In this document: positions 1 through 40,936 of the stretch, in pieces
How the letters are laid out: each line of letters opens with the position of its first letter
Position numbering within the stretch: the stretch's first letter is position 1
Assembly: GCA_003161635.1 (NCBI GenBank)
Contig: PMOA01000047.1
Coordinates: 331 to 41,266, forward strand
DNA length: 40,936 bases
Source: Limisphaerales bacterium
GTDB taxonomy: Bacteria > Verrucomicrobiota > Verrucomicrobiia > Limisphaerales > UBA11358
Direction: 5' to 3'
Made by a program: the position numbers and the translations under genes
The notes under the pieces: model-generated
What the model was told of the DNA's origin: nothing
The model's input: the letters and a program-made list of their open reading frames with translations, nothing else
Databases searched by the model: none

Positions 1-494
1 CCGATGGGCGAGCCCAGCGGCATGACGGTGGCAACGCCGATGTCCTGCAGCCGTTTCGCCAAAACCGGATCGGCGTTGATGTAAGGCAAAACGGTGAAAC
101 CGTCCTTCACCAATATTTCGGCGGCCTTGAACGTCTCAACCGGATCGGGCAGCAGATAGCGCGGGTCGGGATGGATTTCGAGTTTCACCCATTTCGGCAG
201 ACCGGCGGCGGCGGCGAGGCGCGCGAGGCGCACGGCTTCCCCGGCGTTCATCGCGCCGCTGGTGTTGGGCAGCAGGAGAAATATTTTCGGGTCAATAAAT
301 TCCAGGATGTTGGCGAACGGATCATTTTTTCCGCTCAAATCGGCGCGGCGGAGGGCGACGGTGACCATTTCCGCGCCGCTGGCGGCGAGGGCATCGCGCA
401 TGGCTTCGGGCGACGAAAACTTGCCCGTGCCCATGATGAGGCGCGAGCGGAAAATCCGCCCGGCGATGACCAATGGCTGGCTGGCAGACGACAT
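1..494 (-). CDS. thiG: Thiazole synthase ThiG, N-terminal part (runs off the window)
   Basis: Builds the thiazole phosphate of thiamine from 1-deoxyxylulose-5-phosphate, dehydroglycine and ThiS thiocarboxylate in the cytoplasm. The reading frame from ATG at 494 gives 164 residues that follow ThiG closely: the MGTGKFSS start of the TIM barrel, [18 protein letters not shown], the [17 protein letters not shown] segment with the Schiff-base lysine, and [10 protein letters not shown] near the window edge. The C-terminal third, including the phosphate-binding loop, lies outside. No thiS or TPP riboswitch is visible in the 100 bp upstream, so the gene probably has its own start in the 495-595 gap or is read through from the regulator operon. 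Confidence 0.93.
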
Positions 495-595
495 TGCATC
501 CAATTTAAGAAATAATGCCGGTTTGTCGAGCAGCGAAGGCAGCCGGGTGATCTGGATGTGAAAACAAGGCCATGGGCGGTCGGCATCGCCTGCTT

Positions 596-1039
596 TCAGT
601 CTGGAAACCGGTTCCACGCCAGCCAGTAGAAGCCGAAAACCTCCATCAGCTTGGTGAACTTCTCGAAGTCCACCGGCTTCACCAGGTAGCTCCCCGCGCC
701 ATGGGTGTAGGCGTTGACTATATCCGATTCGGCGCCCGAGGTCGTGAGCACGACCGTCGGGAGGCTCTTCAATTCCTCATCCTCTTTGATCCGGCGCAAC
801 ACCTCCAGCCCGTCCACCTTGGGCAGGCGCAGGTCCAGGAGAATCAAATTCGGTCGGGGACTGGTCTTGGGGGCGGCATAGGCGCCTTGGTGGAAGAGAT
901 AATCCAGTGCCGCCTGGCCGTCGGCCACGTGAACGATGCGGTTGGCCACGCGAAAATCTCCCAGGTTGCGCCGCACGATCTCGGCGTGCGCCGGGTCGTC
1001 TTCCACGAGCAAAATGGTGATGGGGTTTCCTTTGATCAT
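596..1039 (-). CDS. Single-domain response regulator (CheY/Rcp1-like)
   Basis: A 147-aa stand-alone receiver domain that should take phosphate from a histidine kinase and act by protein contact, since it has no output domain. Visible are the acidic pocket ED14D15, phosphoacceptor D69 in [13 protein letters not shown], the T99/T100 switch and K121 in VKP. The long alpha4-beta5 region and the hydrophobic tail ([11 protein letters not shown]) resemble the Rcp1-type regulators that partner bacteriophytochrome or multi-PAS kinases (family knowledge). It is the last gene of a three-gene minus-strand set with the kinase at 1826-6181 and the regulator at 1169-1816. A palindromic repeat lies in the 129-bp gap before it. 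Confidence 0.9.
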
Positions 1040-1085
1040 AACGAGGTCTCCAGGGTTTTATTCAGCATTGGGCGATTCGGATTTC

Positions 1086-1143
1086 GAGGATGCCGGGCGG
1101 CAGGGATGCCGCCGGTTACGGCAGGCAGGATGCCTGCCGCTAC
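1086..1143. repeat. Extragenic palindromic repeat, family A
   Basis: GC-rich inverted repeats lie in the gap between the two response regulators: GGCGGCAGGGATGCCGCC, and GGCAGGCAGGATGCCTGCC followed by GCTACC. The second half matches, on the opposite strand, the repeat at 10543-10600 almost base for base. It is a non-coding dispersed element and could act as a transcription attenuator or RNA stabiliser inside the operon (inference). Confidence 0.75.
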
Positions 1144-1168
1144 CGGGGCGGTGTGCTGGTTAATGTCT

Positions 1169-1816
1169 TCATTGGGTGTCGGGGTAGTCCCCCTCCAGTT
1201 TCGAGAGATACTTCTGGCTGCATTCCGGGCAGTAGCTGTGCGTAAATCGGGCGTCGGTGTGCTTCTGGATGTAGCCCTCCACCTGGCTCCAGTAGCCTTG
1301 GTCGTCGCGGATTTTCTTGCAGGCGGAGCAGATGGGCAACAAGCCGCTCAAGGTCTTGACCTTCGACAGGGCCTCCTCCAGTCGGGCAATCAATTGCTTT
1401 TGCGCCGCCACGGTCTCCCGGCGTTCGATGAGCAGCTTCCACTCGCGCAAGGCGCGCTCCACCGTGCGCGGCATCATCACAAAGGCCTCTGCGGACTTGA
1501 CGACGTAATCCAGCGCGCCCGTCTTGATCGCTTCCACCGCCACCTGCTCGTTGCCATAGCTCGTCATTACCATGATGGGAAACGGCCCGGCCTCGGGCGG
1601 ATTCGTCATGACCTCCACGGCGCGGCCGTCCGGCAGGTTCAGGTCCAGCAAGGCGAGGTCCGGCGGGTGGTCGGCGCTGCAACGGCGGAATTCCTGCAAG
1701 GTGCGCACCACCTCGATTTGAGTTTCGGCCCCGTCGGCCTCGAAGGCACGCTGGATCGCGGCGGCGTGGGCCGCTTCATCTTCCACAATCAGCAAACGCA
1801 AAGGAGATTTTCCCAT
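1169..1816 (-). CDS. Response regulator with C-terminal four-cysteine domain
   Basis: 215 aa. Residues 1-125 form a receiver domain: acidic residues E12/D13, phosphoacceptor D58 in LALLDLNLPDG, K107. A coiled-coil linker (about 127-155) leads to a short C-terminal module with GLLPICSACKKIRDD, a tryptophan-containing middle and THSYCPECSQKY. Its four cysteines (C163, C166, C196, C199) form two CxxC knuckles that probably bind zinc. The module is widespread at the end of PAS proteins and receivers, but I know of no assigned function. The receiver lacks a DNA-binding domain. The start at 1816 lies 9 bp after the stop of the large kinase, so the two are almost surely cotranscribed and probably a cognate pair. 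Confidence 0.88.
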   Translation of the reverse strand: MGKSPLRLLIVEDEAAHAAAIQRAFEADGAETQIEVVRTLQEFRRCSADHPPDLALLDLNLPDGRAVEVMTNPPEAGPFPIMVMTSYGNEQVAVEAIKTGALDYVVKSAEAFVMMPRTVERALREWKLLIERRETVAAQKQLIARLEEALSKVKTLSGLLPICSACKKIRDDQGYWSQVEGYIQKHTDARFTHSYCPECSQKYLSKLEGDYPDTQ

Positions 1817-1825
1817 AACAATTCC

Positions 1826-4800
1826 CTACGACGATTGTTCCGGCTCAAGGATAACCGCTCCGGGCAAAGTAAACAGGAAATTCGCGCCCTGTCCGGGACC
1901 GGCAGATTCGACCCAGATTCGGCCTTCGTACAGCTCCACGATTCGCTTGACCAGAGCCAGTCCCATCCCCGTTCCCTCGCCCTGCGGATTGAGTTGCTCA
2001 AACAAACCGAACACTTTCGCCTGGTAGCGCGGATCAATGCCCGCGCCATTGTCGCGCACGAAAAACACCGTCTCTGGTCCGCGCTTCTCGATGCCGATCT
2101 CGACCTGCGGCTGGGGCTGGTTCCCCATGAACTTGCAGGCGTTCTCCACCAGGTTCTGCCAGATTTCCATCAGCCGCGGACGGTCACCCTCCAGGGTCAC
2201 AACCGCATCGGCCACTTGCACCTTCACGGCGCCCGTGCTGATGCGCCCGGCGACCAGCCGGACGGCCTCCTGCGCCAGTTCCCGGAACGTGACCCGCACG
2301 GCCGGATTCTCTTTGCGGCCAACGCGCGCCAGATTGAGCAGTTCATCGAGCAACTGGCCCATCTTTTCCGTCGCGGTGTGCATGTAGGCCACATCCTGTT
2401 TTACCCGTTCCATGTCCGGGCGGGCCAGGTCCTGCTCCAGGTAGCCGAGGAAGGTCTTCACCGTCACCAGCGGACTTTTCAGGTCGTGCGACACGGTGTA
2501 GGTGAAGCGTTCCAGTTCGGAGTTTTTCTGCTTCAACTCATCTTCCTGCCGCTTGCGCTCAGTAATGTCGCTGACAATGAGGAGCAAATGCTGTTCGCCT
2601 TCGTATTGGAACGGCACAAAACGACAGGAGAACCAGGCTTTCCGGCCGAAGGTGGTGACTATTTGGGTCTCCAGTTTGCGCTCCATTTGCGCGGCCAGCG
2701 CGGCTTCAGCGGCGGCCAGCATGCCGGAGTCCTTCCACGATTCGAGCTGGCGGAAGTTTTGTTTCAGCACCTCTTCGCGCGAGCCACCGATGATTTGCCC
2801 AATGGCTTCGTTGGCAGAAACACACGGACCGGTGGCTTTGAAGACGACGATGCCCACGGGCAAGGCACGGAGCATGGTCTGGTTGAAGTTCAACGCATCG
2901 GCGACGCGTTGCGCGGCTTGCTTGCGCTCGGTGATGTCACGGAACGACCACACCCGGCCAAGGACCGCCCCTTCCATCATCATCGGGAAGTAATAGCGCT
3001 CAAAAATGCGGCCGTCCTTGAAGGCCAGCGTGTCCATCTCCACCGCGTCCGTGTTGTAGAGCGACTGCTCCTTCTTCAAAAACGCGTCCGGATCGGACAA
3101 CTGCTTCAGCACGAAATCCAACAGGGCATGGTCGTCTCCGGCATCCATGAGCGACTGGGGAATCCGCCAAAGCTCGGTAAACCGCCGGTTGGCTTTGATC
3201 ACCTTCCCCTTGTTGTCCACGGCCAGAATGCCATCGGCAGTGGATTCCAGGGTTGCCTGGAGCTCGGTTTTACTCCGGCGCAACTCCGCCTCGACCCTTT
3301 TTAAGTCGGAAATGTCAGTGGTGATGCCAAAAAGCTCCCAGCGATTTTCCGCCAGTTTTCGAACGGTCACAAACTCCTGCATCCAATGCCCAACCCCGTG
3401 TTTGTCAATGCATCGGAACACGTTGCGGTAAAAAGGCAGATCATTCAGAAAGGCGTTCCCTGCATTCCAATTCATCTGGGTGCAATCGTCACGATTGCGG
3501 CTGCGGAACCAGGCTTCCTGGTATCGTTCGCCGGCCGCCTGTTCCAGCGGTAATATCTTTTGCGCTGCTTCTTCATTTAGCACTGGAAAATCCCAGTGAA
3601 ACGGCGATTCTGGTTCCAACGCCCGTTCCCGCCAGCCTTCCGGACCTTCCACCTGGCCGGAATGCAGGATGCAGCGGGTTTGCGTAATAACCTTGAGCAG
3701 CCGTTCCTCGCTCAGGCGCAACGTTTCCTCCGCCCGCTTGATCTCGGTGATGTTGCTGGAGATGCCGCAGGTGCCGATGATTCGCCCCGCGTCATCCCGC
3801 AGGGGCAGCTTGGTGGTCAACACCCACGTTTCAGAGCCATCGGGCCAGGTCTTCTTCTCTTCGATGTTCACCAGGGACTGGCCGGTGCGGATGATCTCCT
3901 GCTCGTCAGCCAGCGCCTTGCTGGCGTGTTCCTCGGTGAAGAAATCCGCATCCGTTTTGCCGACCACCTGCGCCAGGTCGCCCAGGCCAAGCTTCCGGAC
4001 CAAGGCCGGATTGACGCGGAGAAAACGACTGGCGGCGTCCTTAAAATAGACGGGATCAGGAAGGGTCTTCATCAGGGTCGCCATCAAGGTCTGTTCGTGG
4101 TTTAGCGCCTCCTCCGCCCGCTTGCGCTCGGTGATGTCGCGCATGGTGCCCGTGAAAAACCGCTCTCCGCTCACGCGCCACTCGGCCACCGAAATTTCCA
4201 TCGGGAACACGCTGCCGTCCTCGCGCTGGCCCGCCAGCTCCACGGCCTTGTCGAGGACCAACGGTGAACCGCCCGCTTGGATCCGCTGCAAATCGGTGAA
4301 GAAATGGTTGTGCCCGGCGCGCGGCAGGATGCGCACGAGCGGCTGCCCCAGCATTTCGGCGGCGGTGTAATGGAAAATCTTTTGGGCGGCGCCGTTCCAG
4401 CCGGCGATCTCGCCCGCGGTGTTGATGGTGACAATCGCATCGTTGGCGGAATCCACCACCGCGCGGTAGCGCGCCTCGCCCTCGCGCAGCACCTCGGCCA
4501 TCTTATACCGCTCCTTGTAGAACTGGACGCGCTGATGCCGCCAGATCACGCCGATGCCCGCGCCCGCGCCGATCAGCAAAAGGCTCACGAGCAGGATGGT
4601 CAGCCACAGCCGCTCGTGCACCGGTGCATAGACTTCCGCCGTGTCCATCTTGGCCACCAGGGACCAGGGCGAATCGGACACCGCGCGCACGGCGGCGATC
4701 ACCGGCGCGCCGCGATAGTCTTTGCTTTCAACAATGCCTTCCTGCCCCAGCGCGGCTTTCACCGCGGGCATGTTGGTGTTTTCAAGAGAACTGCGCAGGT

Positions 4801-6181
4801 TGAGGGCGGTGTTGGTCTGAAACCGAAGTTCATTCAAGAACACCGCCTCGTTCCCTTCCCGGCGGATGAGCAGCGTCTCGGCCGTCTTGCTGGGCACGGG
4901 CCAGTGCTTGATGAAGGGATAAAGATACTTATCTGGGTCAATGCGCATATAGAAAACGCCCAGCGGCCGGCTGGCATCCTGTTCGTCGAAAATGGGAACC
5001 AGGATATCCAGATAGACCCGCTGGTCGTGTTCGTTCCGGTGGAAATCCTGGAAGGTTACTTGACCAGATCGCAAGATTTCAGGAATGCGCTGCGAAACAA
5101 CGGAAGACACAGGCGGCCGCCCGGTGGGGACTGACATGCGAGTGACGCCTTGAGCATCAAGCAGGCGAACATGGTCATACTGATCGGTCGCCATGAATTT
5201 GACTGCCCACTCCTGAATCTGCCGTTGCGCGTCCGCGTCCTCCGGGTGTTCGAGAAAGCGCCGCACCAGCCCGGAAAAAGCAGTGTTGTTGAAAAATACC
5301 GCGCCATCGTCCAACCGCTCCTTGCGCCAATTCACCAGTTCGCCCACCTTCAACTCGGCGATGGCGGAAAGCTGGCGCTCGACTCCGGCGCGGAATTGCC
5401 GCTCGTAGTTCCGATAGTAACGGTAGCCGACCGTGACAATGCCCGCCGCCAGGAGGGCGAAAATCAGGGCGAAGGCAAACGCAGTTCTGGAACCGATTGC
5501 CGGCGATCCGCCAGACAGCCCGGCCGGGCGACCGGCCAAAGCCAGAAGCGCAAGTCCCAGCATCACGAAGGCGAGGACGGTGTTGAGCGCCGGGGGGATG
5601 AACCTTCCACCGTAGAGCAGTGGTGCACCGTAGAGGTAAGCCAGCAGGAAAATGAAGCAAGTCCCCACGAGCACGCCCGTCGCGCCCAACGCCAGCGCGG
5701 TCCGCCAAGACCGGGTTGCGGACGGCGAAAGCGAGCCCAGAAACGACACGCTGGCGAGCAGGAAACAAAAAGCGGCCACCGGTGACATGTGTCCGATGGG
5801 CGCTCCACCAACCGTTCGGGAGGTGCTCAGGCCGAGGTGTTCAACCTCCCAATAAATGTTCAGGCAGCCCAGTGTGAACAACAGGAGCGCGACCATCGTT
5901 CCCAAGCCGACCATCGCCACGCTGATCCGAAAGGTGCGGTGGCTCAACGGCGTCCGGGTGCGCAAGCAGACAGCGACTCCATACAGAAGAAACAAAAGCG
6001 CCGTGCCTGGCGCCATCGGTATCAGATCCGCTCCGAAGCAGGCCAGTCGCGGCAAGTCCAGGATCCATCCCAGCAGCGCGAGAAGACCGGTGGCTGCCGT
6101 GGCAATGCCCGCCGTCAGCAGGAGAAAAATCAAGACGAGCGGATACCCAACACGCCGTTCTTCCTTTGCAACGGCTTTCAT
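1826..6181 (-). CDS. Very large membrane multi-PAS sensor histidine kinase
   Basis: 1451 aa. Residues 15-217 hold about six hydrophobic segments (an integral-membrane sensor-like region), followed by a further segment at 232-253. A probable periplasmic Cache-like sensor (about 258-520) ends at a membrane segment at 525-547. Then come five PAS or PAS-like domains at about 570-690, 700-820, 825-965, 970-1090 and 1095-1210; four junctions carry a DITE(R/I)K-like signature. HisKA follows with phosphoacceptor H1232 in TVSHDLKSP. The ATPase domain has WQNLVENACKF (N box), DNGAGID (1377-1383) and GEGTGMGLAL (1401-1410). HisKA plus HATPase of this form resembles phytochrome-like kinases, but no chromophore GAF domain is seen. 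The kinase heads an operon with two response regulators. The ligand is unknown. Confidence 0.93.
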   Translation of the reverse strand: MKAVAKEERRVGYPLVLIFLLLTAGIATAATGLLALLGWILDLPRLACFGADLIPMAPGTALLFLLYGVAVCLRTRTPLSHRTFRISVAMVGLGTMVALLLFTLGCLNIYWEVEHLGLSTSRTVGGAPIGHMSPVAAFCFLLASVSFLGSLSPSATRSWRTALALGATGVLVGTCFIFLLAYLYGAPLLYGGRFIPPALNTVLAFVMLGLALLALAGRPAGLSGGSPAIGSRTAFAFALIFALLAAGIVTVGYRYYRNYERQFRAGVERQLSAIAELKVGELVNWRKERLDDGAVFFNNTAFSGLVRRFLEHPEDADAQRQIQEWAVKFMATDQYDHVRLLDAQGVTRMSVPTGRPPVSSVVSQRIPEILRSGQVTFQDFHRNEHDQRVYLDILVPIFDEQDASRPLGVFYMRIDPDKYLYPFIKHWPVPSKTAETLLIRREGNEAVFLNELRFQTNTALNLRSSLENTNMPAVKAALGQEGIVESKDYRGAPVIAAVRAVSDSPWSLVAKMDTAEVYAPVHERLWLTILLVSLLLIGAGAGIGVIWRHQRVQFYKERYKMAEVLREGEARYRAVVDSANDAIVTINTAGEIAGWNGAAQKIFHYTAAEMLGQPLVRILPRAGHNHFFTDLQRIQAGGSPLVLDKAVELAGQREDGSVFPMEISVAEWRVSGERFFTGTMRDITERKRAEEALNHEQTLMATLMKTLPDPVYFKDAASRFLRVNPALVRKLGLGDLAQVVGKTDADFFTEEHASKALADEQEIIRTGQSLVNIEEKKTWPDGSETWVLTTKLPLRDDAGRIIGTCGISSNITEIKRAEETLRLSEERLLKVITQTRCILHSGQVEGPEGWRERALEPESPFHWDFPVLNEEAAQKILPLEQAAGERYQEAWFRSRNRDDCTQMNWNAGNAFLNDLPFYRNVFRCIDKHGVGHWMQEFVTVRKLAENRWELFGITTDISDLKRVEAELRRSKTELQATLESTADGILAVDNKGKVIKANRRFTELWRIPQSLMDAGDDHALLDFVLKQLSDPDAFLKKEQSLYNTDAVEMDTLAFKDGRIFERYYFPMMMEGAVLGRVWSFRDITERKQAAQRVADALNFNQTMLRALPVGIVVFKATGPCVSANEAIGQIIGGSREEVLKQNFRQLESWKDSGMLAAAEAALAAQMERKLETQIVTTFGRKAWFSCRFVPFQYEGEQHLLLIVSDITERKRQEDELKQKNSELERFTYTVSHDLKSPLVTVKTFLGYLEQDLARPDMERVKQDVAYMHTATEKMGQLLDELLNLARVGRKENPAVRVTFRELAQEAVRLVAGRISTGAVKVQVADAVVTLEGDRPRLMEIWQNLVENACKFMGNQPQPQVEIGIEKRGPETVFFVRDNGAGIDPRYQAKVFGLFEQLNPQGEGTGMGLALVKRIVELYEGRIWVESAGPGQGANFLFTLPGAVILEPEQSS

Positions 6182-6350
6182 AAGTGACTCCGATTATGAA
6201 GCGATGCCAGTAATTGGCAATCTGCAAACTGCAATATTTTCCATTCTTTGCGGTGCATCTGCACACTGCCACTACCGTGGTGGCAGTGCCCGGACGCACC
6301 CGATTGCTCCTCCCAGTCAACTTGGAACTTGGAACTTCGCACATGAAACT
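6182..6350. repeat. Gap with palindrome and short word repeats
   Basis: No gene is seen here. The gap, upstream of the kinase gene, contains the inverted repeat ACTGCCAC/GTGGCAGT around 6268-6290, and near 6321-6340 a direct repeat of AACTTGG followed by AACTTCGC. A related phrase (CACTTGGAACTTCGC) occurs immediately before hisA at about 8540-8555. The kinase promoter must lie here, but no convincing -35/-10 pair stands out. Confidence 0.5.
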
Positions 6351-8393
6351 TTAGTTCGATTTGATCCGGAAAAACGCGCGGTTGGTGCTGTTGGTGGTGG
6401 TGACGCGGAATTGCGTATTCGAGACGATGGTCTGAACGGTTGCCACCGTGTCCGTCGTCCAGCTTCCGCCCAAGTCTGATGTCTTCAGCAAGAGAAACGG
6501 CGTGCCACTCCGGTAATTCGCCACGTTAAAATTGGCTTGGAACTGGTTTCCGGAACGTGCCGGCTGGCCGGTGAATTGAATCGTCATGGGCGGGAGGTTG
6601 GACACCGAGACGCGGATGGCCGGGCCCCAAGGAAGTGTCCGGCCCGGGAGTTGTGCGCAGACGCTCAAAAGATAATCACTCGAATTAGTCGGGAAGAAAA
6701 TGAACGAGTTGCCGGCCGGGACATTGTTGGTGACTGGTGGCTGCGGCTGATCGGCATTGGAGATGGCGATGTCATCCAGGTACAAACCGACACCCGTGCT
6801 GGTCTGTGGAAAATAGCTGCCGCCAATGAAGTCGTAAATAAACCGGATTTTCGAGGTCATGCCGGCGAAGGCATTGAGCGAATTGGTGATCCGGCTGAAA
6901 CTCGTCTCGCCGCTGCCACCGCTGCCGGCCTGGCTCCACAAGTCCTGCCACGAACTGCCGGCGTTGGTTGAGATCTGGGCGCGGGCGACCTGGGCCGACC
7001 CTGCCCAGCCGAGTCTCTTGGCAAAAGTGATCTGGCTGTTGGTGCGAGGCCGGATGGAAGCGTTCAAGGTCAGGCTCTGCACGGCGGCGTCCGGCTGGCA
7101 GAAATGGAATGAATAACTGCCGGACGCCTTCACGTCGCTGGCGAACACGGAATAACCCGGCGAACTTACAATGGTGACATAGTTCGATCCATTTTCCGCG
7201 CCTTCAACCGCGGTATAAGGCTGCAGCCCGGTCATTTCCCACAGATAATTCGTGGCGGCCCCCACCGGCGTGAACGAGTAGGTGTTGTTGTTGGTCAGCG
7301 CCGCGGGATTGGGGCCGGAGATGACGGGCGCGGAGTACGCGGGAACGTAGTCCACCTTCACGTTGTACTGGTTGGTCACCCGGCCGGTGGTTTGATTGGT
7401 CAGGCCGGATGCCGTGAAGGTCATAGCGTATGTTCCGTTGGTGGTCACCGGCACGGCATAGCCGCCCGAGTTGGCCGTGATGGCGAAATACGTCGAGCCG
7501 GGCACCTGCACCGTAACGCCGCCAATCCCCTCGCCCACGTCGTAAAAACCGTTCCCGTTAAGATCATAATAAACGACGCCGGTGATCAGCGGTGTGGCCG
7601 ATTGGCTGGTGGCAAAATCTTGCGTGACCAATTGTGGCCCCACCGAGCCATTGGCGCCATCGACCACTCCAATACCGACTTCACGAAAAGTGCTGTTGTG
7701 AATGCTGCGCCGGTGTCCGGGTGGAACTTGCATCCCCCCTGTCCCCGGCCCCCAATCCACTTCAAACCCCGCATGGCCGTAAAAGACGGACTCGGAATAG
7801 GAATAAACATTCTCGCCGTAAGTGTACCAGTTGTATCCCTGGGCTGTGATCCGATCGCCCGGGCTCGAACCATCTGTTCCTGTGTGGCCTTGATATTGGT
7901 TTACGAACATGTCCTGGCTGTGCCCGCGCGCGGCAGCCATGAGTTGCCCGTTCATGGCCACCGGCGGAGAGGAGGTGATCGCGTTGAACTGCGATTGCAT
8001 CAGGTTCGTGTCCACGCCGAAATAAGCATACGCCGCCAGCACGTCGGGATCGGTCGTAGTGGCCAGAATCCAACCTTCGTGCGGCGGGTTTGCCCGGGCA
8101 CGGTTGATGTATTCGAGATAAAGCTGCTCTTCATCGGTCGGACTGCCGATGGAATAAGGTGTGTTTCCCTCGGGTGGCGGTGACAGCTTGAATTGTTTGA
8201 TCTGTGGCGAGGCCACTTCCACCGGCGGCGCGGTGGGCGGAGCTTGTGGCGTCCGGCCGCTGGTGGTTGGAGGAACGGGCTGGCCCGGAGAACAAAGCGG
8301 CATCAGAACCCAAAGGCAAACCGCCCAGATGACCGGCAAAGTGGTTTTGTTCTTGATGGATGAAGACCCGTGGAATGGTTTCGTGCGCATCAT
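6351..8393 (-). CDS. Secreted SCP/CAP-domain protein with C-terminal sandwich modules
   Basis: 680 aa. The N-terminus (lysines, hydrophobic LPVIWAVCLWVLMPLC, then a Pro/Thr-rich linker) looks like a signal peptide for export. Residues about 88-265 are a CAP (SCP/PR-1) domain: LYLEYINRARANP, AAARGHSQDM, HTGTDGSSPGDRI, GENVYSYS and the PPGHRRSIHN segment, giving the usual His/Glu pocket. Residues about 270-340 (VVYYDLNGNGFYDVGEGIGG) resemble an SdrD/Cna-B-like calcium-binding beta domain. A MAM/jellyroll-like region (about 395-545) and a final beta domain ending in AFFRIKSN follow. The substrate is unknown. A 17-bp sequence at its 3' end recurs just upstream of its start. Confidence 0.85.
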   Translation of the reverse strand: MMRTKPFHGSSSIKNKTTLPVIWAVCLWVLMPLCSPGQPVPPTTSGRTPQAPPTAPPVEVASPQIKQFKLSPPPEGNTPYSIGSPTDEEQLYLEYINRARANPPHEGWILATTTDPDVLAAYAYFGVDTNLMQSQFNAITSSPPVAMNGQLMAAARGHSQDMFVNQYQGHTGTDGSSPGDRITAQGYNWYTYGENVYSYSESVFYGHAGFEVDWGPGTGGMQVPPGHRRSIHNSTFREVGIGVVDGANGSVGPQLVTQDFATSQSATPLITGVVYYDLNGNGFYDVGEGIGGVTVQVPGSTYFAITANSGGYAVPVTTNGTYAMTFTASGLTNQTTGRVTNQYNVKVDYVPAYSAPVISGPNPAALTNNNTYSFTPVGAATNYLWEMTGLQPYTAVEGAENGSNYVTIVSSPGYSVFASDVKASGSYSFHFCQPDAAVQSLTLNASIRPRTNSQITFAKRLGWAGSAQVARAQISTNAGSSWQDLWSQAGSGGSGETSFSRITNSLNAFAGMTSKIRFIYDFIGGSYFPQTSTGVGLYLDDIAISNADQPQPPVTNNVPAGNSFIFFPTNSSDYLLSVCAQLPGRTLPWGPAIRVSVSNLPPMTIQFTGQPARSGNQFQANFNVANYRSGTPFLLLKTSDLGGSWTTDTVATVQTIVSNTQFRVTTTNSTNRAFFRIKSN
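6359..6375. repeat. 17-bp direct repeat, copy 1 (inside 3' end of the SCP gene)
   Basis: ATTTGATCCGGAAAAAC encodes the C-terminal FFRIK on the minus strand. An identical 17-mer lies at 8409-8425, just upstream of the same gene. Confidence 0.8.
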
Positions 8394-8408
8394 GGCATGT
8401 CTTGTTTC

Positions 8409-8425
8409 ATTTGATCCGGAAAAAC
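8409..8425. repeat. 17-bp direct repeat, copy 2 (remnant of a FFRIK C-terminus)
   Basis: On the minus strand this copy reads RLFFRIK followed by a TGA stop, with an in-frame stop two codons before. It looks like the leftover tail of another protein with the same C-terminal motif rather than an open gene. The surrounding gap 8394-8576 also holds short hairpins (GCGGTGAAGCGCC, CCGTTTGCAAACGG) but no further gene. Confidence 0.65.
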
Positions 8426-8576
8426 AACCGATTTTACAGCACGATTAATACCAGCTTTGCGCGGTGAAGCGCCGTTTGCAAACGGCACTCCGGTTCACCG
8501 GCAGCCTGAAATTTGGGAGCTTTGATTGGCCAAAATGACACTTGGAACTTCGCGGCTGCAATTCTAGTCTGACGCC

Positions 8577-9350
8577 ATGTTCCGTCCGTGCATTGACCTG
8601 CATGAAGGCAAAGTGAAGCAAATCGTCGGCGGCTCGCTCGGCGATTCCGGCTTGCGCACGAACTTTGTCTCCGACCACTCCGCCGCGTGGTTCGCGGAAC
8701 TTTACAAACGCGATGGCCTGGCGGGCGGCCATGTCATCATGCTTGGCCCCGGCAACGAAACCGAGGCGCGCGCCGCGCTCGCGGCGTATCCCGGCGGACT
8801 GCAAATCGGCGGCGGCATCAACGCCGGGAACGCCCGCGACTGGCTTGAGGGAGGGGCATCGCACATCATCGTCACCAGCTGGGTCTTTCGCGAAGGCCGC
8901 GTGGATTGGAACCGGCTGGGCGAGCTGGTCAAAACCATCGGCAAAAACCGGCTGGTGCTGGATTTGAGCTGCCGCAAACGCGGCGGGAATTATTTCGTCG
9001 TCACCGACCGTTGGCAAAAATTCACGGAAGTGGCCATCACGCCGGAAACGCTCCGGAAACTCGCCGGTAGCTGCGCGGAATTTTTGGTTCACGCCGTGGA
9101 CTTGGAAGGCTTATGCCGCGGCATTGACCGCGAACTGGTCGGGAAGCTTGGCCGCTGGACGCCGATTCCGACGACTTACGCGGGCGGCGCAAATTCGCTG
9201 GCGGATTTGGAGGAAGTTACACTGCTGGGCGAGGGAAAAATTGATCTGACGATTGGCTCGGCACTGGACATTTTTGGAGGCAATGGCGTTCTTTTCGCCG
9301 ACGTGGTAAAATTCAACCGCCGCCAGAGCGAACAGTCCGCCGGCGGTTAA
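8577..9350 (+). CDS. hisA: ProFAR isomerase HisA, eukaryotic type
   Basis: Histidine biosynthesis step 4: Amadori rearrangement of N'-(phosphoribosylformimino) aminoimidazole carboxamide ribotide in the cytoplasm. The 257-aa protein reads like plant HISN3/yeast His6 rather than classical bacterial HisA: FRPCIDLHEGKVKQIVGGSL, GLAGGHVIMLG, AYPGGLQIGGGIN, LVLDLSCRK, FVVTDRWQKF, FLVHAVDLEG, TYAGGANS, GSALDIFGGN. Catalytic aspartates are probably D7 and D129 or D175. ATG at 8577 fits the family start exactly. No other his gene of this pathway is adjacent, and the neighbouring genes face the other way. The euk-type assignment rests on recalled family sequences. Confidence 0.93.
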   Translation: MFRPCIDLHEGKVKQIVGGSLGDSGLRTNFVSDHSAAWFAELYKRDGLAGGHVIMLGPGNETEARAALAAYPGGLQIGGGINAGNARDWLEGGASHIIVTSWVFREGRVDWNRLGELVKTIGKNRLVLDLSCRKRGGNYFVVTDRWQKFTEVAITPETLRKLAGSCAEFLVHAVDLEGLCRGIDRELVGKLGRWTPIPTTYAGGANSLADLEEVTLLGEGKIDLTIGSALDIFGGNGVLFADVVKFNRRQSEQSAGG

Positions 9351-9385
9351 ATATTAAAACCTTTCCGAAAAATTGAGCCGCAGGA

Positions 9386-9727
9386 TTATTTCACCGGTTC
9401 AATCTTGGAGACCGTCAGCATTTTCTTGCCTTTCTTTTCGGAAACCGTGCCAGTGGCCGTCACTTGTTCCGGAGTGGAACAGATGTTCTTGTGAAACGCC
9501 GTGGCTGTATCATTCGGCGTCAAATAATAGGTGACGGTTTTGCCGTCTATTTCCCTTTGAATGGCCGTCTGGCACTCCGAGGTTTCGTGCAACGCGCATT
9601 TGGCGCATAGCGCTTTGCCGGTGATGGTGACTTCCTTGCTCGAAGCGTCCACCGCGAGCAGGCGTGAGGTGGAAACCGCCAGCAAAAGGCCGGCGGCGAC
9701 AGTGAGAAACAATATGGATTTTGTCAT
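9386..9727 (-). CDS. Small secreted cysteine protein, unknown function
   Basis: 113 aa with a clear signal peptide (SILFLTVAAGLLLAVSTSRLLAVDA). The mature part is an OB-like beta domain: VTITGKALCAKCALHETSECQTAI carries a CxxC (C41/C44) plus a third cysteine, followed by a YYLTPND segment, a further ICSTP cysteine, and VTATGTVSEKKGKKMLTVSKIEPVK. I recall similar small periplasmic proteins in Verrucomicrobiota and Planctomycetota annotated only as DUFs. Metal binding or disulfides are plausible. It converges with hisA (35-bp gap); the Uma2 gene lies upstream on the same strand. Confidence 0.75.
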   Translation of the reverse strand: MTKSILFLTVAAGLLLAVSTSRLLAVDASSKEVTITGKALCAKCALHETSECQTAIQREIDGKTVTYYLTPNDTATAFHKNICSTPEQVTATGTVSEKKGKKMLTVSKIEPVK

Positions 9728-9776
9728 AATTATTTGGATTTATGGTATTCGTTATTAAGACAACTTAACTTGAATT

Positions 9777-10286
9777 TCATTCAAACAAAATTTTGCCCGG
9801 CTGGTGCGCCTCCGGCGGCACGGTAAACAGCTCGGCGACGACGATTTGAAATTCTGGAATCAATGTTTCCGCAAGCACTTCACTGCCGGCCAGAATCCCC
9901 TTCAACGCCAGACCCCATTCGGTGCTGTGATAAACCTCCACGTTGTCGTAGCGCGGATCCACCATCCACAACCGCGGCACGCGAATGTCCTCGTAAATTT
10001 GCTTTTTGATGACCGTGTCGGAACGGTGATCGTCCGTGCTGACGATTTCCACCGCCAGCCAGAGCTTGCCCGTGGCCGCCGTCACCAGCGCGAGGTCGGG
10101 ACAAAGCGTCGTCGTCCGGGAAATGCGGACCTGCGCGCGCGGGGCGAGCAGCCGGGTGCTGGGAAGATTCGCGACACCGGCGGTCATCATGGTGTGCAGG
10201 CGGCTGCAAATCGCCTCGTGGCGGGCACCCGGCGCCGAACGCGGCAAAGACCCGCCGTCCAAAATTTCCTCATACGGCCCGCTCAT
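9777..10286 (-). CDS. Uma2-family (DUF820) PD-(D/E)XK-fold protein
   Basis: Start chosen at ATG 10286 (MSGPYEEILDG), giving 169 aa. The longer open frame upstream only translates palindromic repeats. Core motifs fit the Uma2 fold: LCPDLALVTAATG (acidic D64), LAVEIVSTDD (E80), then KKQIYE (K94/K95) and VPRLWMVDPRYDNVEVYH. The fold is nuclease-like and such genes spread in many copies in cyanobacteria and Verrucomicrobiota; their role is unsettled. The protein is somewhat short at the N-terminus against typical Uma2 members of about 190 aa. No toxin-antitoxin partner is seen next to it. Confidence 0.85.
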   Translation of the reverse strand: MSGPYEEILDGGSLPRSAPGARHEAICSRLHTMMTAGVANLPSTRLLAPRAQVRISRTTTLCPDLALVTAATGKLWLAVEIVSTDDHRSDTVIKKQIYEDIRVPRLWMVDPRYDNVEVYHSTEWGLALKGILAGSEVLAETLIPEFQIVVAELFTVPPEAHQPGKILFE

Positions 10287-10700
10287 GGGCACCAGCAAAG
10301 CAGTGATTGGCGCGGTCGGCAAGCGGACCTTTCGTCCGACCGATTGGCGGGGCAAGATGGCCCGTCTTCGCGTCGAACCCTTCGCGCAGCGGACGAAACA
10401 GTTCGCACACACGCACGCGAAAACCGACGACGGGGGCGTCGTCGGCTGCATCCGAGGCAGGCGCGCTCCCAATTCCGGCTGAATTGTTCCGGCTTGGAAT
10501 ACCCGGCTGGAAGCCGGGCGATCCGGCAGCCAAGGATGGCTGCCGCTACGGTAGCGGCGGGCATCCTGCCTGCCGTAGCCGGCGGCCCCTGCCACCCGGC
10601 CCAAACCCGCACTCATGCCCATGATCTCGTTTTCACAAATTGAACTGCGCCTTTGGTGGAACGTTTAACCCCACGAGCGTGTTTTTCCATTTTTGCATTA
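10287..10700. repeat. Repeat-filled gap with family A palindromes
   Basis: No supported gene. Several hairpins are stacked here: CCGACGAC...GTCGTCGG near 10424-10445, the GGTCGG/CCGACC pair near 10315-10340, and the family A element at 10503-10549 (CCGGCTGGAAGCCGGGCGAT, then GGCAGCCA...TGGCTGCC) followed by a second palindromic half to about 10600. The 47-nt unit is repeated at 17467-17513 with one mismatch. Confidence 0.75.
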
Positions 10701-10708
10701 AAACAGGC

Positions 10709-10736
10709 TTGCAAACCGGCGCGCGGACGGTTAATC
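10709..10736 (+). promoter_or_regulatory. Candidate sigma70-type promoter of rpsP operon
   Basis: TTGCAA (10709-10714), 16-bp spacer, TTAATC (10731-10736), 22 bp before the rpsP start. The -10 is weak, so this is a suggestion only. Confidence 0.35.
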
Positions 10737-10758
10737 TCCGCGCTCTTTTGACAAATTT

Positions 10759-11016
10759 ATGGCAGTAAAAATTCGCATGAAGCGCGTCGGAGCCAAGAAC
10801 GCTCCGGTGTTTCGCATTGTGGTGACTGACGGTCGCAGTCCGCGCGACGGCAAGTTCATCGAGGAAATCGGCACGTATCAGCCGTTGAAGAAGGGCGATA
10901 ATTTCACGCTCAAACTTGATCGCGCCCAATACTGGGTCAGCAAGGGCGCACAGCCGAGCGACACCGTCGCCAGCCTCATCAAAAAGGCGGGCAAGACGGT
11001 TCCCGTGGCGGCCTGA
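10759..11016 (+). CDS. rpsP: Small ribosomal subunit protein bS16
   Basis: 85 aa, the usual length. [40 protein letters not shown] and the [20 protein letters not shown] region are diagnostic. It binds 16S rRNA early in 30S assembly. First gene of rpsP-khpA-trmD-rplS; khpA follows after 18 bp. Confidence 0.98.
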
Positions 11017-11034
11017 TTTTAATTTTTCGAAGTC

Positions 11035-11277
11035 ATGCAGGCGTTCTTGGAATACGTCGTCAAAGGCCTCGTGCAGCATACCGACGCGGTGAGCATCACG
11101 CCGGTGGAGCGCGGGGGCATGACGGTTTATGAACTGCGTCTGGACCCGCAGGACGTGGGCAAAATCATTGGCCGCCAGGGCATAACGATCAATGCGATCC
11201 GCTCGTTGTTGCTGGTCGGCAGCGCGAAGAAAGGCCTGCGTTGTTCGGTGGAAATTGTCGAAGACAAAACGGTGTAA
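11035..11277 (+). CDS. khpA: KH-domain RNA-binding protein KhpA
   Basis: 80 aa, essentially one type-II KH domain with the GKIIGRQG loop (GxxG) in the middle, preceded by [10 protein letters not shown] and followed by INAIRSLL. KhpA proteins bind structured RNA, often with KhpB/Jag, and affect division and translation (family knowledge). It occupies the place that rimM takes in the classical rpsP-rimM-trmD-rplS order. A double hairpin follows its stop immediately. Confidence 0.92.
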
Positions 11278-11280
11278 ATG

Positions 11281-11330
11281 TTCTGCCAGCTCTTGCTGGC
11301 AGAACTGTCTTGCCGGCAAGATGCCGGCAA
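11281..11330. repeat. Double hairpin repeat between khpA and trmD
   Basis: Two perfect hairpins fill the 61-bp gap: TTCTGCCAGC-TCTT-GCTGGCAGAA (11281-11304) and TTGCCGGC-AAGAT-GCCGGCAA (11310-11330). The second ends 8 bp before the trmD ATG and leaves no room for a good ribosome-binding site, so translation may be affected by RNA folding. Confidence 0.85.
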
Positions 11331-11338
11331 CACGTTGG

Positions 11339-12007
11339 ATGAAAATTGACGTGCTCACTTTGTTCCCGGAGATGTTCGCCGGGCCGCTCGACGAAAGCAT
11401 CGTCAAACGCGCGCGCGATGCCGGTCTGCTGGACCTGAAAATCCACAACCTGCGCGACTGGACGCATGACCGGCACAAGACCGTGGATGACCGGCCCTTC
11501 GGCGGGGGACCGGGAATGTTGCTGAAGCCGGAACCGCTCTTTGAAGCGATTGAAAGTTTGAAGCGCGAAAAAACGCGCGTGATTTTATTGTCGCCCGCCG
11601 GGCGAAAATTTAATCAGGCCATCGCGCGCGAACTGGCGCAACAGGAAGATTTGCTGCTCGTCACCGGCCATTACGAAGGCTTTGACGAGCGCGTGCGCGA
11701 AGGGCTGGCCGACGACGAATTGTCCATCGGCGATTACGTGCTGACGAACGGCGCGCTGCCGGCGATGGTCGTGATTGATGCGGTGACGCGGTTGCTGCCC
11801 GGAGCGCTGGGCGATGACGAAAGTTCGCACGATGAATCCTTCAGCCATGGGCTGCTGGAATATCCGCAATACACGCGGCCGGCGGAATTTCGCGGGAGGA
11901 AAGTCCCGGACGTTTTGGTTTCCGGCAACCACGCCGAAATTGAAAAATGGCGGCGCGAACAGGCGAAGTTGCGGACAAAAGAACGAAGACCGGATTTGAT
12001 GAAATAA
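11339..12007 (+). CDS. trmD: tRNA (guanine-N1)-methyltransferase TrmD
   Basis: Methylates G37 of tRNAs with a GG at positions 36-37 using SAM; dimer with a deep trefoil knot. 222 aa from ATG 11339 ([13 protein letters not shown]). Hallmarks: [47 protein letters not shown] (knot and SAM site), [30 protein letters not shown]. The upstream open frame is repeat-derived and was not included. The gene sits between two palindromic elements inside the ribosomal operon; no Shine-Dalgarno is obvious. Confidence 0.97.
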
Positions 12008-12011
12008 AATC

Positions 12012-12061
12012 GGTAGGGACGAGCTGCTGCTCGTCCGGCTGTGCGGCAGCGCAGCCCTACC
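12012..12061. repeat. Palindromic repeat between trmD and rplS
   Basis: Outer arms GGTAGGG (12012-12018) and CCCTACC (12055-12061) enclose GGACGAGC/GCTCGTCC and a second GGCTG...CAGCC-type hairpin, giving a cloverleaf-like fold. It is not a tRNA: there is no anticodon arm or T-loop consensus. The outer GGGACGAG words recall the element inside prmA at 39395-39481. Confidence 0.82.
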
Positions 12062-12075
12062 AAGAAAGAAAATTT

Positions 12076-12450
12076 ATGAACCAGGCATTACAAGACAAAA
12101 TTGAATCGGAACAATATCGCAAAGACGATGCGAAATTCGCGGTCGGCGACTCGGTGAAAGTGCATACCAAGGTCGTTGAAGGCGACAAGGAACGCATCCA
12201 GATTTTTGCGGGCGTCGTCATGGGCAAACGCGGACACGGCCTGAACGAGACGTTCACCGTGCGCCGCATCAGCTATGGCGAAGGTGTGGAACGCGTGTTC
12301 CCGCTGCACTCGCCGCGCGTGGACAAGATTGAAGTCGAGCGCCAAGGCTCGGTGCGCCGCGCAAAACTCACCTACCTGCGCAAGCGCCTCGGCAAAGGCG
12401 CAACCCTCGTGCGCGAGAAGGAAGAAAAGATTGTGGAAGCGGTGAAGTAA
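12076..12450 (+). CDS. rplS: Large ribosomal subunit protein bL19
   Basis: 124 aa from ATG 12076, preceded by AAGAAAGAAA as a weak ribosome-binding region. Diagnostic segments: [83 protein letters not shown]. bL19 lies at the 30S-50S interface. Last gene of the operon; a strong terminator follows. Confidence 0.98.
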
Positions 12451-12470
12451 TTCCGCGAATCAATTTCACC

Positions 12471-12498
12471 AAGGCGGGGCTTTGGCCCCGCCTTTTTT
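12471..12498 (+). terminator. Rho-independent terminator after rplS
   Basis: Stem GGCGGGGC (12473-12480), loop TTTG, GCCCCGCC (12485-12492), then six T. It closes the rpsP-khpA-trmD-rplS operon. Confidence 0.92.
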
Positions 12499-12536
12499 GT
12501 TTCACTTTCCGGCCTGATTCAATAAACTGGATTTTT

Positions 12537-12962
12537 ATGAATCGGGTTGCTGTTCAATTTCTGGATCAGGGATTTCACCGAATGCTGTTCGATGCCATGC
12601 CCATGCCTGTTTTTGTGGTGGACGAGGATGTGCGCATTCTGGAATGCAATGCGGCGGCGGCCCGATTGTTTGGGCCGGACAAGCAAACGGTCGTAAAGCG
12701 GCGGGTCGGGGAAGTGTTGCATTGCGTGCATGCGGTGGAGGTGCCGGAGGGGTGTGGTCGTGCGCCCGCCTGCCCCGATTGCCCGGTGCGCAAAGCAGTG
12801 CAGGCTGCTTCCCGAGGCCGGCGCGTGACGCGCCAAAAGGCGCGAATGGAACTGGTTGTCGGGGGCAAGATAACCAAAGTGGATTTGCAAATAAGCTGCA
12901 GTTCGTTCACGTACGAACGATCCAAGTTCATCCTGCTGGTCCTCGAAGGCTTGAACGACTGA
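12537..12962 (+). CDS. Stand-alone PAS domain protein with four-cysteine motif
   Basis: 141 aa from ATG 12537. Residues about 10-60 are a PAS core (FDAMPMPVFVVDEDVRILECNAAAARLFG). It is followed by C63 in LHCVHA, C73 in EGCGR and C79/C82 in ACPDCPVR, then the remaining PAS strands (ISCSSFTYERSKFILLVLEG). This Cys-rich PAS variant occurs within sensor kinases; the cysteines may hold a metal or Fe-S cluster or be redox sensitive (inference). Here it stands alone without an output domain and is monocistronic just after the rplS terminator, so it would signal to an unlinked partner. Confidence 0.82.
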   Translation: MNRVAVQFLDQGFHRMLFDAMPMPVFVVDEDVRILECNAAAARLFGPDKQTVVKRRVGEVLHCVHAVEVPEGCGRAPACPDCPVRKAVQAASRGRRVTRQKARMELVVGGKITKVDLQISCSSFTYERSKFILLVLEGLND

Positions 12963-13035
12963 GACGGCGGACCCATTTTATCAAGCGGGGCTAAAACTTC
13001 GCCTTTTCTTGTTGGGGTGGTACAGGCATCACAGG

Positions 13036-13140
13036 CAGGAAAGCGGCGGAGGGCCGCCGCACTCCAAAACCTGTCGGTTACTTCGACGACTTTCCCGCAA
13101 CGCGCCAGCTCTTGGACTGCGCCAGTCCTCTGGCGCTTTT
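13036..13140. repeat. Extragenic palindromic repeats, GGCCGCCGCACTCC type
   Basis: In the gap between the PAS gene and the macro gene: GCGGCGGAGGGCCGCCGC (13042-13059), and a later hairpin (about 13100-13140) with GCGCCAG...CTGGCGC arms around GGACTGC.GCAGTCC. No gene seen. Just after the PAS stop (12985-13015), AAGCGGGGCTAAAACTTCGCCTTTTCTT may act as a weak terminator. Confidence 0.7.
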
Positions 13141-13153
13141 GCATCACGAATCG

Positions 13154-13687
13154 TTATCCGCAAATTTCCCGCAACGCCACCTGGTGGATTTCCAGCGCGC
13201 TTGCACCGAAGCAGACGAGAAACACCTTTTCCACCAACTGGTTTCGATCCAGAAAATTTTTCGTCTCGCGCACGGCAATCCGCGCCGCGCGGTCCATCGG
13301 GAAGCCATACGCCCCGGTGCTGATGGATGGGAACGCCACGGTCTTGATGCCGTGCTGTTCGACCAGCGCGAAACAACTCCGATAACAACTCGCGAGCAGT
13401 TCATCCTCGCCGTGATGGCCGTCGTGCCAGACCGGGCCGACGGTGTGAATGACCCATTGGGCGGGAAGCTTGTAACCGCGTGTGATTTTGGCCTGACCCG
13501 TCGCGCAACCGCCGAGCGTGCGGCATTCCGCCAGCAACTCCTGCCCGGCCGCCCGATGGATGGCGCCGTCCACGCCCCCGCCGCCCAGCAACGTCGTGTT
13601 GGCGGCATTCACAATCGCATCCACGCGCTGTTGCGTGATGTCGCCGGCAACAACGGCGATACGTTGGGGAACGGACTGGTTGGTCAT
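13154..13687 (-). CDS. Macro-domain ADP-ribose/O-acetyl-ADP-ribose hydrolase
   Basis: 177 aa from ATG 13687 ([19 protein letters not shown]); the longer open frame upstream overlaps the HNH gene and lacks homology. MacroD/YmdB-type signatures: [20 protein letters not shown] (adenosine/ribose loop), [22 protein letters not shown], and [20 protein letters not shown] (phosphate loop). It removes ADP-ribose or acetyl-ADP-ribose from substrates in the cytoplasm (family knowledge). It starts 25 bp after the HNH gene stop on the same strand, so the two may be cotranscribed. Confidence 0.93.
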
Positions 13688-13712
13688 CGCCGATAAGGCA
13701 ATCCTCGCCTTT

Positions 13713-14717
13713 CTACAAAGAAACGGAGTCAACTTGCGCATCCGGGCTGCTTGATGAGCCAAATGGATTTTTAATCGTGAGTTGATAGCCATTTCCAGGC
13801 GGTGCTTTAATTGGTTTTACAATTTGCTTCCAATGCCACCTTGCTGTGCCAAAAAACGTAAGTTGCCATTCTGATTTGGTGGGAGTTATGACTCCGATTA
13901 TTTCATGGCACTTTTCAGGGACAGCATTGAGTTGGGTGAAAGTAAAAATTCCCGTCCCAGTTTTTGTGCTAGCGTCATATTGTTGCTTTTCAATGAAACT
14001 ACGAAAGAGTGCTATCAAATTTCGAAAGTAAATTTGATATTCTTCAGGCCAGACTAAGCTGGACAGCTCGAAGACAATCTTTGCCAAGCACCATTCGGTT
14101 TCCCAAGGAAGCATTTCACAAGTTGCCACCACCGGCCCTTTTGCTTCTGTTAACTGGAAGCCTTCTCCAATTGTTTTGTTGAAATGTCTCTTGCTTGGTT
14201 CTGCATCGACGGCTTGCAGGATCATTTCGACTTCTGCATGAATTTGTTTGAGTGTGAGTGGTAGATTTTTAAGAAGCACTTTTGCGATTAAAGATTTCTT
14301 GGTATCGCTTCGCAAACATGGCCAGTCATTCGCTGGAATCATCAAATCCTGTTTTGGTGACAATTGGGGAAGCGGTTTGAATTTGCCGTCTTTATATAGG
14401 GTGCGAATCTCTTTTCCGCTGTCTGTCTTTTGCTTCCCTTCAAACTTTTTATTCAGGTCTTTGAACTCAATACCTGCTTTATTTGCGGCTTCATTTATTC
14501 GCTGGTCTTTTAGCATTGCATGATCGCAAATACTCCCGAACATGGAATTGCAACTGATACACACGTCGCGCGTAATGATTCTACCAAAAACGGACCTTGG
14601 TATCATATGTTCCTCTCCTCGCTGCCTCGGACCAAAATTAACCTTGGACGACGAGGCATAGTTGACCAATCGCTTGCCACACCAGATGCAGGACGTTTTT
14701 CTGTTTGAAAGAACCAT
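13713..14717 (-). CDS. HNH-type endonuclease-like protein, AT-rich, likely acquired
   Basis: 334 aa. The N-terminus has [10 protein letters not shown] (C10/C13), [13 protein letters not shown] (the H of the HNH) and [13 protein letters not shown] (second CxxC), the layout of HNH_5-type zinc-supported beta-beta-alpha nucleases: CxxC, EH-x-IP-x-S, CxxCN. The rest (about 90-334) I do not recognise. It is mostly alpha then beta, with a Trp/Phe-rich C-terminal half. Base composition is visibly richer in A/T than every neighbour and the codon use is looser, with many AAA, ATT and TTT codons, which suggests recent transfer. A defence role is possible but unproven. The macro-domain gene is directly downstream. 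Confidence 0.8.
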
Positions 14718-14828
14718 AAATAATTCTTCTAGCTAAACAGAGTTTGCTAACGTAAAAGTGTAGCCGCTTCGGTCAACACGATAGTTTTTCCCTCACGCGC
14801 TTTCAGATTTCAAACTCGCACAGCTGTT

Positions 14829-16067
14829 TCATCCCAGATGATTCGTCACGTCATTCGCACCAGCGACGATTTCCTCGCGTGACTTCAGGTTGCGGATGCG
14901 CACGTAGGAGTCGCTTTCGAACTTGGCGGTGTAAGTGGCTTTCAATTCCTGTGCGCGTTTGAATTGTTTGTCCGGTTTTGCGGTCGTGAGCGGATACTCG
15001 ACGGCGTATCCCGCCGTGCGCAAGTCCTGCACAAGTTTGAGCGATAGCCGGCGGAGATTTTCGTCTTCGATCAAAATAAAAACTTCCACGTTCGCGTCAA
15101 ATTTCGGCAGCAAGCCGCGCGACTTGAGCAATTCCAGCAACACGACGTCACCCATGCCGAAACCGAGCGCGGGCAGGTTCACTTTGCCGCCGCTGACGAG
15201 TTTGACAAGATTGTCGTAGCGCCCGCCGCCCGCGATGGCGCGGAACTCGCCCTTGCGGTCGAACGCCTCGAACACCGTGCCGGTGTAATACGCCAGCCCG
15301 CGGATGACGCGGTAATCCACCTTCACGAAGTCGCGCAGGCCGCGCGCGGCGAGATTGTCCAGGATGCTCTGCAACTCCGCCGTCGGTTTGCCCGACTTAA
15401 TGAACGTGTTCACCGCATCGAGCGAGAAACCCAGCGCGATAAGTTTCTCTTCGTTCTCTTCCGGCGACGTGCGCTCCAGTTTGTCAATCGCCTGATAAAA
15501 TTCGTATTCGCGCGCGGCATCTCCGCTGCCCTGCTTGAAGAAATCCGACCACGCATTGCGGCTGCTCAGTCGGATGACAAAATCCTGTTCGGTCAAATCG
15601 AACGACCGCAGCGTGTCAATGAGCAGCGCAATCAATTCAGCATCCGCCGCCGCGTCCGTCTCGCCGATGAGGTCGGCATTGAACTGAAAATGTTCGCGCA
15701 ACCGGCCTTTCTGCTGGCGTTCGTAGCGGAAGAGTTGCGGGATGGCGAACCACTTGATGGGCTTTTTGTAATTGCGTTCGTGCGCGGCGACCATGCGCGC
15801 GAGCGTGGGCGTCATTTCCGGCCGCAACGCCACGGCGCGTTCGCCTTTGTCGGTGAAGTTGTAGAGCTGGCCGACGATTTCCCCGCCGCTTTTGGTGGTG
15901 AAGAGTTCGAGCGGTTCAAGCGGCGGGCCGTCGTATTCGCGAAAGCCGTAGCGGCGGGCGGTCGCGCGCCATTTGTCGAAGATGAACTGGCGGGCGTCAG
16001 CGCTCCAGACATCGGAATGCGGAAGCGGTTCGGGATAAAAATCGCGGAATCCAGGCAATCGTTCCAT
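14829..16067 (-). CDS. hisS: Histidine-tRNA ligase
   Basis: 412 aa, class II synthetase charging tRNA-His. Motif 1 region (RRYGFREYDGPPLEPLELF), RPEMTPTLARMV, motif 2 FRYERQQKGRLREHFQFNAD, the HisA loops RGLAYYTGTVFEAF and AIAGGGRYDNLV, motif 3 GFGMGDVVLLELL, then a C-terminal anticodon-binding domain (VEVFILIEDE... AKFESDSYVRIRNL). ATG 16067 gives MERLPGFRDFYPE, a standard start. The 111-bp gap downstream to 14718 holds nothing recognisable. Confidence 0.96.
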   Translation of the reverse strand: MERLPGFRDFYPEPLPHSDVWSADARQFIFDKWRATARRYGFREYDGPPLEPLELFTTKSGGEIVGQLYNFTDKGERAVALRPEMTPTLARMVAAHERNYKKPIKWFAIPQLFRYERQQKGRLREHFQFNADLIGETDAAADAELIALLIDTLRSFDLTEQDFVIRLSSRNAWSDFFKQGSGDAAREYEFYQAIDKLERTSPEENEEKLIALGFSLDAVNTFIKSGKPTAELQSILDNLAARGLRDFVKVDYRVIRGLAYYTGTVFEAFDRKGEFRAIAGGGRYDNLVKLVSGGKVNLPALGFGMGDVVLLELLKSRGLLPKFDANVEVFILIEDENLRRLSLKLVQDLRTAGYAVEYPLTTAKPDKQFKRAQELKATYTAKFESDSYVRIRNLKSREEIVAGANDVTNHLG

Positions 16068-16088
16068 GCCGCAAGGGTAGGGAAGATT

Positions 16089-16150
16089 TCTAATTAGGAA
16101 AACAGGAAATCAGGAAATCATTTTCCCGCTTTCCTGCTTTCTTCATTTTG
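16089..16150. repeat. Word-like repeat GGAAATCA / CTTTCCTG between hisS and the HU gene
   Basis: Tandem CAGGAAAT and CAGGAAAT words (about 16100-16120) face CTTTCCTGCTTTC (about 16130-16142), forming an imperfect hairpin. The hisS promoter must overlap it, as the hisS start is only about 20 bp away. Confidence 0.6.
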
Positions 16151-16153
16151 GAG

Positions 16154-16468
16154 TCACGCCTGCGGCGTCAATTTCTGGGGCGTGAGCTTGAGCACGTCGG
16201 CCCGCATTTCCTTGCCGGCCCTGAATTTTACCATCGCCCGCGCGGGAATCGGCACGTCGGTTTCCGGCGCGTTGGGATTGCGGCCGACCCGGGCCTTGCG
16301 GATTTTGATTTCGAAGACGCCGAAGTTGCGCAATTCCACCTTGTCGCCCTTGGCGAGCGCCCCGGCAATGTGGTCGAGCGTTTTTTGCACCACGTCGAAC
16401 ACCTGCTGCTGGACGAGGCCGGTTTCATTGCTGATGCGAACGACCAAGTCACGTTTTGTGAGAGTCAT
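16154..16468 (-). CDS. HU/IHF-family DNA-bending protein
   Basis: 104 aa. TLTKRDLVVRISNETGL, the helix QQQVFDVVQKTLDHIAGAL, KVELRNFGVFEIKIRKARVGRNPNAPE (the DNA-wrapping beta arm with the conserved RNP tip) and VPIPARAMVKFRAGKEM. The GDKVELRNFGVFE and GRNPN motifs place it among IHF-like members; alpha versus beta subunit cannot be settled. It is a nucleoid-associated architectural protein. ATG 16468 is the natural start. Confidence 0.93.
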   Translation of the reverse strand: MTLTKRDLVVRISNETGLVQQQVFDVVQKTLDHIAGALAKGDKVELRNFGVFEIKIRKARVGRNPNAPETDVPIPARAMVKFRAGKEMRADVLKLTPQKLTPQA

Positions 16469-16505
16469 AATTTTTTATCGGGGTTTTATCGGGTTAAATT
16501 CATTA

Positions 16506-17270
16506 TCATTGAACCACACGGATTGTCCAGAAGTCGCTGGCCAGATTGTCGTCGGTCACATACGCGTAAGGCAAGGTGAAATAACCCTTCATGCCCCATT
16601 TGCCGCCCCACAAATTGCGGACGACGAACCACTGCCGGGCATCGTCGTAACCGACGCCGGCAACCGCATGACCGCCAATGGCCGGCTCGCCGGATTTCGG
16701 CAACGACGCGTGACCGGTCCGGGCCACTTGCGCGCTTTCAAAACTTTCGTAAACCGTGAATCCGAACACGAACGGATAGCCCGAAGCGAGGCAGCCTTTG
16801 AGCTGACTGAGCAGCGGCGTCAGGCGTTGATACAAAATCGCCCGGTATTTCAGCGCGTCAGCGTAGCATCGGGGCGCCGGCCTGGTCTTGAATCTGGCTA
16901 TGACATACGGCCATTCGGTTTCGGGGCAATCGCCCTGCTTGCCCACGCTCTTGATGCCGTCGCGAATTTGCGCGCCGCTGTCGGAATCAATCGTGTGTTC
17001 GATGGCGCGTTCGTTGTAATAAATGAACAGGCGCGACGGCGTGAAAATCTGCGCGAGCCTTTGCTTCATCCGGTCAAACTCAATGGCTCCGGCAATGGCG
17101 TTGGCGGTGCAACTGCCGAGCTGGCCTTGATCATAGACCGGCGGGCATTGCGGGCGAAGGTCAACTTTGGCCGGCAATACACCGGCCAATTCCACCGGTG
17201 CGGCGTAAAAATAGTCGCGCTGATCCGGTAAATCAGGCAGCCAGCCGTAACGAGCAATCTTGTAGCTCAT
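16506..17270 (-). CDS. Papain-like (C1A) cysteine protease without pro-domain
   Basis: 254 aa. The catalytic set is complete: oxyanion Q48 and nucleophile C54 in YDQGQLGSCTANA, H201 in IGGHAVAGVGYDD, N219 in VVRNLWGGKWG. The protein begins directly with GWLPDLPDQRDY and VDLRPQCPPVYDQG, which open the mature enzyme; there is no inhibitory propeptide and no signal peptide, so it appears to act in the cytoplasm or to be exported by another route. Such short forms occur in bacteria, archaea and giant viruses. Substrate unknown. Divergent from the squalene-hopene cyclase gene. Confidence 0.9.
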   Translation of the reverse strand: MSYKIARYGWLPDLPDQRDYFYAAPVELAGVLPAKVDLRPQCPPVYDQGQLGSCTANAIAGAIEFDRMKQRLAQIFTPSRLFIYYNERAIEHTIDSDSGAQIRDGIKSVGKQGDCPETEWPYVIARFKTRPAPRCYADALKYRAILYQRLTPLLSQLKGCLASGYPFVFGFTVYESFESAQVARTGHASLPKSGEPAIGGHAVAGVGYDDARQWFVVRNLWGGKWGMKGYFTLPYAYVTDDNLASDFWTIRVVQ

Positions 17271-17395
17271 AAGTTTTGTTGCCGCTTTTTACATCAAACG
17301 CTTCCATTCAATTATTGAAGTTGACCGGGCTTGTCCACAATAAAAGCGGATTACGGCTGAACCGGGGTGCAACCGGGCATCGCATCGAACTGAAG

Positions 17396-17513
17396 CGGCA
17401 GGCATCCCTGCCGCCCGGGCCACAAAACCGAACCCACGTCATGACCTCGCTTCCACATCAGACCCCCCGGCTGGAAGCCGGGCGATACGGCAGCCAAGGA
17501 TGGCTGCCGCTAC
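17396..17513. repeat. Family A palindromic repeat upstream of squalene-hopene cyclase
   Basis: The 309-bp gap 17276-17584 has no gene. It holds AGCGGCAGG.CCTGCCGC (17396-17420) and a 47-nt unit at 17467-17513 (CCGGCTGGAAGCCGGGCGAT, then GGCAGCCA/TGGCTGCC and GCTAC) that matches 10503-10549 at 46 of 47 positions. Confidence 0.88.
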
Positions 17514-17584
17514 AGTGGGAGTGTCAAGATGCGCCCCCGGACTGGCACTTAAAACTTTACAGCTTTGAGGTGAATTCGCAGAGT

Positions 17585-19612
17585 ATGCGTGTGATTGAAA
17601 GCAGTTCAAGGGTTCAACCGGCGCAGTCGTCTTCGGCAACCCGTCTGCCAACGGATTTTGCCGGAGATTTGGGAACCGCCATTCTGCGGGCGCAGAAAAA
17701 TCTGCTCCATTTGCAGCGACCGGAAGGCTACTGGATCGGCGAATTGATGGTGGATTCCACGCTCGTCTCGGCTACGGTGGCGTATCACCATTGGAACGGC
17801 AAGGTGGACAAGGAATGGCAGCGCAAGGCGGTCAATCACATCTTCTCAATGCAATTGTCCGACGGCGGCTGGAACATTTATTACGGCGGCCCGTCGGAAG
17901 TGAATGCCACCATCAAAGCCTATCTCGCGCTCAAACTCGCCGGCGTGCCCGTCACCGACCCGCGCCTGCTGAAGGCGCGCGAAATGGCGCTCAACCTCGG
18001 CGGCGTGCCGCGGATGAACACGTTTTCCAAATTGCATCTGGCGCTGCTCGAACTTTTTTCGTGGGAATACGTCCCGACGATTCCGTGCGAGGTCATTCTC
18101 ATCGGCAAATGGTTTCACGTGAATTTCTGGGAGATGAGCAACTGGTCGCGCGGGATGCTCGTGCCGCTGGCCATCATCAACCATTTCAAACCCACCCGCC
18201 CGGTGGAGGTGGACCTGGACGAGCTTTATCCCGAAGGCGTTCATGAACGCGACCTCGCGCTCGCGCCCGACCCGGAAAAACTTTCGTGGCGCAATTTTTT
18301 CCTGTGGCTCGACCGCCTGCACAAATTCGCGGAATGGTTCGCCGAGCACAAAATTCATCCCTTCCGCAGGACCGCGCTCAAAAAGGCCGAGCAATGGATG
18401 CTCGACCGTTTTGAGGGTTCGGATGGATTGGCCGCCATTTTCCCCGGCATTTTGTATTCGCTCATCGCGCTCAAGGCGCTCGGTTATCCGGACGACCATC
18501 CGCAAGTCGTCCGCGCCGCGCGCGAGTTGAAAAAATTGGAGCACGAAACCGACCACACCGTGCGCCTCGAGCCGTGTTTCTCGCCGGTCTGGGACACGGC
18601 CATCGTCGCCATCTGCCTGCGCGAATCCGGCATTCCGGAAAATCATCCGATGATGAAGAAAGCCGCCGAATGGCTGATGACGAAGGAAATCCGTTTTCGC
18701 GGCGACTGGGTTCACAAAAACCCGGCCGACGTCGAACCGAGCGGCTGGGTCTTCGAATTCAACAATCAGTGGAACCCCGACGTGGATGACACCGCGATGG
18801 TGCTGCTCGCGTTGCGAAACATTTCGACGGACGACCCGAAAAAACGCGACGAATGTTTCCAGCGCGGGTTGAAGTGGATGATGACGTTCCAGTGCAAGGA
18901 CGGCGGCTGGGCGGCGTTCGACAAGGATTGCACCAAAAACATCCTGGAAAAGGTCCCGTTTGCCGACCATAACGCCATGCTCGACCCCGAATGCGCCGAC
19001 ATCACCGCGCGCATTCTCGAGTTGCTCGGCTACGAAGGCTGGAGCCCGGACCATCACCAGATCCGCGACGCGCTGGATTACATCCGCGAGCAGCAGGAAG
19101 AGGATGGCTCATGGTATGGCCGCTGGGGGGTGAATTACATCTACGGCACGTGGCAGGTGTTGCGCGGTTTGCGCGCGATGAACATTGACCTGAACCAGCC
19201 GTGGCTGCTCCGGGCGCGCGACTGGCTGGAAAGCGTCCAGCACGAGGACGGCGGCTGGGGCGAACGTTGCAACACCTACGACGATCCGGTTTTCAAAGGC
19301 CGCGGTCCCAGCACCGCCTCGCAAACCGCGTGGGCCGTCATGGGTTTGTGCGCGTTCGACGACCCGGACAATCCCGCGCTCAAACGCGGCATCGAGTATT
19401 TGATGCACACGCAAAACGCGGACGGTTCCTGGACGGAAAACGAAATCACGGGCACCGGTTTTCCGAAGGTTTTTTATTTGAAATACGACATCTATCGCAA
19501 TACCTGGCCGTTGCTCGCGTTCGCCACGTATCGCAAAGTCCTCGAACGCGCCGCTATCAGGTGCAACGACGAAGTGAAAGTTTTTGGTTCCAGTGTCGTC
19601 CACGCCAAATGA
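17585..19612 (+). CDS. shc: Squalene-hopene cyclase
   Basis: Cyclises squalene to hopene at the membrane, giving hopanoids. 675 aa from ATG 17585, with GAGGTG at 17567-17572 as ribosome-binding site; an open frame reaching further upstream only translates the palindromic repeat. The catalytic DxDDTA box is D399-V-D-D-T-A (acid D401). QW-type repeats are seen in both halves, e.g. MQLSDGGWNIYYGG, QCKDGGWAAFDKD, QQEEDGSWYGRWGVNYIYGTW, QHEDGGWGE and QNADGSWTE. LRNISTDDP and WNPDVDDTAM place it in the bacterial SHC class rather than oxidosqualene cyclases. No squalene-synthesis genes are adjacent. A 5'-untranslated region with the repeat may affect expression. Confidence 0.96.
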   Translation: MRVIESSSRVQPAQSSSATRLPTDFAGDLGTAILRAQKNLLHLQRPEGYWIGELMVDSTLVSATVAYHHWNGKVDKEWQRKAVNHIFSMQLSDGGWNIYYGGPSEVNATIKAYLALKLAGVPVTDPRLLKAREMALNLGGVPRMNTFSKLHLALLELFSWEYVPTIPCEVILIGKWFHVNFWEMSNWSRGMLVPLAIINHFKPTRPVEVDLDELYPEGVHERDLALAPDPEKLSWRNFFLWLDRLHKFAEWFAEHKIHPFRRTALKKAEQWMLDRFEGSDGLAAIFPGILYSLIALKALGYPDDHPQVVRAARELKKLEHETDHTVRLEPCFSPVWDTAIVAICLRESGIPENHPMMKKAAEWLMTKEIRFRGDWVHKNPADVEPSGWVFEFNNQWNPDVDDTAMVLLALRNISTDDPKKRDECFQRGLKWMMTFQCKDGGWAAFDKDCTKNILEKVPFADHNAMLDPECADITARILELLGYEGWSPDHHQIRDALDYIREQQEEDGSWYGRWGVNYIYGTWQVLRGLRAMNIDLNQPWLLRARDWLESVQHEDGGWGERCNTYDDPVFKGRGPSTASQTAWAVMGLCAFDDPDNPALKRGIEYLMHTQNADGSWTENEITGTGFPKVFYLKYDIYRNTWPLLAFATYRKVLERAAIRCNDEVKVFGSSVVHAK

Positions 19613-19721
19613 CGAATGACTAAATCCAAATGTCTAAAAAAATGACCGGGTCCGAAATCCAAATCGCGTCGTCAAACCATTCGTCATTTAAAAATTCTTT
19701 CGGGATTAGGATTTAGTCATT
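19607..19721. repeat. Nested inverted repeats at shc stop / before pyrK
   Basis: Two perfect pairs: AAATGACGAATG (19607-19618) with CATTCGTCATTT (19678-19689), and AATGACTAAATCC (19615-19627) with GGATTTAGTCATT (19709-19721). The first arm overlaps the shc stop codon. The second ends 14 bp before pyrK. The pairs are interleaved, not nested, so only one can form at a time, or both form a pseudoknot-like fold. Confidence 0.85.
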
Positions 19722-19734
19722 AGGTTTTCATCAA

Positions 19735-20520
19735 ATGCTTGAGCAAACCGTCCAGATTGTTTCCAACGAGCGCGATACCGATTCTCATTTTCGCCTCGTG
19801 GTGCGAGCGTCGCGGATTGCTCCGCTGATTCAACCGGGTCAGTTCGCCCACGTCCGCGTGTTGCCGATGAAGGACGCCGTGCTGCGACGGCCGTTCAGCA
19901 TTTTCCAGGTCGAGGGTGATACCTTTTCCATTCTTTACAAAAGTGTCGGCAAGGGCACCGAGGTTCTCGCGCGGATGGGTCCCGGCAAAGAACTCAGCGT
20001 GATTGCACCGCTTGGCCATGGGTTCACCGTCCCGAAGCGCGGCGGCGAAACTCCGCTGCTCGTCGCGGGCGGCTACGGCATGGCGGCGATGTATCTGCTG
20101 GCGCAACGCTCGCCGCAGAAAGGCATCGTCTTCGTCGGCGGCCGGCGGCACGTGGACATCCTCTGCGAAAAGGAATTTCAGGCGCTCGGCTGGGACGTGC
20201 GCGTGACGACGGAAGACGGCAGTCACGGCGAGAAAGGACTCGTGACGAAACCGCTACAGGCCGAATTGAAACGCAGCACGGCTCGACGCAAGTTGTTTGC
20301 CTGCGGGCCTACCGGGATGTTGAAGGCCGTCGGCAAAATCGCCGAAGAGTCCAGGGTGCCGGCGGAACTTTCCATGGACGAACACATGTGTTGCGGTGTC
20401 GGTGTCTGCCTGACGTGCGTGATCCCGGTCAAGGCCGGCGACGGCTGGGAATACCAGCGCACCTGCACCGAAGGGCCGGTGTTTGATTCGCGCAAAATTT
20501 TATGGGAGATCGCGAAATGA
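19735..20520 (+). CDS. pyrK: Dihydroorotate dehydrogenase B electron-transfer subunit PyrK
   Basis: Iron-sulfur flavoprotein that passes electrons from the PyrD FMN to NAD+. 261 aa. FAD domain: IQPGQFAHVRV and LRRPFSIFQVEGD; NAD domain: PLLVAGGYGMAAMYLLA, LFACGPTGMLKAV; 2Fe-2S cluster cysteines C220, C225, C228 and C244 (CCGVGVCLTC...RTC). Directly upstream of pyrD, so the class 1B NAD-linked enzyme is used for UMP synthesis. The stop TGA is followed by a repeat-filled gap before pyrD, unusual for a tight subunit pair. Confidence 0.95.
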   Translation: MLEQTVQIVSNERDTDSHFRLVVRASRIAPLIQPGQFAHVRVLPMKDAVLRRPFSIFQVEGDTFSILYKSVGKGTEVLARMGPGKELSVIAPLGHGFTVPKRGGETPLLVAGGYGMAAMYLLAQRSPQKGIVFVGGRRHVDILCEKEFQALGWDVRVTTEDGSHGEKGLVTKPLQAELKRSTARRKLFACGPTGMLKAVGKIAEESRVPAELSMDEHMCCGVGVCLTCVIPVKAGDGWEYQRTCTEGPVFDSRKILWEIAK

Positions 20521-20567
20521 ATTGGGGAAATATTTCCAACCCCGGAGTTACCTGGCGCGGGCGTGGC

Positions 20568-20692
20568 GGTGACGCCGCGTCACCGAAGTATGGATGCGCC
20601 GCCCCCGGCGCATTTCCCCGCACCTTGGGAGCGTTTGACGGCTCAACTGGCGACGAGGCGTCGCCTTCACCCAGTCTGCGACGAGGCGTCGC
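20568..20692. repeat. Palindromic repeats between pyrK and pyrD
   Basis: GGTGACGC-C-GCGTCACC (20568-20584), TGCGCCG...CGGCGCA near 20594-20611, and two identical GCGACGAGGCGTCGC palindromes (20650-20664 and 20678-20692). They occupy most of the 199-bp gap; no gene is supported. Confidence 0.85.
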
Positions 20693-20719
20693 AGCTACAG
20701 GCAGACTGGAGGTGCGTTC

Positions 20720-21634
20720 GTGAATTTGTCCGTCCAAATCGGCAAACTGACGCTGCAAAATCCGGTCATGGTGGCCTCGGGCACCTTCGGCTACGGCGTC
20801 GAATACGCGCAGCTCCTCGACTTGAACCAGCTCGGCGCCGTAGTCGTGAAGGGCATTCGGCTGCATCCGGTTCGCGGCAACCCCACGCCGCGCACGGTCG
20901 AAGTCGCCAGCGGACTCATCAACGCCATCGGCCTGCAAGGACCGGGCGTGGACGGGTTCATCAAAAAATACTGGCCGTTCCTCAAAAAACTGAAGGTGCC
21001 GACCATCATCAACATCTGGGGCACGACGGTTGACGAATACGCCGAGGTGGCGCGGCGATTCGATACTTTGGGTGGCGTCGGCGCGCTGGAACTCAACGTC
21101 TCCTGCCCTAACATCAAGGAAGGCGGCGCGCAGTTCGGGACGGACGTGAAACTGCTCAGCCGGGTGGTGGCCGCGTGCCGGAAGGTGACGGAGCTGCCGC
21201 TCATCACCAAGATGAGTCCGAACGTGGTGAGCATCGCGCCTTACGCCAAGGCGGCGGAAGATGCGGGCAGCGACGCGCTGGCGGTGACAAACAGTTATCC
21301 GGCGATGGCCATTGATATCGAGACGCGCAAACCGAAGCTGGCGAACGTTACCGGCGGCCTGACCGGCCCGTGCCTCAAACCAATTGCCATCAAACTGGTC
21401 TGGGAAGCGGCGAAGGTGGTGAAGATTCCGATCATCGGCATGGGCGGCATTCAGAACGCGGCGGACGCCATCGAGTTCATGATGGCCGGTGCGACGGCGG
21501 TGGCGGTGGGCACGGCAAATTTTTACGAACCGCAGACACCCTTGCAGGTGATTGCCGCCATCCGCGAGTTCATGCAACAGCGCGACATCCAGGATGTGAG
21601 CGAAATCACCGGCAGCGTGCAGACGACGAAGTAA
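20720..21634 (+). CDS. pyrD: Dihydroorotate dehydrogenase B catalytic subunit PyrD
   Basis: FMN enzyme oxidising dihydroorotate to orotate. 304 aa from GTG 20720, preceded by TGGAGGTG (about 20708-20715), which supports that start. Motifs: NPVMVASGTFGYG, RGNPTPRTVEV, LINAIGLQGPGVD, ELNVSCPNIKEGG with the class 1 catalytic C129, PLITKMSPNV, GGLTGPCLKPIAIKL, IPIIGMGGIQNAADAIEFMMAGA. Small departures from the usual consensus are VKGI (commonly KT) and IGLQGPG (commonly IGLQNPG). It pairs with PyrK just upstream. Confidence 0.95.
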   Translation: MNLSVQIGKLTLQNPVMVASGTFGYGVEYAQLLDLNQLGAVVVKGIRLHPVRGNPTPRTVEVASGLINAIGLQGPGVDGFIKKYWPFLKKLKVPTIINIWGTTVDEYAEVARRFDTLGGVGALELNVSCPNIKEGGAQFGTDVKLLSRVVAACRKVTELPLITKMSPNVVSIAPYAKAAEDAGSDALAVTNSYPAMAIDIETRKPKLANVTGGLTGPCLKPIAIKLVWEAAKVVKIPIIGMGGIQNAADAIEFMMAGATAVAVGTANFYEPQTPLQVIAAIREFMQQRDIQDVSEITGSVQTTK

Positions 21635-21636
21635 CA

Positions 21637-21701
21637 ATGTAGCGGCGGCCTGTGACCGTCGCATTTCCTCAATTTGCGACGCTCACAGAGCGCTGCTACA
21701 T
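21637..21701. repeat. Hairpin repeat downstream of pyrD
   Basis: Arms ATGTAGC (21637-21643) and GCTACAT (21695-21701) with inner TGTGACCGTCGCA and TTGCGACGCTCACA arms form a long imperfect hairpin. It may end or process the pyr transcript; there is no T-run. Confidence 0.8.
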
Positions 21702-21747
21702 GCGCTGGACACGGCAAACCCATTTTGAAAATATGCCTTGAATCTTT

Positions 21748-22131
21748 ATGTTCGAGCATCGTTCAAAACCATTGTTGCCACGCCGGGCATTTTACGCACG
21801 ATTGGCGCGGAGCGCATGCATCGGTCTGTTGGTCATCGCGCTTGCACTCGGCATCGGGATGATCGGTTACCGGGCCTTCGAGCCAATGTCGTGGGTGGAC
21901 GCCTTCGTCAATGCGGCGATGATTTTGTCCGGGATGGGGCCGGTGTCGTCGCTGCAAACCGACGGCGGGAAAATTTTCGCCGGTTGCTATGCGTTGTTCA
22001 GCGGCCTGGCGTTCCTCACGAGTCTCGGCATCGTTTTTGCACCGGCCTTTCACCGGTTCCTCCATAAGTTTCATCTGGAAGAAGCGAAACGCGATCAAGG
22101 AAAGGACAAAGACCCCAAGGTTTCGAGTTGA
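21748..22131 (+). CDS. Two-TM channel-like membrane protein with degenerate filter
   Basis: 127 aa. TM1 about 22-44 (ACIGLLVIALALGIGMIGY), a re-entrant-like segment about 48-68 (WVDAFVNAAMILSGMGPVSS), TM2 about 75-100 (KIFAGCYALFSGLAFLTSLGIVFAP), and a charged cytoplasmic tail with HRFLHKFHLEE. The TM-pore-TM layout and 'L-x-G-M-G-P' at the filter position resemble two-TM potassium channels, but TVGYG is absent. Homologues I recall are labelled hypothetical or ion-channel-like. ATG 21748 is the likely start. The aldo-keto reductase begins 41 bp downstream. Whether it conducts ions is unknown. Confidence 0.7.
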   Translation: MFEHRSKPLLPRRAFYARLARSACIGLLVIALALGIGMIGYRAFEPMSWVDAFVNAAMILSGMGPVSSLQTDGGKIFAGCYALFSGLAFLTSLGIVFAPAFHRFLHKFHLEEAKRDQGKDKDPKVSS

Positions 22132-22172
22132 GCTTCAAGCGCACACCAGTATTCTCCATTCAACAAAACGCC

Positions 22173-23165
22173 ATGAAATATTTGCCATCGGATTCCCGTT
22201 ACCAAGGCATGCGCTACAACCGCAGCGGTCGCAGCGGTCTCAAGCTTCCCGCCATTTCGCTCGGGTTTTGGCATAACTTTGGTGGCGTTGACGTCTTTGA
22301 AAACGGCCGGACGATGGTGCGCCGCGCGTTCGATTTGGGCATCACGCATTTCGACCTGGCAAACAATTATGGACCGCCGCCCGGTTCGGCGGAGGAACAT
22401 TTCGGGCGCATTTTCCGCACCGATTTGAAATCCTACCGCGACGAACTGATCATCTCCAGCAAGGCAGGTTATTTGATGTGGCCGGGGCCTTACGGCGAAT
22501 GGGGTTCGCGCAAATATCTCGTCGCCAGCCTCGACCAGAGCTTGAAACGCCTGAAACTGGATTACGTGGACATTTTTTATTCCCATCGGCCCGACCCCGA
22601 CACGCCCCTGGAGGAAACGATGGGCGCGCTGGATTTTATCGTGCGCAGCGGACGGGCATTATACGCGGGCATTTCCAATTATCAGCCGGAGCCGGCCCGT
22701 CAGGCCGCGCAAATTCTTCATGCGCTCGGCACGCCCTGCCTCATTCACCAGGCGTCCTACAGCATGTTCAACCGCTGGATTGAAGGCGGCCTGCTGGAGA
22801 CGCTTGCGCAGGATGGCATCGGCTGCATTGCGTTCTCGCCGCTTGCGCAAGGATTGCTGACGGACAAATACCTTCGTGGTATTCCCAAAGGCTCGCGCGC
22901 TTCCAAACCGCACGGTTTTTTGTGGCCAGAACAGGTCACCCCCGACAAAATCGCCAAGGCAAAACGGCTGGACAAACTGGCCAGGGCGCGCGGCCAGACT
23001 CTCGCCCAAATGGCGCTGGCCTGGGTGCTGCGCCATCCGGGAATGACGTCCGCGTTGATTGGCGCCAGCCGCGTCGCGCAAATCGAAGACGCCGTCGGAG
23101 CATTGAATAATCTGACTCTCGGCGCCGATGAACTTCGGGAAATCGAGGCCATACTGAAAAGCTGA
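22173..23165 (+). CDS. Aldo/keto reductase, Gpr/YghZ type
   Basis: 330 aa from ATG 22173; a longer frame from TTG 22128 overlaps the previous stop and adds nothing conserved. It matches L-glyceraldehyde-3-phosphate reductase (E. coli YghZ/Gpr) along its length: LPAISLGFWHNFG, FDLGITHFDLANNYGPPPGS, ELIISSKAGYLMWPGPYG, LDQSLKRLKLDYVDIFYSHR, GLLETLAQDGIGCIAFSPLAQGLLT, MTSALIGAS. Catalytic tetrad D61, Y66, K97, H138. NADPH-dependent reduction and detoxification of aldehydes in the cytoplasm (family knowledge). Its exact substrate here is not proven. Confidence 0.92.
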   Translation: MKYLPSDSRYQGMRYNRSGRSGLKLPAISLGFWHNFGGVDVFENGRTMVRRAFDLGITHFDLANNYGPPPGSAEEHFGRIFRTDLKSYRDELIISSKAGYLMWPGPYGEWGSRKYLVASLDQSLKRLKLDYVDIFYSHRPDPDTPLEETMGALDFIVRSGRALYAGISNYQPEPARQAAQILHALGTPCLIHQASYSMFNRWIEGGLLETLAQDGIGCIAFSPLAQGLLTDKYLRGIPKGSRASKPHGFLWPEQVTPDKIAKAKRLDKLARARGQTLAQMALAWVLRHPGMTSALIGASRVAQIEDAVGALNNLTLGADELREIEAILKS

Positions 23166-23220
23166 ATTGCCCGCGCCATTCTTCTTTTGCGCTTCCCGCG
23201 CGACGCGCTATTCTTCGTTC

Positions 23221-24078
23221 ATGCTTTGGGCATTCACCAAGTATCACGCGCTCGGCAATGACTACATTGTCATTGACCCGAAGAACCTGCCGTCGCCGCT
23301 GACGACTGCGCAGGTCAAAACGATTTGCCATCGCAATTTTGGCATTGGTTCGGACGGCATTTTACTCGGTCCCCTGCCCTCCAAAAAAGCGAAGTTCGCA
23401 CTCCGCATTTTCAATCCCGACGGCAGCGAGGCCGAGAAAAGCGGCAACGGTCTGCGGATTTATTCGCGTTACTTGTGGGACCGAAAACTGGTCGGCAAGG
23501 AGGAATTTACCATCGAAACGCCCGGCGGCCTCGTGCAAGCCGAGGTGATGGACCGCGGCAAAACCGTGCGCGTCGAAATGGGCAAGGTCAGTTTCTGGAG
23601 CAACGACATCCCCGTGGCCGGCCCGCGCCGCGAAGTCATCAACGAACCGATCCACCTGCGCGGACAGCAATTCACCTTTTGCGCGGCCACCGTGGGCAAT
23701 CCGCATTGCGTGCTGCCGCTGCCGAAAATCAGCGCCGATCTGGCGAAGCAAATCGGCCCGCTGCTGGAAACGCATCTGCGTTTCCCGAACCGCACCAACG
23801 TGCAATTCATGAAGGTGCTCGACCGGAAAAACATCCAGATTGAAATCTGGGAACGCGGCGCGGGCTACACGCTGGCCAGCGGCAGCAGCAGCAGCGCGGC
23901 GGCGGCGGTGGCGCACCGGCTCGGCCTGTGCGACCGCGAGATTTCCGTCCACATGCCCGGCGGCGTCATTGCCATTGAGATCGGCGACGGCTTTGCGATT
24001 CGCATGACCGGCGCGGTGACGAAGGTGTCCGATGGAGTCATTGCCCGGGAAATGTTCAGCGCCTCCGTCGTTGCCTGA
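23221..24078 (+). CDS. DapF-family epimerase homologue with both catalytic Cys replaced by Ser
   Basis: 285 aa from ATG 23221, in line with DapF (about 275). The two-lobed DapF fold is clear: FTKYHALGNDYIVID, HRNFGIGSDGILLG, FNPDGSEAEKSGNGLRIYSR, TVGNPHCVLPL, RTNVQFMKV, IEIWERGAGYTLASGSSSSA, VHMPGGVIAIEI. In canonical DapF the acid/base residues are cysteines in CGNG and ACGS/TG; here both are serine (S74, codon AGC at 23440-23442, and S220, AGC at 23878-23880). True DAP epimerase activity by the two-thiol mechanism is therefore doubtful; it may be another isomerase, a serine-based variant or a non-catalytic form. The gene is plus-strand, 55 bp after the aldo-keto reductase. Confidence 0.9.
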   Translation: MLWAFTKYHALGNDYIVIDPKNLPSPLTTAQVKTICHRNFGIGSDGILLGPLPSKKAKFALRIFNPDGSEAEKSGNGLRIYSRYLWDRKLVGKEEFTIETPGGLVQAEVMDRGKTVRVEMGKVSFWSNDIPVAGPRREVINEPIHLRGQQFTFCAATVGNPHCVLPLPKISADLAKQIGPLLETHLRFPNRTNVQFMKVLDRKNIQIEIWERGAGYTLASGSSSSAAAAVAHRLGLCDREISVHMPGGVIAIEIGDGFAIRMTGAVTKVSDGVIAREMFSASVVA

Positions 24079-24112
24079 CGGCGTGCCGTCGCCGGAACGG
24101 GGACCGGTTGAA

Positions 24113-24646
24113 CTACCGGACATCCAGTTGGGCCGTCGCAAACCATTTATCGTCCGCCAGCACCACCGAGGTTTCAACCTGACGATCGGGAATTGACCAG
24201 TACTTTTTGAGCAGCCGATCCTTTTCCGCCGGGGTTACCGTCCGAAAGCCGTGTTTCTCATAGAAGGCAACGGCCCAAATTGCCGCCGCCCAGGTTCCAA
24301 TCAAAATCGGCCGGGTCGTCGAGGCGCGCAGATGCTTCAACAAGTTGCCGCCGATGCCCTGATTCCGGAAGACCGTGCGCACATAAGCGTGCCGGATTAG
24401 CGTGACATCCCGGACGGGTTGAATTCCCATCACCCCGGCCAGTTTTCCGTCCAGCTCCATTCCCCAGAAAACCACACCCCTTTCCATCTGCTCCTTCAGT
24501 TCGGCAAGCGACACGTAGGGTTCGTGCCAGCGGTCTTCGGGAATGACCCCCTGATAGGCTTGGGCTGCATCGTTGATGATTTCCCAAATCACCCCAAACT
24601 CATCAGAGCGACAGGGGCGTATCATCCCATTTTTCTTTGCCGTCAC
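24113..24646 (-). CDS. GNAT-family N-acetyltransferase
   Basis: 177 aa. GNAT fold with motif A VRTVFRNQGIGGNLLKHL (acetyl-CoA pyrophosphate loop), the preceding strand LAGVMGIQPVRDVTLIRHAYV, and motif B AVAFYEKHGFRTV. The acceptor is unknown. It converges with the dapF-like gene (34 bp apart) and lies downstream of a small unknown gene on its own strand. Confidence 0.88.
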   Translation of the reverse strand: MTAKKNGMIRPCRSDEFGVIWEIINDAAQAYQGVIPEDRWHEPYVSLAELKEQMERGVVFWGMELDGKLAGVMGIQPVRDVTLIRHAYVRTVFRNQGIGGNLLKHLRASTTRPILIGTWAAAIWAVAFYEKHGFRTVTPAEKDRLLKKYWSIPDRQVETSVVLADDKWFATAQLDVR

Positions 24647-24657
24647 GGCTCAACCAA

Positions 24658-25002
24658 TTACTCGACGGGCACTCCGAACGCACTGGATGCCGATTGGATG
24701 GCATTGTTTTTTTCGGTCTGTTCCAGCTCCGCTCGTTTCCGGGCATCCTCCCTGACCAGCCGCACCGCATTCTCAGCCGCATTCAAAAGGTCGTTGACGT
24801 TTTTGGCCAGCTCCGGCGTGAATGCGGGATGAATCACAACCAGACATCCTTCGGTCAGTTCCACACCCACACCTTTTAACACCAACGACTGTTGTAACAA
24901 TCGCCGGATCTGTTCAAACACCGGAGCGTCAATCTGCGGTTCCGTGCGAAAAGCGATTTTGCGTTTGTCGGACAATTCCTTGTTAATGGATTTTATTTTC
25001 AT
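24658..25002 (-). CDS. Small unknown protein with charged helical C-terminus
   Basis: 114 aa from ATG 25002 (MKIKSINKELSDKRKIAF); a further in-frame start at 25035 is less likely. Not recognised. A mixed alpha/beta N-terminal half (VFEQIRRLLQQSLVLKGVGVELTEGCLVVIHPAF) is followed by a long charged helix (AENAVRLVREDARKRAELEQTEKNNA), so it may oligomerise. No cysteine cluster, signal peptide or membrane segment. It lies 11 bp before the GNAT gene and is probably cotranscribed with it. Confidence 0.6.
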   Translation of the reverse strand: MKIKSINKELSDKRKIAFRTEPQIDAPVFEQIRRLLQQSLVLKGVGVELTEGCLVVIHPAFTPELAKNVNDLLNAAENAVRLVREDARKRAELEQTEKNNAIQSASSAFGVPVE

Positions 25003-25086
25003 AATCGTGCGAATGCGACTTAATGGAGCAAGCATGAACCACGCCAGGTTGTTGACGCAAGAACTAACATGAATGCTCTCGGAAAA

Positions 25087-26304
25087 CTAAGAAGTTGGGA
25101 GTCGGAAGCCGGATGACTCCCGGTCATTTGCCGGCTGAAATTTGTCGCGCAGGACGTGGATGAGGGCCTTGACGGTGAGTTCGATGAAGAGAAATGGTTT
25201 GGCAATGAAGTCGTTGCCACCAGCCATCATGGATTTGGTGCGGTTGTTAAAGTCGTCGAGGCGGGTGACAAAGACAACGGGGGTTTTCTTGTGCATCGGC
25301 AGACTGCGCAGCTTGTTGCAGAGTTCGTAGCCGGTCATGCCCGGCATGTCGACGTCGAGAAGCACGAGGTCGAATTGATTTTCGGAAAGCAGTTTGAAGG
25401 CGGCGTTCGGGTCTTCGACGCTGACGGACTGGAGCTGCGCTTTTTCGAGCGCGTAAATGATGGCGCGGCGGGAAATGACCTCGTCGTCCACGACCAGAAT
25501 GCTGGCGGGGGGGATTTCCTGTTCTTCGGGCCGTGTACCGTGTTCAAACAGGAAGCCGAGAAAATCCACCGCGGCGGCGACGGTGTGCAGGGTTGAGGAG
25601 TTGATGTTTTTCGGTTTTTCGTGAAGTTCCTTGAGCAAGGCCTCGAGCGCGGCGGCCAGGTGTGCGATTTGGACGAGGCCGGCGATGCCGGCGTTGCCGT
25701 TGACCGCGTGGACGCGGCGGTAGAGTTCGTGGATGTGTTTGAGCCGCGCCACTTCGGTGTCGGACTTGATGAGGCTTTGCAAACCGGCGCGCATGACGGT
25801 GAGCGTGGCGGGCAGGCTGGCAATGAATGTTTCCCGGAATTCGACCTGAAATTCGGCATCAGTCTCGCTGGTAAACTTGGCGGGTTTGGTTGCCAACGCG
25901 CCTTCAGTCTTCGGACGGGCAGGCGAAACCGCGACGACGCCGCCGATGGTGCGGCGCATCAGCTCGAACAGTTCCTGGGGCGGACAGTTGATTTTGGAGA
26001 CACATTTCGTCGCGCCGGCCTTCCACGCATCCTGAATCAGGTTGGTCAAATAGGTGTTGGAAAAAACAATGATCGGCAGTTTGGAAAAGTCCGCTTCGCT
26101 GCGAATTTCCTTGATGACTTCGACGCCTGACATTTTGGGCAGCACGAGGTCAAGCACGATGGCATCAGGCTGGAATGTGCGCATCACCTTCAGGCCCGTC
26201 TCGCCGTCAAGCGCGACCTCGGCCTGATAACCTTCCACGGCGAGTTTGTTTCGATAAATATTCGCAACAATCTGGTCATCTTCGATGATGAGGATTTTTT
26301 TCAT
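25087..26304 (-). CDS. REC-Hpt-REC phosphorelay protein
   Basis: 405 aa. REC1 (1-120): E8/D9/D10, D52 in IVLDLVLPKMSG, K104. Middle helical domain (about 145-255) is Hpt-like: H199 in YRRVHAVNGNAGIAGL is the candidate phosphohistidine, though the usual HxxKG is HAVNG. REC2 (about 265-390): D273/D274, D317 in LVLLDVDMPGMTG, K369 in AKP. No DNA-binding or enzymatic output. ATG overlaps the stop of the free Hpt gene by 4 bp, so it is in one operon with the hybrid kinase 26756-29206. Probably a relay or sink in the same pathway. Confidence 0.88.
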   Translation of the reverse strand: MKKILIIEDDQIVANIYRNKLAVEGYQAEVALDGETGLKVMRTFQPDAIVLDLVLPKMSGVEVIKEIRSEADFSKLPIIVFSNTYLTNLIQDAWKAGATKCVSKINCPPQELFELMRRTIGGVVAVSPARPKTEGALATKPAKFTSETDAEFQVEFRETFIASLPATLTVMRAGLQSLIKSDTEVARLKHIHELYRRVHAVNGNAGIAGLVQIAHLAAALEALLKELHEKPKNINSSTLHTVAAAVDFLGFLFEHGTRPEEQEIPPASILVVDDEVISRRAIIYALEKAQLQSVSVEDPNAAFKLLSENQFDLVLLDVDMPGMTGYELCNKLRSLPMHKKTPVVFVTRLDDFNNRTKSMMAGGNDFIAKPFLFIELTVKALIHVLRDKFQPANDRESSGFRLPTS

Positions 26305-26759
26305 GAATGAGCGGCGTCCGGCGGCGGCGCGGCGGGATTCAACTGCGCCGCCAGAAAATTTTGAATGAGTTTGAATTCGCGCGCGGCATCTTCGTAAACC
26401 TGTGCGGCGGTGGTCAGCGCGCCGGAAGCGCCTTGCTTTTCCAATTCACGGAGCAGCGGCACGAACCGCGTCATGCCCAGCGTGGCGCTCGCGCCCGCGC
26501 AACTATGCGCCACGCGGCGGACGTCGTCGGCTTTGTTCGCGCGCACGGCGGCTTCCAGTTGCGCCAATTGCCGGGTGGTCTGCTTGAAAAACAAGTCAAC
26601 CAATTCGCGTATGCTGTCCGCGTTGCCCTCGGTTAAATCGTTCAAGCGGTCCATCTCCACCGGCAGTTCTTCAACGGCGGGCGCGGGCGCGTCGGCTTTG
26701 GGTGAGGGCGCAGTTGGTGCCGCCGGAGTCATTTCGTCTTTAATGATGGGGGGGTTCAT
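26301..26759 (-). CDS. Free-standing Hpt phosphotransfer protein (duplicate of the kinase Hpt)
   Basis: 152 aa: a Pro/Ala linker (1-33) and an Hpt domain with phosphohistidine H85 in [17 protein letters not shown]. The sequence is a near copy of residues 675-816 of the adjacent hybrid kinase. At DNA level, 26448-26557 and 26903-27012 are identical over 110 bp, and both coding ends are offset by the same 455 bp, so a tandem duplication created this gene; the linker is duplicated too. The HxxKG of many Hpts is HSCAG here in both copies. It overlaps both neighbours by 4 bp (translational coupling). Confidence 0.92.
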
Positions 26760-29206
26760 AAATGAACAGTGGCCGGCGGCGGCGCGGCGGAATTTAACTG
26801 CGTCGCCAGAAAATTTTGAATGAGTTTGAATTCGCGCGCGGTATCTTCGTAAACCTGCGTGGCGTTGATCAGCGTGCCGGAGGCGCCTTGTCTTTCCAAT
26901 TTACGGAGCAGCGGCACGAACCGCGTCATGCCCAGCGTGGCGCTCGCGCCCGCGCAACTATGCGCCACGCGGCGGACGTCGTCGGCTTTGTTCGCGCGCA
27001 CGGCGGCTTCCAACTGCTCCAATTGCTGGGTGGTCTGCTTGAAAAACAAGTCAACCAATTCGCGCAGACTGTCCGCGTTGCCGTCGGTCAAATCGTTCAA
27101 GATGTCCATCTCCACCGGCGGTTCTTCAACAGCGGGCGCGGGCGCGTCGGCTTTGGGCGCCGGCGCGGCCGGTGCCGCCGGAGCCGATTGCGAACCCCAG
27201 CGTTCGATGACGGCGCGAACGTCCTTTGGGCGGATCGGTTTGGCGAGATAATCATCCATGCCGGCGGCGAGGCATTTTTCACGGTCGCCTTGCATCGCCT
27301 GCGCAGTCATGGCGACAATGACGATGCTGGAATGGTAGTTGGTCGCGCCGGCCTTCTGTCGTTCACGAATGGCGCGCGTGGCCTCCAAACCGTCCATTTC
27401 CGGCATCATTACGTCCATAAAAATTAAGTTATATGGCTCTCGATCCAGCGCGTCGAGCGCTTCGCGTCCGTTCGCGGCGAGACCAGGCTGATAACCGAGT
27501 AGCTGCAAAATGTGCGCGGCAACCTTTTGGTTTATGGCGTTGTCGTCGCACAAAAGGATGCTCAAGGGCAATCGCTCGGTGAGGGGCTGCCCTGGTTTCG
27601 ATGTCGGTTCCTGGCGCGCGGCGGCTTTCGGACTGAGCACGGCGCGAACGAGCACTTCGCAAAACTGCGCTGGTTTGACGGGTTTGTTGACCGTGTGGGC
27701 GAACACGATGTGCGTGCTGCCGGGCGCATCCGAGTGCAGGCCCAGCGGCATGAGCAGCACCAGCGGCATCATCGCCGCGCCGGGCAATTTGTGAATTTCC
27801 ATGGCCAGCGCGAGGCCGTCCATGCCGGGCATTTGTAAATCCAGAACGCCCAGATCGTATTGTTCACCCTTTTTAAGCCATTCGAGGGCCTGCTGCGGAC
27901 TTTCGGCGCTGTACGGTACCATTCCCCATTTGGCCACCTGCTCGGCAACCACACGGCGGACAGTGGCGTTGTCGTCCACAATCAAAAGCCGCAAATCAGC
28001 GAGTTTGGGTTGAGGTCCCGCCAGGGCAAATGGCGCCGACTGCGTTTCGGCCTGAAAATTGATGGTGAAATGGAACGTCGAGCCCGCGCCGGGCGAACTC
28101 TCGGCCCACATTTTGCCGCCCATCAATTCGACGAGTTGTTTGCTGATGGCCAGACCCAGGCCCGTGCCGCCATAGTGCCGCGCGGTCGAGGCATCCTCCT
28201 GCGAGAATGGTTTGAACAACCGCTCCAGCCGTTCAGGTTGAATGCCAATGCCTGTGTCGCGCACGGAAAAATTCAGGTGCAGCAGCGAATTGTTCTGCGC
28301 CTCATCCGGCTTCATCGAGAGCAATTTGACCTGAACGAGCACGTCGCCTTTTTCAGTGAACTTGATGGCGTTGCTCAAGAGATTGGCGAGCACCTGCCGC
28401 AACCGCAGTGAATCGCCTTCGACGGTCACCGGAATCTCATCGTCCATCTGATATGCAAGATCGAGATTTTTTCCAAAGGCGCGCGCGGCCTGTAGGTCGA
28501 GCGCATCCTCCACGCAGGTGCGCAAGTTGAATGGCCGCGAGTCCAGTTCCAGTTTCCCCGCTTTGATTTTGGAAAAGTCAAGAATGTCGTTGACGATGGC
28601 CAGCACCGATTCACTGCTGGTATGAATCGTTTCGAGGTAGCTGCGCTGCTCGGCGGTCAGCGGCGCCTCGAGGAGCAGGCTGACCATGGCGATGACGCCG
28701 TTCATCGGCGTGCGAATCTCGTGGCTCATGGCCGCAAGAAAATCGGATTTGGCGCGCACGGCCGCCTCGGCGGCGAGACGGGCCTCGGTCAAATTGTCGT
28801 TGTGCCGGCCCAAGTCATCGTACCGGCGCTTCGTTTCCAGATGGGCGCGCAAACGCGCGCGAAATACCAGGGCTTCAAACGGCTTGCCCATGCAATCGCA
28901 CACACCAAGGTCGTACGCGCGCAATTTGTCCACCGTGTTATCCTCATCGGTAAGCGCGGTGACGAGCGTGAAGGTTGCCGGCGGACTTTCCTGGAGCTGG
29001 CGCAGGAATTCAAAGCCTTCCTCATTTGACGACACCAAATCAACCAGCACCAGATCGACCGGACTGGCGCGAAGAAATTGAAGCGCTTCAACGGCACGGC
29101 GTTCCAAGGCGAAGGCGATGTTGTCCGCATGCAACACACTGGACAACGTCGCCAATAGTTTTGGGTCGTTGCTGACCAACAGGATCTGGAATGCCGGCTG
29201 ACTCAT
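26756..29206 (-). CDS. Soluble hybrid histidine kinase REC-HisKA-HATPase-REC-REC-Hpt
   Basis: 816 aa, no membrane segment. REC1 (1-125) keeps D56 but its acidic pair is reduced (SND at 12-14). A coiled coil leads to HisKA with H162 in [13 protein letters not shown], then the ATPase domain ([27 protein letters not shown]). REC2 (about 403-525): D411/D412, D456, K508. REC3 (about 548-670): D598 in [13 protein letters not shown]656. A Pro/Ala linker joins the C-terminal Hpt with H749. It resembles BarA/ArcB-type relay kinases but takes its input through REC1 rather than a sensor, so another kinase must act upstream. First gene of the operon with the Hpt and REC-Hpt-REC genes. Confidence 0.94.
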
Positions 29207-29357
29207 GTTTCAAATGTCAACATTTTTCAAGAAAAGAGCATGAATCATTCCTTAGTAGACAAGATTCCCTATTTAGCCAATCCGATTTTTAACGTGAAAA
29301 ACCCCTGGTTTGGAAAGAAACATTGCTGGCGCGCGCCGGTGGCGATAAACTTCCGCC
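29207..29357. promoter_or_regulatory. Divergent intergenic region, kinase / E1 alpha
   Basis: 151 bp between divergent genes, AT-rich in its first half. It must contain promoters for both. No pair close to consensus could be fixed with confidence, and no palindromic repeat is present. Confidence 0.3.
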
Positions 29358-30389
29358 ATGCTCCAAACGGTGCTCGACGCTGACCCCGTGGGTGACGCGA
29401 CCTCTTTTCGCGACACGCACCTCACCGCGTATCGCTTCATGCTGCTGGCGCGCATGTTGGACGACAAATGCGCCGGCCTCTACCGCGCCGGCAAAATTCA
29501 TGGCGGCGTTTTTATTGGCCGCGGGCAGGAAGCCTTGAGCGTTTCCATCGGTTTGTCCCTGAAAAAGGGCGACGTGTTCGCACCGCTGATCCGCGACACG
29601 GCAGGACGGCTGGCGTTTGGCGAACCGGTGGTTGACGCCTTGCGGACGTATCTGGGTTCCGTGCTCGGCCCGATGCGTGGCCGCGACGGCAACGTTCATC
29701 GCGGCCGGCCAAAGGAAGGTTATTTGCCGATGGTCAGCCATCTCGGCGCGATGGTTTCCGTTGTGAACGGCACGTTGTTCGCCCGCCGCATGAAAGGCGT
29801 CACCGGCATGGTTGGCGCGACGTGCATTGGTGACGGCGCGACTTCCACCGGCGCAGTTCACGAAGCGATCAACCAGGCCGCGGTCGAAAAACTGCCGCTC
29901 GTTTTGATTGTGGCGGACAACCAATACGCGTACTCAACGCCCACTTCGCGCCAATTTGCCTGTCGCGACCTGGCGGACCGGGCCGCCGGTTACGGCGTGG
30001 AATCCCATTCCGTGGACGGCACGGATTTGTCCGCGTGCCTGAAGGTGGTGGGTGATGCCGTTGCGCGCGCCCGCGCCGGTCGCGGCCCGCAAATGGTCGT
30101 CGCCACGCTGCTCCGGCTTTGCGGTCACGGCGAACACGACGACGCCAGTTACATTGATCCGAAATTAAAGGCGTCGCCGGTCGGGCGCGATTGTTTGAAA
30201 GTCGCCGAGGAACATCTGCTCCGCCAAAAATGGGCGGACGCCACAGCGTTGGCCGCGCTACGCGGCGAAATTGTCCGCGAAATCGAGGAAGCCGTCGCCC
30301 AAGTCCAACGCGAACCCACGCCCGATCCGTTTACCGAGGACTGGCGCGCGATTTCAACCGGACATTTGAACGAGGGGCAGGAGAAATGA
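29358..30389 (+). CDS. 2-oxoacid dehydrogenase E1 component, alpha subunit
   Basis: Thiamine-diphosphate decarboxylase subunit, cytoplasmic. 343 aa. TAYRFMLLARMLDDKCAGLYRAGKIHGG, IGRGQEALSVSIGLSL, RDTAGRLAFG, and the ThDP/Mg motif GDGATSTGAVHEAINQAA ending in VADNQY (GDG 158-160, N188). GHGEHDDASYIDP is the C-terminal substrate-loop region. Acetoin, branched-chain and pyruvate complexes share this layout and the substrate cannot be fixed from sequence. E1 beta follows after 110 bp, then E2; no E3 is in the window, so a general lipoamide dehydrogenase elsewhere is likely. Confidence 0.9.
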   Translation: MLQTVLDADPVGDATSFRDTHLTAYRFMLLARMLDDKCAGLYRAGKIHGGVFIGRGQEALSVSIGLSLKKGDVFAPLIRDTAGRLAFGEPVVDALRTYLGSVLGPMRGRDGNVHRGRPKEGYLPMVSHLGAMVSVVNGTLFARRMKGVTGMVGATCIGDGATSTGAVHEAINQAAVEKLPLVLIVADNQYAYSTPTSRQFACRDLADRAAGYGVESHSVDGTDLSACLKVVGDAVARARAGRGPQMVVATLLRLCGHGEHDDASYIDPKLKASPVGRDCLKVAEEHLLRQKWADATALAALRGEIVREIEEAVAQVQREPTPDPFTEDWRAISTGHLNEGQEK

Positions 30390-30399
30390 ACCATGAATG

Positions 30400-30435
30400 A
30401 AGAAGTAAGAATGAAGAATGAAGAATTAAAAAACA
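30400..30435. repeat. Tandem GAATGAA-type words between E1 alpha and E1 beta
   Basis: Repeated AATGAAGAA/AGAATGAAG words follow the E1 alpha stop in an otherwise unremarkable 110-bp gap. The low-complexity, purine-rich stretch has no coding support. Confidence 0.6.
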
Positions 30436-30499
30436 CTGCCACGTTGCACGCAGGATTTGTTTCTTCCTTCCGCGTTCCGCCTTCGACATTTTCCAGGCC

Positions 30500-31465
30500 A
30501 TGAGCATCACGTATCTCGAAGCCATCCGCGAAGCGCAGGCTCACGCACTGCGCGACGACCCGCGCGTGTTCATTTATGGTCAGGACGTCGGCGCGTTCGG
30601 CGGCGCGTTCAAGGCCACGAAAAATCTGGCGAAGGAATTTCCCGGTCGCGTGATTGATGCGCCCATCAGCGAGGATGCGATGATCGGTCTGGCCGTTGGT
30701 GCGGCGATTGAAGGCATGAGGCCGATCATCGAAATGCAGTTCGCGGATTTTTCCACCGTCGGTTTCAACCAGATTGTCAACCAGGCCGCGACGCTTTTCT
30801 GGCGCACGAACGTGCCGTGCCCGATCACCGTGCGGTTGCCCTTCGGCGGCACGTCCGGCAGCGGGCCGTTTCACAGCCAGAGTCTGGAGACGATTTACGC
30901 GCATTATCCCGGCCTGGTGGTGATGACGCCGGCGACCGTTGAAGATGCTTACAGCATGTTGCTCGAAGCGGTGGCGATTGACGATCCGGTGATTTTTTGC
31001 GAGCACAAATTTCTTTACTACCATCTCAAGGCCGAAAAATTACCGAGCGAAGCACTGCCCGTCGGCAAAGCCCGCATCGCGCGTGAAGGCCGCGACATGA
31101 CCATCGTTGCCTACAGTGCCATGGTGCATGAAGCGCTCGAAGCCGCCGCCGAACTCGTCCCTGAAGGCTGGGAAATTGAAGTTGTGGATTTGCGTTCGGT
31201 GAAACCGCTCGACACGGACACCGTGATGGCCAGCGTCGCGCGCACGGGGCGTTTGCTTTGCGTGGGTGAAGCATGGCCGTGGGGAGGAGTGACGGCGGAA
31301 GTCATCGCCCGGGTCACGAGCGAAGGATTTGGTTTGCTCGACGTGCCGCCGCAACGCCTCAATGCCAAGGACACGCCGGTACCGTATCATCCGAACTTGT
31401 GGACGGCGCATCGTCCGACCGCGCGCGCCGTCGCCGCCGCCGCGCGAAAACTTTTACGACTGTGA
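30500..31465 (+). CDS. 2-oxoacid dehydrogenase E1 component, beta subunit
   Basis: 321 aa. ITYLEAIREAQAHALRDDPRVFIYGQDVG, VIDAPISEDAMIGLAVGAAIEGMRPIIEMQFADF, NQAATLFWRT, LPFGGTSGSGPFHSQSLETIYAHYPGL, FCEHKFLYY and WEIEVVDLRSVKPLDTDTV are typical of the transketolase-like beta chain that completes the ThDP site with E1 alpha. ATG 30500 is the usual start. Second gene of the E1alpha-E1beta-E2 set; E2 follows after 105 bp containing a hairpin. Confidence 0.93.
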   Translation: MSITYLEAIREAQAHALRDDPRVFIYGQDVGAFGGAFKATKNLAKEFPGRVIDAPISEDAMIGLAVGAAIEGMRPIIEMQFADFSTVGFNQIVNQAATLFWRTNVPCPITVRLPFGGTSGSGPFHSQSLETIYAHYPGLVVMTPATVEDAYSMLLEAVAIDDPVIFCEHKFLYYHLKAEKLPSEALPVGKARIAREGRDMTIVAYSAMVHEALEAAAELVPEGWEIEVVDLRSVKPLDTDTVMASVARTGRLLCVGEAWPWGGVTAEVIARVTSEGFGLLDVPPQRLNAKDTPVPYHPNLWTAHRPTARAVAAAARKLLRL

Positions 31466-31501
31466 AATTGAAGAAAATGAAATATTGGAGTGATGGAGCA
31501 A

Positions 31502-31544
31502 TGGAGTGCTGGTATTGGCGGGCAAACAATACTCCAGCACTCCA
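31502..31544. repeat. Hairpin word repeat upstream of E2
   Basis: TGGAGTGCTGG-TATT (31502-31516) pairs with AATA-CTCCAGCACTCCA (31528-31544), a near-perfect hairpin with a two-base bulge. Further TGGAG words lie on both sides. It ends 26 bp before the E2 start. Confidence 0.82.
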
Positions 31545-31570
31545 ACCCTCCAACATCCCATCCTGATCCC

Positions 31571-32764
31571 ATGCCGCGAATTCCCATCATCATGCCGCAA
31601 CTGGGCGAGTCCATCGCCGAGGCCAACATCATCAACTTTCTCGTCAAGCCCGGCGACACCGTCGAAGCCGACCAGGATTTGATCGAAGTCGAGACCAACA
31701 AGGCCAGCATGACCGTCACGTCGCCCTGCCGCGGGCGCATTGAAAAATTCACCGCGCAACTGAACGAAAGTTACGCCGTCGGCGTGGTGCTCGGCCACAT
31801 CGAGGCGACAAAGGAAGAAGCGTCGCGATTGGGACTTGACGTTCCCGCGCCTGCGAAAACAGGTGACACCGACCATATTTCCGCGCCGGACGCGAACGGC
31901 GGCAGGAACCGCGTTCAACCGACGGTGCGGGGATTGCCGGTGCCGGCGAACGCGGCGGGTGCGAGTTACCTTTCGCCGCGGCTCAAGGCGCGCATGAACG
32001 AACTCGGTTTGCACGCCGCCGATCTCGCGGGCGTGGCCGGCAGCGGCGCGGCGGGCCGGGTGACCGTTGAGGATTTTGAAAGATTCATCGCGCATCTCGA
32101 AAAACAAAAGATAACCCCGGCGTCATTCATGCGCGTGACGGTGGCCGACGCGATGCGCCGAAGCTGGACACGCCCCATTGCCCATGTCGGTCTGCCGGTC
32201 TGTCTTGATCCGCTTTTTGCCTATCGCAAAGTCACCCGGCCAAAACCCGGGCCGGCGCTTTGCGGCTTGCGCGCGCTGGCGGTGGCGCTGGCGGAAAACA
32301 GCGCTCCCGCAGGCCGGCTGGTGGGAAATAAAATTGTGCATCCCTCTTCGATTGACATTGCGTTCGCAGTCGAAGCTGAAGAAGGCGTCCTGGTTCCCGT
32401 CATTCGCCACGCGGACAAACGGTCGCTGAAGGAATTGATCGGGCCTTACAACGAACTGGTCGAACTGGCGCGGCAATGCAAGCTGCCGCCGGAAGTGACG
32501 GGCGGTTCCATTGCCACCGTGACGAACTTTGGCACGTTCGGGCTGACCTGGGCCACGCCCATCCCGTTGCCGGAACAATCGCTGGTGCTCGGCATCGGGG
32601 CGGCCCGGCGCACACCCAGTTGGGATGCGAGCAAAGACCGGTTCGTGCCGGTGATGGAAGCGAATCTCACGTTGAGCTTCGATCATCGCGTGATTGACGG
32701 CGGCGCGGCCGGGCGGTTGCTCATGCGCATCGCGGATTTGATAACGCACCCGGAACAGTTGTGA
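31571..32764 (+). CDS. Dihydrolipoamide acyltransferase E2 component
   Basis: 397 aa from ATG 31571 (MPRIPIIMPQLGESIAEA), the natural start of a lipoyl domain; an open frame extending to 31490 only translates the hairpin. Lipoyl lysine K44 in VETNKASMTV; peripheral-subunit binding domain about 137-172 (YLSPRLKARMNELGLHAADLAGVAGSGAAGRV); catalytic domain with VPVIRHADKRSLKELI and the active-site SFDHRVIDGGAAGR near the C-terminus. It forms the core of the complex. The usual N-terminal catalytic segment looks shortened, starting around RVTVADAMRRSW. Only one lipoyl domain. Confidence 0.92.
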   Translation: MPRIPIIMPQLGESIAEANIINFLVKPGDTVEADQDLIEVETNKASMTVTSPCRGRIEKFTAQLNESYAVGVVLGHIEATKEEASRLGLDVPAPAKTGDTDHISAPDANGGRNRVQPTVRGLPVPANAAGASYLSPRLKARMNELGLHAADLAGVAGSGAAGRVTVEDFERFIAHLEKQKITPASFMRVTVADAMRRSWTRPIAHVGLPVCLDPLFAYRKVTRPKPGPALCGLRALAVALAENSAPAGRLVGNKIVHPSSIDIAFAVEAEEGVLVPVIRHADKRSLKELIGPYNELVELARQCKLPPEVTGGSIATVTNFGTFGLTWATPIPLPEQSLVLGIGAARRTPSWDASKDRFVPVMEANLTLSFDHRVIDGGAAGRLLMRIADLITHPEQL

Positions 32765-32769
32765 TGGGA

Positions 32770-32798
32770 GGGCTGGCATTTTGCCGGCCCGTTTTTTT
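32770..32798 (+). terminator. Rho-independent terminator after E2
   Basis: Stem GGGCTGGCA (32770-32778), loop TTT, TGCCGGCCC (32782-32790, one G-T pair), then G and seven T. A second palindrome (GGGACGGC/ GCCGTCCC-type, about 32802-32826) follows before the convergent gene. Confidence 0.9.
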
Positions 32799-32833
32799 AT
32801 TTGGGAACGGCGACACGCCGTCCCTCCCAATTT

Positions 32834-33763
32834 CTAATTATTCTCCGTCTTGAACGTCGCGACAATGGGCCGGTGGTCGGAGCCGACGCCCCAATTCGGA
32901 ATCGTCAGCGCGTATGTTTCATTCGTCACCCAATCGCGCGTCATTGCCGGACTGAGCAAAATGAAATCAATCCGGCTGTAAGTGTCTTCCACCCCATAGT
33001 AATGCGTCCACGTGACGTTGCGCGGCTCGAAACGCGGGATTTCGTTCGGCGTGTTGTCGCCGTTGCGCTCGGCCGGGCGCGTGTCGGTGAGCTTGAATTT
33101 TCCGCGCCCGATGATTTCTTTTGTGGAATCGGAACTTTTCACGTTGTTGAAATCGCCGACCACAATCAGTTTTGCGTTCGCGTCAGCCTTGAAATGTTCA
33201 TCAACGATGCCGCGCAGGACTTTCGCTTCTTCGAGACGCAATTGAGCCTCGTCAGCTTCGGACACGGGCCGGCGCGATTTCAAGTGCGCGGCAATGAGTG
33301 TGAAGGTAAAATTCGTCGCGGCCTTAATGTCCACTTCGGCAAAACCGCGGCTGACGGAAAAACGGCGGCCATCGAGCAAGAAGCTGTCATTCGTGTGCGG
33401 GTGGCAGGCAACGATGGGCAGCCGGCTCAAAATGGCAACGTGAATGTTCGTGTCCCAGCCCTGAACGTGTTCCCAATACGGAAAATCCAGTCCGTCGGCC
33501 TTGAGCGAACGGCGCAGTTCCATGAGCGCATTGGTGCTGCCCATTTCTTCGAGCGCGATCACGTCGGGGTTCAGCGCATGGATGCTTTCGCGGATTTTGG
33601 CTCGCGCCCCGTCGGATTTGACGAACTTGCGCGATTCGGTCGGCTGGTCGAGATAATTTTCCACATTGTAAGTGGCGACGCGGAATGTTTCGGCGGCAAA
33701 GGAAACCGAACAAAACAACGCGAACGTCAGACTGATGAACGGAAATGAAAAACGTTTGGGCAT
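32834..33763 (-). CDS. Secreted endonuclease/exonuclease/phosphatase-family protein
   Basis: 309 aa with a signal peptide (FSFPFISLTFALFCSVSFAA, cleavage near 23). EEP (DNase I-like) fold: VATYNVENYL, PDVIALEEMG (catalytic Glu), LIAAHLKSRRP (His), LIVVGDFNNVKSS (GDFN), YSRIDFILLS and the final GSDHRPIVATF (Asp-His). Metal-dependent phosphodiesterase or nuclease acting outside the cytoplasm; substrate unknown. Convergent with the E2 gene. Confidence 0.92.
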   Translation of the reverse strand: MPKRFSFPFISLTFALFCSVSFAAETFRVATYNVENYLDQPTESRKFVKSDGARAKIRESIHALNPDVIALEEMGSTNALMELRRSLKADGLDFPYWEHVQGWDTNIHVAILSRLPIVACHPHTNDSFLLDGRRFSVSRGFAEVDIKAATNFTFTLIAAHLKSRRPVSEADEAQLRLEEAKVLRGIVDEHFKADANAKLIVVGDFNNVKSSDSTKEIIGRGKFKLTDTRPAERNGDNTPNEIPRFEPRNVTWTHYYGVEDTYSRIDFILLSPAMTRDWVTNETYALTIPNWGVGSDHRPIVATFKTENN

Positions 33764-33829
33764 GGATTGGTTTGGGCAACGTTAAACTTTCATTTTTGCT
33801 TGTCCAGATGCGTTTTGTTTTTCAAAAGA

Positions 33830-33867
33830 GAACACTTTTGCCAAATTCCGCAAAGCTGCCATTGTTT
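33830..33867. repeat. 38-bp repeat, copy 1 (altered folE2 promoter copy)
   Basis: GAACACTTTTGCCAAATTCC, then GCAAAGCTGCCATTGTTT; identical to 35137-35174 except C for T at the -10 position (CATTGT versus TATTGT). It lies about 100 bp upstream of the GH43-like gene. Confidence 0.92.
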
Positions 33868-33968
33868 TCTGTGTCTCGAAGCAATAATGGCATCTTGACG
33901 TCCATTGACCCCGGGATAATCTCCCCCCACATGTGCATACAAATAAGCACCGATTCCCGACTTCTTGC

Positions 33969-35093
33969 ATGATGTTAGTAGCAAGTTCTTTGACCAGGGT
34001 TTCGCGAAAAGTTTCGGCAAAGCATTGCCAGCAGACTTTGCTCGCCTTCTTTCTCGCGGCCTTTACGATTTCGTGTGATGAGAAGCACCAATCGCAAAAT
34101 GTGGAGTCAAGGCCGAAGCGTTTCCAGACCGTTACCATCAACAATATCGAGCCTCGGCGCGATGTTGCCGGGGAGATTATTGACGCGCACGGTGGCTGCC
34201 TTCAACTCTTCGACGGACGTTTTTACCTCTACGGGACGGCCTTCGGAACAAATGAAAGCAGTTTGGCCTTGAATTGCCCGTTCCGGGTTTACAGTTCGCC
34301 GGATCTTGAACGGTGGACTTATGAAGGTGAACTGCTCAAGGATCAACCGAGAGGTGTTTCTTATACCCGTCCCTGTGTGGTTTTCAATCCGCACACTCAC
34401 AAGTACGTGCTTTGGTACAACTGGTTTCCCAAACTGTGGAACGGCCAAACTGCAGTGGCCACCAGCGACACGCCGGTTGGGCCTTTCACCATTGTTAACC
34501 CGAATGTGCTTGTCTTCTGGTCTCGCCCCGGTGACACCAATATCTTTGGCTCTTGCCCCGGTGACGGCAGTCTCTTCGTGGATGATGATGGAACAGGTTA
34601 CTACATCTACACTTCCATGGGCGATGGATACGCAGTTCGCGTGGAGCACCTGAAGCCGGACTACCTGGGTCCGAGCGGCGAGACGAGCAACATTCTAGCC
34701 AAAGGGGCCGAAGCTCCCGTGCTTTTCCGACGAAACAATCTCTACTACGCCCTCTGCGGGCCCCTCTGCCCCGATTGTCCCGAGGGCAGCATGGTGCAAG
34801 TCTTCACGTCCACTTCACCATTAGGTCCCTTCACCGCGCGGTCAAACATCAACCGCCGTTCTGAAAATGGCGCTCCAATCATATCTGCTCAACAGACTTG
34901 GGTCGCGAGAATTCCAACGTCCGAGGGACAGGCATTCGTCTGGATGGGTGATCGTTGGGAATCACGCCCGGATGGTGTCAAGGGCCACGATTCCCAATTC
35001 TGGAGCGCGCCCTTGAAGTTCAGCCCGGACGGCGACATCCTGCCGATCGAAAATATTGGGCGGTGGGACATAACGTGGGCATGGGGTGACTGA
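33969..35093 (+). CDS. GH43-like glycoside hydrolase lipoprotein
   Basis: 374 aa from ATG 33969; a GTG at 33933 and an ATG at 33972 are alternatives. The N-terminus ends in LLAFFLAAFTISC, a lipobox (C36) with D at +2, so a lipid-anchored protein is likely. Five-bladed-propeller GH43 features: IIDAHGGCLQLFDGRFYLYG (general-base Asp region, DAHGG as in GH43_24-like enzymes), FRVYSSPDLERWTYEGELL, GSLFVDDDGTGYYIYTS (pKa-modulating Asp), KGAEAPVLFRRNNLYYAL (acid Glu). Subfamily and substrate are not provable here; a galactan-type is a guess. GC content appears lower than its neighbours. The gene is bracketed by two copies of a 38-bp repeat. Confidence 0.82.
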   Translation: MMLVASSLTRVSRKVSAKHCQQTLLAFFLAAFTISCDEKHQSQNVESRPKRFQTVTINNIEPRRDVAGEIIDAHGGCLQLFDGRFYLYGTAFGTNESSLALNCPFRVYSSPDLERWTYEGELLKDQPRGVSYTRPCVVFNPHTHKYVLWYNWFPKLWNGQTAVATSDTPVGPFTIVNPNVLVFWSRPGDTNIFGSCPGDGSLFVDDDGTGYYIYTSMGDGYAVRVEHLKPDYLGPSGETSNILAKGAEAPVLFRRNNLYYALCGPLCPDCPEGSMVQVFTSTSPLGPFTARSNINRRSENGAPIISAQQTWVARIPTSEGQAFVWMGDRWESRPDGVKGHDSQFWSAPLKFSPDGDILPIENIGRWDITWAWGD

Positions 35094-35136
35094 TCCGGCA
35101 CCGGGTGACCGTGCACTGCGCGCCGGTTCCAACAAA

Positions 35137-35174
35137 GAACACTTTTGCCAAATTCCGCAAAGCTGCTATTGTTT
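35137..35174 (+). promoter_or_regulatory. 38-bp repeat, copy 2: probable folE2 promoter
   Basis: TTGCCA (35145-35150), 16-bp spacer, TATTGT (35167-35172). The ATG of folE2 is only 6 bp beyond the -10, so the transcript would be leaderless or nearly so. TTTGC and GCAAA half-sites inside it could be a protein-binding site (inference). Confidence 0.55.
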
Positions 35175-35178
35175 CCCC

Positions 35179-36012
35179 ATGCTTCGAATCAGCCAGAACG
35201 GCGTTGCGTTGCGCGGGGCTAAAAAGAACGCGGCGGCGCGGAAGCTTTACGACAAGCAGAGCGAGCGCGATTACCGTGAGTTGCGGATTGACAAGGTCGG
35301 CGTGCGCGAGCTGCGGTTTCCCATCCAGGTGCGCGACAAGGCGCGCAGTGTGCAAAACACGGTGGCGACCATCGGCATGTTCGTGGATTTGCCGAAGGAG
35401 TTCAAAGGCACGCACATGAGCCGGTTTGTCGAGGCGCTCAACGCCCACGGCAGCGTCATCCACGTGGAAAACATCATGGACATTTTGCGTTCGTTGCAGA
35501 AACGGTTGAACTCGGCCACGTCGCACCTGGAAATCGAGTTTCCATATTTCATGTCCAAACAATCGCCGGTGTCGCGCAAGCGAAGCCTGATGGATTACAT
35601 TGCGCGGTTCGACGCGGCGGCGTGCGGCAACGAAATTGATTTCGTGCTGACGGTGAAGGCGCATGTGACAACGCTGTGTCCGTGTTCCAAGGCGATTGCC
35701 AAATACAGCGCGCACAACCAGCGCGGGCTGGTGACGGTGGCGCTGCGGTTCTCGAAACCGGTCTGGATCGAGGACGTGGTGGGGATGATCGAGAGTTCGG
35801 CGAGTTCGGAGCTTTACGCGTTGCTCAAGCGGCAGGACGAAAAGTTCGTGACGGAGCGCGCCTACGAAAACCCGGTGTTCGTGGAGGATTTGGTGCGCAA
35901 CGTGGCGCTCAAGCTCAACGCTCATCCGCGGGTGACGTGGTACAAGGTCGAAGCGGAAAATTTCGAGAGCATCCACAATCACAACGCCTACGCCTGCATT
36001 GAGAAGGGGTGA
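35179..36012 (+). CDS. folE2: GTP cyclohydrolase FolE2 (type IB)
   Basis: Makes 7,8-dihydroneopterin triphosphate from GTP, first step of folate (and queuosine) synthesis. 277 aa from ATG 35179; an upstream frame from 35086 overlaps the promoter copy. Motifs: LDKVGVREL-like IDKVGVRELRFPI, VATIGMFVDLP, GTHMSRFVEAL, TTLCPCSKAIA with the catalytic Cys (C167), SAHNQRG, and FVEDLVRNVALKL. Type IB enzymes can use manganese instead of zinc and in several bacteria are induced by Zur when zinc is short (established). Here it begins a run of zinc-sparing genes. Confidence 0.96.
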   Translation: MLRISQNGVALRGAKKNAAARKLYDKQSERDYRELRIDKVGVRELRFPIQVRDKARSVQNTVATIGMFVDLPKEFKGTHMSRFVEALNAHGSVIHVENIMDILRSLQKRLNSATSHLEIEFPYFMSKQSPVSRKRSLMDYIARFDAAACGNEIDFVLTVKAHVTTLCPCSKAIAKYSAHNQRGLVTVALRFSKPVWIEDVVGMIESSASSELYALLKRQDEKFVTERAYENPVFVEDLVRNVALKLNAHPRVTWYKVEAENFESIHNHNAYACIEKG

Positions 36013-36109
36013 GTTTTTCCCAAAAACATTTCTAAATATTTTTATGGCGTATTTGTTTTCCTCTGCTACATTCCCGCGCCTTTGACGAAACAAAACTGAT
36101 TTTTAATTT

Positions 36110-36673
36110 GTGACCATAAAGAAAAAACAGACCGGCAAACCACAGGTTTCCGCCACGGCGGCGGCGATTCTCGGCCGGCCGGTGTTGAAAGCTAAAAACA
36201 TCGCCGACCCGAAGAAGGTCAAGGCTGAGTGGCAGAAGTATTGCCAGCGGCTGATGGAATTGCGCGAGCAACTGCACCGGCAGATGAACGGCCTGGCCAA
36301 GGAATCCGCGCAGGAACTGCCCGGCTACAGCCTGCACATGGCTGATTCAGGCACGGATAACTTTGACCGCGACTTCGCGTTGAGCCTGTTGTCGTCCGAC
36401 CAGGACGCGGTTTATGAAATCGAGGAGGCGCTGAAACGCATCGAGAAAAAGACCTATGGCGTCTGTGAATTGACCGGCAAGACGATTCCCAAGGCGCGCC
36501 TGGAAGCGATTCCGTGGACGCGGTTCACCGTCGGAGCGCAGGCGCAATTGGAACGTGAAGGCGCGCTGCGTTCGCGCCGAATCGGCCAGCTTGGCACGGT
36601 GGACAGCACCGGCGCCACCGAAGTGGAAAGCGAAGAAGACGAGCCGGAGGAAAAGGCCAAAGAGAAGGAATAA
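36110..36673 (+). CDS. DksA/TraR-like protein lacking most zinc cysteines
   Basis: 187 aa from GTG 36110, the only plausible start, as an ATG at 36045 hits a stop. A coiled-coil region (about 35-110) is followed by the degenerate zinc-finger region YGVCELTGKTIPKARLEAIP...FTVGAQ. In DksA this is CxxC-x17-CxxC; here it is C119-x-x-T122-x17-T140-x-x-A143. P. aeruginosa DksA2, a zinc-independent Zur-controlled paralogue, has CxxT-x17-AxxA as I recall it. A DNFD acidic tip (83-86) faces where DksA carries DxxD, so RNA polymerase binding is plausible. The C-terminus is Glu/Lys-rich. rpmG follows 3 bp downstream. Confidence 0.85.
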   Translation: MTIKKKQTGKPQVSATAAAILGRPVLKAKNIADPKKVKAEWQKYCQRLMELREQLHRQMNGLAKESAQELPGYSLHMADSGTDNFDRDFALSLLSSDQDAVYEIEEALKRIEKKTYGVCELTGKTIPKARLEAIPWTRFTVGAQAQLEREGALRSRRIGQLGTVDSTGATEVESEEDEPEEKAKEKE

Positions 36674-36676
36674 TTT

Positions 36677-36844
36677 ATGCCGCGCGAAATCATCACCATT
36701 GAATGCACCGAAGCGCGCAAGGAAGGCAAATCGCCTTCGCGTTACACCACCACCCGCAATAAAAAATTGAAGACGGAGAAGCTGGAGATCCGAAAGTATA
36801 ATCCGGCGCTTCGCCGCCACACGCTTCACCGCGAAATCAAGTAG
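36677..36844 (+). CDS. rpmG: Large ribosomal subunit protein bL33 (no CxxC pairs)
   Basis: 55 aa. [52 protein letters not shown]. The zinc-binding C+ form has two CxxC pairs; here there is a single Cys (C10) and the second pair reads NPAL, so it cannot bind zinc in the usual way. 3 bp after the DksA-like stop and 2 bp before rpsR: one operon. This L33 form may simply be the phylum's standard one. Confidence 0.95.
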
Positions 36845-36846
36845 CC

Positions 36847-37104
36847 ATGCCACGCAAAACCCATGCCGACAAGGACCGCCGCAGTTCGCGTCGCGGCCAG
36901 ATGGAAAAACGCACGCCGCGTCCGAAGCCAAAGATTGACTTTACCGCCGACGCGCTTGATTTCAAAAACATCAATTTGCTCCGCCAATATGTGACCGACC
37001 AGGGCCGCATCCTGCCGCGCAAATACACCGGGATGCCCGCGCATTACCAGCGCCGTCTGACCCTCGCCATCAAGCGCGCGCGCCAGATGCTGCTGATGAA
37101 GTAG
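36847..37104 (+). CDS. rpsR: Small ribosomal subunit protein bS18 (no cysteines)
   Basis: 85 aa, ATG 36847. The KKNINLLRQYVTDQGRILPRKYTGMPAHYQRRLTLAIKRARQMLL-type core is shown by DFKNINLLRQYVTDQGRI and RKYTGMPAHYQRRL. No cysteine at all, so this is the zinc-free type. The N-terminal 30 residues are a basic extension. Overlapping in operon with rpmG, before the zinc transporter. Confidence 0.96.
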   Translation: MPRKTHADKDRRSSRRGQMEKRTPRPKPKIDFTADALDFKNINLLRQYVTDQGRILPRKYTGMPAHYQRRLTLAIKRARQMLLMK

Positions 37105-37161
37105 CCTGTTTTCCGCCGTTCGATTGCCTTTGCAGTCGGGCGGCATTTTTGTCAAATTAAG

Positions 37162-37178
37162 ATGCAAACGATTTGCAT
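37162..37178 (+). promoter_or_regulatory. Perfect 17-bp palindrome, candidate Zur operator
   Basis: ATGCAAACGATTTGCAT: ATGCAAA and TTTGCAT arms with a 3-bp centre. It lies 10 bp before the ATG of the ZIP gene. Size and AT-rich dyad shape fit a Fur-family box, and the Fur-family gene is the second gene downstream. Autoregulation through it is inferred. Confidence 0.6.
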
Positions 37179-37188
37179 TTAAAATGAT

Positions 37189-37959
37189 ATGATCACGACA
37201 TCCATTTTATTCCAAATTTTTGCGGCGTTTGCCATCGCGTTGGCGGGCGGCGCATTGAGCGCGTGGCTGGCGCGGACACATGAACAGCTTTGTGCCTTCA
37301 TCAGCCTTGGCGCGGGAACGCTGCTGGGCGTCGCCGTTTGCGGCATCGCGCCGGAATGTCTGGAGGCGTTGCACTGGTGGCAATTCCTGCTGGCGGGGGC
37401 TTCGGGCTATTTTCTTTTCGCGTTCGTCACCAAATATGTTTACCACGTCTGTCCGGCATGCGCGGCCAGCCATTTTGACGAGGCCACCACGCATCGTCTG
37501 GCCGAATTCGCCACGGCCATGATGATGGCGCTGTCCATCCATTGCCTTGTGGACGGGCTGGCGCTGGCGGCCGGAAACCGGGAAACCGGGCCGGAAACCA
37601 AGCAGGTGAGCCTGTCCATTGCGTTCGCTATCTGCGTGCATAAATTTCCGGAAGGCCTCGCGCTGGGCGCGTTGCTGCTCGGCGGCGGATATCAACGCGG
37701 GAAAATGCTGTGGCTCGTGGCGGCGGTCGAATCCACCACCATTCTTGGCGGATTGCTGGGCTGGTTTGTTTTGCGGAGCGCTTCCGATTTCTGGCTGGCA
37801 CTGGCGCTCGCGAACGCAGGCGGCGGTTTTTTATATCTGGCCGCCCACGCCATGCTGGGCGAAATTTTCCGGCACCATAAAAAACTCGTGCTGATAAATT
37901 TTGCCGCCGGTTTTGGCACGATTGCCGCCTTGATTCTCTTTTTTCATTTGAAGGCCTGA
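37189..37959 (+). CDS. ZIP-family zinc/metal importer
   Basis: 256 aa, about eight membrane segments. Metal-site residues in the two hallmark helices: H118 and D122 in SIHCLVDGLALA, H151 and E155 in CVHKFPEGLALG, plus E181 in AVESTT. The loop between segments 3 and 4 carries YHVCPACAASHFDE, a CxxC/His patch that may bind metal on the cytoplasmic side. The E. coli ZupT-type fold imports zinc with other divalent metals (family knowledge). ATG 37189; the Fur-family gene begins 7 bp after its stop, so the pair is coexpressed behind the palindrome. Confidence 0.93.
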   Translation: MITTSILFQIFAAFAIALAGGALSAWLARTHEQLCAFISLGAGTLLGVAVCGIAPECLEALHWWQFLLAGASGYFLFAFVTKYVYHVCPACAASHFDEATTHRLAEFATAMMMALSIHCLVDGLALAAGNRETGPETKQVSLSIAFAICVHKFPEGLALGALLLGGGYQRGKMLWLVAAVESTTILGGLLGWFVLRSASDFWLALALANAGGGFLYLAAHAMLGEIFRHHKKLVLINFAAGFGTIAALILFFHLKA

Positions 37960-37966
37960 CCGCAAC

Positions 37967-38443
37967 ATGAAAAACGCCGTTACAAAAACGAAGCCGCGCG
38001 CACATTCCCACTCCCACCAGCGGCAGGAAATGTCTGCGCTGACGGGTCGTTTGCGCCAGCAGGCGCGAAAGATCACCGGCCCGCGCGCGGCAATTCTTGA
38101 AATTCTCCGGCAACATCCGCATCCGCTCACGAACAAGGAAATATTTGCCGCCATGTCAGGGGGCCAATGCAATCTGGCGACGATTTACCGCGCCATGCAT
38201 CTGCTCGAAGAGATGGGGATGGTGAAGCGGTTCGACTTCGGCGACGGCACGGCGCGGTTTGAACTGGTCGGCGAAGGCGACGACGGCCATCACCATCATC
38301 TGGTTTGCACGCGTTGCGCGGAAGTGGTCGAAATCGAGGAATGTTTTCCGAGCGCGATTGAATCACGCATCGCCGCCGCGAACGGCTTCACCAGTGTGAC
38401 CCACAAACTTGAATTTTTCGGCATTTGCCCGGAGTGCCAATAG
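37967..38443 (+). CDS. Fur-family repressor, probable Zur
   Basis: 158 aa. N-terminal winged helix: TGPRAAILEILRQHPHPLTNKEIF and CNLATIYRAMHLLEEMGMVKRF (recognition helix). C-terminal metal domain: DDGHHHHLVCTRCAEVVEIEECF and FGICPECQ (the CxxC pairs of the structural zinc). A His-rich extension (HSHSHQ) precedes the fold. Zur is favoured over Fur or PerR by linkage to a ZIP transporter and zinc-sparing genes; sequence alone does not prove metal specificity. Terminator at 38466-38485. Confidence 0.9.
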   Translation: MKNAVTKTKPRAHSHSHQRQEMSALTGRLRQQARKITGPRAAILEILRQHPHPLTNKEIFAAMSGGQCNLATIYRAMHLLEEMGMVKRFDFGDGTARFELVGEGDDGHHHHLVCTRCAEVVEIEECFPSAIESRIAAANGFTSVTHKLEFFGICPECQ

Positions 38444-38465
38444 ACTGCCCGTCACCAAAGAAAAA

Positions 38466-38485
38466 AGCCGCGCTCGCGCGCGGCT
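38466..38485. terminator. Bidirectional terminator between Zur and the 58-aa gene
   Basis: AGCCGCGC-TCGC-GCGCGGCT (8-bp stem, 4-nt loop). On the minus strand a TTTTTTCTTT run follows (the A-run before the stem on the plus strand), making it a good terminator for the small gene at 38512-38688; on the plus strand only CATTTATT follows, so it is weaker for zur. Confidence 0.85.
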
Positions 38486-38511
38486 CATTTATTGTTGATG
38501 GGCAAAAATTT

Positions 38512-38688
38512 TCACACCATTATTTCTTCCTGCCAATCACCCAGGTGCAAATACTCCTTGATTTTTCTGCGTTCGTAGCGGTTTTTCAATGGTTTTTTGG
38601 GCTGATGATCCAGTTTGCGGAATGGGTGTTTTGGATCCCGGACAGCCTCCGTGATGACTTCCATCATTCTTTTCATAACATAACTCAT
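38512..38688 (-). CDS. Small basic protein, 58 aa, unknown
   Basis: 58 aa from ATG 38688, preceded by GAGGTAAC (a good Shine-Dalgarno, 4-8 bp before). MSYVMKRMMEVITEAV is followed by a highly basic middle (DHQPKKPLKNRYERRKIKEY) and an acidic tail (LHLGDWQEEIMV). No cysteine, no signal peptide. A near-consensus promoter lies upstream and a terminator downstream, so it is an isolated expressed gene. Function unknown; nucleic-acid binding is a guess from its charge. Confidence 0.7.
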   Translation of the reverse strand: MSYVMKRMMEVITEAVRDPKHPFRKLDHQPKKPLKNRYERRKIKEYLHLGDWQEEIMV

Positions 38689-38762
38689 GTTACCTCGTGT
38701 TTCAGAGCTTGGCAGCGCCACAACCTTCCCTGTTGGCCGACGGCTAACTGCTTACGCTTGTG

Positions 38763-38791
38763 AGTATAAGACCGATCGCAGTGTTTGTCAT
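38763..38791 (-). promoter_or_regulatory. Sigma70-type promoter for the 58-aa gene
   Basis: On the minus strand: ATGACA (38786-38791), 17-bp spacer, TATACT (38763-38768), each one base from TTGACA and TATAAT. Gives a 5'-UTR of roughly 65-70 nt before the ATG at 38688. Confidence 0.6.
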
Positions 38792-38811
38792 TCAAATTTT
38801 TATCAAATAAT

Positions 38812-39810
38812 TTAAACGAACCTAAACGAACCCGATCGCCACTCTTTCTCCGTTTTGCTGGCAGCAGGTTTTAAACCAAGTTTCACGAAATCCTTTTGCA
38901 CCGCCAAAAATTCCGACTTCAGAATGCCCGCCAGCACCAGCCTCCCGCCCCGTTTCAATTGCGCCACAATCCGGCGCCGCTCGGCAATCAGCAGCGTCGA
39001 AATCAAATTCGCGCAAATCAAATCGTATTGCCGCACCGGCTGAATCGGCAGTTTTGTCACGTCCCGGCGCACAATTCGCAGTTGATTATGAACGCCATTC
39101 GCATGGGCGTTGGCGCGCGCGATGCGAACCGCATCGGGGTCAAAATCGAAGGCGTGAACCGGCGAGTAACCCAGCTTCGCCGCCGCAATCGCCAGGATGC
39201 CCGAGCCGGTGCCGATGTCCAAAAACGACCAGCCTGCTTCTTTTTTTCCACACCGCGCCAGTTCGCGCAGACAAAATGCCGTCGTCGGATGCTGGCCGGT
39301 GCCGAAGCTGAGTCCGGGGTCCAGCACCAGGACCGCCTGGTTTTTGCGGGCGCGGCGTTTACTCCAGCTCGGTTTGATCAGCAATGATCTTCTTTCGGAG
39401 GGACGAGTTACACGAGTCCCACTTCCACGACGCCCTGATTTCCCATGCAAAGTCAGGGACTCGCGGAGTTCGTCCCTCCGACTTTGAAATCTTATTTCGA
39501 TGGGCTTGAAATGCCGTTTCCACGATTCGGCCCAGTCTTCACGGCGCATTTTCGCAATTGTGACTTTGCCGGGCCCAGTTTTCAGCCCGCAATTTTTAAT
39601 TTGGTCCAGCCCAACGCAGATTTTTGCGCGCCATTCAGCCGGCCAGGCCGGTTTTTGCCGGCAATAGGCCGTGACCGTGCTCACGCTGGTTTCCAGGTTG
39701 AAATAGGATGAAACCGGCTGATCAAGCACCGTGCCGAGAAGTTCCGAAACCGCGTCTTCGGCCTCAGGCGTCGTAATGACGGAAACGCGCCAGAGCGATT
39801 GTCGTTTCAT
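38812..39810 (-). CDS. prmA: Ribosomal protein L11 methyltransferase PrmA with repeat-derived insert
   Basis: Trimethylates uL11. 332 aa from ATG 39810, which overlaps the previous stop by 4 bp. N-terminal L11-binding part with REDWAESWKRHFKPIEIRF; catalytic core with VLVLDPGLSFGTGQHPTTAFCL, FLDIGTGSGILAIAAAKLG, AFDFDPDAVRIARANAHANG, DLICANLISTLL, GGRLVLAGIL. Between RFQ and LLIKPSW (where PrmA usually joins directly, as in FGERLWICPSW) about 32 extra residues occur (SRRDELRES..., very Arg-rich). They are encoded by a palindromic repeat at 39395-39481. The reading frame is kept. The stop codon lies within a 10-bp tandem GGTTCGTTTA repeat. Confidence 0.92.
   Translation of the reverse strand: MKRQSLWRVSVITTPEAEDAVSELLGTVLDQPVSSYFNLETSVSTVTAYCRQKPAWPAEWRAKICVGLDQIKNCGLKTGPGKVTIAKMRREDWAESWKRHFKPIEIRFQSRRDELRESLTLHGKSGRRGSGTRVTRPSERRSLLIKPSWSKRRARKNQAVLVLDPGLSFGTGQHPTTAFCLRELARCGKKEAGWSFLDIGTGSGILAIAAAKLGYSPVHAFDFDPDAVRIARANAHANGVHNQLRIVRRDVTKLPIQPVRQYDLICANLISTLLIAERRRIVAQLKRGGRLVLAGILKSEFLAVQKDFVKLGLKPAASKTEKEWRSGSFRFV
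39395..39481. repeat. Palindromic repeat inserted in frame inside prmA
   Basis: Outer arms TCGGAGGGACGA (39395-39406) and TCGTCCCTCCGA (39470-39481) are perfect; inner arms CGAGTCCC (39413-39420) and GGGACTCG (39456-39463) are perfect; a small CCCTGA/TCAGGG hairpin sits in the centre. 87 bp = 29 codons, so the frame is intact. The GGGACGAG words link it to the extragenic repeat at 12012-12061. Confidence 0.9.
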
Positions 39811-40481
39811 GTGATGCCATCCCGCCACGGCGTGAAGTTGAGCAGTTCAATTTCGTTCAGGTGCGGATGCAGCGCGACCTGAGTGACGCTGGCGTATTCA
39901 ATTTCGAACGAATTGGTCTTGGGCAGCGGCAGTTCGAGCAAAATGGCCAGCAGCATGCGGATGACGCCGCCGTGACAAAAAATCGCGGCCGTTCCGCCCG
40001 GATGCCGCCGGATGATTTTAAACAAACAAGATTCGACGCGGGCGCGGAATTGAACGCCGGTCTCGCCGTTGGGCACCGCGCCCAACTCGATTTCGTCGAG
40101 CCAGTCGTAGGGATGAACACCGAACTTTTCGCGCACTTCCTCCCAGTTGAATCCCGTCCAATCGCCGAAATCCACTTCGCGCAATCCGGGCAAAATGGTT
40201 TGTGCGGGCGCGCCGTTTTTGAGCAGCGGCGCGAGCGTTTGCTGGACGCGCTTCATCGGGCTGGCGTAAATCGCGTCGAGGGTTTTATGGTGCAGATATC
40301 CGGCGAGGGTTTTCGCCTGTGCCCGGCCGCGCGCCGAAAGATTCATGTCAATCCGCCCGCCAAACGTGTGCTGATAACGCGATTCAACCTCGGCATGGCG
40401 GATGAGCCACAGGCGCGTGATGGCGGGCGATTTTGGCTTGCGCCGCGATGGTTTGGAAGCGGATGTGGCCAAGTGAATCAA
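39807..40481 (-). CDS. Histidine phosphatase (phosphoglycerate-mutase-like)
   Basis: Branch-1 histidine phosphatase of about 220 aa. [20 protein letters not shown] carries the phosphohistidine (H29 if translated from TTG 40481), [16 protein letters not shown] the conserved SPxx[18 protein letters not shown] the acid, and [13 protein letters not shown] the second His. Similar to CobC/YhfR/GpmB types; substrate unproven. The start is uncertain: TTG 40481 overlaps the rph stop, and a TTG at 40472 has better spacing to AGAGGG. The stop overlaps prmA by 4 bp, so rph, this gene and prmA form one transcript. Confidence 0.9.
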
Positions 40482-40936
40482 CCCTCTGCGAGCGCTTTTC
40501 CCTGCGCGGCGAGCAGTTCGCGGATGCCCGCCTTGCCGAGCGCGAGCAAGTCGGCAAGCTGCGCCTCGGTGAACGTGGCCTCCTCGCCGGTGCCTTGAAC
40601 TTCAATGAATTCACCGGCGGCATTCATCACGAGGTTCATGTCCACCGCCGCGGCCACGTCTTCAGTGAAACACAAATCCAGCAACGGCCGGCCGTTGACA
40701 ATGCCGACGCTCGCGGCGGCAACGGCATTGAGAATCGGGCTTTGCGCCAGCTTTTTTTCCGCCATCAATTTTTTCATCGCGAGCGACAACGCAACGAAGG
40801 CGCCGGTAATGGCCGCAGTGCGCGTGCCACCGTCGGCCTGGAGCACGTCGCAATCCACCCAGACGGTGCGTTCGCCGAGTTTGTTGAGGTCAAGCGCGGC
40901 GCGCATGGCGCGGCCGATGAGCCGCTGGATTTCCTG
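40478..40936 (-). CDS. rph: Ribonuclease PH, C-terminal part (runs off the window)
   Basis: Phosphorolytic 3'-end trimming of tRNA. The 152 visible residues cover [16 protein letters not shown], the [24 protein letters not shown] phosphate/active-site stretch, [41 protein letters not shown] and the C-terminal helix [16 protein letters not shown], all standard RNase PH. The N-terminal third lies beyond base 40936. It overlaps the histidine phosphatase start. Confidence 0.96.

Follow-up and report, generated by a model that had tools for sequence, protein, structure and literature searches.

Two cysteines define diaminopimelate (DAP) epimerase, DapF, an enzyme of lysine and cell-wall synthesis whose paired-thiol mechanism is both a textbook case and a premise of drug design. 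In a 40,936-nucleotide stretch of DNA from a Limisphaerales bacterium, here called the window, we identified a dapF-type gene that lacks both (Table 1). A sequence-only reading had claimed serine at each catalytic position, and translation and alignment bear this out: Ser74 and Ser220 are both encoded by AGC. The gene poses two questions: whether a protein without the thiols can be the DAP epimerase of this bacterium and, if so, what moves the proton.

Gene and family assignment

The frame opens with ATG, closes with TGA, and has no internal stop. A longer frame from a TTG at 23167, or a wrong start or frame, was rejected because relatives start at the same ATG. The protein scores 238 bits against the NCBIfam equivalog profile TIGR00652 (cut-off 114.65). 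In a phmmer search of solved structures, DAP epimerases rank top (best, A. baumannii 5ha4, E 7e-58), and all PDB sequence matches are DapF or O-ureidoserine racemase. The AlphaFold2 model (pLDDT 94.4) predicts the two-domain DapF fold. Its nearest solved fold by Foldseek is 5ha4 (TM 0.91), the best PDB matches are all DapF, and crystals of DapF engineered to C73S and C217S (2q9h, 2q9j) are among the matches. From the proline racemase superfamily, hydroxyproline enzymes turn up in the fold comparison alone, as remote matches (13-16% identity). By profile, fold, pocket, and pathway place the protein is DapF; by the two defining cysteines it is not. We class it within the DapF family as a Ser/Ser variant, not as a canonical DapF; most likely it works as a DAP epimerase.

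No conserved gene partner of Ser/Ser dapF was obvious in the contexts read, where neighbors vary, and in none of them does the gene lie inside a lysine gene cluster. In plasmid and phage collections there was no match at 60% identity or above. Elsewhere in the window, a hybrid histidine kinase ends in an Hpt domain, and the separate gene directly downstream encodes a duplicate of that domain (85% identical over 123 aa).

Table 1. Coordinates of features in the window.
Feature	Positions	Strand	Description
dapF-type gene	23221..24078	+	285 aa, Ser/Ser form of diaminopimelate epimerase
Codon 73, Lys	23437..23439	+	Lys in 111/112 Ser/Ser, Met in 48/49 Cys/Cys; candidate helper beside Ser74
Codon 74, AGC (Ser)	23440..23442	+	Aligns with catalytic Cys73 of H. 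influenzae DapF; motif EAEK-S-GNGLR
Codons 211-212, Glu-Arg	23851..23856	+	DAP-binding pair, kept in all Ser/Ser sequences; roles from PMC5296763
Codon 216, Tyr	23866..23868	+	Tyr in 111/112 Ser/Ser, mostly Glu in Cys/Cys; candidate helper near Ser220
Codon 220, AGC (Ser)	23878..23880	+	Aligns with catalytic Cys217 of H. influenzae DapF; motif GYTLA-S-GSSS
Separate Hpt gene	26301-26759	-	152 aa
Hybrid histidine kinase	26756-29206	-	816 aa, C-terminal Hpt domain

Serine at both catalytic positions

Neither the window protein nor any of 159 non-redundant relatives (44-92% identity, both sites readable) has the two catalytic cysteines of the CGNG and ACGT/S motifs; all 159 are Ser/Ser. Another 66, more distant sequences readable at both sites are Cys/Cys, and mixed Cys/Ser intermediates number zero among the 225, a pattern far outside chance expectation. 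These counts cover every sequence fetched that was non-redundant and readable at both sites. All six serine codons (AGC, AGT, TCC, TCG, TCA, TCT) are in use at each position across the relatives, so selection maintains the serine, and misreading of TGC does not account for it. Sequencing error and decay are ruled out by this codon usage together with the conservation. The sequence-only reading had likewise argued against decay, and it had excluded selenocysteine, correctly, as the codons are serine codons.

The remaining DapF motifs are present, as had also been claimed. The earlier account of the second motif was right about Ser220 but needs correction in detail: the canonical counterpart is ACGTG, and the Ser/Ser clade has ASGSS or ASGTS. 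A neighboring Gly in this motif has likewise given way to Ser (S223). A published DapF active-site signature (PMC8225329) fits only if serine is permitted at its Cys position. Other cysteines were rejected as stand-ins: C36, though invariant, is at a position where Cys also predominates in Cys/Cys proteins, and C154 and C163 vary. Profile-based annotation of DapF (TIGR00652) lets through proteins without the catalytic residues.

The rest of the active site

Alanine mutants of eight C. glutamicum DapF residues, N15, N74, N85, N159, N194, E212, R213, and T223, abolish activity (PMC5296763). Mapped by motif spacing, their counterparts in the window protein are N13, N65, N76, N160, N193, E211, R212, and S222. 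Across 112 Ser/Ser sequences, seven of the eight positions never vary; at position 222, 106 sequences have Ser and 6 have Thr. The window protein keeps the substrate-binding residues of DapF. Specifically, the residues for the distal (recognition-site) amino-carboxylate of DAP (N65, N160, N193, R212) are invariant in the Ser/Ser form. At the position of N160, the GNPH asparagine, 22 of 49 Cys/Cys sequences carry Val (GVPH) even though they retain both cysteines, so the DAP pocket is held more strictly in the Ser/Ser clade than in its neighbors. The GVPH Cys/Cys DapFs were seen in other Limisphaerales families (L041-L056).

This pocket bears on the idea that the Ser/Ser protein binds a DAP-like amino acid and performs a one-sided reaction, either elimination/dehydration or slow racemization of another substrate. 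A precedent exists in the proline racemase superfamily, where trans-3-hydroxyproline dehydratase B9K4G4, with natural Ser90/Thr256, is a dehydratase and not an epimerase (PMC4113996), and substrate switches are known among DapF-like proteins (HisR, DcsC, PddB). The invariance of N65, N160, N193, and R212 is unlike a substrate-switched protein, the Ser/Ser gene is the sole copy, and LysA and DapL are retained. We regard a one-sided reaction as improbable.

Eight further positions changed when the cysteines did and are fixed in no group but the Ser/Ser clade: Y8, P66, K73, I80, Q195, E208, Y216, and S223. All 49 Cys/Cys sequences have Arg at the E208 position and Gly at the S223 position.

Phylogeny and distribution

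We built a maximum-likelihood tree from 61 Ser/Ser proteins and 49 Cys/Cys proteins after removing the two catalytic columns; all Ser/Ser proteins lie on one side of a single branch (100% SH-aLRT). Under midpoint rooting they fall among the Cys/Cys proteins, on a long stem of 0.93 changes per site. Within the clade, Ser/Ser rows from cyanobacteria, deltaproteobacteria, and planctomycetes are interleaved with verrucomicrobial ones. With this rooting, we read the Ser/Ser form as having arisen once, from a Cys/Cys ancestor, and then spread horizontally. The clade includes Verrucomicrobiota, Desulfobacterota and other deltaproteobacteria, Planctomycetota, and Cyanobacteria. In a scan of GTDB contigs, the best 80 relatives of the window protein are all Ser/Ser where readable and come from Limisphaerales, Opitutaceae and other Verrucomicrobiota, Deltaproteobacteria/Desulfobacterota, Planctomycetota, and three cyanobacteria. 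The sequence-only reading had staked its case on a Ser/Ser clade among relatives; such a clade exists and reaches well beyond Verrucomicrobiota.

One Ser/Ser DapF (44% identical) is encoded on a viral-classed IMG/VR contig, IMGVR_UViG_3300035326_000440 (L140 / L311, 2923-3765), and is the only one of the 112 Ser/Ser sequences with Gln for Lys73. The gene adjoins a sporulation-sigma-like frame and a recombinase-like frame. This context suggests that Clostridia-like hosts are within reach of the Ser/Ser form as well.

A genome search for a second dapF with both cysteines, which the earlier reading had proposed, found none in the window's own genome (assembly 94.6% complete). That reading had said that full DAP epimerase activity with no other dapF present would count against it, and the second half of this holds. 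Among 59 Limisphaerales genomes, this one included, 39 have only the Ser/Ser form, 17 only Cys/Cys, and 3 no DapF (two of these are <91% complete); none has both. The 39 Ser/Ser proteins are 58-100% identical to the window protein, with Ser wherever both sites are readable, and the proteins of the other 17 are about 30-38% identical (in one genome, as two gene fragments), with Cys/Cys wherever readable. Within Limisphaerales, the Ser/Ser form replaces the Cys/Cys enzyme genome by genome.

More broadly, about 56 of 289 Verrucomicrobiota genomes (completeness at least 90%) have a Ser/Ser DapF, and ~48 of the 56 have no other DapF match, with classes assigned by score and by residues read in 49 fetched loci of the sample. 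Nine Ser/Ser-only genomes are single contigs (G106, G171, G176, G179, G187, G210, G228, G360, G363). Both forms were confirmed in G333 and G364, of 10.6 and 14.1 Mb with contamination of 5% and 9%. In the phylum of G079, 5 of 247 genomes are Ser/Ser, 4 of them without a second copy. The cyanobacterial phylum has 3 in 98, two also with canonical copies and one (G707) with the Ser/Ser form alone. Thirty GTDB genomes were picked from Ser/Ser matches: 24 have only that copy, although two of these also show a sub-threshold fragment. In the remaining six, the second copies that were read are Cys/Cys. Both forms occur together in cyanobacteria G059-G061 and G646 and in Desulfobacterota G071 and G419, G072, and G076. 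Coexistence leaves room for a second function too in those cyanobacteria and Desulfobacterota. Westiellopsis prolifica (G060; L082, L197, L198) has two DapL genes and three for DapF, of which two are Cys/Cys and the third is Ser/Ser. One of the Cys/Cys genes belongs to a dapA-dapB-dapL-dapF row, some of whose members were named by eye. Fortiea likewise carries both forms.

Cultured Verrucomicrobiota are among the carriers. G363, which we infer to be Lacunisphaera limnophila IG16b, and G187, which we take to be Opitutus terrae PB90-1, both encode Ser/Ser proteins as their sole DapF; G363 has DapL and LysA and no Ddh (DAP dehydrogenase), and G187 has Ddh. In many bacteria, including cultured soil and pond Verrucomicrobiota, the Ser/Ser version is the only DAP epimerase-family protein. 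DAP has been found by GC/MS in L. limnophila IG16b and O. terrae PB90-1, at a content in Opitutaceae of ~1/10 that of E. coli and with isomers not resolved by that method (PMC5303756). The same paper lists the IG16b DapF, WP_069963382.1, within a complete DapL pathway and does not remark on the missing cysteines (PMC5303756).

Lysine and DAP pathway context

In the window's own genome, DapL scores 563 bits and LysA 466 bits, and no Ddh was found over the cut-off (genome ~5% incomplete). By this gene content the genome needs a step from LL-DAP to meso-DAP. LysA exceeds the cut-off in 28 of 31 genomes, a set that mixes Ser/Ser genomes with Cys/Cys controls, and in 11 of 16 mostly closed Ser/Ser genomes; the rest have divergent LysA-like proteins below the curated cut-off. 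Plant-type DapL is over the cut-off in 29 of 41 genomes, and G078 and G081 have the other DapL type. Three Ser/Ser-only genomes (G216, G261, G171) are without plant-type DapL over the cut-off, which shows that the Ser/Ser form does not depend on DapL being there. Where DapL and LysA are present and Ddh is absent, as in most of these genomes and in the window's own, LL-DAP is made, meso-DAP is used, and the Ser/Ser protein is the only recognized enzyme between them.

A bypass via Ddh was rejected, as no Ddh over the cut-off was detected in 45 of 47 genomes searched (0 of 31 and 2 of 16 positive). The two positives are Ser/Ser-only genomes of Opitutaceae type (G187:C1:5370599-5371498 and G106:C1:94606-95508; 309-312 bits). 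These two, along with the few Ser/Ser genomes whose only LysA homologues are divergent and below the curated cut-off, are what would favor a Ser/Ser protein that is a relic, with meso-DAP supplied by Ddh or not needed. This is very improbable given that the other 45 genomes, the window's own included, have no Ddh over the cut-off, that most genomes have LysA, and that the Ser/Ser gene is strongly conserved across phyla. For the window's own genome it is already refuted, unless a Ddh lies in the missing ~5%.

In Desulfobacterota, a lysine cluster that includes dapF has counterparts without it in genomes whose one copy is Ser/Ser. G071, with both forms, has lysA-dapF(Cys/Cys)-dapL-folK-transaldolase-pgsA. 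The Ser/Ser-only genomes G078 (lysA-dapB-dapL-folK-transaldolase-pgsA) and G081 (lysA-dapL-folK-transaldolase-pgsA) have no dapF in the cluster, and in G079 lysA-folK-transaldolase-pgsA is left. The Ser/Ser gene sits elsewhere, outside the lysA cluster. For G078, G081, and G071, lysA, dapB, dapL, and dapF were confirmed by NCBIfam, and folK, transaldolase, and pgsA were named by eye.

Alternatively, meso-DAP could be made by a non-homologous enzyme, such as a PLP-dependent racemase like the proposed DapF2 of Staphylococcus, leaving the Ser/Ser protein as a DapF descendant with another role. DapF2 has been proposed as a non-orthologous replacement in gut Firmicutes without dapF (PMC9026213), Ser/Ser and Cys/Cys forms coexist in some cyanobacteria and Desulfobacterota, and engineered Cys-to-Ser mutants are nearly dead. 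However, 18 of 20 Ser/Ser genomes have one alanine-racemase-type gene, which is needed for D-Ala (one has two, and in one none was detected), no more than Cys/Cys genomes have. By this indirect test of 20 genomes, a DapF2-type replacement was rejected. Loss of Cys/Cys dapF accompanies the Ser/Ser form in Verrucomicrobiota, Desulfobacterota, and one cyanobacterial genome, so a hidden epimerase would require repeated coupled losses, and the DAP pocket is fully conserved in the Ser/Ser form. The window protein itself has the DapF fold, not the alanine-racemase fold and PLP lysine of DapF2. A hidden non-homologous epimerase is the main rival, possible but unlikely.

Function and proposed mechanism

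Overall, we put the probability that the Ser/Ser protein makes meso-DAP from LL-DAP in vivo at roughly two in three. The sequence-only reading had suggested a changed chemistry, a different substrate, or a partner role. The last two now look less likely than isofunctional replacement: the protein is the sole DapF in its own genome and in most others with the Ser/Ser form, it keeps the DAP contacts, it has replaced the Cys/Cys form one genome after another, and DapL and LysA are present where Ddh is mostly absent. A DAP epimerase without thiols is probably the better description.

We propose that a separate, ancient Ser/Ser lineage of DapF took over the step from LL-DAP to meso-DAP in this host and many other bacteria. 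The protein would fold and bind DAP like ordinary DapF. Ser74 and Ser220, at the N-termini of two opposed helices, would form the acid/base pair instead of thiols. The helix dipoles would assist, and K73 and Y216 may do so too. Residues that co-vary with the two serines (Lys73, Tyr216, Ser223, Glu208, Tyr8, Pro66, and Gln195) may adjust the acidity of both. That these two serines themselves move the proton we consider an even bet. Slightly more tentative is the wider proposal of a widespread natural cofactor-free epimerase that uses two Ser hydroxyls for two thiols and, across several phyla, has displaced the Cys/Cys enzyme from an essential step.

Single Cys-to-Ser mutants of PddB retain <0.1% activity, with a comparable remaining activity cited for M. 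tuberculosis DapF (PMC8225329), and Cys-to-Ser mutants of HisR are greatly impaired (PMC11602996). For the Ser/Ser protein to be a good enzyme, the co-varying residues must compensate for such a loss. The 4-hydroxyproline 2-epimerase B9JQV3, with a natural Ser93/Cys pair, is still a two-base epimerase (PMC4113996), which indicates that Ser is able to serve one side in this fold.

Either the two-thiol mechanism is not universal, or an unrecognized enzyme carries out DAP epimerization; either answer would be new. The clade offers a direct test of whether an alkoxide/hydroxyl pair can perform 1,1-proton transfer at an alpha-carbon when the site is re-tuned. Ser/Ser enzymes should also resist thiol-directed DapF inhibitors and oxidative inactivation.

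Comparison with known systems

The Ser/Ser form shares with canonical DapF (EC 5.1.1.7; TIGR00652, PF01678; 5ha4, H. influenzae 1gqz, C. glutamicum 5m47) its fold, length, DAP-binding residues, DapL/LysA context, and single copy. It differs in having both cysteines replaced by serine, in its own invariants (K73, Y216, S223, E208, Y8, P66), and in forming a separate monophyletic branch with 33-41% identity to Cys/Cys relatives. No description of a natural Ser/Ser DapF was found in the open-access papers searched, subscription papers being outside that scope.

The histidine racemase HisR/CntK, the O-ureidoserine racemase DcsC, and the 2,4-diaminobutyrate racemase PddB are likewise cofactor-free enzymes of the DapF fold and are often annotated as DapF. 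All three changed substrate and kept Cys/Cys. The Ser/Ser form is the reverse, with an unaltered substrate site and replaced cysteines.

B9JQV3 (Ser/Cys) and B9K4G4 (Ser/Thr) have a related two-domain fold and a natural serine at the first acid/base position (PMC4113996). They differ in their proline-type substrates, and serine either serves one side only (the epimerase) or belongs to a dehydratase (Ser/Thr). No natural Ser/Ser epimerase was found described there (PMC4113996). PLP-dependent DapF2 (PMC9026213) resembles the Ser/Ser form as a proposed stand-in for Cys/Cys DapF at the same step; its fold and cofactor are unrelated, and it is not expanded in Ser/Ser genomes. The C73S (2q9h) and C217S (2q9j) structures each carry serine at one of the same positions with the fold intact. 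Those are single mutants made in the laboratory, whereas the Ser/Ser form is a natural double replacement with co-varying neighbors.
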